Source: Phytoseiulus persimilis
Taxonomy: Eukaryota > Arthropoda > Arachnida > Mesostigmata > Phytoseiidae
Length of the DNA stretch: 64,000 nucleotides
Reading direction: 5' to 3'
Assembly: GCA_037576195.1 (NCBI GenBank)
Contig: CM075102.1
Coordinates: 39,242,745 to 39,306,744 of the forward strand
In this document: one piece after another, positions 1 through 64,000 of the stretch
Position numbering within the stretch: the stretch's first letter is position 1
Layout of the letters: every line of letters begins with the position of its first letter
Position numbers and translations under genes: made by a program
The notes under the pieces: generated by a model
What the model was told of the DNA's origin: nothing
The model's database searches: none
Seen by the model: only the letters and a program-made list of their open reading frames with translations

Positions 1-45
1 TGCGGACAAACTGACAGACTGACAAACTGACAAACTGACAGACTA
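1..45. repeat. 8-bp tandem repeat, GACARACT units
   Basis: Five or so head-to-tail copies of an 8-bp unit, alternating GACAAACT and GACAGACT, begin at the window edge and end near position 45. This is a simple microsatellite-like array that may continue to the left of the window. No gene overlaps it. Confidence 0.75.
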
Positions 46-349
46 AGCCGATTATATATAGTAAGGATCGTCGAAGCTGGCATCACGGAACTCCCAAGTC
101 GACTCTCATATGTAGCATGATTCAGCGATGTTCTCCACGTCCGAACTTCTTTTGACAGCGGGTGCGTGTGCAAGGGGATAGTTATGAGTCGACAACGGAG
201 AAGCGTGAGGGACCATTCAGCATACCTCCGCACTGGAAATCGCGGCTGTCAACACCGTCGATCTGTCCTGCAGTCTATAACCAACTTGAGGAAGCCATAC
301 GGGACCTTCACTTCGGCCACTTCATGGTAGTCAGATTGATCCACGAGCT

Positions 350-355
350 TTTATT
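350..355 (-). terminator. Poly(A) signal AATAAA
   Basis: Canonical AATAAA on the minus strand just downstream of the stop of the 673-aa secreted orphan gene. Confidence 0.6.
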
Positions 356-387
356 GTCCAATCCCGTTTCATTTGACCTCCTCTCCC

Positions 388-2409
388 TCAGTCGAAAGTG
401 CCATATTTCGAAGAGGAGCCCTCACAGAATAAGTCTAGCAAGCTCACGCCTTTCGCTTTCTTTGTGAAAATCTCCGCCAAGCGCGTCGAAATGTTATCAG
501 CCTTATCTTTAACCTCAAGAGTAGAACTACATTTCTTCAGGAAGGCGTCAACGAAGTTGGCGTACCTTTCATAAGCGATCGCAAGCTCTGGCAGCGTCGG
601 CATCTGTTCTGGAAGATAATGCTGCGGCGGAGGCGCCAGCGATTCATCGACGAAACCGACGATCAACTCCGTCTCGTTAGCAGATAACTTCCCCAAGGCG
701 GCTGCCCTCCTCACGTCGGTCTTGAATGACTCGAAGAATCCACTCTCGTCCGTTTGAATCAGATCCAGGAGTTTTTTTCGATATCGTTTAACGAGATCAG
801 ATTCCAGCTTCCGATAAAAACACTCGACTCGTCCGACATAACGGTCTGGTATTACGTCCACTGAACTTTGGAGGCTGTCGATCCAATTCCGGATGAAGTA
901 AACCCGCATCGTTACAACACGTTTCCAATCGTTGCGTGCGAGCCTTTCCACCAGCAGTGTGGAGGTTTCACACGTTTTCCTCTCGAATCTTCGGGATTCG
1001 AGCAAAAAATACCAGATGAGTTCATCGTCCATGATTCCACAGTGTTCGAATTGAGTCGCGTAATCACCCGATTGGGAAGTTTTCTTCACGAAGGTTGTAC
1101 ACTGCCTGGCTCGTGTAATTCTCTCACCCTCCTTCACAGTCGGGAGGATATGTTTCGAAGGACATTGCTTCCCTCCCGTTTCTGTCCTCGCATCCACCTC
1201 GAGCCGCGTTGTGAGGTTCTGGTTGAGGTTGAGGATTTTCTGCAGATCAGCCGCAGGCATCGCAACATAGGCACAGACCAGTTTTTTGACAGGTGCGAGT
1301 TGCCGCGTGATCTCTGCCAACCGTTTCTCGCACCTGGGCGCTAATCTAGATTTACGGTAAGCTATTGAAGCGACTTCTTTCCTCAAGAGGAACGAAGACA
1401 GGGAATTTCTGAGGAGGATTTCGTCGAAAACTTTTTGTATCTTCTCCGTGTGCACCCTCGATGATCTCGTGGCCAGAAGTCTGAGCTCGTTCAGATTCGC
1501 GAAGCGAGAAGAATTATACGCGATGAAGTCCGTGAGAGTCCAATCTTTTTTCGGCCCAAGTAAAACGCCTTCTCTTTGATACATTTCTATTGCGTTCACA
1601 ATCGTTAGGACTTCAACATCTTCGAGCCCGATCTGAACAGAGAATCTGCAAACGTCCTGGCTGAAAATGCGCGTGCTCAGCTCGGAAGACTTGCTCCCGA
1701 AAAACATTTTCATAATTTTAAACCTCTGGATTCCCAGAAGCAGCCACATGGTGTCATGGAGTTCGTCAGTGATGTTGGACGAAATCATTCCAACCGCGAG
1801 TCGGTGCCACTTGCTGAACCACACGTGAGCAGGCATCGGTACCGCCGGGAGTTCCGGAAAAGCGAGTCGGATACGATCACAGACGGATTTCACAAGACTC
1901 GTGTTCGCGGTTCTGGAGCTATGAACAGCTCGAGGAACGATTTCACAAAGGCCTCCCGGCATCGATTGCCTTTCAATTTCCTCGAACATTCCGAGCAGGC
2001 TCTCCGGCGTTTCTGAGATTTGCGTGAGAAGATCGTGTAGGGTGGAATTCTTCAATACCTGATACTCCAACTCCAGCTTATCCCAGTGCTCTTCGGTGAC
2101 GTCTTCAGGATCCTCCAGTTCGGGATGATCATGGAGGAGTTTCGAGGTCAAGTTTGCAATGGAATCGCGAATGAGGCTACTGGCCACAGTAGTTGCGTTA
2201 GCGAGAGCTTCCTTCGAGTAAAGTTTGAAAAAATGTAGGCTGACCCGTGAGCTGTAGTCGTATTCGCGACAGATTTTGAATCGATCTCCTTTGAATTCAT
2301 CGTGCTCAGCTTTGAGAGGCTCTAGAACGGTCCCAACCAAGCTTCTCTGATTGGTAGCACATAGTGAGGACACACATAATACCGAGAAAAGGAACACCAA
2401 GACGTTCAT
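388..2409 (-). CDS. Secreted orphan protein, 673 aa, intronless
   Basis: Single-exon gene. The N-terminus (MNVLVFLFSVLCVSSLCA) is a clear signal peptide, so the product is probably secreted or luminal. The remaining ~650 residues look mostly alpha-helical, with about a dozen cysteines and several N-glycosylation sequons, and no second hydrophobic segment that would anchor it. The ATG is the first in frame and starts the signal peptide. An AATAAA poly(A) signal lies 33-38 bases past the stop. I see no HExxH, kinase, protease or lectin motif and do not recognise the family. It shares a general look (signal peptide, long helical Cys-poor body, few or no introns) with the orphans at 10523-12596 and 24415-25267, but I could not align them and do not claim homology. 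Confidence 0.75.
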   Translation of the reverse strand: MNVLVFLFSVLCVSSLCATNQRSLVGTVLEPLKAEHDEFKGDRFKICREYDYSSRVSLHFFKLYSKEALANATTVASSLIRDSIANLTSKLLHDHPELEDPEDVTEEHWDKLELEYQVLKNSTLHDLLTQISETPESLLGMFEEIERQSMPGGLCEIVPRAVHSSRTANTSLVKSVCDRIRLAFPELPAVPMPAHVWFSKWHRLAVGMISSNITDELHDTMWLLLGIQRFKIMKMFFGSKSSELSTRIFSQDVCRFSVQIGLEDVEVLTIVNAIEMYQREGVLLGPKKDWTLTDFIAYNSSRFANLNELRLLATRSSRVHTEKIQKVFDEILLRNSLSSFLLRKEVASIAYRKSRLAPRCEKRLAEITRQLAPVKKLVCAYVAMPAADLQKILNLNQNLTTRLEVDARTETGGKQCPSKHILPTVKEGERITRARQCTTFVKKTSQSGDYATQFEHCGIMDDELIWYFLLESRRFERKTCETSTLLVERLARNDWKRVVTMRVYFIRNWIDSLQSSVDVIPDRYVGRVECFYRKLESDLVKRYRKKLLDLIQTDESGFFESFKTDVRRAAALGKLSANETELIVGFVDESLAPPPQHYLPEQMPTLPELAIAYERYANFVDAFLKKCSSTLEVKDKADNISTRLAEIFTKKAKGVSLLDLFCEGSSSKYGTFD

Positions 2410-2685
2410 CGCAGACGCGCTTGACTATGGTCTCGGGCGAGTCCACAGCATTTCTATAGCCAGAAAGTTTGCTCAGCCGAAATTCACAAGAACTGTTGGA
2501 GGGGATCGCGTGCGAGGTTGCAAATCGATCCCGGACTCGATTCCGTGCAACTGATTTTCCCGCAAGGTGTCTTAACTCAAACCGACTCTCGGATCAGATC
2601 CGAGCCGGAGACAATTGCAAGATGAACATCAACCCACTGAACAACTCAAGACAACACAAACCAAAGCTTAGTACGAGCTCCATAT

Positions 2686-2691
2686 TTTATT
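2686..2691 (-). terminator. Poly(A) signal AATAAA
   Basis: AATAAA on the minus strand about 250 bases past the stop of the activin-receptor-like ectodomain gene and before the next gene starts at 2409. It supports that this transcript ends without kinase exons. Confidence 0.6.
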
Positions 2692-2939
2692 GACCCTCTA
2701 TTCAGACATGGCTACCCACCAAGACAGCGCCTGAATCTCATGTTCTGCTTCGCGAACCCTTGAACCAAGTTTTTTGGAGAATACTGACCGCTGAGATTGC
2801 AGCCGATCGCTGGCTTTTTGACCCGGAACAGGGACTGCGAGGCAGAGCATTATAGAGGAGCAGAAATGGATTGTGATTTTGTTGACATCGTCAGCTCGCT
2901 CGCCCACGAGAAAATGGGGTAAGCCTTCAGCCTGGCGCA

Positions 2940-3763
2940 TCATTTTTGCTTGATGAAAATCGAAGGCAGAGTTTTGAAGTTTGAGTTGCACATATCGCTC
3001 AAACAGCAGCAGAAAATAACTTGATGACTGCTGCTTATTTTCTGAACGATACACGCGCTCTTGCTGTCGCTCTCTTTGGCGACTCGGATGCATTGGTCGT
3101 TTTCGCCGGACTCTCTGGACCAACAGCCAGCCGATGATATCTGGAAAAATTATCAATTAGGTTGAGAAATTCATTCCTCGCGATCGTTGTCTGCCTATTG
3201 AAGTCGAAGAGGTCCCGCTCGAACGACTCGATTCATTTTTCCATGAAATGCTTCCAAGCTGCACGGATTGTTATTTCGAGAAGGAGTCCGTCCAAGAGGG
3301 GGGTGGGAATCGAATTTCTTTTAGCTCTTTTCGAGGAGCGGAGACTCGAACTCACCTTATGATTGGCAGTCTTCATGTTTTGATGGAAAACTCCGAAGCA
3401 GTAGGGAGGCGCGTTCTCCAGAGCCTCGCAAGTCTCGGTGGCGTTCTTTTGCCCAGTCATGGTTTCGTTGATGAACGAGCATTTGAACTTCTCATGGCCT
3501 CCTCCTTCTCCGGAGATGTGATTGTTCTGCGACGCGGCACAGACGAAGAACAAAGCCAGAGCCAAGATCAGTAGCCAGAGCACCATGCAGAACGTGAAGT
3601 TGTCGTTCTTAACTTTCACGCTCTTGGGGCTCGGTCTCGTTCCACGGGATTGATCAGGGAAGCGGATCTTCACTTCGGCGGGAACTCGCTCCTCCTGAGA
3701 TGGTTGCCTGTCAGCGTTCCAAGCAGGCACTCCGGCGGTTGCGTTTTTCAGATCGGCGGCCAT
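2940..3763 (-). CDS. Activin type II receptor-like ectodomain protein without kinase
   Basis: Two exons, 3356-3763 and 2940-3140, joined in phase 0 by a GTGAGT donor and a TTTTTCCAG acceptor; 202 aa. The product carries one activin type II receptor ectodomain (three-finger fold) with ten cysteines in family order: C-x7-C and YCF in exon 1, then GCW, two single cysteines, FCCC, three residues and MCN in exon 2. The FCCC..MCN..F...P ending is typical of type II receptors. The stop TGA follows 15 residues after CN, with no donor GT between, no second membrane segment and no kinase. Residues 58-77 are hydrophobic: from the first ATG they form a type II signal anchor; from Met60 (3586) they form a cleavable signal peptide (MVLWLLILALALFFVCAAS). 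Either way the ectodomain faces outward or is secreted, so a ligand-binding decoy role is likely by inference. Confidence 0.85.
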
Positions 3764-5432
3764 ATTCTACGGTGAACTGGATACAGCTCCGGTTTGAAAT
3801 GAGTCGTGCTCGAGCAGCGACTACAATGTTGCTGAAGTTGTTGATTCGGAGAGGGTCCTTGAGAGCGTTTCCTTCGCCGGCATTCTCGGGGCGCTTCGGG
3901 TCAAGCTCCGAAGGGGTGGGTGAGACTCGAGATCGAGCCGCGCTAATCAGAAAACAGTGAAGGCCGCAATCGAAAGAGGATATGCCCTCGGCAGAGCTCC
4001 GAAGCGAATGCATCCTTGAGGGCGCCAGATGGACTGATATCTCATTCGAGAATTCGGTTTAATGCTGGGAGACTACCTCTGGCGCAGCAGATTAGCAGCA
4101 CTCATCTCGCCGGCTTGGATGCAACTAGATCGATACGATCACTCTTCCGTTCGAGCTGGACATGCGCGGCGGCTCTTTCCAATTCTGGCCAAAAATCACT
4201 CCCTGCAGTGGAACGTTCCTGGCCATTCTTAAGAGCCGTACACCCATGAATTTATCGACTCAAGCGCTTCAAATAAACTATCCCGGGTACGCGACGCACC
4301 AGTCAGGTCAGCGGGCGGACCCTTGCCATCATATCAGCTGGATATTATGATACGTGGGTACCTCACCGAAGAGCCACGGGCATGAAGCTTCGCGAGTAGC
4401 TTTGGGTGCCGGCACGACCGACAGCCGGCGATTTCAGATCGATTTCCTAGGGTGTTAACGTGCAGAATGAAGCGATGAGCTAGCAACCCCCAATAACCTT
4501 TCGAGGAACACATCATCTGAGGTAGCCGTCGAGTCGTCTCAAACTTCGAGCGAAGTAACATCGGAGGCTCCATCTTGAAGCCCCTCATTTTCGAGAAACA
4601 GGGTCGCTTTCGGCTCGAGGAGATGCTGTTGGCGTACACGCAAGATGCGACTTCTCCGAATGGTATCGAATTCGAATTCGCCGAGAGAGACCTCGGAGAT
4701 ATTTTCACATTCAACGCCCTTGAGGCTCTGATATTGCTTTTGTAATCTAGAAAATATTCTGGAAAAGTGCGTCGAGAGACCGTTCGTTGGAGAACATAGA
4801 CGGAGGCGAGACGACCAATCGTCGGAACGAAAAGCGAGAGCGCGACGGCCTTCGCGGGCTCATTTATTCTGAGCTCCAACCGGCGCTGACAAATCACCGC
4901 TCGCTGGTCGGCCATGGGCTCCTGGATCTACTTTGATCTCTGGGCGAAGAGAATGGGAGCCATGGAAGGCGGCCGGCCGTCAGGATCACGCCCAACGTTC
5001 AGGCTCTGACCTCAGGCTCGAGCTAGCGTCAAAGCAGAGCGGATGCGAATCTGCACGTTTGCCGCAAACCTCGCTGAGCGTTCGGCGCCCTCATCGGATG
5101 TGTTCTTCGGTCGAGAAGGCCCGTTGCGTTGGGTTGAGCCTACAGATGCCCTTGGACGACCTATTTTCGCGTAACAATGCGTCAAATCTCTTCAACTACC
5201 CTCTCCCGTCACTTGCCGTGGTGGCCTATGAACCGAAACTAAGGCTCACGTCCCAAAGTTCTGGATACGCACCCTGCAGCTCGATATCGTCACCGATGAC
5301 CTCGACGCTTGCTCAATAGTTTGTGAAAGAGGACCCAACAGCGATACATAATTGAAGCCGCGGGAACTTTTGTCCGGCGCACGCTCAGCCTGACAATTAT
5401 TCCGAAGAACCGCAAAAACATCTCATGAGACC
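3764..5432. other. Intergenic, between divergent genes
   Basis: Lies between the start of the minus-strand ectodomain gene and the plus-strand Ly6-like gene, so both promoters should sit here. No TATA box stands out. Open frames exist on both strands. The most protein-like is plus 4521-4745, which has no start codon or convincing acceptor (see findings). A 193-codon minus-strand frame at 4334-4915 overlaps it and shows no motif. Confidence 0.5.
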
Positions 5433-6324
5433 ATGTCCACCTACCGAACTCTGGCTCATAACCCCACTATGGCTCTGTGGCTCGTGTTGCTGGCGGGCCT
5501 GGCCGCCGCCCAGCGTATGTGTTTCGACCACATTTTCGGGTTTTGCTTTGACTTCAAAAAAACTGTTGAAAATAAGTTTTCCGGTTCGCACGGCGGATGC
5601 ATGTGTGATGCTACGGATTTCCCGCATCCTATTCATTTCAGTTGATGGAGATCGTCGTTCCGGTCAAGTCATTCGATGTCACACCTGCGAGGCTGATTTC
5701 TCTAGCGAGAGGTGATTATCCCCGATTTCCGTTTGTTATTAAGTGCGTCTGGTTCCATGAAATCGGAAAATCGGAAATCCCTTTCTCGTTTCTTCAGGTA
5801 CGACATAACCAATCCGTGTCTCGTTGGAGATCGCAGAGACAACAGTCGTGACCTCGCACAATGCAGCCGAAACTCTCGCTTTTGCAAGGTATGCTATTAG
5901 AAACATTGCCACATCAATTCATTCCGCCTGTTCTCCTCTGGAGGGACCCCTGGTCCACCTCCGTCTCACCAGACAGGGTCCTAATACGATGCGATATCGT
6001 TTCCAGGCTGAAGTGACGCGTCAACACGGGCTTCTCGTGTCCTTCGGTCGCAGCTGCGCCGAATTCTGTGCTCCAAATTGTGTGACCAAAGGTTTTGGAA
6101 TCGTCCGCGAGACTTGCATTTATTGCTGTTCGAACGATGCGTCGTGTAGGGAAGATATTGAGGAAAAAACGAAGGTTGTCCAACCAAGATCAACCAAGCG
6201 GAAAAACTCTACATCATTGCCTCATTCGTCAGCATGCCATCTGCTCGGGAAACCAAAGTTTCGGGAGCTCGCCCTTCTTGCTGCTGCTATCTACTCCTCA
6301 ATCCACGTGTTGCCCCGGATGTGA
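5433..6324 (+). CDS. Ly6/quiver (sleepless)-like Cys-rich surface protein
   Basis: Four exons: 5433-5514, 5642-5711, 5798-5888, 6007-6324. All have GT..AG borders and phases agree (1, 2, 0), giving 186 aa. Exon 1 encodes a signal peptide (MALWLVLLAGLAAAQ from the second Met at 5469; the first ATG at 5433 adds 12 residues). The mature part has the quiver/sleepless layout: IRCHTCEA, YDITNPC, QC, FCK, then SC..FC..NC and a closing TCIYCCSNDASC, the CC-x4-C end of a three-finger fold with the usual final Asn missing. The last ~20 residues are hydrophobic, as in a GPI-anchoring signal. Family members are GPI-anchored modulators of ion channels and receptors; that role here is inference. The four-exon layout fits the family. 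Confidence 0.82.
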
Positions 6325-6472
6325 GGGATAATATTGTTTAGCGAGGATTCATAGGAAGGGGAAACCGTGCCCAGAAATCCATATCGCCGTTCACTTTAAT
6401 ATGTTGTTCGTTAGCGTTGCATATGAACTGTCCAATTCCCGGTGATCTTATTGTCCGGATGAGTTAGAAAAG

Positions 6473-6478
6473 AATAAA
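6473..6478 (+). terminator. Poly(A) signal AATAAA
   Basis: AATAAA about 150 bases downstream of the stop codon of the Ly6/quiver-like gene. Confidence 0.6.
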
Positions 6479-9400
6479 GTCGTTGCTTTGAGAAAGATGA
6501 CAACTTTGCGTCTTTGACTTGATCACCGGAGTGGGAGTCGACGTCGAAACACAAACAAATAACAATCAGCTGATTGTGTTTAAATATGCGGACAGTGGTG
6601 TGTACGGAGCGTACACAAACCGCGTCACTGACGTCGGCCGCCGTTGCGTTAAGCCGTCTTGTATGGCACCCTGGGGGGCTTTTTAGTCTGTTGAATTATT
6701 GAGCCCGCGATCCCTCAGTGCCCTCCTTGGTCTGCTCTCCGGCGCTCCTTACTCGGGCCCAGTCTCTGGCTCGTAGCTCTACCGACTCCGACCAGCCGAT
6801 CCCACTGTCTCCATTCCGAAACGACGAGGAAAAGAATGGAGTGGAGAACTCGGTACCAGTCTCGCCTCAGAACCACAAACAGAGTTGGAAACAAGAGCAG
6901 CTCGGGAACGCAAGTTCCGCGGGAGACTCGAATCGTCCGCGGCTCCGCTCAGCGAACGAAATGGTCAGAACTTGTTCCGTTCTTGCGACGTTTTCTCCTG
7001 GTTTGCTTCGTTTGTCCACTCCTCTATGGGCTGCTCCGCGCCAGAGCTCATCTACCATTCGAACATTGTTCTAGATATGTTGCATTCTCGCTGCGCAGGA
7101 TTCGTTTCCTGAATAGCCATGGGAGAAAAGCATCCGTTCAGCTTCATTCTTCTGACCACAGGCAACAAATTGATTCTGGAGTTCATTCTCAATCTCGAAG
7201 CGCGTCTGCTGGTGTTTCTCTGAGAACCTCAATTTTATTTATATACGTTCCAATCTGAAGGATTCCCTCTGTGACAGCTCATGCCGTCAAACGGACGTGT
7301 GTCGTCCTGAAGATCGCGAGCACACAAAAATACATAGCGGCGGAGTACAGACGAACGATAGCGCTGCGCGCGTCTCGCACTCGGGTCGACCTCAGGCTGG
7401 TCCGTCACCTAGGGCTCAGGTCTAAAGAAGGAGAGCTTATCGCTGCATCAGCCGGATCCAACGTGAGATTATCATTATTGAGATGCTATCAGTCGGGAAT
7501 TCCAAAGGATAGGCCGCTTTTTGGAATCGAAGCTATCTCTCTATCTATGCGAGGCAACCTCGTCGACTTGGCTGCCATGGACGATTCTCCACAACGAAGC
7601 AAAGTGCTCAAAAGATCCCTCTAGAGAATCTGCTCGTTGATCCTTCCAATACACACACCTCAGTGAGATTCATGGACCAGCCGATAAGCGGGAGCTTCGA
7701 GCATGGATTCATGTGACATCCGCGCAAACACTTCAGCATTCACGGATCCTCATTCCCCGTTCTGAACGAGAAGGGCATTCCCAAATATCATTGCTCATAT
7801 CGCCCGAGCTGTTTGATCATGAAAGAGCTCACTGTGGAAGCTCGAGTACGTTCAGATGTAACAAAACTCAAGTCGAGTAGGATGGGACCGCAAGGTTGGG
7901 GAATACATGCCCGTACTCGATGGAGCGAGCTGGCTCGTCGCCGCCACGAGATTCCCGCAAGGTCCCATCGTTTGGTTTCTCCCTTGTCGTTTTCCCTCGT
8001 TCGTTGGTCGACCGATGACGTCATGGCTGGGATGGAACGGTTTCTGGCCGGGTCCCCGAGGAGATTAGGAAGCGGGTGGACAAAGTCGAGATGACAGAGT
8101 TCGCTCAGGTGTCCATCACCGACTTCCGGTAGATAGCCGATGTCCCTTCGCTTAGCTCCTCGCTGTCTTGCCGCTCACTTTAGTGCTGACTACTTCAGAT
8201 AACAGCAACGGCAACAGGAGATTTCCACGTCTCATGGATTGACCTAGCGTGTCAGATACCGCCAGCCGATACACCTCCGGGACGCCCAAGATAAAAGCTT
8301 CGCGTTGTGGTGCATAGTACGTTCGAACGCACGCATGTCTCCCAGTGTGTGTGACCGGGCGTGGATGTCTCCCCGACATGGATCTCGTATGTCAACCGAT
8401 CCTTCCGACAGAGTCTTTTGCGCTCAGTTGTCGCCGACTTCGTGCAGAGCTGAAGTGTAGATAGCACACGAACAAGTCTGCCGCTGACACGGCTCGCTGA
8501 TTGGCAGATCCATTCTTATCTCGGCACCGTGCTCATCGCTACAAAGAACGCTGGCGCTGAGGGGAGCCGTCGCAAAAATCAATGGACGCGAGTCTCAAGT
8601 TGCTCCAGCTTCCAATTTAAGGCTCCTGATTGAGTTGTTGATTGTGTGCGGGCACTTTGGATTTTTCAGCTGATGTCACGCCTGTATCGACAATATCCGC
8701 GAATCGAGTGCACGGGCGACGCACGAGGGGAGGGATCGGGAGCGGTGACTTCTTGACAGAGATGAGAGAGCAAGAACCAGATTCTCAATTGACGACGCAA
8801 ATGACAAAATCCACGGCATGAAATATTGGATCGGGAGTGGGGCACGTTTTTGGGCGGAGTTGGTCTTGCCACACTGGGTCCACCAATCATCAACAAGCAA
8901 GGCGGTCAGCGCCTCCGCGAGCGAGCGGGTAGAAGCACCAGGTCGACTGACTCGGAGGGGAGCACGTCTGGATTTCACGCGATCCCGACTTGCTCGTACG
9001 TGACCGAATGAGGTATCTGTTGATAGATGCTCAGGAAATTATCTATCTGTACAAGGGATCCGAGACCGCGTCGGCAATCTGCGTCTCCTTTGGTGAAGAG
9101 CGTTTCCTCTGGAAATATCCGAACGCAAATCTTGCGATCCGAGCTGTTGACTCTTGACTCAGCGGCCTTCCGCAAAAATACGGGTTCGAATCCCAGAATC
9201 TCCGATTCTGAGCCAGTGATGACCAGAATCGGAGGTCGATCGATTTCCATGCTGCTAAAGAATCAGGTGTTTCCGTCTCGCTTTGGGTCGGACTTTCTCG
9301 GGCTTATTCTAACTGGATTTATTCTGGCCCGGAAAGCTTTGAGGATCTGGATTCCAGTACAGAGATCCGACTGTCCTGTGACCTCGCCCCCTCGAATCGC

Positions 9401-10522
9401 CCTCGATCGTTATCGTCCTTCGACGAACGTCATCTAACGGCGCCCCAGTTTGTCTACAGCCAGCCAGGTGGACACTCTAACTTTCACAGACACGACGGTG
9501 CCCCAACGATGCTTGACTTATGACGGCTGCAAAAACTTCAAATACCTCCAAGCATATCAGCACATGGACGTGTCTCACGAAAATATCGAGACATGAATCT
9601 GGCTTCAAATATAGGACTCTTCGCCCTCACCCGGACTCGGGGACCCCTAATCACAACTTGCACCAGTTCGCAGACGCCAGTCGAGTTCGGGCACTCAGCT
9701 TTTTGAAGAGCTCGAGAGATCGACTTCGACACAGGGGCTCACGAGGGGGTGATGGGTTTATTCCTAGTGCAGCCAGAAGGTTGGAGCTTCTCGTAGTTTA
9801 TTTCATTGACAAACCCTTTCCCGATCCCTGTTGTCGGGTGGGTGGTCGAAAAATATCCCGGACGAGGGTGCATTGCGGGAGATATTGTTCAGGAAGCTGG
9901 CTCCCGCAATCGGAACGGAGCGTCCCGGGCGATCGATGATCTCCATCAGCTCTTCCCTCGCGATTCATTCGTCGGATGAATTCATTTGATCGCGAATCCT
10001 CAGAACTTGCAGATTCCGGCAATGGTTGTGTGTCCAGAGGCTTCCAGTGCCTGGGGACGAAATCTCCCAACGCCGGACCTCGCAGAGAGGATATTGCTTC
10101 CAATCCCTGCGCTCCTGCTCGACAGTTGGTTCCTCGTGAGACGGCGTCCAAGTCGGGGGAAGTTGTTCGAAGCCACGACTTTTTCGCCTAGAAAATCCCA
10201 AGGCTAAGCTGGGCTAACTCATTTGCAGCCTGCTTAAACAACGGGCTCCGTCATTGGGCATTTCGAGTCGCGCATTGTGACTCCTTATTGAGACGAGCTA
10301 AGATGCAACGCCAGGCTCCGTGAACTTTTCTCCTCCCAAGTCGTTCATGGCTCTCATTTACAGCCACAGACAGATAGACTGGGACCACCTCACTGGACAG
10401 CACGGATCACAGCAATTCCTGGGCAAATGTTAGCTTTCGTGAAAGTGTCTTCTAGCGTGTGATTCGATCTAGTTTCTCTCAACTGCAGACTGCTGTCTTG
10501 GACCACTCTCAATGTGTCGAGG
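6479..10522. other. Intergenic, no supported gene
   Basis: About 4 kb with many short overlapping frames on both strands and none backed by splice sites, signal peptide and stop together. One plus-strand stretch at 6960-7090 has a hydrophobic run (LLVCFVCPLLYGLL) and another at 8030-8130 reads as a hydrophilic C-terminal-like peptide, but neither connects to a start. The last few hundred bases should hold the promoter of the gene at 10523. Confidence 0.4.
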
Positions 10523-12596
10523 ATGCGTTGGCCGATTCTCATCCAGCTCCTGCTAGCGAGCGACGCAGCTCGAATTATAGTTGGTGACGACCATGACGAT
10601 CACAAACCGGTCATCGAATTCGACAGTGGCTCGATTCACACTCCGGCTAAGAAGGCGTCTTCGGCGGAGTCGGGTGTCAATATCAACGATCTTATCGACG
10701 CTGAAGGTGGTGCGGGGATCAGCGATGACAATGCCGGAACCGGCCCCAAAACTACGGAACATTCCACGACGAAGGAATCTGCTCCCGAACTTACAACGAT
10801 CCCGTCGTCAGACGACTCAACATCCGAATGCGCGACAGATGAAGGGCTCGAATCCCAAAGTGTGTCGACGATTGCATGGCGCCAGTCCACGACCGAAAAT
10901 TCTGCTTCTCCTTCATCAACCCAAAGTTTTGTGAATTACACAGCATCGGAATTTCCAACCAGCTTCGAAACAGTTCCGTGCTCGACCGAACTCCCTACAG
11001 GACTCCTGCAACGGAGCACTCGGCCCTTAACTGCGTGACTGGAATGCACAGAGAAGCTCTCCCGAGGTTTCTCGTGCAACGTTCGAAACCAACGATCCAA
11101 CAACAACAATACGTCCGGAATCGTATGCGGCGTCGCCCGAGTCAACCGCGGCAACATCCGTGGCCTCCAGTGAGAGTTCCACACGTTCCACATCAGCGAC
11201 TCCAGGAGAAACAACCGGAACGACTATGAAAACTCACGCAACCCTGTCGAAGTCGACCACAAAAGCTCCGACGAATACGACGCCCGGCCCTGATGAGATC
11301 ATTGTATATCTGCCCGCGCACAGGACCGATCAGGCCGTGGATCCGAACCAGCGGAGTCAAGCACGGCGTGTGGCTCCTTCTCGAGCTGTGGTAGTGCTCC
11401 GTTGCGTTCCGGCCTACGTTGTTTCCAGAAGGCGATACGACAGCTACCTCGAGCGAACGGCGGCGTCGGCGGGCCTCAAGAAGAGAACTTTCGAGAACGT
11501 TCGCAAGACTTTCCGGAAATTCGCACGGGATAGAGCATCCCTTCGCGGCGGTCCGTCGACGGTCAAAGAAGCTGACCGACTGCAAACGTACCAAACCATC
11601 AAGCAGCACTCGTTGTCGGAATGCGAGCCCTCAGAGCGAGCGAACGTCGCGCGGTTCTTCCAGAAACTGGAGGAGGATCATGACAACTCCATCCACGCAG
11701 TGCGCAACATGGCGCAGGATACAACGTCCACGCTCACCCCGTCAACACACGAGCATGTGATGGATTTCCTCAAATCAAAAAGAGCTCTGACCGTCGACGG
11801 AATCATAGTGGATCGACAGAAATGGCCACAGGTGAAGAGAGCGGCTCTGCAGAATGTTATACCGAGCAACGAAACTGCCGCTGGGGAAGCATTTTTCAAG
11901 GTCCTGGAGTCACGCCGACCCAGTCAGCGTCGACTGATCTGTGCACCCGCAGTCGGGAAATTCGCCACTCAGACATCGAAACAGAGACTTTATAATACTC
12001 TGGTCCAGTTCTACAGGCGAACGAATCTACCGAGCGCAAACTTCGAAGCTTTCATGAGGCTCTGTGAAGCGAACGCAGACATATATGAGAGCATAGTTGA
12101 GCAGGACATCGATGTTGTCAATCGGACGATCAGGCTCGCTCATATTTACGCGCGTATAAAACTCCGCACATGGAGTGACTCTCCAAACAACGAACGAAAC
12201 GCCCTGCTGCAGTTTTTCGCCGATGCTGAGCGATTCGTCATCACCACGTACGGGTCATGGCTGCTCGACAACGCCCAGAATCCTGTCAGCTTGAGATGGT
12301 CGATTTATCGGAACGCTTTGGACCGAGCGGAGGCCACAACTTTTAGATTCAACAGCACAGAAATCGCAAAACTGAGTAGACTGCTCTTGTCGGAAAATAG
12401 ATGCCTGGAAAGAATGAAGCCTTCGATGACCAGCAAGGAACTTCAGAATGGAATGGTCAGCTGCAATTGTTATTGGAATCAGGTTGTATCGACTGTTTCG
12501 GAAACATTCAACTACAGAGCGGATATCCCCATGCTTCTAGAGTATCTCCGGAGGGCTGTTTTCTTCAGGAATAACTACAAAAATTTCCTGACTTGA
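10523..12596 (+). CDS. Secreted mucin-like/helical orphan, frame broken near 11031-11036
   Basis: The start at 10523 gives a signal peptide (MRWPILIQLLLASDAA), followed by an acidic, Ser/Thr-rich stretch suited to O-glycosylation. This frame ends at TGA 11036-11038. The +1 frame opens at 11031, stays Ser/Thr-rich without a break in style (ETNDPTTTIRPESYAASPES and onward), and then runs as a ~400-residue helical domain with scattered cysteines to the stop at 12594-12596. The two halves are therefore one gene joined either by a short intron I cannot place or by a one-base frame change (mutation, polymorphism or assembly error). An AATAAA follows 61 bases after the stop. I do not recognise the helical domain. 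Confidence is high that both halves are coding and low on the exact joint. Confidence 0.65.
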
Positions 12597-12656
12597 TTGA
12601 GCGGGCGACGAGGAATTCATGTGAGCGTACCCACTGGATCAGATATGAAAGGTTTG

Positions 12657-12662
12657 AATAAA
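12657..12662 (+). terminator. Poly(A) signal AATAAA
   Basis: AATAAA 61 bases downstream of the stop at 12594-12596 of the mucin-like/helical orphan gene. Confidence 0.6.
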
Positions 12663-15600
12663 CTATACCGTTGGTGTGACCCGAGCTTCCTCCACTACGG
12701 ACGTGCTCACTCGAGCTGTCCGAAGGCGTGCGTTCCGAGCACGAGGCGTGGTATTTCTCGCACAGACGTGCTCCACACAGTTCTCTTTTCAGAACGAGCA
12801 ATTTACACCCCACCTTTTCAGACTTGAAAGGACATTTCGCTGTAAGTCGAACCACTTTCCGGCCCCAACTCAGCCCCAATCCTCACAGACATCTCATCTT
12901 CCGTCGCAATTTGAAGCTCGTCATGTCCCAGACGAGCCCTCAAAAGAGACTCGAATTCTCACCACTCTAGACTAGACCCAACTCAACGTTCTGCAGGGTT
13001 TGAGATCTGGAAACCACAAACAGGGAATTCACGAAACAATCCCGCCCACGGAGGATATCAAAAACTACACTCGTTTTTTGCACCTCGTCAGCCGGGAAAA
13101 GCTCCGGATGTTCTTCCGTACAAACTGCATCCCTGAGGGAAGGTGTCTGAAGACGGAGTCAACATTCGGGACGCAGGGTCGACGTGCTGGAACCATGAGA
13201 AAGTTGCGGGTCAACTAGTGAGGCTCGTTGGAATCGCTCTCCAGTTTGCTTGATTACACGTTCAGAGAGAAAACTCCGGTTCTCCACGGGCTGTATCCTG
13301 ACCAATCATCATCGGTATCAACGGTGATCGATTCCAAGTTGATTACAGCTGAATCTGAAAAATTCTGCTGCAGTCTGGCGATTTCTCACAAAATTTCGGA
13401 AACGATGTTCGCTGTATCAGATTGAATCCGCGACGATCGTTGTTTTACTTGCAGAGTCAACCTATGTGGGCACTAGGCTTGATTGAGCGCCGGTCGGCGA
13501 CCCAGTAGTCTAGTTTCGACGAGTCACGCTGTTTGCTCCGGTTTCAGGATGATGTCAGCGCAACTCCCAGCCTCGAACATGGCAGTCGCAGAAACCGAGG
13601 AGCAATGGATGCCCCCTCTTTCATTGAATTTTTTCATGTGATGTCTCAAAACATGCATTCACGGCGGAAGTACTACGCATACGTTTTCAAAAGATGGGGA
13701 GCCTGAAAGTCTCTTTGACAGCGAGTTCTGTCTTCCAGCGTGTGTACTCCCGGGAGCGTAGGAGTGATTTGCGATGTTCTTGGAGCTCGCTCGTGCACGG
13801 CTTGAGTGTTATGTTCCATAGCCTTTGGCGTCTTTTCGCTTTTTCGCGGAAACCTACCGAATGAGAGACTCAATAGAGGGTTCCATGCGGTCACAGGAAG
13901 GCGGATTCGGTAAGTGCCTCAGTACGCACGTGCACGTCAGACTCATATCATATCCGCATTGTCTAATGTAGGAACAACTCCGTTACAGGATTGCAACGAC
14001 CGGAGAAACTGTTAGATTACGAACGTGAGCTGATTTGAGCGTCCCACTCTGATACACCGGGTTCATGGGGAGCAAAGAGACCTGTTGGTCATTTGGGAAA
14101 AACTCAAACGGAGAGCCATCACTCCACTCCCTGCAGAGAGATCAACATGGCCTCGGTGGCCTGATGGATAGTTCATCTCAGCCAGCTCAATCTCGCACCT
14201 CGGCCCCGTAATCGAAAAACTTCTCCGGCTTTCTGTTAAAATAATCACCATGCCAAGCCTATCAATCAAACGAGCAGCCGGTGGCTTGCTTGCTGTCTGC
14301 CTCCAGGCCCGTCGGTTCGCCCAGCTCGCAGCCCGCAAGCCGTCGTATTCCCGAGAGGTTGCGAGCTAAATAACAGTGAAACCACCTCCCAGCTCACTTC
14401 GGCTGCCCTTCGACCAGCCCCTGACGCAACCCATGACGTAGGAGCGTTCCGACGCACTCAGCCTAAATATCTTCCTCGCGATTGCTCCTCGACTGCTTCT
14501 CCGCTCTGTCGATTCAGGAAGTTCGAGAGCCCCTGTGGACGAGACGTAGGGCCCACTCACAACTGTGGTAGCTTCCCGGGGCAGGATCACTCCGGCATCG
14601 CAGCAGTTCGTGGGCATCACTTAGAGCGTTCGTGGGGACGCCTTCATCTTGACGTAACTCCCACCTCCCGGAGTCACTCTAGCTTGCGAGAGGTCTCGCG
14701 AGCTTGTTCGGATTTCCTCGCGTTCAGCAAGAACAATTTTCCGTTGAGCTCTTCGAAGTTCCCCCCTGCCCGCCTCTCGACTGCATCCCTGCCTGGGACT
14801 AGAGTTCCCGGAGACGCGTTCCGACATTGGGGATGTCTGAAATCCCATCGCTTCCCAATGGTGTTGACATCGGAACGCGGCGGAGGTCGGCAGCGATGCG
14901 ATCGTGAGGAGTGTTTCGCTGCCGTCGAGACACCGGCTCCGAATTCTAGGATCAGAAACCGATTCCGCTCGGGCTCACTTTTCCAAAGTTGAGAGAACCA
15001 TGCGAATCCAATCTTTCAAATGCTCTGAACGCACGACGCTCTCCCATGATGGCCCGCAGCTTCCTCGCACGCCCGGGCAGTCGACTTCGGGTCTTCCAAC
15101 AAAGCCACATGCAAGCTGGGCGAGACCCAACGGCGTACTGCATTTACAAATTGGCTCGAATATAGTTGAAGCTGGCGCAGGAAGTTTGCGGAGAGGCACG
15201 AGTGACAAACTCTGGCTCTGCGGGGTAACCCAGGTGAGCATCGATTCCAGCTCCGCCTTGTGTCCTTTGAGGCTCGTCGTGTCCATGAATCGCCGAGCGG
15301 GTGCCAGTGGCACGGCGAAACAAGTTGATTGAAAACCTACCCGGTCCAGTTGCTTCTTTGATGCAATGAACTTAAATACCAAGTTCCCACTTGTGTTCAT
15401 TTTTGAAACCCGAAGTATATCTTGTGGGGCTCTCGCGTCCACTCGTGCACTCGAGACCAAACTATGCGTCCCATCGAACCAAGCATCTTCGGCGAATTCT
15501 TTGGTCCCCGTGGTATTCCTTCCTGAGCTATTCATGACCCAAACTGCCTCTTCTTTCCCTCTATGCCAGTTCTCAATCTCGATGAGGGCTCACAACTTTG

Positions 15601-17447
15601 AACGTCGCGAGAATACTTGAGGCAATTACATGCCCACTCGAGGAGCTCGAGTTGAAAATCTCGAACCCAGCTCATGAAGGGATTGCTATTGGCATTCCTC
15701 ACCCTCGCCACCTCGGAAGCTCGTCCGGTGATCTTCCATCATCTTCTCATTTCGAAGCGCAGGCAGCTAGGGAGGAAAGGGGAGAACATCGCTCTTCCAC
15801 AAGAGAGTCTTCGTAGATAGCGTGTGTGGGAAACTTGTCTCGAACAGTTGTTATTCAGATTATGATGAATTTCGTCTATCACAGCCTACCCCCGGGCCTG
15901 CTGTCGTCTCGTATGCGCGATAGATGAGGAGATGATAACAAGTGATGCCTGGTCATGGCTGCTCCTTGCGTGCCCCGCGTGACGTTTGCGCATGCAACCG
16001 ACCAAGCAGCCAACTAGCCTCGCAGATGTGGTCACAACGAGCACCGCGCCGCAATTCATCCATGCTGGCACGCATGCACAACATCCCTCGCATAACCGTT
16101 TCGACCGTCTCAGAGGGACCTCTTTCTCCTCGTCGCTTTTTTCCCTTCCGTTTGTCGGTTGCACTGGCCCAATTCTCGATATACCGCAAGCTGCGGTGGG
16201 CACGTCTTATGATGAGAATGGCGGCTCCAAAAAACTCGACAAAGAGACACAACCAGAGAACGGAGACGACTGGGCGAAGAGACGAGTAAGTGAAGGAGGA
16301 ACAGAAGCGGCGAGAACAGCAGAGACGAGAACAAAAAGTTTCCAAAGTCTGAGGCTGCTCCAGGTGACGACAATGGGCCGTCCGATGATTAGGCCTAACG
16401 ATATTTTAATTATGGGGTTCCACTAGCGAGGTCAAAGCTGAAAGATAAGCGACCGAGAGAAGCAAGCACGAACAAAGAATGAACGAGCACTGCGACGTAT
16501 ACCAAAGTGCTGCAAACCCGCTGCCTGGGGACATGCAACCAGAGTAGAGGAATTCATCTATGGCTTGATAGCAAAAGTTTACGTCCGACGCCTGAATCAC
16601 CCGGCCCTCATCGAAAAGCGATGGGCAATTTATCAAACAGGCAGCTGAGTTCCACGGGTCTACGGGCTGCTTGAATACCGGGCTAATTCTACGGCGAGTT
16701 TGGCGAGTTGATCTCAGACGGGGAGTGGCATAGAGGTGAGAACTAAGCTTTTCCAGTATCTCTCACCACTAAATGCAGGACTTGACCGGCGGAGTCAACA
16801 ACACTGGATCAGATAGAAATGAAATCAAGATCGAGAAATATATGCCGAAAAGAAAGTGACGGTTCGCGGCCGCACATGCGCTCGCAATGGTGATGGCAAA
16901 AGAGATGGGGGAAAAGAGAAATAATAGAAGTCGTTAAGCGCGGAAAAACCAACAAAGCGTCGAGGAGAGTTCAGAAGTGTTGAAGATTGATGGAGAAGTT
17001 CCGCAAGAGGTGGCGTCGGCCGCTCGGGCGGAGGATAGGATTTCATCTTCAGTCGTGTCTTGTGACCATTAGGGGGCGACTCGCTTTTCAATGAACTTCT
17101 TATGGAAATTTGAGAGGGATCAGAACTTTCGCGCAGGGAGAAAAAAAAAATGGAGGATTCCTCGGTCCTTAATGAAGTAGCCTCCGCGGCCAGAGGGACC
17201 TCATCCGGCCCACTGAGCGTCCAATCGCGCAATAGCCAGTGTCTTGGAAGGAAAGAAAAGGCTCAATGAGCCGCCCCTTGCAGTTCTTCCTTCTCCCCTG
17301 ATGAGCCGTTTCAAATCATCGGCTCTTCCCATTTTTCCGGGACTCCACACTGGTACTCCGATACTTCGGTTCTCTATGAGAGAGAGGTTCTGTGGAATCC
17401 GAGACAGCGCATAAGATCGTTTTCGAAATCGAAGAATGTACACATAA
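12663..17447. other. Intergenic, possible orphan exon at 15341-15589
   Basis: No complete gene is supported. The minus strand at 15341-15589 reads as a continuous hydrophilic peptide with several sequons, ending at a GTAGGT donor after SKKQLDR; I could not find matching exons. Minus-strand frames at 15953-16373 hold hydrophobic runs but overlap each other in different frames, and no splice logic selects one. Confidence 0.4.
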
Positions 17448-17453
17448 TTTATT
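17448..17453 (-). terminator. Poly(A) signal AATAAA
   Basis: AATAAA on the minus strand about 190 bases past the POFUT2 stop, the likely 3' end of its transcript. Confidence 0.6.
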
Positions 17454-17643
17454 CATTCAATTTACATTCGCTCGTGCAGCATTCTCCAGTTCTAGATCGT
17501 TCCCCGGATTCGCTTCTTGAAACGTCCGCAAAACTGTCATCCAAGAGTCGCTACAGGCGGTATTCTCAAAGAATACGAGAACGGATCAGAACATCGAGTT
17601 TGGGACATCAGCATCGACCCCCCAGATTTAATATTCCCAAGGC

Positions 17644-19654
17644 TTAGTTGACGATCGTCCATCTTGTTGGTTGCTTGCAGTCGGTTTCCCCATCGGCGCA
17701 GAGTCTGTTGAAAGTAGTATCGGGAGCCCGGCCCAAGATCTCGCGTTCCTCTTGAATCCGGAACGAGAATGTCGACTCAAATGATCCTACGAACATTTCG
17801 GCCCTGGAACAGATGATCTGATCGACTATCGCGATCTGACCTTCAGTCAGTGCCGACGGAGCTGGTCGATGAGACTCGCCTGAAAGGTTTGCTTCTTTAA
17901 ACTCCACAAAAGTCGCACCATGCTGCGAGTGCTCGAAATTTCTTTGACCGGGATCGCCTAGCTCTTGACAGGCTCAGAATCAAATCGATCGAGAAGGCGT
18001 AGAATGCATCAGATGGTCGACGGATAAATAATCGGAACCCACCTTCGATGAAGTCTGCTTGCTCGCCAGGCTTGCACGTATCTCCTCCGCAGGCCATTCC
18101 GAGTTCTGTGCCATCCGAGCAATCACAGCTTTGGGGAGATTCGATCCTGCCTGTCTCAACGGCCTTGACATCCGATTTTCCCGCCAGTTGAGGTTCACCT
18201 TGGTGCTCGGACACAGAAGGGCAGCTCTTGTCAGAACAGGGCTGATCGAGTGATCGGCTGTCAGAGCACTTTGGTTCAAACTTAACATGCGATCGAGCTT
18301 TGACGCCTTTCTCCTGATCCTCGTTCTCACACTTTTCGTGACTAGTTTTAAGAACTTTTGCCTGTGCTTCCACGGCTTCGAAATTAACGTTCGATCCATC
18401 AGAGCACGAATCTGGAAACAACGAAGGCTTGCCCAAGGAAAGTTCAGGTGGCTCGCAACTTTCCGCAAACTCTTCTTTCCTGGACATGGTGCGATCCTGG
18501 TCTTCGTTGAGACAGCTTCCGCCGTTGGGTAAAATCTTCTCCTCCATCGATAGCTCCTTGAGGGTGGGGTCTTCTTCAGCTGTTCCGCAGTATCCATCCA
18601 GAGGTCGACACGGTTTGTCGAGATCACCTCGGTTTCCGGAACACTGTTTGGGAACGACACCGGGCTTAGCGACTCCTTTCGTGGAGTCCGGTCCGTCGCA
18701 GAGATCTCGGCTGGTATTTTCTATGAGATTCTGAGAGTTTTCGAATCGAACTTTGCTCCTGTGGTAGACGAGTGTTTCTGGGACTAGTTGCAGGAACTTC
18801 TCAACTTCCTTATCATCACCATCGGTAGCCAAGAAAACATTATTCAGTCCGCGGTCACGCATGATTTTTTTCACTTGTTCAGCGGCGCCCTTTATGCTCG
18901 GGACATCGTTCGGTCTGACTATGGGGAAATCGGATCGTCGCAGATGGACTGCGAGGAATTTTTCATCTCCGAATCGAGTCTTGATGAAGTATTCAGCTTC
19001 ATTTTGTAATTTTTTCGCGAAAACCATCGACCTCCGAAGTCTCCAGTACTCTTCGTCGCCGAAGCCGTCATGCAAAACGACCTCGGCGTGATCCAGCATA
19101 ACTATAGGATCTTGAGTGAAAAGAGGAGCGAGAGCGGAGCTGACTCCACTGACTTCAATACAGGTGACTCTCCGCGCTTTGACTTTCTCCTCGTTGAAGA
19201 AGTAACCTTCGTACAGACCGTTCTCGAGTTGATATCCAACACTCCGTCCACATTCTACAGTGTAGTAGCTGTCGTCCAAGCTATTGGTCAGAGGAGCATG
19301 CCTGAGTACGTAAACGTGATCGACGAGAACATCACCAACGAAATGGTCCATGAAGTCCCGGAACTCGATGACTCTTGTGTAGTTATTAAGGCTCTCGATG
19401 TCAAAGAAATTCTCCCATCTCAGACCTGAAGGACCCTTCCAATGCGGCAGAGGGCCCCAGGGGGGAAGGACAAGCGTGTAACCGACCTCCTTGGCGAACC
19501 TTGCCACCCTGAGGTAAACATCTCGTCTTAGGTTGAAGCCCTCGTTTGGACTGACATCGTACAGCAAGTATCTCTCATCCGCAGCCACCGGAACCGACAC
19601 GCATGAGATGAGCAGGTAACAGCAGATTGACACTGCGCTCACTGAGGCCACCAT
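17644..19654 (-). CDS. POFUT2: GDP-fucose protein O-fucosyltransferase 2 with large insertion
   Basis: Two exons, 18043-19654 and 17644-17879, join in phase 1 (GAAG|GTGGGT donor, CTTTCAG acceptor) to give 615 aa. POFUT2 works in the ER lumen, moving fucose from GDP-fucose to Ser/Thr in thrombospondin type 1 repeats. A signal peptide opens the protein. Family motifs follow: LLYDVSPNEGFNLRRDVY with the conserved Glu at 38, HLRRSDF at 237-243 for GDP-fucose, FLATDGDDKEV near 274, and in exon 2 IAIVDQIICSRAEMFVG, STFSFRIQEEREILG and a final TTFNRLC..DGETDCKQPTRW. The usual length is about 430 aa. The extra ~225 residues (about 312-538) form an acidic insertion with about 15 cysteines between KVRFENSQN and the C-terminal lobe. 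The insertion stays open for over 200 codons in the exon 1 frame, which argues that it is translated. Confidence 0.93.
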
Positions 19655-20487
19655 GATTCTGGTGGTGTTTCGCGATATTTCATGCAGAGCGTGATTGTGT
19701 TCTCGAACTTTCCAACGCCGGACCCTCAGGAGATCACCTCACTCAATCGCGTGCATAATCGCAGTCGACACTCCCACAAAAACACCAGAACAGGGCACTC
19801 CTAGAGTATGATCACTGCAGAAAATCGCTTTTCCGACCGGTTCGAATCGGCGCTCCGAGAAACAGCTGATGTTTTGATGACGTTGAGGTACAGCAGACTA
19901 CAGCAGCGTGGCTCTTCGATACACAAAGTTCCGGGTTCTGGTGGCTCTCTCGAGGTGCTACTTGTATGTCTGTGAGGTTGTCGTTTCTGCGCTTAGCAAT
20001 ATCTTTATTCGCGAGAACACGTTCAGAGGAGCGTTAACTTGTTGCGTCATTCCGACAGTTAAGCTGATTATCCATATAGACGAGACTCGATATTTTTTCT
20101 TCCCAATTAAGTCAGACAAGAAACAACCCGTGAACGGATCATCCTCGGAGCGACTGCGTGGAGCCGCATTTTTCAGCAATCATCAAAATCAAAGCGAGAA
20201 TTTATCGCAGATCTCTGATGGTGCACTCGACGATGTATTCCAGCCAAAGCTTCGAGTTGAACAATCGGAGCAAATTGATAGTCATCCGGATCCCAGGATC
20301 CTCCTCCGTTGCTATTGCAGTAGATCGAATCTGCCTGTCTGACCTGCTTTAGGCTCGGAACGACCGCCCACTTGAGGCCGGTGAGCGGGGGCGACACGTA
20401 GAATATAACTGTGAATGGGAATGTCAGAAAACGAATCAAGTACAATCGGTGGCTCGGTTCTTCCCCAAACCTGCCAAGTATCCGAAC
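19655..20487. promoter_or_regulatory. Shared upstream region of POFUT2 (-) and small secreted gene (+)
   Basis: About 830 bases separate the divergent starts of POFUT2 and the 20488 gene, so both promoters must lie here. I see no clear TATA box or other element. Open frames on both strands (for example plus 19908-20342) lack a signal peptide, splice sites or motif. Confidence 0.4.
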
Positions 20488-21278
20488 ATGAAGCTGGCAG
20501 TTCTCGTAGCCCTTTTGTTCGCAATTTGTGTCATGGGAGATCCGAAGCCAAAGGAACCCTCGAAACCGAATATGGCTTCGACTGACCAGAAGGTTTGAAT
20601 TCATGCTCGATCTCTCCGGTTCTATCCAATTGATCTCTCGGAGACATCCGTGAAGAGAGTTTGATATCAACAATGGCTTCGATCGAGGATCGAGATTCTC
20701 GAGAATTCTGAGATGTGCGCTTTCCCTTTCTTCAGCTTCTCCCTGGTCTGACCTCTCGTCGAAGACGAAACGCGATGTCGGAAGAGCAACCCAATTCAAA
20801 CGCTTATCATCCCCACTACCCTCATATGTTTCTGGTAAGTCAGATCTGCTGACGAACTTTGATAACGAGGCTCCACTAGACGAGAGTGTTCACCTGCGCG
20901 ACTTATTGGGCTTACCTTCGAAGAGCCAGTCATATTTGTTTGCACTCTCGGAGGAATCTCCTCGGAATGCCCTTCTCCCAATCTTCCTTCCAGAAGGTCG
21001 GTCCGAGTCATGAGTCGGAAGACTTCATCGGCGATTATGAGACTAAGCCTGAACCACCACAGCAAAAGAAATGTGTTAAACACTTCATGGATCTCGAAAC
21101 GCTTTTGGACGCCGTAGAATTCTATCTCGGTGACTTCCGTGAGTTCCTCAGATCACCCCCAGGACACAGGTATCTGATGGAGGCTTCGAAACGCTACTTC
21201 GACGTCTACCTTGGTGAATATCGGAACAGGCTTCACGGAGAAGACCACGCCCTGGAATTCCCGTCATTTCGGCGGTAG
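20488..21278 (+). CDS. Small secreted protein with tetrabasic site, possible prohormone
   Basis: Three exons, 20488-20592, 20736-20834 and 20994-21278, all phase 0, giving 162 aa. The exon 1 donor (AAG|GTTTGA) is weak; the exon 2 donor (CTG|GTAAGT) and both acceptors (TTTCTTCAG, CTTCCTTCCAG) are strong. The start gives a clean signal peptide (MKLAVLVALLFAICVMG). The mature part begins Lys/Pro-rich, then exon 2 has LTSRRRRNA, a tetrabasic furin-type site. Exon 3 holds one cysteine and an amphipathic C-terminal region rich in aromatic and charged residues ending FPSFRR. A secreted precursor cut at RRRR is a fair inference, but no known peptide family matches and there is no amidation glycine at the end. 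A poly(A) signal follows 155 bases later. Confidence 0.72.
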
Positions 21279-21433
21279 ATGAGGACCGGCGTTCAACCTG
21301 CCGGGGGACTCGGAGCAGTCTGTAGGAGGAAGATGGGCACGGAAGTTCAGGTTGACATCCCAGGAGAACACTTCTGAGAAACTCGTTTCCCTCCGGATCC
21401 ACCGATCTTGACTGTCCTCTTTTGAAAATTCAG

Positions 21434-21439
21434 AATAAA
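21434..21439 (+). terminator. Poly(A) signal AATAAA
   Basis: AATAAA downstream of the stop of the small secreted protein gene at 20488-21278. Confidence 0.6.
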
Positions 21440-24414
21440 GGCGATTCAACTCGACCGGATTTCCCAAAATGTTTTGAAATTAGATCCCATCCTCTCATGC
21501 CTTCCGGATCTCGATGAGCCTCCTCGACGGATCACAATGTGGTTCGCCCGAAGCTGATTGCGAATCGAATGTAGACCCGCCCCGTGAAAGAAGCAAGTAC
21601 TCAGGCGCGTCTCCTCCGGGCTCCCCCAGCGTTAATTCGGCCAACAATTACTCCCTCGAATACAGGGAGCTGAGTATTCGAAGTAGAGGATTGCCTCAAA
21701 GCCTGGACGATGAGAACTTAAGCAGTTCACGGGATTCGAACGCGAAGAACGCCTGTTCCGATTTCGTGGAATCAAGCAAGTATACTCCTAAGAAGAAGCC
21801 ACTCCGCTCTGTGTTCTGAAGAAGAATCGAACAGCGAGACGTATGCGTCGAATCATGGGATGCACGCTGGAGGATTCCGCCTTCGCGAGACGCCAGATCC
21901 AGCCAGACCGATGATAATGAAAGCTGTGAGGAAATCGGGAGCCGGGTAGCGAAACGGATGCCCCATGAATGGAAGTGAGAGAAGCTGACTTGGAATTTCA
22001 TCTTTCATCTCTTTCCTCGACTTGCCGACGGCGAGAGGAGCCTCAAGATCGTGTGGTTGATCACCAAACTCAATCGACTCGGAGGAAGAAAAACTCAACT
22101 TCCATCCTTGAGGCGGAGGGTCCCAATAATCCTATCCTGTCAGGCGCTCCAGGATTCGAACATGTCTTCTTGAGCTCACCTTCTTCCAAGGAGCCTGATG
22201 CAACAGTCAGACCGTGGTGGCACCAACTAGACGTACACAGGAGGCATTCTTTTGCGGAAAGCTTGATGCAGCTCATCCAGCCCACTGAGACAATCAAAGG
22301 CTTCTCCCAATTACTTTTCTCATCGTTCGCCCTCAGGCCAACTCCGCCTTCACCACGGATCATGGTTATCATCACGGCCCTGTCACGGCCCAGAGATCAT
22401 GGTTATCATCAAGCGTCTACGTCAGCCGGTAGTGTTGTGGTAGGATGAGCAGACTGATTCACGAGAGAGAGGAGCATGAGGAGGCGGGGAGAGAAGGCCC
22501 GCGAACCCGAGCGCTCAAAGAGTGCACCATGAACGATTTGTTCAGAGGGCGTGCCGGGGTTGGATGAGCAGGATACGGGAAACACTCAACGGCAGTAAAC
22601 AGCAGAGGATCTCCTCCATGGCTGCACGACCCATTCCATTACTGCTCTACATATCCTCGCTATAGGCCCGACAACAGATCAGCGACTCAAGCTTCATTGG
22701 GATCAAAAAGAAGAATTTCGGAATCGGAAGCTCTGGGGATGGAAATATCGGCAGTTTACACACCAGAAAGCAAAATCGCGAAAGGAGTCGTCGCAGGCGA
22801 GCTGAGGTAATGTTAATCAGAGAGTAACATAACATATTTCCGTCCGAGCCGAGATTGAGATCACCATGAGAGGAATGTCGAATCTCGGGCACTGGAATGG
22901 AACTTTGGACTGCCTATGATGCGTAAATCGGGGAGGAGGGAATGCAGGGGTAGTTCCATCATATTGAAAAAGCTCAGGTCGGTTGAATTTAACTCTTAAA
23001 ATTTATCAATTCCGATATGTTGTAAGGAAGAAAAAACAGTTACTCTTTTCACGTTGTCACACTTTAAAGTAATGGCAATCTACGCGTCAATGAGAGATAG
23101 TCTACCGACGTATTCATGCTTCAACAGAACGTGAGAACCTCCCAAACCATCGCAAAAAACTTATTGATAATCCTTTGGATTCCGGTTTTCACAAAATGTT
23201 AAATCATTAAGAAGTTCCCGCAAAACACGGGAACTGACCACAGAGAAATTGTTTCCGGGTTTAGCGATCCCATCAAGAGAAACCTCGACGGTATGACTAC
23301 GCCGATCATCAAGTTTCGACCATCTTTCGTTCCCAGACACAATAAGGGCGACTCTATCAAACCTTTCTGCAACTTCCTCCATTCGGAGATCGCCCGAGTG
23401 GCTGGAATCCTCGGATCCCAGTGGAATTAGAGAGACTCAACGCCACAATTGGAGATCTCCATCACGATTTTCGATTCGGTCTCAGTAAGAATCATCCGCC
23501 TTCAAATCTAAAACTCCAAGATGTCGCAAAGCTCTCTTGGATTTTCAAGAAGACGCCCCCACCTTGGTTCAACACTCGGGACAACTCCCTAGCCCGTTGC
23601 GTTCAACAAAAAACAATTCAGCGGAAGACACTCAAAGCTCGAGAGGAAGAGCTAAGCCCTCCAGAAAATTACACAGGCGCTCGAGTCGCACGCGTCTTGC
23701 CAACGAGGCGAATACGGGAGGCGACACACCCAACTGTGCTAACCATAGACTAGGGGACCCAATATCCATACCCCCTATTCCACCCTTTCCCTTTTCATCC
23801 TGATATCCTCGTCCCGTTCCGCTTGATTTCTTTGAATGAAGTCAGCCATTCATCTCTTTTCTCGCGGTTATCCGCTATCAATACCTGAAGTAAGTGGAGA
23901 ACATGGAAGCGTCAGGATAAATACTTCGCATTCAAGTCGAGTGATGCTAAGCGTCTGATTTCTGAGCCGACCTTTCGGAAGCCGATGCCGAGTACGTGCA
24001 ATGTGAGGTCATCGCACCCTTCTTCAACATCGACGGCGGATGTAGGCGATGACTCCGTTTTCCCTTTGCCGAATATTCGTCTCGGTAGGGTCCTAACAGC
24101 GACGAGGGATTCGCTCTGAGGGAGACGCGATGAATTTTAATACTTAGGAGTGCATGTTTGGTAATCTCAATCCAATGCCGAAAGCGATGATTCCGAAAAA
24201 AAAAACTCACAAGGATGAGCTCAGCGCTGCTCGCATCGCCAGAGTCGCAGATGGGCATCTTCATTCTGCTTCGTTGCAGAACCACTTCATCAGACTTATG
24301 GATCTGGCTGAATAGCATCGTAGAATTCAATCCCTAGGAAGCAGATCAGGTTGATGATTAGGATATTAAATGAGCTCTCGCCCACCGATGCTAGAGATCA
24401 GTGGATGCGGGTCT
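21440..24414. other. Intergenic, weak open frames only
   Basis: A Ser-rich plus-strand frame (21514-21819) and an opposing minus-strand frame with one hydrophobic run (21853-22098) overlap, and neither is backed by splice or start evidence. The minus frame 23161-23410 reads like a hydrophilic C-terminal exon ending at a TAA. A 17-bp direct repeat lies at 22358 and 22395. Confidence 0.4.
22358..22411. repeat. Short direct repeat GATCATGGTTATCATCA
   Basis: The 17-bp word occurs at 22358-22374 and 22395-22411, with two copies of CACGGCCC between them. It looks like a small local duplication. Confidence 0.7.
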
Positions 24415-25267
24415 TCATTCGCTGTTGAATCCAGAGCAAACCTTTATCGAGGTCAAATGAGGCTGCTCTCGGTCCAGCCAGGAAATCAGGTCAACGACCC
24501 TTCTGTACGCAGGACAATTGGTGGTTTTATTGTACTTCTCTAGGATGTTCCGCATGTTGAACAGGTGATCTTTGACAATGTTCGGATAAGAAAATACGCT
24601 GATGTAGTTCTTTATATCATCTCTTCCGCGTCCCTGTGAATTCATCAGCAATCGGAACTCATATTTCTCCTTAGAGGCAAGGTGCTCTCAAACTATTCCG
24701 ATGTCTCCACCCGGCTAGTCTCAAGCTGTAAGTCATCTTGGAGTTCCTGAGGGAGATTGACCTCATTCTTCTCAGAGGCAACCATCCTCTGCGCCCGATT
24801 TTCCCAGAACGGCGTCGGGACGTGAGCACTACGCGAGGAGGGTCATGTTGAAAACGGAGATCCAACTTACGAAAATGTCTCGGTTGTGCTTTTCCATGGC
24901 TTCCAGGACTTTGGGACGATACTTCCAGCCGGTGCAGATGCCGGCTGCTTGAACAACCTCGCTCAGTACAGGGTGGTAAAGAACTTTCATGCGCGTGATG
25001 TTCCAAACCGATCCCAAAACATCAGTGCTCGGATCAGCTGCCCGGGCGGCTCTCCGGATGTTCTCTCTGAGCCGTTTTAACGCGTTGCCGTTCTCGAGTC
25101 GGATATTTTCCATTTGCCGTACGAGCCCGTCCGGTCCTGAGGAGTCTTCCATGGTTCGCTGCACTGCCAGAAGCCTCTTCCCATAGGTTTCCAGAACGTG
25201 AACGACTTCTTTCTCGAGCGCGGCTTTCTTCTTCGCGAAATCTTGCTGTGTTTTTCTGTTGAACATC
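24415..25267 (-). CDS. Helical secreted-type orphan protein, last two exons
   Basis: Exons 24871-25267 and 24415-24669 join in phase 0 at a GTAAGT donor and a CTCTAAG acceptor, reading HNRDIF then EKYEFRLL. The encoded ~216 residues are amphipathic helix-rich, with WNIT and YNKTT sequons and a few cysteines (ICTGW, TNCPAY, KVCSGF), which suits a secreted protein. The exon at 24871-25267 starts after a CCCCCCAG acceptor and needs two bases from an upstream exon. A candidate lies at about 25665-25876 on the same strand (helical, ending at a weak GTTAGC donor whose phase fits, or at a GC donor CAG|GCAAGT that fits only with a different acceptor near 25305). I did not find the signal-peptide exon. 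I do not recognise the family. The two-exon core is likely real; the 5' end is open. Confidence 0.6.
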
Positions 25268-28200
25268 CTGGGGGGAACAGTAGATCCGCAGCTTAGACAG
25301 AGGGGCTCTAGAATCAGACATCGCACCATTATCCGAACGATTGACAAATGGCTCAGAGACAAGCGGACTTGATGAGGAATCTCTCTTGGAAATCCCGAAT
25401 TCTACATCAGATTGATGATGACTAAGCGGAATGTTGCGTTAGACGAAGTCCGGATTCCGCGCAGTCGGACTTCTTCACGGCTCGTCGAGGAAGCTAAGAG
25501 AAGTTCCAAGATCCAAGTAGTGACGGGAATCGGAAGACGCGACGTGCTCGAGGAATTTCGCTGGCCAAGTTCATCCCGCGCCTCCATCACTCTCTCTAAC
25601 GATTCCGACGCTCAGCTGACAAGAGCACATGAAACCTTCTCACTTGCCTGGGTTCGTCGCTAACCGTGAATTCCGAGAGTGCTCGAAGAAGCTCCTCGTT
25701 TCGCTTCCACTGGAGTCAATCAAGGTATTTTCCGAGCACTTTTCCAAAACCGCGCCCAGTATCGCCTTCTCGACAACATCGAATGGCAACGTGAACGTCT
25801 CATCGTGTGCGTGCGCTCTAACAACTTCCTGAAGTACCGACCCTACCATGACCACTGCATCGATGAGCGACCCCACGAGCGGTCACCCGCTGAAATTCTC
25901 GATGAAGAGCAAGCGGTCGGCAACTTGACGCCTCAACTAACAATGAGATCCCCGGATCGCGAATTCCAGATTACGGATGGTACCTTTTGTCTCGGTGCTC
26001 GATGCTGGTATATTTGCTCCGAGAAGGGGAACTGGTCGTCTGGGAGCGCGAGCAACAGGGGATCATGGGAGGATTGCTCTCGGCATGCATAGGCTTTCCA
26101 TGAGAGGAAAAATCCATGTTTCGAGGTAAACAAAAGAGAGTGAATAAGGAGAGTGAACAAAAAAGGGGTGAATGGAGAAAGAGCGAACGACCGAAAGGAA
26201 ATACACATCCAGCTCTTCGCAAAATTTCACTTCACAGTTCTTCATGGCGGTACATCATCATTCGTCACACGCAGAGCTCAAACGCCAAAGAAATCAACAT
26301 GCTACGAGCTATCAGGATATCAAAGCTTGAAAGGAATGCCCGAGATGATCGAGAGGGCTGAAAACTTTGATTCCGAGCTCTCTTAGTTCTGAGTTGAGGT
26401 TTCAGACGTAGGTTCACGAAGAGCCTTGGATCAAGAAAAGGATTGAAGGTCGATGACGAGAGCCGGATGAGGAAGCCGGTCTCCTCGGTAGAACCCTACT
26501 CGCGTCCGAACTAAACGTTTCTGTGAGAGAAGAGTGCTTGAAGTTAGAGCGTTCCTCTCATCAGAGTCGAGCTTCAAGCGTGCAGGAATTCTCAAGAGTC
26601 GAACTCGTTTATTGCGGCTCTCATCCCCTCCTCTGCGGTATCGACAGTTATTCCTCCCGGAGCGATTCCTTGAACTATGGGCAGATGAGGCGCGAGACTC
26701 TTCTTCGTCGACGAAACGTGTTGAAAATCATCGGAAGCGTCGTTGAGCCTGAGTGGGACGCGGAGCTGCCTCTTCGCTGCGCTGGTCAAGCTCAAGAACT
26801 GCGCAGTGAATGTAATTGCAAGACGGGGTTCGCTAATAACCACTTCTCTCTTATGGCTTGATTGTTCGTTCGGAAAGAGATCATTCTCAGGAGAATGAAC
26901 GATGAAAACATCGTTTATTCTCCAGTGTACTTCGAAAGAGGCCGGACGGTTCCGCGCTCTTGAGATCGGTCCCCGTTCCCCGCTTCCAATTCCGATTGTT
27001 GAATCTTGACAACCAGGGAGTGAAACTTCTCAATATCGTATTGGGCTGACATTCCGGGGCTCAGCCCGGCGGAATTCCACCCTCTTCTGGGGGCGTTCTC
27101 TATATGTTCCTCGATCTTCTGACTGCCACACACGAAGCGCATTCCTTGATCATCGGCTTCTTTTTGATTGGTCTCCTCCTTCCATTCAATGAATCTGTGG
27201 GTGTGTAGTCACTCGTCCTGCGTTTCCAGCGATCCGTATAGAAAATTCACCTGAGTGACTCGTCATTCACGATGGATCTGTATCGGAAATTCGTTGTGGA
27301 GCGCAGCCAATCGACCTCCTAGAGTCCAAGCCACGGGGACTGACGGAGAAAAACCTCGCAGTTCCGTCATAGGGATTATTACCATTATCTCGGGATACAC
27401 GAGATGTTCCCCCTCCAATACCCTGAGAGCTTTTCCAAAGTGTCACACTCGTATGAGTTCGTCACCACACAAGTATCTCCATCCTCGACTCCATCGGGCT
27501 CCTCCGCCTCCTCAATTGTCGATGAGTATCAGCATTGCAACATCCCTGACTCAGGCGGTCGTTGTAGATGACACCGCTCGTCCACTCGCTGCCATGCCCT
27601 CCTCAATAATCAGGAAGCCAAATTCCTATGGCTGCCTACCATTTCGTGACCCTGGGTCATGTTGGGATTGCGTCCTGGGATCGTCCTGTGCCGTTCAGTG
27701 CCGGAGGACATACCAGATGGGCTTCGACAGAGCAATCTCCTGTGCGGTGTTAGAGGACGAAGCCAGGAGGCGACGGGAGCACCGAGCTTGATGTGCTAGA
27801 ATCGATGAATCATGTCATGCTAAGAGCAATGAAGTCTCCGATCCGGATCGACATCCGACGCTGCACAAGCCAAGTGGTTTAGTGATTGACGGACAGCTGG
27901 AATAAAAATTTCGATGGAAATTTTGATACACAAAAATAATTCGTTGCGGTGTGAGGTCATTGTGAACTTTCCTGGGAATCGCAAATCGAGCACCATGGAA
28001 TCGGCTCGAGATCGAATCTATTCATGGGCTAGGAGCGCTAAGCACCTGGAGGTCCTGTATTGGGTTCCTCTCATCTCTGTATCCGTTCTCCTCTCAGTCT
28101 CCTCTCGCAGAAAATCGGGGATGGGAGGGAATTATGGGCCCACCCCTATTTTTACACGTAGCTCCTGAACGATACGTCCAAATGAGCTCGTGATTGGATT

Positions 28201-31200
28201 TCACTGTGCAATCATGTTTAGAGCTACTATATGACCGGACCTGTCCTTTTCCGTCCGGTTTCATCGAGCATCCGAGAAAATGTCCGGACGTCTGTGGTAA
28301 CCGAGTTCCAGAAAGATAGCGAGTTGTACTTCGCAACTGAGATAACGCCCTCTGGCGGCCGCGTCGATATGAAACCGCCTGAGCCAGTGATCTCACGCTA
28401 GAGTACATTTCTGAGCAACGCAATCCACGCTCATGAGTATTGTTGGGGTATCAGATTGTCGTCTCGAAGATTCAAGCAAAACCTGCGGACAGCCCGTAGC
28501 TGAAATCCTTGGTCGATGACCCAGACCTGCCAGTCCAGCTGGATTTGGTTGCGAAATTTCCAGCACTGCCAAATCGGCATCCCAAGCTCGATTCAGAGAC
28601 ATCCCGAAGGTTTTTCCGCAAGGGAATTATGGGCAAGAATCCCGATTCCGATCAACTGAAGAATGCCAGGGGGAGAAGGCACTCCGAAGTGTTTGAACAT
28701 GCCATCCTCTCTAATGTATGAGCGGAGTGATCCTTTTTCATGTGCAAACACCTTTCTTCCGGCAAGGAGACATAGATTGTCACGATCGAACACGGAGAGG
28801 CTCTCATTGATACAGTTCTTGCGGACGTACTTGTCAACCGATGAACAGCCTGGGACGGTACCTAAGCTGGTCCGATTAAAGAGGTTCTCATTCAATACTA
28901 GTGGGTATATAGGCTGATGCACTACAGTGAATAAAACACTTGAAGATGCCGTTTTACCGCGTTTACTATACTCTCACATGCTCAGCTTATCTCGAGATAG
29001 TCCGAAATTCGCATGTCCGCCCCCCAGTCCAGTTTCGGGCAAGATGTCCGCCGGAGGTCCGCTGGACAAATGTCCGTTTCTCGCGTTAAAAATCTCCATC
29101 CACATAGGAGTTCTAATCATGATCCAATCGAAGAAGTTCTCACGCACCGTGATTCGATTCCGTACTCCGAATCACGATGCCCTCGTCAGAGTTCTGAGTT
29201 TCGATCTTCGGTGACGAGGACACCGAGAAGACGCGAAATCGCCGATTTCCACCGAAGGAGTGAAGCTCGCGTTTTCTGTGTTATTCCTCTCGAAAACGAA
29301 GGCGACTGGAGCAAGGTAGTGGGGTCATGAGTCATGATCCTAAGAGTAGAACCCTAGCTCTGTGCAAATATAAGCTCGATCGGAAGTTCCGTTCGGATGC
29401 TGGGTGGAGAAATAGGGGTGCGTTCATAATTCTGCAACAGAGTGTTAACCAGAGACTGTTGCACCGCACCCCCGTGTGGCAGCTCTGATCAGGTTTACTC
29501 CAAATGACGGTGCGCGCTCCATGCCATGACCATGAGCTTGATTGCTAAAAGTCTACAACATTGTGTCTAACGACGAGAGCACTAGGAGCATCACCCTTGG
29601 ACTCTCTCGCCCGCGATACAAGCGCGGACGCTCAGTCGTTATCTTATTCCTGACTCTTGAACATAGATGCAGTACTGGCAATCCGAGTTCAGAATCAGGT
29701 TCTTCCGCAAAAGCATGGATTCCGCGAAATTAGTTTGCTGGAATTCTCGCTCTGATTCCTCGTATCAGATCCTCGATACATCAAGTCCGAGAGTCCTTTG
29801 TCAGGTTGGGAGTCTGTCCGAGTCGATCTCATGCCGCGTATCTGATGCGTAGATTCGGTTACAAAATGAACCATTCCTGGCTCGACGAGAAGGAGGAACT
29901 GCGGCCCATCGGAGGGTGGCTATTTTCTTTTGTGGGGATGGAATAACTGAACGTTGGATGATGGGACTCTGCTTTGGGTCGATGCCTTCAAGTCCGTTGA
30001 CCCGACCCAAACTCACTTGACATGAATGAAATGGAAGTTTGCAGGGTGGGTGATGTGTTCACTTGATCAACGGTGCTCCTGTCGAACCGTCCGCGGCTTT
30101 CCTGGAGGGAAATGCTCGTCCTGCTCACAGAATTGCGCAAGCGTTTCGGAGCATTTGGCTGCTTTCTGGATCCGCATAAATCAATGTTCGATCCATGGAG
30201 ACGCAGCATGCAATCGGTGATGAGTCTCTTGCCTTCGCGATTCCTGGCTCTGCACAGGAAGAAGCGTGAAGACGAGAACTTTCATCACACTCTGGTTTTC
30301 AACATACAGACGTGCTGAATTCGTCAGCCGGTCGGCCGTTCGGAACAGCATTGAATTTCAGTTTGGTTTATCTGCGAATATCGCTTAGTTTGTGAATACA
30401 ATCGCACATAAAGTCTTCAGCACGCATCATTGCGGTTCCTGCTCGACTTCCGTTAACTACCGGAAGCGTCCAAACTCAGACTCAGGCCGAGTTTGGTATG
30501 AACTAACACTTCATTCGCAACCCCACCCTGAGAGTCTCCGACAGAGTGAAGCTTCTCTGTCGGAGAACAGTGGAGGATTCCCAAGGATTTCTCCCCGCAT
30601 CGTCAACATTCCTATTGAGCTCCGAGCCGCGAGGGTCGTGAAGGCAGGAACGGAATTGGAGAGCCTCGTCTGTGATTCCAATCCCACCGTTATTGTGAGC
30701 GACTGATGAGGAAGATACTCTGAGGACGCTGTTGCTCATCTCCGGCAGAACAGAGGAGTGTCTGTTCGCGGAATCCAAGCAAAGCCCGCTCCGAGAGGTA
30801 CTCTCGATACTTTCCTAGGCCATAAAGGATATTGTCTCGTCAAGCTTCGCAACGATTCAGCGTTATTTTTACACACTCTCCCGCTGAAAGCTTCTATGAT
30901 TTGGGCTTCCGAACAGTGATTCCTAATTAGAAGAATAATGATTCTCTCAACATGCAGAAAAAAACGGAAATTGCAGAAACGTAAAATGCACTTGAGGAAG
31001 CTGCCCCGGAATGAAACGCCTCAGCGAAAGAACCGCTCAGATAATACAGAATTGAAACGAACCTCGCGAACGAGAGCGGAACGATGGCGACCAGGACTGA
31101 GAACGTCGTGCGCAAGAATCTCATGATTGGTGTCGTTTCCAATGTTGAAAGGTGGTTCTCTCGCTCCGCTTGCTGCGTCGCTGAGACCGCTCGAGAGCTA

Positions 31201-34200
31201 ACTATAGTTTATTGTACTCCCTACAATGGGCGCTGTTTGAGTTCTTCGCGCCTCCTGCCAGATCAGTGGCCCTCAACCTTGGACTCGGGAGTCACACCCG
31301 AGGGGTTCGGAAGCATTCGAGAGAAACTTCCCGAGGTGGACCGGAACGCGATTTTCCGGAGAGGATTCACCGCCGCGGTTGACAGCCTTCATTGGCTTCG
31401 AATCAGCACAGAGCTTGACGGACTGATGGAATTCGCGGAGGGATTTTCGGCAACGACTGGCCGAAACTCAACGACAACCGGGGGACAAGATATGGGCTGT
31501 TTACTTATAGCCGAAGAGTGGTGGAGAGAGATTCTGAGAAGCACTAGGCTGAGGAAACCAGCCAGAAGGGAAACCTGTTTCTCCGGCAACATGAATGATC
31601 TCTCCCATGATCAAAGCCCACATGGAGACTGGATCGATCTGCGCCCAGTCAGTAGAGCAATACTGGAAGAGTACTGAGGAATCTCATCTCCACTGCGCGT
31701 CTACGCTTGCGCGGATCATGGTCCAGAACGAAGCTCACCACAAGACGCTGGTAGAGGCAAACCACGAGCTGCTAACGCAACGGCCAGGCCACGAACATGT
31801 ACGAAGCCTCGCCGACGAACAACAAGAGGAGGGGGAGGCAGGAGCTTCCCCAACATTAAGCGCTGCCGACATCCGGGTGGCTCGAAGCTTGGGGGAGGTC
31901 TCATCAAGAATAGTCGGGGGGCTTGGAGCGGCCTATCTGTTTCGTTCGGAGCCCGACAAGCGAGAAGGTTCGGAATCACTGCGTCAACAACGCGCGTCAG
32001 GATCATTGTGGCTTGCTCAAACTATTTCGGAACTTCCCGCCACGGCACAGCCTCGAGCATTCTCAATGGCGACGACGGGCCTAGTTTTGTTAGGGGTCGT
32101 TCGGAACGATATTCTCGGCGGAAGGTCGGTCTTCAATGAGAGAAGCTCAACTAGACCTCGAGGAAGGATTGTTATGAGGATGCGTACATTCAGAGACCGG
32201 GGGCCGCAGACTCGGGACTCGTTTTCCGAACGTCACCGATCCACTCTTCTGTGACAGCACAACGTTTCTGCTTGACTTATCGTGTCGTACACGTGTTCAG
32301 TACGCACTGGAAAACAACACTACGCTGTGTGCTATATGTCCTGGCAGCTCACACGTCACTCGACTGGCCTGCCGCTTTCTCGCTCGCTCCCTCTTCCTGT
32401 ACATCCGGCGCAGCATCCCGGATCCAATTTCTACACGAGTGGACGCGGATCTCCTCCATCGCAAAGAGCTCAAATGCAAATCACGTTTCGTTTATTCGGC
32501 GTGAGGCACAACTTGCGTTTAGCGGACTCTCCTCCCTCTTTCATGGAGAACGCAAGCGTGTGACTCTTCTGGTAGAGCTGCGGTAGGCTTAACCGTCCCG
32601 GAGAAATCCCAGGATAGCCCCAGATTTATACTTCAGGACATGGGGTTACTCCGTGTCTCTGCGGCAGCAGCTTGGCGACGGATAGAAGCTAGCCTTCCCA
32701 GGAGATATCCGGGCTCAGACTTTGGCTTCCGACGAAATGATATTCGTCCGGGGATCCGTTAAGCACTGCGAGTTGGAAACCAGAGGAGAAGAAGTTAAAA
32801 ACTGTTGGAGCCGTTCACGAATAGTTGTTCTGCTTGGAATTTATTCCTTTCACTCTCTATTCTAGCTTCATGGGCTTCTTCTCGATGGAGCGGGAGTCCG
32901 ATGTAGTCCTTTACCCTCTGTGATGGTCCTTTGGTTGGTCTACCGAGTTAAGGAACCCCCGTTGTCGAAAGCCATCGGCGAGGATCGTGATCAACGACTT
33001 TTGAGACCTGTCCGCTTTCAGAATAACTCCTGATGGAGGAGGCCTGATGAAGGAGGACGATTCATAGTGCAGTATCTTGACTCGAGAACCCTCGCGCATT
33101 TTCGATGGCACACAACCCTTCGAATGCTCTCAAGCGTTCATCTTGCTCTCCATGTCAGGGTGCTCCAGCGGAGCGTGAGTGGATTGATTCCGAGGAAACG
33201 ATGATCACCGTTGAACGACGTCGGTGCAGAAAGGCGACCATAGGTGACAACCGATCCTGTTCACTTTATTGCAGTCGCGTTCTGACTCAAGGGTGAGAAG
33301 TGTCTTGGACAGTAATTATTTCCGAACATTGTCCACCCACACGGATAGCAGTGGCTTCTCATCCGGACTAATTTACATTACACGGCTTATCCTACGGTGA
33401 CCTGTCCGACACAGTGATATGTTGCACAAATTGGTTTGCGTTTCTCCACCGACAACTACGATCAATACCAGCCTTAGCTGCGCGACGCGAGGAACGATTG
33501 CGAAAGCCTGTTTCGTCCTGTCTTCCTGTGAACGGAGCCGCGCGCTGCAAACATGTTTCCCGTCAAGGGAGATAGGAGTCGACAGTTCCCGGCCAAGAAG
33601 TTCGGATGCTAGCTCCAGAACCTCACATCGGTAAGATATTCATTGACTCCTCTTTCCTCAATTGCCCGGAGCATGGAAATTCCTGGAACTTTAAAAACCT
33701 CGGAGGGCTCCCTCGCGTCACATGTTCATCGCAACAACTTCGATTCCGATGACGCCATTACTGATAGCGCGGCTGAGTCCCAAGAATTTTCCGTTCTCTC
33801 CTACTGTTGTAGCAACAGGTAATGCTGAGTGACGAATTTCCCACCACGCCCTCCACGACTTTCACAGCCGCTTTGCAGGCGAGAGATTCTCCGTTGCTTG
33901 GATGCACAGACGGGAAATCCCCGACGCGAGTGTAATGATTCGTTCGCCGTGTGATTCGATTTCGTAGGAGTCACAGGATTTCGACACCCTCCCGAACTGG
34001 TTTTCTCAGTCCCCAATAGTGCGGCTATATTGATCTCGGCTCAATATTTATGCGACGGATGGGATCCGGAGGATAAACTCGCATAGATAGAAGACAGCAA
34101 ACGTAACAGGCGAGCTCCTGTGAGAGGATCCCAACTCGAACGAAAAAACAAGTCACAGACGCGTGGTTAATCCAAACAGAGGCTCTCTCAGAAAGAGAGT

Positions 34201-35075
34201 TTTCCAAATCTGCAGAAAAACCTCGGCAATCGGTAAATCGACTCCATAAATTCCGTAACCGGCTGCTCTTCGGTGAACTCTAAACTGTGGCTCGGAGTTC
34301 GGAAAACTCGCGTTCGAGTCGGGCTGCGACTCAGTTCTGTGATAAGAGCTCGCCGTTGTCCGTTCCGTGCCGACGCTCTGCTCGATTTTTGAGCCTCCTC
34401 AGTTCCGACAGGCATCGTCAAAATCTAGATGGAACCATCTGCCGAATCCGTATGCTCCCCTGTTAACACGTGAAATGTTCTCACTCATCAACCTGTATCG
34501 CAGTAGATGAGCCCTAGATGACGGAGGTCAGGAATCGCTCCCTGTTTCCAAATCGCGCAGATTCGTTTCCCGGGAATCGGCGCCCCAGTCGATGCAGCTT
34601 CAATAGGGGTTGAAAACGCAGCCGAGGTGGTTTGTCGATGGAGATGTCACGATCTCAGGAAGGAGGGGTCCGCCTCTCTAGCCGAAAATCGGAGCTTGGA
34701 TTTGCTGGGTCAAAGTCAGTCTCCGACTCTCAAGTTTCTGGAGGCTTTACGAGAAATTGAATATCTTGAACCGCCGTTCCATGTTGGGGAGTTCAAAAAC
34801 CTTCAGAACATGAAAGCCGAGATTAGCTAGGGAGACCATCTTGCCTCATTCTTCGGCACACCTCGCTCTCATCGAAAGCCCTCTCGAAGTCCGCAAGCTC
34901 AACCGGAACAGCCACTTCTGAGGTGACCGCTTCACGACCTGGTGCGGTCACCGAGTTGAACGAGACGGTTTGAACATACGAATGCTTCAAAAACTCTCAA
35001 CTGCAAACGAACATTCTGAGACCCCGTCTTCAAGTGTTCCTCAAACTGAATTTAACCTCATCGAATATGATTCAC
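25268..35075. other. Long stretch without a complete gene; orphan exon-like segments
   Basis: Apart from a possible 5' exon of the 24415 gene near 25665-25876, I cannot build a full gene here. Exon-like segments with a plausible acceptor and stop are minus 26915-27194 and plus 34561-34830. A possible inverted-repeat pair and hairpin lie at 28127-29472. Both strands show overlapping open frames around 31.1-32.3 kb that no motif resolves. The final few hundred bases are downstream of the minus-strand gene at 35076. Confidence 0.4.
29415..29472. repeat. Imperfect hairpin with nested 8-bp arms
   Basis: GGGGTGCG (29415-29422) pairs with CGCACCCC (29465-29472), and inside it TGCAACAG (29433-29440) pairs with CTGTTGCA (29456-29463). 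The left arm carries a 10-base bulge. It may be a remnant of a small inverted-repeat element. Confidence 0.5.
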
Positions 35076-36980
35076 TCATCGAGTATTGAGCGAATGTGTC
35101 ATCACTTCACCGATCATAACGATGATGGACAAGAGGATACCCCCCGCGCACGCTTTCAGGGCGCTTTTTATCGATGACGAACGAACAGTGAACTTGTCGT
35201 CCCACATTTCACGATAGAGTTTGATCATTTCCATGCGAGCCGCTGGGAGGTGGGCCTCTCCTGCTGTCCACTCGACTTTGTGCAATGAACGATATCTATT
35301 CAAGCGCAGCTTGTGTATCAGACCGTTGCGTAGAACGAAGTTGACAGCGGCTGGCAGATACTCATCGAATCTGAATCGAAAGCGGCCATCGGTGGCTACT
35401 TCCATGAGGATCCACCAGTTTTTAGTCGGGTCTCCTCTGGATTCCGCCAGAGTTCGCAACTCCACTCGCATGCCAGAAAAGAGCGAGCTCTCCAAAAGTT
35501 CCCATACTCTGGCCGGACAGCAAAAAGCCCCTCGCTCGAGAAAATTCAAGAAAAACTCGCCAGTCGATGAAAAATATTGGAGATAGCTTGCTCGGATGAC
35601 TCCGTTCAGCGGCTTTCGCTGCGACAGTATTTCCGCAATACACGCCTCATCGCACGCTGCGCCGATCATGGGATAGAAACCACATTCGACCTTCCCGTTG
35701 TAACCGTCGGAGATTGTCGTTTGGAGCATTGCGCATAGGTCTGACGCAACGCTCAGTCGGATTATTTGGATCGAGAGCATGAAGACACCCGATGAAAAGA
35801 AGGTGACCGGAGCGAAGTTTCTCGGCAACTTATTGCATAACCCCACGCGAATGGACGAGCAAACCGCCGAGCACCGATTCACGAATTCCTCAACGACCAG
35901 TATGAGAACGGGGCCTACGTGGCGTCCGTCTGGACCCTCATGGTTGTTTCCAGCCTGCAGTCTGAATTGGAGCACATCCACAACAGCGCCGAGAACACAG
36001 AGGATTGCGAATGTGATGAGTCCATGTTTGGATTGGACATTGGACTCCCAAGAGTTGGTTACTATTGTGACGAAGTCCCACCGACGTACTTCGACCACGA
36101 AGCTGGAATGTAGCACTCGGTTTCTGAGGCGGAGACGAGTGGGTTCGTTTTCGAGGTTTTCGTAAAACTCAACACTCACTCTGTAGGAGGAATTCCTCGA
36201 GACGAAAAGGATCTCATCCCGGTCGATGACCAGATCACCCACTCTGCGGATGAAGTCGGGGTCGCTGATGTCGTCGCTCACTCCGAAAGCCTCGCTGGTA
36301 TACTGTGGGAATTTGGGCGTTGAATGGGTCAGCCCCTTGACGGTTGCGTCGAGTTTCATGCCGAAAACATTCGATAGAAGCGGAAATTCCAACAATTCAA
36401 CATCGTCAAGACTCCAGATTACGGCAGCATAGCCATCACTGCCTTGTCGTAGTTGATTCCGTCGTATGCACGAGAGAATTTCCCCACTCGACGCTGTCGG
36501 AGAGTGTTGTCCTCCTCCAGTCCAAAAGAAGCGCACGTGCAGGGAGTGAGAGAATCCCGGAAACGCGCTTTCCATAGAAAGAAATTGCCGGTCAAGATCC
36601 GCGCATTCCAGCGCAACCAGTCTCTCGGCCAGGCTGGAGACCGCTTTTGCCAACCAGAGATTCTCGTTGCGATACTTTCCATCGGACAGCAAGGTCACAG
36701 TCACTTCCATTGGACGAGTTACTCTATCGTTGCTGATGACGCAGTTACCGGTGGAGATCGTGAAATGCCTCATGGTCAACCGGCGGTGGATCTCTTGGAG
36801 GATATCATTCAAAATCTGGCCAGAGAGCTCGATTGGGGCATTTCTCGGAAGAGGATCACGAGGACACTGGCCGCAGCAGCCGTTGGGTGACGAGGCTGCA
36901 TTTACACGGAGTGCTTTTCCAAGTAGATGACAAATCACCATGAAGAACATTGTATGGTGTTTTTCAGAGTAGAAATGCAT
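35076..36980 (-). CDS. Divergent ionotropic-receptor-like membrane protein, intronless
   Basis: One uninterrupted 634-codon frame. Residues 11-29 (MFFMVICHLLGKALRVNAA) read as a signal peptide, so Met11 at 36950 may be the true start. The layout fits the ionotropic glutamate receptor-like (IR) chemoreceptors of protostomes: a long extracellular N-terminal half with paired cysteines, a membrane helix at ~319-341, a short linker and weakly hydrophobic pore-like stretch, a second strong helix at ~392-415, about 190 extracellular residues with cysteines, and a last helix at ~607-630 followed by a very short tail. The glutamate-binding Arg/Asp residues of true iGluRs are not evident, as is common in divergent IRs. 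If correct it is a ligand-gated cation channel subunit at the surface of sensory cells. The call rests on topology and length, not on a diagnostic motif. Confidence 0.45.
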   Translation of the reverse strand: MHFYSEKHHTMFFMVICHLLGKALRVNAASSPNGCCGQCPRDPLPRNAPIELSGQILNDILQEIHRRLTMRHFTISTGNCVISNDRVTRPMEVTVTLLSDGKYRNENLWLAKAVSSLAERLVALECADLDRQFLSMESAFPGFSHSLHVRFFWTGGGQHSPTASSGEILSCIRRNQLRQGSDGYAAVIWSLDDVELLEFPLLSNVFGMKLDATVKGLTHSTPKFPQYTSEAFGVSDDISDPDFIRRVGDLVIDRDEILFVSRNSSYRVSVEFYENLENEPTRLRLRNRVLHSSFVVEVRRWDFVTIVTNSWESNVQSKHGLITFAILCVLGAVVDVLQFRLQAGNNHEGPDGRHVGPVLILVVEEFVNRCSAVCSSIRVGLCNKLPRNFAPVTFFSSGVFMLSIQIIRLSVASDLCAMLQTTISDGYNGKVECGFYPMIGAACDEACIAEILSQRKPLNGVIRASYLQYFSSTGEFFLNFLERGAFCCPARVWELLESSLFSGMRVELRTLAESRGDPTKNWWILMEVATDGRFRFRFDEYLPAAVNFVLRNGLIHKLRLNRYRSLHKVEWTAGEAHLPAARMEMIKLYREMWDDKFTVRSSSIKSALKACAGGILLSIIVMIGEVMTHSLNTR

Positions 36981-39900
36981 GAGCTCGGCCGTGGGTCAGT
37001 CGCCTCGGTCGCCCAACCGACTTTTCTGATAAACATCACTCGGCCAGGCGGTCACATCCCAATCACATTCGGCTGCGTTTCGATCATGGAGGCGAACGGA
37101 ATGGGTTCGGGCTGGATGATGGCACTCGAAGGCGAGTTCAGCGGTAACAAACAAACATGGGACGAAATGCGGAACGGCGGAGAGACACCGTTCGACACGG
37201 TACTCCGGACAGCTGCGAGAGATCCTCATGAAATTGGAAATTTAGGAAGAACTCAGAAACTGCAACGCCGTGCTGGTCGAGCCCACGTTCCCGAGCTGCT
37301 ACGTGCTGTGACGCGATTCCTTCAAAGGGAAGCTGTTGCTTGGGGCGAAGTTCCGTACCAGAACGATTGAATTCAGCTGTGATGCTCAATCAACCGAATG
37401 TCCGCAGCGAATAATGAGCCTTTGTTCAATGTCATGGGGCAAACTGCGATGCGATTCGTCACCTGGCTGCATTGAGAGAACTTCACCTCATGATCGGAAA
37501 TGGCTGAGCTGACCTCCTGTGCCATTCGTTGCAGCTCCTACCTCGGGACAAAGTCTGCGACACATGTGCAGCCCCTCTGACAGCCACGTGGTGGCCGCAC
37601 GCCACATTTCCGCTCAGGCGCGCGTGTGAGGAAAAGTTGCGAGTTGCTGAAGGGCTTCCTCCGAAGCCTGCGCAGGCGCCAGCTGATACATGTTTTCGGA
37701 AGCTGCTGCCACGTTTTGAACCTCGATGTAGTTGAAACGGCTGATTCGGGAGACGGATCTTGCTCCCGGTGAACATAAATACTCTGAGAGCTGTTTCCCA
37801 GCGGCCGCACAGATGAGGGCTTGGTTCAGGATAACGAATTCTGTCTCTTTTTGTCAGCGTCGGTGTGCGATAAATGTAACCTTTGTCCTGGTCACGGGAA
37901 TCAATAGATAACCATAACCATAACGGTCAGTGAGCGTCATCCATTTTGACCTAATAAAATTTCTCGCATCATGCAAGAACGGATTCGCATCAAAACAACT
38001 CAATTCTTGTTCGACTCGCAAGTCGGGCGTGGGGAGTTATGGAACGCCTGGAAAGTTGGAAATTTGATCACAATCCCAGATCGTCGAAGCCACCTAGCGA
38101 TTTTCCCTCAAAACTCTCGAGTAGTGGAGTGCGCTTATCTCCATGGACAGAATCGTATTTCCGACAAGACGGTTACTGAGGCGACATCGATTCTCGAGCT
38201 CGAAACGGATCGCCGCTTCTCTCCTGAGTTCGTGATTGTTAGGAACGGAACATCCCGAAGACTGCGGGTTGACAATCATCCCGATGTAACGATAACAGAG
38301 GAGTGATTGAGTATGATAGTGATTTCACAAGTATGATATTGATAATTCCAAACGACCTTCCGCTCCTCTCCGGGACCCGGGAGCAGTCGGATTACGCGCG
38401 CGAGTCTGTGATATAGATTCCTGGATAGCTCGTAGCAAATCACCCGCACGTAACTTCGCAACATGAGGTGCGCGAGAACCTCACGCCCTTCCGTCCAGTT
38501 TGAGATCCCGCTTTCACCAGATTTGCTTCGTACATGAGTTTGTCTCCGGAACCCCTCCATCACACAGATGATTGACATCAAAGCATTCGACATACAGGGT
38601 GACAAATGATTGTGATTGGAAAATGGTGATTGGATAAAGTAATTGATTGTTACCATGCACCCGCAGTCGTGGGCTGCCACCCTGCGTGAATTTTCATCTG
38701 GATCTATCCGTCGAGTCCCTTTCGCGGTGATATTTCCTCACAGGGCAGTAAATGCGACATTGCTCGATTTCTTCATATACCAAAGCATCCAGTGTCCGAC
38801 GCTCTCCGGCGGTTCACGGAGCTCGGCCACGACGGGAGGAGATAGGGAACAAGTCCGGCAGAAACGCACGGTCCCAATGAGGGGCATGGCCCGTGGAATC
38901 AAAGCCAATCGTGGAAAAGCGCGGCTGGTAGCCAAGAAAAATCTAGGACTGCCCGTTCGCTACTGAGGGCGTTAAACTTTACCCCGCTATGCATAAGCTC
39001 AAATCATGGATGGATCCAACGAGAAGTTTCAGAGGGCTCTATTTCTATAGAGCTGAATAGGTTATGGTTGTCCGAGTGCTGCGGCGAATGATGCTGCGAG
39101 GATGATCAATGAGCAGGTCGTGGAGATCCGTGAAAGGGAGAAATGATGAGGCTCTGTCCCGAAATGGAATTGGATAAGAATGAAGGAGAGACTCCTCGAA
39201 AGATTCGGTTGCGCCCATTTTCCGTGGAACTCTTCACCGAAGTCCCAACGGCTCTCTGAGAAAATCAATCTGACCCACTCAGAAATACAAGGAGTAGACC
39301 TTTGAGCGCCTTTGCCGCCCTCGTGAATCATCATGAACTGGTTCGCAAAGACGAGATATCTGCGAGTGGTCAAAGTGGTGACTAATTGACGAGGCATCCC
39401 GTTCCAAAATGAAAGGACTTCATTGGGTTTCATACAGCTGGGCGGGAAATGTAAGGTCTCCTTCCTGGGTCTTGAACCTGGCTTCCGCACAACGATTGTT
39501 TATTGATCCGAGCCACGATCCGTCGCGAACTTGATCCGATCAGTTGAGAGTGCATAGTGCCGCCCAAGTCGACAGATTGCCCTGTCCGCGTCACTTAACC
39601 TTGGGAAAGCGGTAGTGGAGAAAAACGGTTTATTTGGGGCTCGATCGAGTCCCAACTCGACGCTTCGAAACAGTGAAATAATGATCTAGCTCACTCAGCT
39701 CCAACTCCATGAATTGAGTCGATGAGAAGGAGCGGTCATCATAGCTGAGAAGAGAGTCACGTTGAGAGAGATATTTGCTCTCATTAGGGCAGTCGAACGA
39801 GAAGCTCCCTAGGAAGCCCGAGCGTTACGAGTTCAATGTCTGTAATGGGATAAGTCACGAACTCGCTGTTCCTGTTGCAAGGAACTGGACTGAAGGGATT

Positions 39901-40415
39901 TCGGAGGAAATCATTGAGCGGAGGCCTATTCTTCAAGAAGATTGATGCGCAAGGGCAGGAACGTGCAGTAGACTGGTTTCCCGTCTATCAGGGACGTACT
40001 GATCCTGACTAACAATGAAGTTGGGGCATCGAGTCCGGGGGTTCGGAGTCGGAAGGAGCTGAAACCCAATCTTATCCGGAGTTCTCCGACAAATTCCTAT
40101 GGACTTCTCTTCTTCATGAAACGGAAGTGGTTGAATCAGTGATATAGAGCCCTTACAGGAAATTTATAGGCCAAAGCTTGATAAACACGGGTTCTCGTTG
40201 TAGCACTGTTTGGAACACTGATTTTATTGGACGTAAGGAGGAGGAGGAGGCGAGATTCGATGAAAACCAGCTCGATGGCTGCATAACCTGATCAGGACCC
40301 CTAACTCCACGGGATGTCCCACCGTTTTCGACATCAAGTTGACATTTTCACCTAAACAGTCCTTCAATCCCTTAGGTTTTCCTTCCCACAATTTTCTCTG
40401 TAGTTATGTGGCGAT

Positions 40416-41204
40416 TCAACTGACGCCCCCGTTGTGACCGAAAGCTGGATTGTGAATGGAAGTCATGATTAACAAAACTTCTTGATTTCCAATCTGGAAC
40501 AGAGAATGCAATGTCGTAAACCATTGCTTCAAGACGGGCCGAAACATGTTCTGGTCGACCCCCGAAAGTCGGAGCGGATTGCGAGCAGACCCTGCTGCCC
40601 ATTTTTTCAAAGACTGAGGAGCTCGTCTCGTGTGGTTTTTGACGATCGCTCTGTGAGTGGATTGCCGTTTTGGTTGGGAGACATTTCTGGGAGTGCATCT
40701 TCCTTCGAATGCTTTCAGAGTGAATTGAGGAAGAGCAAAGAGGGTGGCGAAAGGAGGGTGGAGGAGGACCTTGAGAGTTGAAGAAGCTAGCTCAAAAAGA
40801 CATTCAGCAATACCGATAGCGGGGCTCCCCCTCTGCCTTGAGCTCCGTTTGGATCCTGAGGAGAGCTCGACAGACAGTGAATGTCTAAACGGGGAATAAT
40901 CTATCGGGGCTCCCTCCCTCCGACTGGAATAGGATTTCCCCTCGAGCAGTGTTTTTTCCCCACAGTGGTTGTGCTTCTGATCCTCGTGGCAGGCGCTTAA
41001 ATGGGAAGGCCTGTCTCGCTTTGAGCCAACGAGGTTCTTTCTTCCCGCCACTCCACGAACGAGTGCCACATCGGCGTTTCTATCCGTCATCGTCGAGCCG
41101 TTCCGATACCGATCTCCAACCCGTAACTTGAGGGATTTGAGGGTGATTCCCTTCACTGATACGATTTTTTCCCCATCGGAGTGGGGAGGGTTGGGGCAAG
41201 ACAT
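40416..41204 (-). CDS. Possible 262-aa protein, unknown
   Basis: This is an uninterrupted 263-codon frame with an ATG start and an AATAAA on the same strand about 190 bases past the stop. The peptide is basic and Ser-rich, has no signal peptide and no domain I can name. Length alone is weak evidence here because the base composition keeps many false frames open, so I list it with low confidence. It could be a real single-exon gene, a terminal exon or chance. Confidence 0.22.
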   Translation of the reverse strand: MSCPNPPHSDGEKIVSVKGITLKSLKLRVGDRYRNGSTMTDRNADVALVRGVAGRKNLVGSKRDRPSHLSACHEDQKHNHCGEKTLLEGKSYSSRREGAPIDYSPFRHSLSVELSSGSKRSSRQRGSPAIGIAECLFELASSTLKVLLHPPFATLFALPQFTLKAFEGRCTPRNVSQPKRQSTHRAIVKNHTRRAPQSLKKWAAGSARNPLRLSGVDQNMFRPVLKQWFTTLHSLFQIGNQEVLLIMTSIHNPAFGHNGGVS

Positions 41205-42346
41205 GTGCTTTCAGCGGGGGATCGTTTCAGGAAAACGATGATGAATTTCGTTGTGGAGCTTTACGGGCCAGGATTCTTATCCGGGTGGGGGTTGAGGTGG
41301 AATCCTCCATCTCGGACCGCAATCGTGGGGAATATTGACTGGATCGATCTTGAGACCGGCTTCTCCAGCTCATGCGCCGTGGTCGCGAATGTCAGACCTT
41401 CGAGGAGCCTTTTGGAACATTTCAGGTTGCAGGCTGACAGCGAAACTTGAGAACATTGAAAGACGACACTAGCCCGATCTAACATAAGACGAAGAGTCCA
41501 ACATCTAGGGAATCTGTCTTCGAGCTTCCTCTTTCACTTTAGGCCGAGTCTCGTCGGTCGCCTCTAGTACTCCTATTCAGCCCGCCTTCTCAACCCGAGC
41601 GGCTCGGATCTCTGGCGTCTTATGCTTTTCTCACTTGTCTGCTGAGGATGCCCGTTGACTCACTTCATGGAATTCATGCATTGTCAGCGGTGCTCTGAAA
41701 ATTTTGTGCTCGACCGTGGGGACTAACGTTGAGGCACTTTGGAGTCGTGTGCCCGGAATGGAGCACCTAATCTGTCGGCGCAAACCACAAATATGGTAAG
41801 GCGCGAAACGTGAAGCATTGGGCCATCCCGAAAAAGTACACAGTAAAATAACATTCTGCTGATACTGCGTTCGAGACCCGGTGCGAGAACTAGAACCTGG
41901 TTTCTCCGCGTCAGTGTCGGCAGTCATGCTGTGAGAGATTTCTCGTTGTTTGTAAACTCAATCTTCAATGGGTTCAAGGATGACTGCTAAGAACAGAGTC
42001 CCCTGCAGTAGGTCCGGGAGCAAAGTCGTAGGTCAAGGAACTTCGAGTTGCACGTTTCGTCGAAAAGTGCTCCCTTTCAATTTTTTCCCGCAGAGGTTCT
42101 CCATGGAGGTCCTTCATGACCGCAACAACCGATCGTGGAGCTGCAGGCGATGAACCTCCAAACAAATTTTCTTCGCACCCTCTCCCCAGTCTCCGGTCAA
42201 CGTCTCCGCTGTTCATTGCAGATATGCGATCGATTCCACTGCGAAGGAGAATCGGAGCTGCTGTGACTTGGAATGACAATAGGATTCCGAGATTCGAATA
42301 ATTGAACGTCCACTGATCTCCCGATCTCTCCCGTACCAGGGCTGAG

Positions 42347-42881
42347 CCCTGGCACGGAAGAAGTTTGCCGATCTCGGCTTCGCAGCACTCTTTTCCGCAC
42401 AGACCCCAAAAGACCCAATGAATGAGCGCATTCTCGGGAAGAACCTCATCAAAAGTATCCTGCGGCCGGCGAGCCGCCGGACTTGGAACAAGTAAGGTCG
42501 CCTTCATCCGCCGTGTCAGCCTTGGATCTCATCTGCACGGACATCTCGTGTCCGAAGAAAGTTGTGTGAGGATCAAGAGCCTGCGGTGAGAAAATGCGTC
42601 CTCAATGGAGGAATCTGCAATCATCATGTCCCGAATCACACGGACAACAGAATCCTCGGCCTCGGACAAGGCGGGAGTTATATTATTTTTGTTCCTCGTC
42701 ATCTACTTGCATCATTTCCCTCATCTCCGACGCTGTTCGAGTTTTTGTTGAGGCTAAAAATGCTTTCTTCTCCTCATTGATCGCCAGCACTCGAGTTTTG
42801 TCTCGCTTTTGCTATTGCAGATGGGCTTCAGCCAGAACATTCCACGAATCCAGGATGGCGGCTGAGAGGTATCGGCTTTGA
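42347..42881 (+). CDS. Two exon-like segments of an unknown gene, 3' end
   Basis: Segment 42347-42491 reads ALARKKFADLGFAALFSAQ onward through PMNERILGKNLIKSILRP and ends at a strong AACAA|GTAAGG donor in phase 2. Segment 42821-42881 begins after a strong TTTTGCTATTGCAG acceptor in the matching phase and continues WASARTFHESRMAAERYRL to a TGA. The joined ~68 residues are a believable C-terminus, basic and helical, but I do not recognise the family and found no upstream exons. A rival reading uses the same 42821 acceptor in another phase with a short membrane-segment exon at 42605-42740 and a 131-codon frame to 43215; I cannot exclude it. Confidence 0.35.
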
Positions 42882-43997
42882 CGTTTCCACAGGAATTGCC
42901 TCCGATGCCCCAGCGTTTCTCTTGGAGCAAAGCTCAGGTGCAGCCGTGCGGATCAAATACAAAACAGATCTCGAGAAAACGAGTTCCAACGCAGCGAATT
43001 CCCGTCAAGAGCGAATCGACATGCGTTCTCGCTTGCTCCACGTCAACCGTAGAGATATCCGGAGAAACGGTCTGACCGGCTCGAAGCCCCAGCCTCCAAC
43101 GACAGGAATCGACCCCGAATCTCGTTGCCCTTCTGTTGTATTCTCATGCATGAAGGTTGCTGACCTCGGACTGCCGCGGACACCGGTTGCCCTCCACTCG
43201 ACGAAAGCACTGTAGAGGAATTATTCGAGTGTTTTATGGACGAAATCTGCCGTGAGTTGGTGGTGCATGCCTTCCGCCTGGTTGGATTTGGATTTATTTC
43301 GATCTCCCTCCTGCACATATGGTCCCTCTCATTCCAGGGGTAAGTCTTGGAGTCCTGAGCTCATCGACGTTCACGACATCCACGTGGGCAAATAGGATAT
43401 CCCTCCGAAACGACAGGGGACATGTTTCTTCGCCTCGTTAAATCCTAGTTGGCCACAAAACTTGCGAGGCGGCCGCAAACACAGCATGGAAAGTTAAGGG
43501 TGAAGCGAAACTCGGTTCAAATGTCTGATTCGTCAGACATATACGAGAACCGCGATATTGCGATGCTGCCGAGGCCGAAGTCAGTGGGGACAGAAGACTC
43601 CGAGACGGAATATGAAATTGATTTGGAGTCCCGATTTGTTGAATTCGCGGGAAGGTCCATTGACGGGCGGGATCGTTGACGAGGGGGGAGAAAGGGCTTT
43701 TAGCTCCCTTCCATCGCTCGGCCTACTTCACCGAGACCAAGATGATCCCATCGAAAGGACAGTTGATCACTTCCGATGAGGGAGTGCCATAAGGAGTGTC
43801 ATCGTCTCCATAATCATGACCGATATGGTTGTCTGCGGTCTGGCAATCCAGAGCGATCGTGCTGCTTATATAGCCCCATTGTGCGTGCCTAGGCGAGTGA
43901 AAATATGACCGTTCCACATTCAATTCTACTCAGACTTACTCGGTTTCTCACAATTCGGATTTCAGATTTTCGATTCGGAGGAATGCTGTCATGAGCC

Positions 43998-44012
43998 CCC
44001 CCCCCCCCCCCG
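43998..44012. repeat. Poly-C tract
   Basis: A run of about 15 C. Similar runs occur at 53644-53664 and 56641-56652. Such homopolymers are prone to length errors, so base counts there should not be trusted. Confidence 0.8.
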
Positions 44013-44206
44013 CGCCGTCCGATTTGCTTGTAACGAAATAGACACTTTGTTTATATATATTTTGTACGACCGGAGTCAGGAAAAGCCTTGGAGGCCGTTT
44101 GGATGTTCCTCCGTTTCTGTATCGAAAATCGAGGAAGAGGCCAACGCGGCTTTTGCGCCCGATCGAGAGACTCAGTCATCGACAAGAGACCATGCGCAAG
44201 TACGGG

Positions 44207-44257
44207 TACCGTCAGGTAACGACGGCGGTAACGTTTTACCGTCAGGTAACGACGGCG
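44207..44257. repeat. 30-bp-period direct repeat
   Basis: The 21-bp word TACCGTCAGGTAACGACGGCG occurs at 44207-44227 and again at 44237-44257, exactly 30 bases apart. In one plus frame it would encode a repeated PSGNDG decapeptide unit, but two long plus frames overlap here and neither is supported as a gene. Confidence 0.75.
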
Positions 44258-47200
44258 CGAGGGGAGGCTCGGGATATGGTGGACGTCGATCACCCAGATC
44301 ACCGTCAGATTGGATCATGCAAATTCGGAACGCCAACTTTAGACTCTGGAGGCACAGCAGAGTCGAGCCGGCGCGTGGAGAACATACCACTACAGAGAGG
44401 ATGTCGCCAGCAGGGCAGGCGATCGAGCCTTCGGTACGAAACCTTCAACGGAGCAACAGAGCCGCCACAGGAGCCGTTTTCAGCCCTCTCGATACCCGAA
44501 CGCAACGATTCCGAGAACCCTCTCTCTCACTTCGTCTTCGGTTCCACTAGATGCCCCTGGCGAAGACCCCCGTGTGCCCTCCGGGGTTTTATAAGCAAAA
44601 CACCCACTTCCTGAATTGACCCCCGCCTTGATTCAATTGTGAAATCCTGGAACAACAGATAGGCCAACACAATCACGGCGGCTCGTCCGCTCGCCAATAC
44701 CACTACGACGGCTGAGTGGCGCTAGAGGAGTTTTACATAAATAACGTAGAATTCGAGAAAGCGGCCTCCTACGTCGTCGAAGCTTCAGCGACCTAATTTG
44801 TGCGCCCGACGAACCATCTGTCCTCGAAGTCTCGAAACCTGATGCGCGTCTATTCGTCCTGTCGCTTCACCAGCAAGCCTTTCCAGCCACCTCAACCAGT
44901 ACGCTCGCACTCGATATGTTAGCGATGAGAGTGAACGGGAAACCTCTCGAGGGCACAGATTCTGAAGATCGGTATCGAGGTGGACGCGGACTGACCCCCA
45001 CCTCTCTCCCCGCATGTCTGTTAGGGTTGGGAACTCTCGATCGTGGCTGACGTATTTATCGTGGCTCATCGGAGAAACCTGCTACACAATGTACTTTCCC
45101 TAAACTGCGCGTCCAAACGAGCCCTCGCCTCCTCCGCCGAGAAAGAGTCCTTTGGTTTCTAGAAAAATTTTCCTCATCTATTCTTACGCAACGAGTCTCA
45201 TCCGATAGCTCCACCAGCTGGGAGGTTATATCGCGCCTTATATCACCTGCTTTCGACCGGCGAGGGAAGCTCCTCCTTCCGACCGAGTCGGGGACGGAAT
45301 TCCGGCTTTAGCGAACGACGTGCGAGAACTTTTGACAGTGCGTAGGATACGTTTGGCGGGGAAACGTGTGCCTGTGCGTCTCGTCGCCGTCGACGGTTGA
45401 CATTCGAACTCGAGCGACAAGAGGAGCGCAGTTGGCTCGTGGCTTCCATGTATGTACTTCCGATCTGTTCACCGCCGAACGGTTTTGGGAATGTTTAGAG
45501 TGATCTTGCGCCGAGCCGCGGATCCGAGAGGGTATCCAAAACAGGTGAGGATGAGTCTCACTTCGGGTTCCAATTTTTCTCTTGATGAGATTGCGAGCAA
45601 GAGCGCCTCCGCTCTCGGATGGTGGGACGATGATCATTCATGCGGAGGAAAGAGCGTCGTGCCGATAGATCGGGAGACTTTGTGGAGCCCGGGAAGAAGA
45701 CTTTGTTGAGCGGCGCCGGTTGATGTTCGAGTCAGAAGCTCGTTGCTGGATATCTGATCGGAAAGACATGGCTCCGAGCGGAGTGCTCCTCGAGAGCCTC
45801 CTTCCGTCAGATTCTCTTCCGCGAACGCTCCAATCATCGGACTGCTGGATTTTCATATTCTTCCTCACTTTGTGGAGCTGGCCCCGATTCCGCGGACCGA
45901 GCCCGACAAGACAGAGATCGGTTTCTGAGGGATCTTTGTGTTCTGACTTGTGCAGATGAGAGCCTCACGTCAGCGGAGCCCTAACTCGGCAAATATGCCT
46001 TCCGAAAAATTCTTTCTGAAGCACGCAATGATTCATGACGCCATGTACCATGTCCACACAGTCGTGCTCGGGAAAACAGACAATAGACATGGACTGTTTG
46101 GAGAGGACCGGCTATATCCAGCTCGCGGCGACACATAGTCAGAGACATTGTTTATCGAGACGTGACCCATTTCGCTCGAACAGATAATTACTGACCGCTG
46201 ATGAGATTACAACCAAAATTAATATCAGAGTCTGTCGGCATGACGAGTGCACTGCCTTGGAGAGATCGAGGCTCCGAGCGGAGTTGAATAAACGAGTCTT
46301 TTTGCCCGAGGCTCAGCTGCGGGATCGTAGTATGACTTTTTCCAATGCTGGGCAGTCGTACCGAGTGACAGTTTCTCCACTTGAGCTCTTGTAATGGAGC
46401 CAGAAATCATGCAAGAGATGCCGACGTATATTTTTGTCTCTGGTTTTATTCAGTTTTTCCCTGCCGAACGCACTGAAGTTTGCTTTGCTAACTCGTTCAC
46501 TCCGCTCCGTTACAAGTCCAACCGAGCTGTTGAGAAACTTGGGAACATTATCTCAGAAACAAGATTTGCGGACCTGGATTTCCTGGATGCTAGCGAACAA
46601 AACTTCAGAGTATGTACATAGCCTACAATCGGCGAGGATCACGCAGTGGTGTACAGGATGTAGTTATCGCAGTGAGACTCCGCAAGCGACACAAAACTGA
46701 GCGGAGAACTCGAGGATCATCTCCGAGGGAATCTTCTGATGTCCGAAATCTCTGGAATCTGGGTGAACTTTGCTCAACAGCGTTTGTGAGGCTCAACCCG
46801 CGCTGAAGGCCGAGGAGACTTAAAACTTCCGCAGAAGCTCATCGTTCTTAGGTTACAAGTACGTTCCATCAGCTATAAAACACTCGAGTTACACGACACA
46901 CTTTAAGATGATCACACGTCGCGTCGAAGGTCCTAAAAGGTTCGTTCAAAATCCTAGTCCACACTTTGTGCCACGTCGTGCAGGCAGTCCCGCTCAATGT
47001 GGCGGAAATCAGACTCCAATCCGACTTCAACGGTCCGGCCGCACAAACCTCCGAGAGCGCAAGCAGCTCTCTGCTATCCAACGAAATCAAGGCTTCGGCT
47101 CAGGCTCACAAATTCACAGCATGCCCTCTTTCGCTGCTTTCGAAAACTCGGTCGTCAACACGTGTACCTCGGGCATGACTTGCAGCAAATTGCAGTGCCC

Positions 47201-47882
47201 GGCAGCGAGGGGGTGAACAAGTATAGCGTCGGTGAATGAAGTCGTCGATAACTTTCGCGCAAACGGGTTTGAAGAATGGTCGTGGACGAAAAAATCCGAT
47301 CTCTCACAACTGTTCTCCATTGATCTGAAAGCAAAGCTCATTCTTAGCGCATAATTGAATTTCCCCTGTTCCAATCCGTCATCTCTTTGTCGGGCAGAGT
47401 AGCGCAAAATCCTCGAGATCTCAGTTTGGCAGAGATGCTGAAAGTCACGTGCTTTTCTCCCAAAACTTCAGGAACGAATCCTTCCTCGTCTATGACGAGC
47501 GGTTCCTCAATCACGCGCTTGCCCTTCTGTTGTGGATGTTCACTTGTGCACTCGCAAATGACTGACGGATTCCTTTAGGAAAAACTAGAGATGCGACCAG
47601 GAGCTCCGTGCATGGAATTCCTCTGAATCTATCTCTACCGCTCAGTTGCGAGCGACCGGGGAAGCGGGTTTGTGACGTCAGATATCTTCGCAGGGGGAAC
47701 GGTGACGAACAAAAGTTCACCGAATCCAACCGCCTTCCAACGAGAACGGAATCATGCCATTGCTAGATTTCGGAACGAGAAAACGAGCGCGAGTCTTTTC
47801 CGGATGGGTTTCTGCAGTGCTAACTTGATTCGAACTTTTTCACACGCTGATCTACGAATCGATTGAACCAAATTCGGAAAGT

Positions 47883-50800
47883 TTACCTTGATCTTTTGAT
47901 GGCTCCCCGTGGACAAGTTCTCCCGTCTGCTTCCGGAGGTTGACGACGACTGGCGGACAGAACTCGCCGAATGTAAATCATTTGGGGATTTCGTCGAGAA
48001 AGCTGCCGCATAGATTCGTTCACTTCGGTGTTGAAAAAACAATAGAGCAAAGCCACCAAAATGCCCTGAAAAGGAAAACCACTCACAGATTCCATATCTC
48101 CATAGTCAGCGCTGGTTGCTCATTCTCACATGCATCACCGATCAAACTCGAAACTCGAACCTGCCGAGCCTTTCTGCAAGACCTCCTTCGGCTTACACCA
48201 TTCTGAATTCGATACCCGAGATGGATTCAAAGCTTCTTGTGAGAGCCATCTCACGGTTCAAAAGACTGGCCCGCTCCGTCCGTGAACACGGACGAAAATC
48301 TATTAATCTCTGACCCTGTATGGCTATTTTGGGTCGCGTAGCGGAACGTCGCCCTCCCTTTTCTCCAAAGATGGAAATCCCTGGATGCGTCTCGTGTCCA
48401 ATATCAGACGAGCTCCGAATGCTGGAGCTTGAAACCGCCTCCAAAGGTTTCCGAAGCTTACAGAGCTACATCCTCTCTGCACTGGTCCGTCGAAATTTCC
48501 GGCGGGCAGTGAGTACGCTAACAATCGCTCGGTTTTCGGGGAGCATCAACGCCACAAGTTCTCCCTCGATCGCCCATCCTCGAGCATGAAGCAGTTTCGA
48601 AACTTCCACTGAGTTTTCCAGTTAGCTAGGACCATTTTCCCCGAAAGTCCTCGAAGCCGTACGCGTGTCGTTGTCGATTCGCCTTAAACGCCGAGAGCTG
48701 CCGAATGTTCCGGACACGACATTCCCGAATTTTGAAATTCTGTGTAGTTTTCCCTCGTATCTCTGCGATGTTTCTCCGCAATGCTTTCTTCGAGCATTTG
48801 AACGGGGACGGTAACAGGTTGTATTGACAAGAACCATTCCCCATCCTCCTCTCCCAGTTCTCCGAGCTCGGTCGAGCGGACTCGTTCGGATATAGGCGGG
48901 CCGTCAGCCCAGTTGGCCCATCGAGCGGCTTGTGCGTCCCGAGAATTCGGTGGCCTGGGTTGTCATATTTTCGCGGCTTGACTCGGTGGAGCCCACGAGT
49001 CATAATTGCCTCAGGACCGCACAGGTGTACAACGGGAAGCTCCGAATGGCGATGGCGTTCCAAGCAAGCGGAGGGAGCCGGAGAACTGACCAGTCAGTCA
49101 CCTTGCCTGTCCGACTGTCCACCTGCCATTCAGGCGGGCAGTGAGCTGAGTTGGATTCTTCAGTTGACAGATCGGGTCGAGCTCGTTCGCTCGGCCGTAA
49201 TCCCCGACCCGAGAGATAGAGGCCGACGAGATTGGATCAATCAACGTAAGAACTGGGAATCAATTAACCCTCTGAGTGAACAATGGAATCCGCTCCCACG
49301 CCTCAAAGCGGCGCAGCGAGAGCCCATCCGAGAGTCGAAGAGAATCTCATTCTAGCGTTTGCCTGACGGGATCCCATCGTGAGAGTCGTCATATTCAACA
49401 GGGTCCCCAAAAGACCCCGAGGAAAGCAGTCTTGACCTTCTGAAGGAACTGATATCCCATTCCACACGGTGCGGAATTCGAAAATGTTTTGCGAGAAACA
49501 TGATCGTCCCGCAGTTCTAAACCGATGGACACCACTCAACAGTGACTACCGTGCTTTATCGGCCCCGCATTCGAATTCCCTCTTTCGGCAAGCGCCTGAG
49601 TCGATCCGAGATGTCTCGAGCTGTGATTTCCTTCACGAAGCGTCGCAACAGACGTCCATTTGGAAGATCATTGTCACCGAGATTCTGGGCTTGCACTTTT
49701 GAGCGTACTTTCGACGAATTCTAAACGATCGTGCCCGAATCCATCCATGCTTATCTGAACAACAGTGTTCAGGTGAAACTCATGGTCACACGGAATGGGC
49801 GTGTGTCGTTGGTGGAAAAAATCTCACGTCGCTACATCAGCCCGCGCATTGAACTCCGCTGCAGGACTGGAAGAGCGACAAAGCCAGGGCTCGCAGAGAG
49901 AATAACCCACGCACGGAAAGCTTCTCACCGGGACTCCATTGGGTACCTGGAAAAATTGCAACTCCGCAAACTCACCTACCTGAAATGAGGAAAAAGTTTG
50001 GTCGATGTACATCCAGTAAACTTCGACCTGCGGCGAGAGTAGTTCAGCAGCAATTGAAACCAACAGGAGAAACGAGTAATGTGAGCCGAATAGAGGCACG
50101 AGCACCAGTGTAGATTTGAACCATTTTCTGGAAACAATGAAATGTTTTTTTTGAGTCAGGACTGCGAGCCAGAATGTCAGACCCCGCCGCAGAACGGCGG
50201 AAATGCCGTCGTTTGCCGACCCCCTCCCCGCTTGCCCTCGATATCGTCTTGCAAGATGTAGTCCACTTCTCAGCTGCCAGAACTCTTCTGCGCTTCGCTG
50301 TTGGACAAGCAAACCTTCAAGCCTGAGTTCGTTCGGCCCTTATCGGAGCTACCGATTTGCAACCGACGACGGGGACAGAGATAGAGCACGCTCTCGCCGT
50401 TGAAGGCCGGCGGAACAATATTCCGACCAGCAGCCGTTCCCCAATTCCTCTCTTGGGACAATGACATTTCAGGAGTGGACTGATTCAGCTTCCCGAGGAA
50501 CCGCTCTAGGATTCGCTGCCAGCATTCCATTTATCACAAGCTCCTCCCCATGGTGAGGTTACCCATCTGCCCCGGGAGAAAGAACGCGTTCTGCAGCGCG
50601 AACTGCGGGAAGCTCCTCCTCAACGACGCCTGCCGCGGAACGCATCTCATACCTAAGCCTTTTCTCCCTCGCAAGAGCGGCAACAGCTGCCGGAAATCCG
50701 AGCGCCGTCATCGAGATCGCGGTTCCGGGGAGTAGTTTTGACAACTGATCGTCCCTTATCTCTTCCGGTCAGAAAAGGCTGAATAAGCTCGAACCGACAA

Positions 50801-53800
50801 TCCTCGCCGTGACACTGAAGATGTCGGTCATCGGACTTCGCCAGCTTGGTTCTGACTCAGTTTGCCGGAGCTTTGTGGGAGTTCCGAGTTGAACACGAAA
50901 CCGCTCCGGACTCGAAGCGCTTCTCTTGGCCGAGGGAACCAGGGACGGAGTTTCGAACTCTTTGACGCACTTTGTTCCGAAAGTCGTTCCTCCCTATTTC
51001 ATCCACAAAACTCACTCCTGAACGTTGGAGCTGCAGCGTGTCCCTGAGAAAGTGAGAGGAGGACGGGAACAAGAGCCTTGAGTTCTTGAAAGCATAATCT
51101 AACGTTTGTAGGAGCTATCAATGACAGGATAAATTGTTTCGTCTCGGCCTAGATCGAACAGGGCACACCGCGGGTGTTTTCCGCGCGTCTCTGTGAGGGC
51201 GTGAGTGCTTTTGAAAGAGGTCCATTGTGAGCTCTATCAGGACAGCCTGGGGCCTCTACAAGCAGCGCTCAGCCATTTCGATTCTGTGCGAAGCATCCTA
51301 CCTTATCAAATGCCGCCTCGACGGGATCCCGCTGTCGGACACCCCAGAGAATCGAGGGAGAGCGGAAGGAGAACTGATCGCGGGACATGAGGTCCCTCGC
51401 TCCTCTCGCATGACGTATCTCTACACATTTTCGACTAGAGTACAGTGTGTGCTAGGCTGTACCGATGGTTGAAGTTCAGAATCGAGCTGATGGGATTCCA
51501 ACCAGAGCTAGATGAATAACGATCGGCCAACGATGCTCCCAGAACTCGGTCTGCCCGCGGGACTGAGACGGTCACCTCGTTGAGGTCGCATCGGCGCAGG
51601 AAGCCGAATTTCGTTAACAAGCGTTGAAGTTGATGCCCTCCCCGATCACGATCGCGTGCATATGTGAAGGAACATTTGGCACTGTACCAGTTCTCTTCCC
51701 TTGAGTGATTGCATTCCATTCGGGGTCCATGGAAAACGGAACTCCAGGCGTGGACCCTCGGGCGTCATAATTGCATCAAATGCTTCCAAGGGACTCACAG
51801 TAATTGAGAATCTTTTAATGGTGAGTCGGGGCGAAGGTAAAATATCTTGAATGAGGTGACTCGCTCGCTCGTATCAAGGATCGGATGAGGTGATATAAAG
51901 CCGGGATAACTTTGTAAGTAAAGTCAACTGTGGAGCGAGTCGTTGGAATCTGCGATGGACGGCTCGCGATTTGTTCAACGGTCGGTGCTCGTCGCTGTGC
52001 ATTCATCCACGTCGGTCTGTGCTAACAGGACATATGAAGCCGCATGGATGAGCGCTACGCATCTCTCGTGAAGTGCTCACATTCGAACGTTGCGACAAAT
52101 CCCTCGGGCAACGGCCCTCAAGTCGTCAGGTGCGTCAGTTTGATTCTTCTCGGTGCGGAACTCAATTCAGCTCAGTTCTTGTTATTTTCCTCTCTATGTT
52201 CTCTTGAAACGTCGTATGAATGCATCGGACGACGAATAGAAGTGTTGATTCCGGTCTGACTCAGTAGTTCACAACATCTAGCCGAGAAGTCTCCCCACCG
52301 GTGGCGGCGCCAGCATGACGGCATATGGGCCAGAGCCTCATAGTTTTCAGGACCCATCAGCCCAGCCTCATAGATATTTCTTCCTGTAATTTTCCCGATA
52401 GTTCCAAGAAGTTATCAATAGTTGCTTCCGATATCTCAACCACCTCATACAGGCCCTCTAGTACTTGCTGAAAATCCGGTCAACGTTTTTCCGAGTTTGA
52501 ATCACTCATCCTCCTCGTAGATAATGCTGAGGCCAAGCTGAGAATTAGCTGTGTTTCGCGACACCGGCAACGCAGGGCATCGAAAATCGCGGCCTTGATA
52601 ACGACAACATCAGCAACGACCTTAAGCCTCCGAGAAAAAACTGACGCCGCCACTACTCCCCGCATCTCGAAATGGAGCAATACAATACGTGACGTGAGCA
52701 CAAGCAGAAACAAAAATTCATTCGTATTCATATGGGTGAACCGCTCGCCGTTGATGCATCTGAGTCCATTCCGATCGAACGGCTCCAGAGTGCTCTGAAA
52801 ATACGGTGTCGACTCGAAGGAGGCTCGCGATTCCGGTGGTTTTCTGAACCTCTTACATCTGGTCAATGGATGATGCCAGCATCAGCCTGTTGTACCTCAA
52901 CACAACGATTTCGAGCAACTTCGAAGACATTCGACCGACGTTTACTCATCGTGGTTTGAGGGCAAGCGCCTCATATACCTATTTGCAGTCCGTTTCAAAT
53001 GAAATTCCACCCTTATTACCATTATGCTGCCGAAATGTCTAGCCAGAGCGGGTTTTGAAAATCGTGGGCTACGAAGTGATAGGGTCCGTGAAAAATAACT
53101 CACCTGTACTTGTATCGCTTTGCCATGGGAGTCTGCGAAACGAACATTTTCACAAACAGTACTCGAGTTATATTCACGAATAGAAAAAAGTTGACCACTA
53201 TGGACACCGTGATGGGTCCCCTGATGATCCAAAGATGCCAAGCTATTACGTTGGTCGTCCAACATCTTAAAAGAGAGCGAGTAGGCCAGTTAAGCGTCGG
53301 TGAGCTTCCGCAGGAGAACTTTCCTGTATCGAGAAGCACGGTATGAACGTCTAGCAGGATTCATTTCATGGAATCAAGAGAGAGCAGCCGCAAAGCTCTA
53401 CAAAAACACAGTGATATCCGAATTCCGTATTGTAAACAACACCGAAAAAAACTCCCATTCATTCAAGACACTCTGACTGGTGAAACCTTCCAGCACCAGG
53501 TCCATCAACAAGCGGCCCACACATGCACATCGGCTGATTGCGTACAGAGCCTGGTAGTCTTATTACGACCACCGGTAGGGACGTACGTAATTAGCCTAGC
53601 AGCTAATTGCAAAGCGGACCCCAGGTGACAACTCGTCAGTAACACCCCCCCCCCCCCCCCCCCCAGCAAACACACGTGGGAAGCAGTGTGCAAACAAAAC
53701 TTGACCGTTGTGTCGATTCTTCATGCCGAACGCAGTCACCACGCCCCGGAATCTCACGGAGAAGATTGATCGCCATTTTCCGGCCCTATCCCAGTCGAAA

Positions 53801-56800
53801 GTGACCGTGGCTTGCACGACCCATTTCGTCCCAACTCGCATCGCGTGCCGCCATGCCCGCTTCGACTCCCGTGGACCGGTTCGCTGCTTCCCGACTTCCG
53901 AACCTTGCACTCAGAAGCGTACCGGGGGCTTCCTCTCGATGCTTGGCGATCTATTCGACACCCCGCCGCCCGCTGAACCACCCCTTTGTCGTTTACCTAC
54001 AAAAGGAGGAACTCCCCGGCAGCGCCGAAAATGGATCACTCACAGCTTATTCTCCCACGCCGCTCGCGCAGCAGCCCACGGCACAATGAAGACCAGCGGC
54101 AAACCTGGAAAACGTGAGAGAAGATTCTACGATTCCGATATAAACCATCAGTTTGAATGGAGGGAAAGCCTCGAATGAAGTGTTCTCAGAAAGTTTGTCT
54201 GGTGCCTCGACACTTCTGCATGCAGCCGTCGAGAGACCTCCGAATTTTCACGAAGGATCAGGAAGGCATAGTGAATCTAGCCTATCACTTACCCCAACCC
54301 ATAACGGTGTATTTTGAAATGCTGGAATTATCATTGCTCAGTGCGTGGAAAACGAGGCTATGGAGATAGAGGCCTTCCATGAGAATCCAGCAGTAATTGG
54401 CCATGAGCGTGTAGTGAAACAACGCGAGGAACAGTTTGCAAAAGACGCTCTGAAATAAGCTCAGTTTGAAAGCCCGACGAGTACACAGCTTGTGGTCGAA
54501 ACTCGCGATCTCCGGCCGAGCTTTTCAATACTTGGGAATCGTGGTTTCAAAGTTTTTGGAGAATTACGGCTCAGTCTTCTGAGTCGGGGCGACCGCGACA
54601 GAGGGCTCCTCCATTCTGGCAAAGACCAGGGAGCCGATATTAGACGAACCAGCCCGTTCGCGGCTGACACGGCTTGACACGTTCTTATGTGTCCCGCAGG
54701 GATACTTCGATCGCGAGCCGACCGGTAATCAGGTCCCTCTCTCTCAACTCTTTGTCCGACGTTCAGCAGATTCAAGCACAACGGTCATTAACGCGATTCG
54801 GGGGATCGCTCGTAACCGCGATACATGCTCGACGTCAGGACCCCATCGCGTCTCACCGAGCTTCTTGTGAGAGTCCTCCTCGGCAGCCGTGTCTGCGTAG
54901 AGAGAAGGGCAGCGCGGACCGTCGGTACGCTGTCTCATGAGCCACCCTGGAGTCTCCAAGAGCTTCACAGGGAGGCCTTGTCTTGCGAGCAAACAGGAGG
55001 GTCCCGATCTCGGGGCATACAGTACAACCTCGAATATTTCAATTTTGATTATTTCAACCTTTCGCATTTCAACCTCGATTATTTCAACTCTGCGGAACAG
55101 GCCGGAGGATATCGACCGGAAGCGTATTTTTATGTGGAAGATGAATCCATCGTTTCAGAATCTTCCATCGTCAATATATCTCGTATCATTCTGGATCGGT
55201 TAGCGTTCGAGCTCGGACACTCATTCCCGAATGGGTTGCGGAGTCCAAGAATGTGGGTGATTTCTTCATCTCTCGATTATTTCAACTTTCGAATATTTCA
55301 ACTTTTTTTGCATCAATTAGTTGAAATAATCGAGGTTGTACAGTATTGGGAGTCGTGTCCAATGCTGCCTGTGAGCGCCTCATCCTCGCGAAATCACTCG
55401 ATCGAGCTCCAAACTGCCCCACTGATGTTGACCCACATACAAAGTGTATTATTATTACGCGCCAGTGGAAACGAAACGGAAGTTAGGCTTTTGATCCGAA
55501 TCTGATGTTCTGCTCCCCTCTGAATCTTGTTTGAGTCTCCAAAATTGTTTTCAAGGTTTTTTTCCCCACGCGCTCTCTTCAAGCAAGAGAAACGGTTGCG
55601 AACCCCGTAGCCGACCGTAGTTCACATCATGAGCTGGCACTCGGTGTCTCGCGAAGGTAAAATCTAGCGAGGGTAAACCACTCCTTTCAAGGAAAACTTC
55701 TCTTGAATTGATAGAGATACCTGGATTGAGATTTTGATAAGACCATCTTGAACGAGGCTCTTGTGTAGCTGAGAATCGTCTGGTCCGAGAAACCAGATCC
55801 AGTGCACTGTCGTCTGCGACGACATAGGCCTTGCACAAAAGTGATCTTCGTAGAATCTACTCTGCAGTCTTAGACGCCACTTGCTCGGCCCCTGCTTCTT
55901 GACAAGTCATGAAACTCAGGCTGACGAGGATTTATTAGTCTAGAGTTTCGACTGACAGGCATATTCCGAGAGATACGCGGAAAATCTCTTCCCACCCCTT
56001 CACCGTTTTTCCCAGCAGTCGGGTGTTGCGCGAATCGCCCAGTAACGGGAGAGATTGATCACTCTTTCAAAGAACATGATCGCACGGCAATTAAACTTTT
56101 ATTTGGCTCTGCGTTGGTTCCGCACAGCTAGATTTGGCGGATAAAGCTAACCAGCCATCGGTTACGAGGCTATCAAGTTCGAATATTGATCAAAAAGTCT
56201 GCGAACCTCCTGATTGCCATCGAAATTGTCGTATGGGCCGACTCCGGAGATGAAAATTTGATCTTTGATGAGGAATATTGTCGCTCGGAGTATGAAAGAC
56301 AGGAACAAATTCATGTGGAGGCAATTTCGAGGACAGCGGAGTCGTCTGAAAAAGCACAGAAGCCGTAATTTAGCTCGAGCACATTGTGTTGCCTAATAAA
56401 GAGAGGTCAGAGGCGTCTGGCTTGATAGCGAGAATAATCTCCATGTCTGAATGGTGCTGCACGTTGTTCGCGAACAAAAGCCTCGCGAATGTTTCTCGTA
56501 TCAGCCACCTGAGGGAGGCAACTTTTCGCTGTATGAATTAGAGCCAAGCTCAGCGCCTGAGAATTTGTTTCTCCGCTGAGCAGCATTCGAAAACTCATAA
56601 CGGCATCGGAGAGATTTGGGTGCGTGCATCAATGACGGGTCCCCCCCCCCCCCTCTCTGTTTGCAAGACGCCTCTGATTTGGGAATTCGTCGAAGAACAA
56701 CTCACTTGATTGAAATTAATATGATGAGGGCAAATATCAGGCTGACAAGAGAAATGCCGTAGCCCATCCGTGCGATGAATTTTATATTAGGTATGTGCGG

Positions 56801-59800
56801 CTGCAACAATGAGACGAAATTATGAAAGAAAGTATAAAATCCATGAAATATCTAGAAAGCTGTTGTTATGCGCCTAGATTGTCGTCCGCCCCGACATCAG
56901 TACTATTGTGAGTCCCCTAAGAGCAAGGTGCCCTTCTCGTATCCACGTTCCCCCGGGGGGAAATTCCGTTGCGTTCCGTTGACCATCAGTGACTTGATTC
57001 CAGATCCGGTGGAAAGGGTCACATTCGGTTGCAACGCTGCCACTTGCCACCCTCCAGTCTCTCGCAATACATCCGGAGAGAAGAAGGAACATGAGAGGTG
57101 TTCGACTCCACAGCAAGTCCGATCACCGAGGTTGAACCCAGCGCCGGCGCTTCGACCTCCCATGGTCAGCCGACGCGTCGGTGGCAACACTGTGGGTTTT
57201 CGAAGGACGAGTTCAGAATCAAACTGTTGAGAGGCTCGTTTGGAGCGTGATGCAGGTTGGGGAGGGCCCGCCTTAACGAGACAGGTCTGACGCATCATAA
57301 ATATTGACACTTCATCGATTTACACCCAGTTACAGAGGCAGCTTGTCACTCGTGGAAGCTTTGCTGGTGACTTGACATTCTCGACACGGACGGTGGCGAA
57401 ACAATCCCATAAGCGGCGATTGCGAATTTCTCTCAAAGTAATCGTTCCCTGACAAGCATGCCCAAGAAACGAGAGTTTATTGAGAAAGTACAGAGTCGAT
57501 GCGGCTGAGCTGGGTTGATTGTTAAGTCATTCCAACTTACTTGTTGACTCCTCGAATTGTACTGCATCGCTGTCGAAAACTCACCTGAAAAGCCTCTATT
57601 GTGGCGAGATGGTTTTTCGTGGTTAGAGTACACATGGTGTAATTGGTGAATGACGGTCCAACTTCAGTTATTCGCATCATGGCCCAGCTTCCGTTGTCGC
57701 TACATTGTCTGCTCGCAGATTCTGGAAGGGTTTGAAGGCTCGAGTCGACAAGTATAAGGACCCAAAACTGCGCTGATGAAGCCATAGGAGCTATGCTTGA
57801 GCTATTAGCGCGAGGGCTGCACTCCGCTTTCACGAACAGGGTGTATAACTACTCGACTCGAATAGACATGAACTTTCTGGGTATGAATCTGGACTTTGAT
57901 CGAATTGACTTCCTGTGAATACAGCATGTACATTTGAAACCGGAGGGGAAAAATGAAACAGGCACGTTTCTCAGCTGGGAGTCCTTCCCCCAAAGAAACG
58001 TTCAGGCTGCCCACACTTGTGAGCTGGGGTCTTCTTCCCTCTCTATAACTGCGTGAACTTCTCTTGTTCCCGCGCCTGGGAGTTATCCCAGGACGGATAC
58101 CCTGGCAGACGGGAGCTATCCCCAACTTGACGATGCTGTTTGCGTTACATTTTGACTGCCGACGATTCTGATTCTCGACATGCCTGAAGATGAGGTGAAT
58201 CAAGGATTTTGCTCTATTCTAACTGTCCCTTCTGGCGCTTGAGGTCCAATCGGAACCGAGCGGCTGTCGAAGTCAGACAGACTGATGCGTTGGATGTTGT
58301 CGACCCCGAGACGTTTCGCCACACACTTTTTGTTCGTTAATTGAGTTTGGCTGTCACCGCGACTCTCCAGTGAGGTGTTAGCGGCTCGACGACGGAACTC
58401 AATTATCGCTGATGCATTTCGCGCCGATTCGACACTTACGGCTCGTATCAAATGCGTACAACATATCCGGGCACTGCTGCTCAATCCGTTCTCCTGCCAA
58501 AGCGGGCTGCCAGCACAGCAGACCATCCCACTCTCGTTCGCAGCGACTATCTCCGAACTCTTCTGAAAATTGAGGGACAGTTATCCGATTGGCCAGAAAT
58601 TTCTAGGATCGATAGCGCTCAGGATTGATGTGTGAGTGAAAACTGGGAAGCTTGAGAAGGGATACGGGGAGTTGAGTCTGAGAGTTCACAACGTTGTTCC
58701 CCATCTGCCGGAAGAATTGATGAGTTCATCAGTCTTATGCTCCAGTGTGTCCCGAAGGAGAGTCCGCAGATCCTCCAGGCCACCAGAGACGTTCGTTGGG
58801 CTATGGGAGCGTTTCCCCGATCAGTCTGAGCTCGTCGAGGAACTCGGAATCGTAAAATTTTCATGTGAAAAGAAGAAGTATCTGGGTTCTCTACATGCAA
58901 TCTTTCCGAGCTTCGAATTGCTCCAGAGCCATTGGTTCTCATGCAAGGATGTTGGTAACATCCTGATGTCAGGAGCGGTCAAAGTTCAGATCACATAGTG
59001 AGTTGCGCGGAAGGGAAGCGCGCTGCGTCGGGAGGCGACCCCACGTTACAACGATGCTCACGAACCCTGCAGCGATAATTCCACAAATCCGTGCAGCGAT
59101 TTCGGCGAGAAACCAGCGGCTTACAGACAGTCACGTAACCCTCATACTGTTGCTTCTTTTGAGCCTTTCGGCGTTCGGGCGCTCAATGGACGAGCTTAGC
59201 TCCTTGTCACAGGAGCACGAAAAACGTTTTCCGCAAATACAGAGCCAGCAAGTCACCCGGCCTCCAAGATCACACGTCCAAACGGCTAGTGTGGAAAAGA
59301 TTCAGTGTTTTCCAGCACATCGCGCATCCTCTCGCTGTTCTTCGTCTCTTTCCAAAGCTTTATACAGATGTTCCGAGAGCGCTGCAGCACCCGAGAGCCC
59401 TCCCACCAAGCTTCGCCGACCTTCCTTCCAAATTCTCCGTCGCGGATTTCAAGCACTACCAGATGCGGATCAGAAGGGTCGGAACTTCGGAGTGCTCACC
59501 AGGGAACCGGGCCTGCCGTGATAATAATTTTTGTTTCTGTTCGTTTGTTTCTATTTAGGTACTTGAGCTCCTGTACAGCAACGGAGAGCCTCAAAAGGTT
59601 CCAGGTTGGAGCGTTCGCATGGGCTCAATATCAACCTGTCAAATAAGCACACTCGAGCTCCGGAGAATAAACGAGAAAAATCAAAAGCAGCGGTCGCGTT
59701 TCCTCTGAGGATGTCGGCAGACAAACAACGACAGAGTCCCGAACCCGACTCACACCGCCCATGCGGCTCTCAGGCATGATTCGATTCCACTCTAAGCTGC

Positions 59801-62646
59801 GTTCGTAGCTGTCGAGGCGAGTTTTTGAAAACTTCTCGGGACGTTGTGTGTCGCTCTTCGAAGTGGTCAAAAGCATCCTGGGGGAAAAGAGTGTTAAGTG
59901 CACAAAGGCGCTCTCGCGCTACTGACGTCAAGAGGCCGAAAGTTACGATGGCTGTGGGTCCTAGACGAGGATAATTCAATTCTCGAACGTATATAAGGCG
60001 CGCACAGATCGCGATTGTTCTTATTTTCGCCCCACTGTGTTCGCAAGGAATCACCAGAAACGAAAGCCGAACCGGCTTTCGGGCATAGGTTTTCCCTCCC
60101 AACGAGGTGACAATTCACAGTTCTGGGATTGCGAGTCTCATGAGCTCCCAATCCGAACTAAACGAGAGGAATCATTCGGTCCCCATAATGGCATCGACTC
60201 AGCGCAGACTCAAGATCCATTCAGATCAGCACTCTGCGGATCCACTCACTTGCAGGAGTTGAAACCGGAGGAAATGAATACTAAAATAGAAAAGTTTAGT
60301 AATGACGGCACGACCCCGGCGCTCGAGGTCTCGGGCAGAAGGTCGGATTTCTTTCATGGTTGCAACACCACTGGAACCTTGGGCCCCGTGCTCAACACGG
60401 GAAATTTCATGAGAAAGCGACGGGAAAGAGATCCAGGCGGGTGTGACGGCAACGCAGACCTCATTTCTCTGCTTGAATCCGTGATGCGCTTAATATTTTT
60501 TCTTCAGACCGGCGGAGGCTCGTCCATGTGAGCGACGACTCGCGATTGACGTCAGCACTCGGACTAAACACACGGATCCCTCACCCGATCTCTTCGGAAA
60601 CAGCGTGGGGTGACTGGGAATGGGAAAAAAAGAGAAACAGAGGCTCCACACTGCGCGCGATAGCTACGAAACTTCTTCTGCTCTAGCCTGAGATTCCGGT
60701 AATTTGCCGGAGCAAGCCCAGATTTCCCAGATTGATGTGATTCTGTGTGTGGGCATTTGAGCTTCTCCCTCGGTCTTCAATTAGATCCAAGTGGGTGCGT
60801 TTTCCACAGGCGCCGCTCCTGTCTTATCATGGGTGCTGTTGAACGGTTGTGTTTTTGGCGCTAACAGCGGTGATCTGGCGCCGACAAGGAAACCAACAAC
60901 GGAGCTATTTGGTCGTCCTCTGCTAGAGCATGGCGCCGACGCCCCGTGAAAGGACGGCCCTCCGGAATGTCAATACGCCGAATCGATATGGGGACTCCGA
61001 AAGCGAAATATATAAACACCAATCGATATCCCGGCGATACACGTTGACGTACATCACGTTACGGTCATTTTCTCTTGATCTCATTGTGGATCGGTGGCCG
61101 TGGGCCATATGGAGTATGCACATTCCTTCCGCGGCACAAACAAGAGCAGTGTCTGCTCACATACAGCGGATACAGCGGAAGCAACAACGGATACGCCAAA
61201 GGTTTGCACGAAGCGAGAGTTGAGCATTGAATGTGCGGTCATTTGTCAAGATACCGTTACAGACCCGAGCATAAATCCTCTCCGATGACCACATTGTGTT
61301 TGTTTTCGCAGCCGGGCGGTGAAGCCAATAACAGACAGTGGGGAGGCCTCACAAGGCGAATCTACTGTTTCTGGAGGAGGAAAAAGTATATGTAACGACT
61401 TCAGCACGTTTTTGAATGTTGGCGCCAGCAATCATGATGATCGTAATGGAATCGAAAAGTTAACGAAGCTCGCTCCAGTGAGAGGAGAGGCGAGGGACCG
61501 GAGATGACGCAGGTCTGAAAACATTCCATCGGATGACAATACCTCGATATTCACGAAACTACTCGATGGGTTAACGCACCTAATTTCCACGAGGGACCGG
61601 CTCGATACCCCTCAAAACAGGCCAAGACAATCGTACAATGGGCCGAGAATCATTCTCCGTTAGTCCGCCCCCACAGTTTGTTGTCCTCGGCATCGTTCAT
61701 TCGGTTCGACCCCGATCGCCCAATGTATTTGTGGGGCAGCCGCCGAAGGCAATGTGCGGCCCCCGCAGGATTTCCGTCATGAAAGAGGGACCCAATAGTG
61801 TAATTCACGGTGCCCGCCCGTGGAAACTCATTCGTACCAGCCAAAACGGAGAAGCGGAAATATTGGCATAATTACGTCATGCAGCGTTGCAACCCTGGAT
61901 AATTCACAAACGTGAAGATGAGATGAACGTGTGCGAGAGTCGACTGGTTGAGGAACCCTTCAAGCCCTGGGTAGAAGCTCCGCCCACCACTTCTGTCCCC
62001 GACTGCAAAAGCCTCCTTTCTCGTCCCAGTCCACAACAGGAATTGTCCTCGCCGTTAAAGAAGAATCGCAGGAACGTACGATGCTCAGTTTAGAATGGGC
62101 TCGCGTGCGCTTCCCTTTCTATCCGACCGTTCCTAATTTGCGACGACTCTTGTACTCTGATCTACGTGTTAATTGGTGCCACGAGCTCCTGTGGGCCATT
62201 CGAGATCCTCGCAGACGGTATCACACAGTTCGTATCCATTATGAGTCCGATTCGTCCGGAGCCTGAGCAGTAGGGTGACGATCTCGGAACTCCAATACAC
62301 TAATTAATTGAAGTATTAACTTCCGAGGTTCAACTGGGCGTTTTCAACAGAGACCTGTTTCGTGCAGGAGCATGGAAAGGTCTAGTAGTTTCTGTCACTG
62401 TAGTCGATCCAGGGGGAGCGCTCGAATCCCTAGTTGCATCGGAACAGGCTTCCGCTATCCGGAGCAGCGTTCGCTCGAGCCGAAGAAGTCGACGCTATCA
62501 TCGTTGTGAAGCCCCACACTTATCGGTTCTGTTAGAAAACTACCTTTTGGCAACCCCTCACCTTCAGTGTCGGGATCGTCGACGTCCAGGCATTTTCTTT
62601 TCGCTTCCTTCAGGAACCTCTTCATCATATTCTCGTTGGCTTCCAT
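47883..62646 (-). CDS. Class B1 (secretin family) GPCR, PTH/PACAP-receptor-like
   Basis: Ten exons: 62562-62646, 58440-58562, 57585-57721, 56706-56800, 56207-56345, 54293-54449, 54044-54104, 53104-53265, 49980-50127, 47883-48065. All nine junctions agree in phase; the model gives 429 aa. The hormone-binding domain shows EREWDGLLCW, QQCPDM and SRQCSDNGSW..TNYTMC. TM1 is exon 4; TM2 has CPRNCLHMNLFLSFILRA; TM3 CKLFLALFHYTLMANYCWIL then EGLYLHSL; TM4 is the 61-nt exon (GLPLVFIVPW); then LCW, TM5 (RGPITVSIVVNFFLFVNITR), TM6 KSTLVLVPLFGSHY and TM7 SFQ|GILVALLYCFFNTEV. These are Gs-type peptide hormone receptors of the plasma membrane. ICL1 and TM2 look most like PTH and PACAP/VIP receptors; orthology is unsettled. 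Odd points: no signal peptide ahead of MEANENMMKRF (a TAG lies upstream in frame), a weak donor at 56207 (GTTCGC), and an uncertain tail, since an AG|GTAAAC donor overlaps the last stop. Confidence 0.9.
49981..53103. other. Intron 8 of the class B GPCR
   Basis: This 3.1-kb intron between the TM5 and TM6-7 exons holds many open frames on both strands but no exon supported by splice logic or motif. A minus-strand frame at 50559-50744 begins with a hydrophobic stretch and ends at a GTATGA donor, which could be chance. Confidence 0.5.
53644..53664. repeat. Poly-C tract
   Basis: A run of about 20 C in an intron of the class B GPCR. Its exact length is likely to be unreliable. Confidence 0.8.
55020..55343. 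mobile_element. 324-bp TA-flanked MITE with terminal inverted repeats
   Basis: The left end CAGTACAACCTCGAATATTTC and the reverse complement of the right end, CTGTACAACCTCGATTATTTC, match over about 23 bases with two mismatches. Both ends are flanked by TA (55018-55019 and 55344-55345), the target duplication of Tc1/mariner-type elements. Subterminal copies of TCGATTATTTCAAC repeat near both ends, and the right end can fold a perfect 16-bp stem (55274-55289 with 55319-55334). No transposase is encoded, so it is a non-autonomous element. The terminal CAGTA and length suggest the pogo/Tigger branch; that assignment is inference. It sits in a GPCR intron. Confidence 0.75.
59054..59646 (+). CDS. 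Putative secreted protein nested antisense in GPCR intron 1
   Basis: The frame from ATG 59054 has a hydrophobic core (HVTLILLLLLSLSAFG) after a 31-residue polar lead, a signal peptide with a long n-region or a signal anchor. The rest is polar and Ser-rich with few cysteines and several dibasic sites (EKRF, KLRRPS, ILRRG, LKRF). Without splicing it ends at TGA after ...TREPGLP (155 aa). A 41-nt intron at 59518-59558 (CC|GTGATA to TTCTATTTAG) keeps the frame and adds YLSSCTATES onward to TAA at 59646, 183 aa. AATAAA follows 20 bases later. The fitting phase and close poly(A) signal favour the spliced form, though 41 nt is short. No family is recognised; a peptide precursor is possible. It lies within the first intron of the class B GPCR on the other strand. 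Confidence 0.45.
59666..59671 (+). terminator. Poly(A) signal AATAAA
   Basis: AATAAA 20 bases past the TAA at 59644-59646 of the nested plus-strand gene. Confidence 0.5.
60037..60531 (+). CDS. Possible 164-aa protein, unknown
   Basis: An uncontested 165-codon plus-strand frame inside GPCR intron 1. The peptide is hydrophilic and charged with a few cysteines and ends in a short hydrophobic segment (MRLIFFLQ). There is no signal peptide, no recognised domain and no poly(A) signal close by. It may be a small gene, an exon or chance. Confidence 0.25.
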   Translation: MFARNHQKRKPNRLSGIGFPSQRGDNSQFWDCESHELPIRTKREESFGPHNGIDSAQTQDPFRSALCGSTHLQELKPEEMNTKIEKFSNDGTTPALEVSGRRSDFFHGCNTTGTLGPVLNTGNFMRKRRERDPGGCDGNADLISLLESVMRLIFFLQTGGGSSM

Positions 62647-62666
62647 GATCTATCGTCGTTTGTCCT

Positions 62667-64000
62667 CCTGAGAGAAACTGATTGAAAATGCGCGACAATG
62701 AAAGGAATTGCGCTCCACTAAACCATTCTGAGCGACGAAATTGCTCCGAGTTGTGAGCAGCGAGGGTTGAAGCGTAATGTTCGGTCTGCCCTCGGGTTGT
62801 TAAGGGCGTCTCCTGGAATATGTTCACATTTTGAAACTTCTTTTGACTTTTCCCGGCATCCCTGCATATTTTTGCTCCATTATTCAGAGTTTTGGAGCGT
62901 CGGCGAACTTTTTGACGAGTTCGCTCGTCTCGAAGCCCGACCGCGACCGGGGAAAACCGGGATAGGCATATGCTTCCCAGAGGCATTCCGGGCGAGAATC
63001 GCACCGTGCTAGCAGACATCGTAGCCGGGCGAGGAGACTTCCTGACTGCCCCTCTCCTCCCCACCCGACCCCTCCACCGTTTCTATTGCTGGAGTTCTCC
63101 CTTCTTGCTCGAGAAAGGGGTCGTTATGAGAAAGAATGGTCTCTGATTTCGATAAGACTCCGTGAGTGTGATCATGAGGGCAGTTAAGAGGGTCAGATGG
63201 GGTACCCCATGGAGTCGGAGTTTCTGTTACAAGCTAGCGAGTTTCGCTCGGTCGGGCACGGGCCGGCACAAGGCCAACAATCGAGCCCCCTCGCTTGCAT
63301 GGGATGAAAATTCGACACATTGGGTATGGTCGGAGAAAATTTATCGAATTCGGTTTCTCCCCACAGAAACGCTAAGAGATCTCGAGCCGAGACGATTACA
63401 AGATTTTGGAGTGCGACCCCGAACGCTGGAGGGGACAGGGCGTGTCAGGATGGGGAAACTTGGGAAGACAGGTTTCAACAGAGCCTCATGTCAAGAATCG
63501 TTATCGGGACAGAGGTGAAATGAAAGCACTTTGGTCACGCTGGACGCTCATCGGGCCGGTTTGATTCCAGTTGGATACATACAACGCCCGGAAGCAACTG
63601 TCAAGTCTGAACAAGACAAATAGGCGGTGAAGTCGATGTATATATTGCTTGAAGACGAGTTGCTAGACTCTCCCGGGACTCATCGGTTGCCACCATCCAA
63701 ACGCCACGGTAAATTCCGTCCAAGGTGGTATTTAACGCTGGTAATTAATGAACAAAGGAACATCCCCATGGAAGATGTGTCGAGATGAGACGGCATCGTT
63801 GGTGGATGTCTCCTGCGGCGCCTACCGATTCAAATACTCTGGATCAACACATCAGGTAGTCATGTATTATCGTTGAGTTTTAAACGTGTTGGTCGTTGGA
63901 TCGTCGCTCGTTGTTCCGGCGCAGACGTAGCGTTGAAAACGAGCAGCCTCTCTCGTATGTCCTCGGTTCCCTGACCGAATGCTATCGAGTGACAACGCGG
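62667..64000. other. Upstream region of the class B GPCR
   Basis: A good acceptor (GTTTCTCTCAG) at 62667-62668 on the minus strand precedes the first coding exon of the GPCR, so at least one more 5' exon should lie upstream. I could not identify it. The plus frame 63162-63518 shows no motif. Nothing else is evident to the end of the window. Confidence 0.45.

What the first reader, a model, noticed from the sequence alone, without database searches (positions are those of the whole stretch)
2940..3763. Kinase-less activin type II receptor ectodomain as a stand-alone gene
The two exons rebuild a complete ten-cysteine ActRII-type ectodomain (GCW, FCCC-x3-MCN and the following F...P), yet translation stops 15 residues after the last cysteine. 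There is no donor before the stop, no second membrane helix and no kinase before the next gene, and a poly(A) signal follows. Known soluble or truncated TGF-beta pathway receptors either come from alternative splicing or, like BAMBI, keep a membrane helix after the ectodomain. Here a dedicated gene seems to make a secreted form, or one anchored in reverse by its N-terminal hydrophobic segment, suggesting a decoy for activin/BMP/myostatin-type ligands.
Basis: partly seen in the sequence, partly recalled or inferred. Interest (0 to 1): 0.82.

Follow-up and report, generated by a model that had tools for sequence, protein, structure and literature searches.

The report
Kinase-less activin-type receptor ectodomain gene
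A small two-exon animal gene appears to encode only the ligand-catching outer domain of an activin/BMP type II receptor, with no signalling kinase, so it may act as a natural growth-factor decoy; expression and binding are untested.

Summary
On the minus strand, exon 3763-3356, a 215-bp GTGAGT...CAG intron and exon 3140-2940 give an intact 202-aa frame with a ten-cysteine ectodomain. The ectodomain passes Pfam's Activin_recp cut-off (22.2 vs 20.9 bits); the whole protein falls just short (20.1). In the PDB, 18 of 19 listed sequences are activin/BMP type II receptors. The junction scores 34.6 bits; the best spliced frame elsewhere in the window scores 7.8. Translation stops 15 residues after the last cysteine; no hydrophobic segment follows and no kinase was detected in the 64 kb. 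The single membrane segment is N-terminal, with charges favouring cytosolic N-terminus and outside C-terminus. Both ActRIIB binding hot spots are kept (Trp60 as Trp, Tyr42 as Phe).

Best reading: a dedicated, kinase-less type II-receptor paralogue, secreted or reverse-anchored, that binds activin/BMP-like ligands and blocks receptor recruitment. The frame, domain and missing kinase are shown; expression, topology, binding and inhibition are inferred. No whole genome is held, so paralogues, orthologues and transcripts could not be checked; a decayed or lineage-private gene fragment remains possible.

The parts
3356..3763 (-). Exon 1: Met1 (A at -3, G at +4), 55-residue hydrophilic leader, hydrophobic segment (residues about 56-76), first half of the ectodomain (cysteines 1-3)
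   Evidence: in-frame TAG two codons upstream of Met1
3141..3355 (-). Intron, 215 bp, AAG|GTGAGT ... TTTTTCCAG|A
   Evidence: best of 3738 spliced frames in the window
2940..3140 (-). Exon 2: second half of the ectodomain (GCW, FCCC-x3-MCN, NF...P), stop TGA 15 residues after the last cysteine
   Evidence: found on its own by tblastn with the ACVR2A ectodomain, E 2.4e-5
3536..3598 (-). Codons of the hydrophobic segment, residues 56-76: signal-anchor or long signal peptide; net charge of the 15 residues before it +3, after it -2
   Evidence: coordinates computed from residue numbers
2686..2691 (-). AATAAA poly(A)-signal hexamer, about 250 nt past the stop

Best explanation
A stand-alone gene, derived from an activin/BMP type II receptor, that has kept the ligand-binding three-finger ectodomain and lost (or never received) the membrane helix and kinase that normally follow it. 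A single N-terminal hydrophobic segment carries the domain to the outside of the cell, either as a secreted protein after cleavage or as a type II (N-in, C-out) membrane protein. There it would cover the knuckle site of activin/BMP/myostatin-like dimers and so keep them from the kinase-bearing type II receptors: a decoy or pseudoreceptor. Shown by sequence: intact frame, consensus splice sites, ten-cysteine type II-like domain, retained hot-spot residues, no following helix, no kinase detected in the 64 kb. Inferred: transcription, topology, ligand binding, inhibition.
For: Pfam Activin_recp 22.2 bits vs cut-off 20.9 for the ectodomain. 18 of 19 PDB sequences listed are ActRIIA/ActRIIB/BMPR2 (each list also holds one unrelated chain). 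All ten cysteines align with ACVR2A in the HMMER alignment. The two hot spots of ActRIIB named in PMC1802081 (passages read), Trp60 and Tyr42, correspond to Trp143 and Phe123; Phe is what ActRIIA has there, and the paper expects no effect of that change. Val81 corresponds to Val177. Splice control, shuffles, codon usage. No kinase: best tblastn hit of the ACVR2A kinase in the window has E 0.54, against 2.4e-5 for the ActRIIA ectodomain. One N-terminal hydrophobic segment with +3/-2 flanks.
Against: The whole 202-aa protein is just under the Pfam cut-off (20.1 vs 20.9) and identity is only 23-32%. Of the six core interface residues of ActRIIB, three differ: Leu61 to Ser (Ser also in BMPR2), Val55 to Ser, Lys56 to Ser (my reading of the alignment). 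The segment between cysteines 4 and 6 is longer than in the four references (10 and 12 residues between cysteines, vs 6 and 5 in ActRIIA/B, 9 and 4 in BMPR2). No transcript, no orthologue and no genome, so conservation as a coding gene is untested. The left end of the window is only 2.9 kb away.
Confidence: 0.5

Rival explanations
1. A relic: a partial duplicate of a type II receptor gene that lost its 3' exons and is neutral or not expressed.
For: Only the two ectodomain exons are left; no relative was found to show conservation; the stop follows soon after the domain, where the ectodomain exon of receptor genes could be expected to end (recalled for human BMPR2; a paper search for its exon limits, listed 2 papers, neither opened).
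Against: 202 uninterrupted codons, consensus donor and acceptor, all ten cysteines and the two hot-spot positions intact, gene-like codon usage, and a poly(A) hexamer.
Confidence: 0.22
2. A kinase-less type II-like protein that helps rather than blocks: a co-receptor or carrier that presents ligand, or a domain whose partner is not a TGF-beta ligand.
For: The domain is remote from known receptors and three of six core interface positions differ (alignments); a three-finger fold is widely reused. A membrane-anchored form would sit on the receptor-bearing cell.
Against: The hot-spot pair Trp/Phe is kept, and in the known complexes this site is the one that the signalling type II receptors need (PMC1802081, passages), so occupancy should compete.
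Confidence: 0.13
3. The 5' part, or a short isoform, of a full-length receptor gene whose kinase exons lie beyond window position 1, with the ORF at 388-2424 inside an intron.
For: Only 2.9 kb of downstream sequence is visible; [quoted passage not shown]
Against: Exon 2 has no GTRAG-type donor and no GT after the last cysteine codon; the leader of 55 residues before the hydrophobic segment is unlike a receptor signal peptide; a same-strand gene with its own signal-like start intervenes; no kinase was found.
Confidence: 0.08
4. A Ly6/uPAR-type three-finger protein that only resembles a receptor ectodomain, or a chance reading frame.
For: Both folds are three-finger; a Ly6-like gene lies next door.
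Against: Pfam gives Activin_recp and not UPAR_LY6 at E<=1; 18 of 19 PDB hits are type II receptors; splice and shuffle controls.
Confidence: 0.07

Closest known systems
Activin type II receptors (ACVR2A, ACVR2B; Punt in insects) and BMPR2 (Wit in insects)
   Same: Ten-cysteine ectodomain with GCW and FCCC-x3-xCN motifs, hot-spot Trp and Phe
   Different: No membrane helix after the domain, no kinase; hydrophobic segment preceded by a 55-residue leader; longer segment between cysteines 4 and 6
BAMBI pseudoreceptor
   Same: Receptor-like ectodomain without a kinase; inhibition is the proposed role. BAMBI exists in arthropods: shrimp (PMC11011141) and Nasonia (PMC4218986), passages read
   Different: BAMBI resembles type I receptors and has signal peptide, ectodomain, then a membrane helix; here the ectodomain is type II-like and nothing hydrophobic follows. 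Pfam showed no BAMBI family at E<=1
Soluble type II receptor isoforms such as human TbetaRII-SE
   Same: Secreted ligand-binding ectodomain of a type II receptor that antagonises the pathway (PMC8461249, abstract and passages)
   Different: That one is a splice variant of the full receptor gene; here the window shows a separate two-exon gene
ActRIIA-Fc and ActRIIB-Fc ligand traps (recalled, no call)
   Same: Ectodomain-only binding of activin/BMP ligands
   Different: Engineered drugs, not genes of an animal

Membership tests
Activin_recp domain family (PF01064) | Score at or above the curated cut-off | tested here: met
   Ectodomain alone 22.2 vs 20.9 bits. The full 202-aa protein gives 20.1, just below, so the membership is marginal by Pfam's own rule for whole proteins
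TGF-beta-family type II receptor | Type II ectodomain with ten conserved cysteines | tested here: met
   All ten aligned with ACVR2A in the HMMER alignment; 18 of 19 PDB sequences listed are type II receptors
TGF-beta-family type II receptor | Membrane helix C-terminal to the ectodomain | tested here: not met
   Hydropathy scan; stop 15 residues after the last cysteine
TGF-beta-family type II receptor | Cytoplasmic Ser/Thr kinase | tested here: not met
   Not in the frame; best kinase hit in the whole window E 0.54 by tblastn and 0.44 by phmmer of 1753 ORFs. The genome outside the window was not searched
BAMBI pseudoreceptor | BAMBI-type (type I-like) ectodomain | tested here: not met
   No BAMBI family at E<=1 in Pfam; no type I receptor ectodomain among the PDB hits (the one chain with type I sequence is an ActRIIB-ALK4 fusion matched over its ActRIIB part)
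BAMBI pseudoreceptor | Signal peptide, ectodomain, then membrane helix | tested here: not met
   No helix after the domain; layout of BAMBI from passages of PMC11011141
Ly6/uPAR proteins | UPAR_LY6 profile match | tested here: not met
   No UPAR_LY6 match at E<=1 for this protein
Soluble or membrane decoy receptor (works like) | Binds ligand and lowers signalling | not testable with these tools
   Only the retained hot-spot residues bear on it

The most novel reading that the evidence does not exclude
A dedicated, evolutionarily maintained type II-branch pseudoreceptor: the activin/BMP type II ectodomain separated from its kinase and hung from the cell surface in the reverse (type II, N-in/C-out) orientation or secreted, a natural counterpart of engineered ActRII ligand traps and a type II-side analogue of BAMBI.
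Probability: 0.28. Interest if true: 0.75.

Novelty: new variant of a known kind. Interest (0 to 1): 0.52.

Why it matters
Extracellular control of activin/BMP/myostatin signals sets growth, patterning and muscle mass. Known receptor-derived inhibitors are splice forms, shed ectodomains or BAMBI, which is type I-like. A separate gene for a bare type II ectodomain would show that evolution made the same ligand trap that drug designers built, and a reverse-anchored form would test whether a type II ectodomain can bind its ligand when tethered from the other end.

Tried and rejected
Whole-genome search for the domain and for full-length receptors: no genome is held for the window. Relatives by protein in genome contigs (30 pattern matches, none confirmed) and by alignment in viral contigs (139 matches, none confirmed) and genome contigs (31 matches, none confirmed): nothing; these collections hold prokaryotes and viruses, so this says nothing about animals. 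NCBIfam: no match. Rfam at gathering scores and ARAGORN: nothing in the window. A bacterial promoter/terminator scan of 2600-2700 has no bearing on an animal gene.

The unspliced exon 1 frame gives a weak SARAF match (16.7 bits, cut-off 30.8) that runs into the intron; rejected as chance. Exon 2 alone gives weak Herpes_UL52 and MORF matches below their cut-offs; rejected. I first thought the protein might be closer to BMPR2 (GCWS, SxDxCNxNF), and identity is highest to BMPR2 (32%), but PDB scores favour ActRIIA (23.6 vs 17.5 bits); left open.

Paper searches listed no stand-alone ectodomain-only type II receptor gene among the rows shown; one search was swamped (4,133 papers, 15 listed) and most subscription journals are not in the library, so this is not proof of absence. 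PMC3169577 (passages) describes a complete kinase receptor set in a ctenophore and no kinase-less type II gene in the passages seen. PMC12203974 passages held nothing of this kind.

Full report
What is there. The minus strand of 2940-3763 holds a two-exon gene model. Exon 1 (3763..3356) starts at an ATG with A at -3 and G at +4, two codons after an in-frame TAG. It ends AAG|GTGAGT. The 215-bp intron ends TTTTTCCAG, and exon 2 (3140..2940) runs in frame to TGA. The product has 202 residues: a 55-residue hydrophilic leader, one hydrophobic segment (about 56-76), a short linker, and a ten-cysteine domain that starts at Cys95 and ends at Cys187, followed by 15 residues. AATAAA lies at 2691-2686. 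The next gene on the strand starts 530 nt past the stop (first Met at 2409).

Is it more than chance? I built a profile from four vertebrate type II ectodomains (ACVR2A human and mouse, ActRIIB, BMPR2) and scored every spliced frame that simple donor and acceptor patterns allow in the window, both strands: 459 donors, 2909 acceptors, 3738 frames. Shuffling the ectodomain gave 0 of 3000 at or above the real 35.2 bits, and 0 of 3000 with the cysteines held in place (maximum 25.0), so the match is not cysteine spacing alone. Codon usage in the proposed frame (0.100) equals that of the five long ORFs used for training (0.062-0.100), and 0.54% of 5000 random windows score as high. The intron's own first frame scores 0.049, so this test is supportive rather than sharp.

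What family? Pfam finds Activin_recp in the ectodomain above its cut-off (22.2 vs 20.9), and just below it when the whole protein is given (20.1). Against the PDB, 18 of 19 listed sequences are activin or BMP type II receptors and one is unrelated, in each of two searches. All ten cysteines align with ACVR2A in the HMMER alignment; in the MAFFT alignment eight of the ten columns are invariant, cysteine 5 being misplaced and cysteine 1 absent from the truncated ActRIIB row. Identity is 27, 32 and 23% to ACVR2A, BMPR2 and ActRIIB. Whether it is an ActRII or a BMPR2 relative is open: PDB scores favour ActRIIA, identity favours BMPR2.

Can it bind? The binding surface of ActRIIB for BMPs and activin is dominated by Trp60 and then Tyr42, with secondary hydrophobic residues around them (PMC1802081, passages read). 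The alignment puts Trp143 and Phe123 at these places. ActRIIA also has Phe at 42, and the paper expects no effect. Val81 is kept as Val177; Leu61, Val55 and Lys56 are all Ser here, of which only the first is shared with BMPR2. So the core is kept and the rim has changed, which leaves binding plausible and specificity unknown.

What is missing? No hydrophobic segment follows the domain. A search of the whole window with the human ACVR2A kinase gave nothing better than E 0.54 by tblastn and 0.44 by phmmer over 1753 stop-to-stop ORFs, where the ACVR2A ectodomain finds exon 2 at 2.4e-5 and 1.7e-5. Exon 2 contains 11 GT dinucleotides, by eye none followed by RAG and none between the last cysteine codon and the stop. 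The kinase could only lie beyond position 1, past another gene; the rest of the genome could not be searched.

Topology. The 15 residues before the hydrophobic segment carry +3, the 15 after it -2, which by the positive-inside rule (recalled) puts the N-terminus in the cytosol and the cysteine domain outside. The segment is long for a signal peptide and the leader longer still, which favours a signal-anchor; but an in-frame Met60 at the start of the segment, and a V-C-A motif at its end, would allow a secreted form. Both leave the domain outside the cell. None of this was tested with a topology predictor.

How it most likely works. A free or reverse-anchored type II ectodomain would cover the knuckle site of a TGF-beta-family dimer and prevent recruitment of a signalling type II receptor. 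That is how soluble type II receptor forms act: human TbetaRII-SE, a splice form, antagonises its ligands (PMC8461249, abstract and passages). Truncated, kinase-less type II receptors are also known as dominant negatives (recalled). I put 0.5 on decoy, 0.22 on relic, 0.13 on a helper or other partner, 0.08 on a short isoform of a longer gene, and 0.07 on a misread family.

Against the known. BAMBI is the known kinase-less receptor-like gene and occurs in arthropods (shrimp, PMC11011141; Nasonia, PMC4218986; passages). It is type I-like and has a membrane helix after its ectodomain, which was tested and not met here. As a type II receptor the gene fails two defining features (helix, kinase). 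It is therefore best described as a type II-receptor-derived ectodomain gene: a new variant of a known kind, soluble or pseudo-receptors. My paper searches showed no such stand-alone type II gene in the rows listed, which is weak evidence because the library is partial.

The animal is not named. That it is an animal follows from the domain and from a POFUT2-like gene in the same window; I could not identify the species.

Noticed in passing
5433-6324 (+): Divergent neighbour, about 1.7 kb head to head: four exons (5433-5514, 5642-5711, 5798-5888, 6007-6324) give a 186-aa, cysteine-rich protein with a signal-like start and a hydrophobic tail like a GPI signal; Ly6-like by eye, only E 0.49 to UPAR_LY6 and E 0.98 to GPIHBP1 in the PDB. 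Two three-finger-type genes may share one promoter region.
   Followed up: partly
388-2424 (-): Single-exon ORF, 678 aa stop to stop (673 from its first Met), signal-like start, no Pfam match at E<=1. Other long ORFs without Pfam match at 10463-11038, 11031-12596, 24829-25401 and 35076-36995; the four compared with each other (388, 11031, 24829, 35076) show no similarity.
   Followed up: partly
17897-19738 (-): POFUT2-like O-fucosyltransferase (PF10250, 9.1e-33; POFUT2 in the PDB, 4.8e-52) whose open frame goes on for more than 250 residues of cysteine-rich, low-similarity sequence after the matched part (about residue 326-336).
   Followed up: partly
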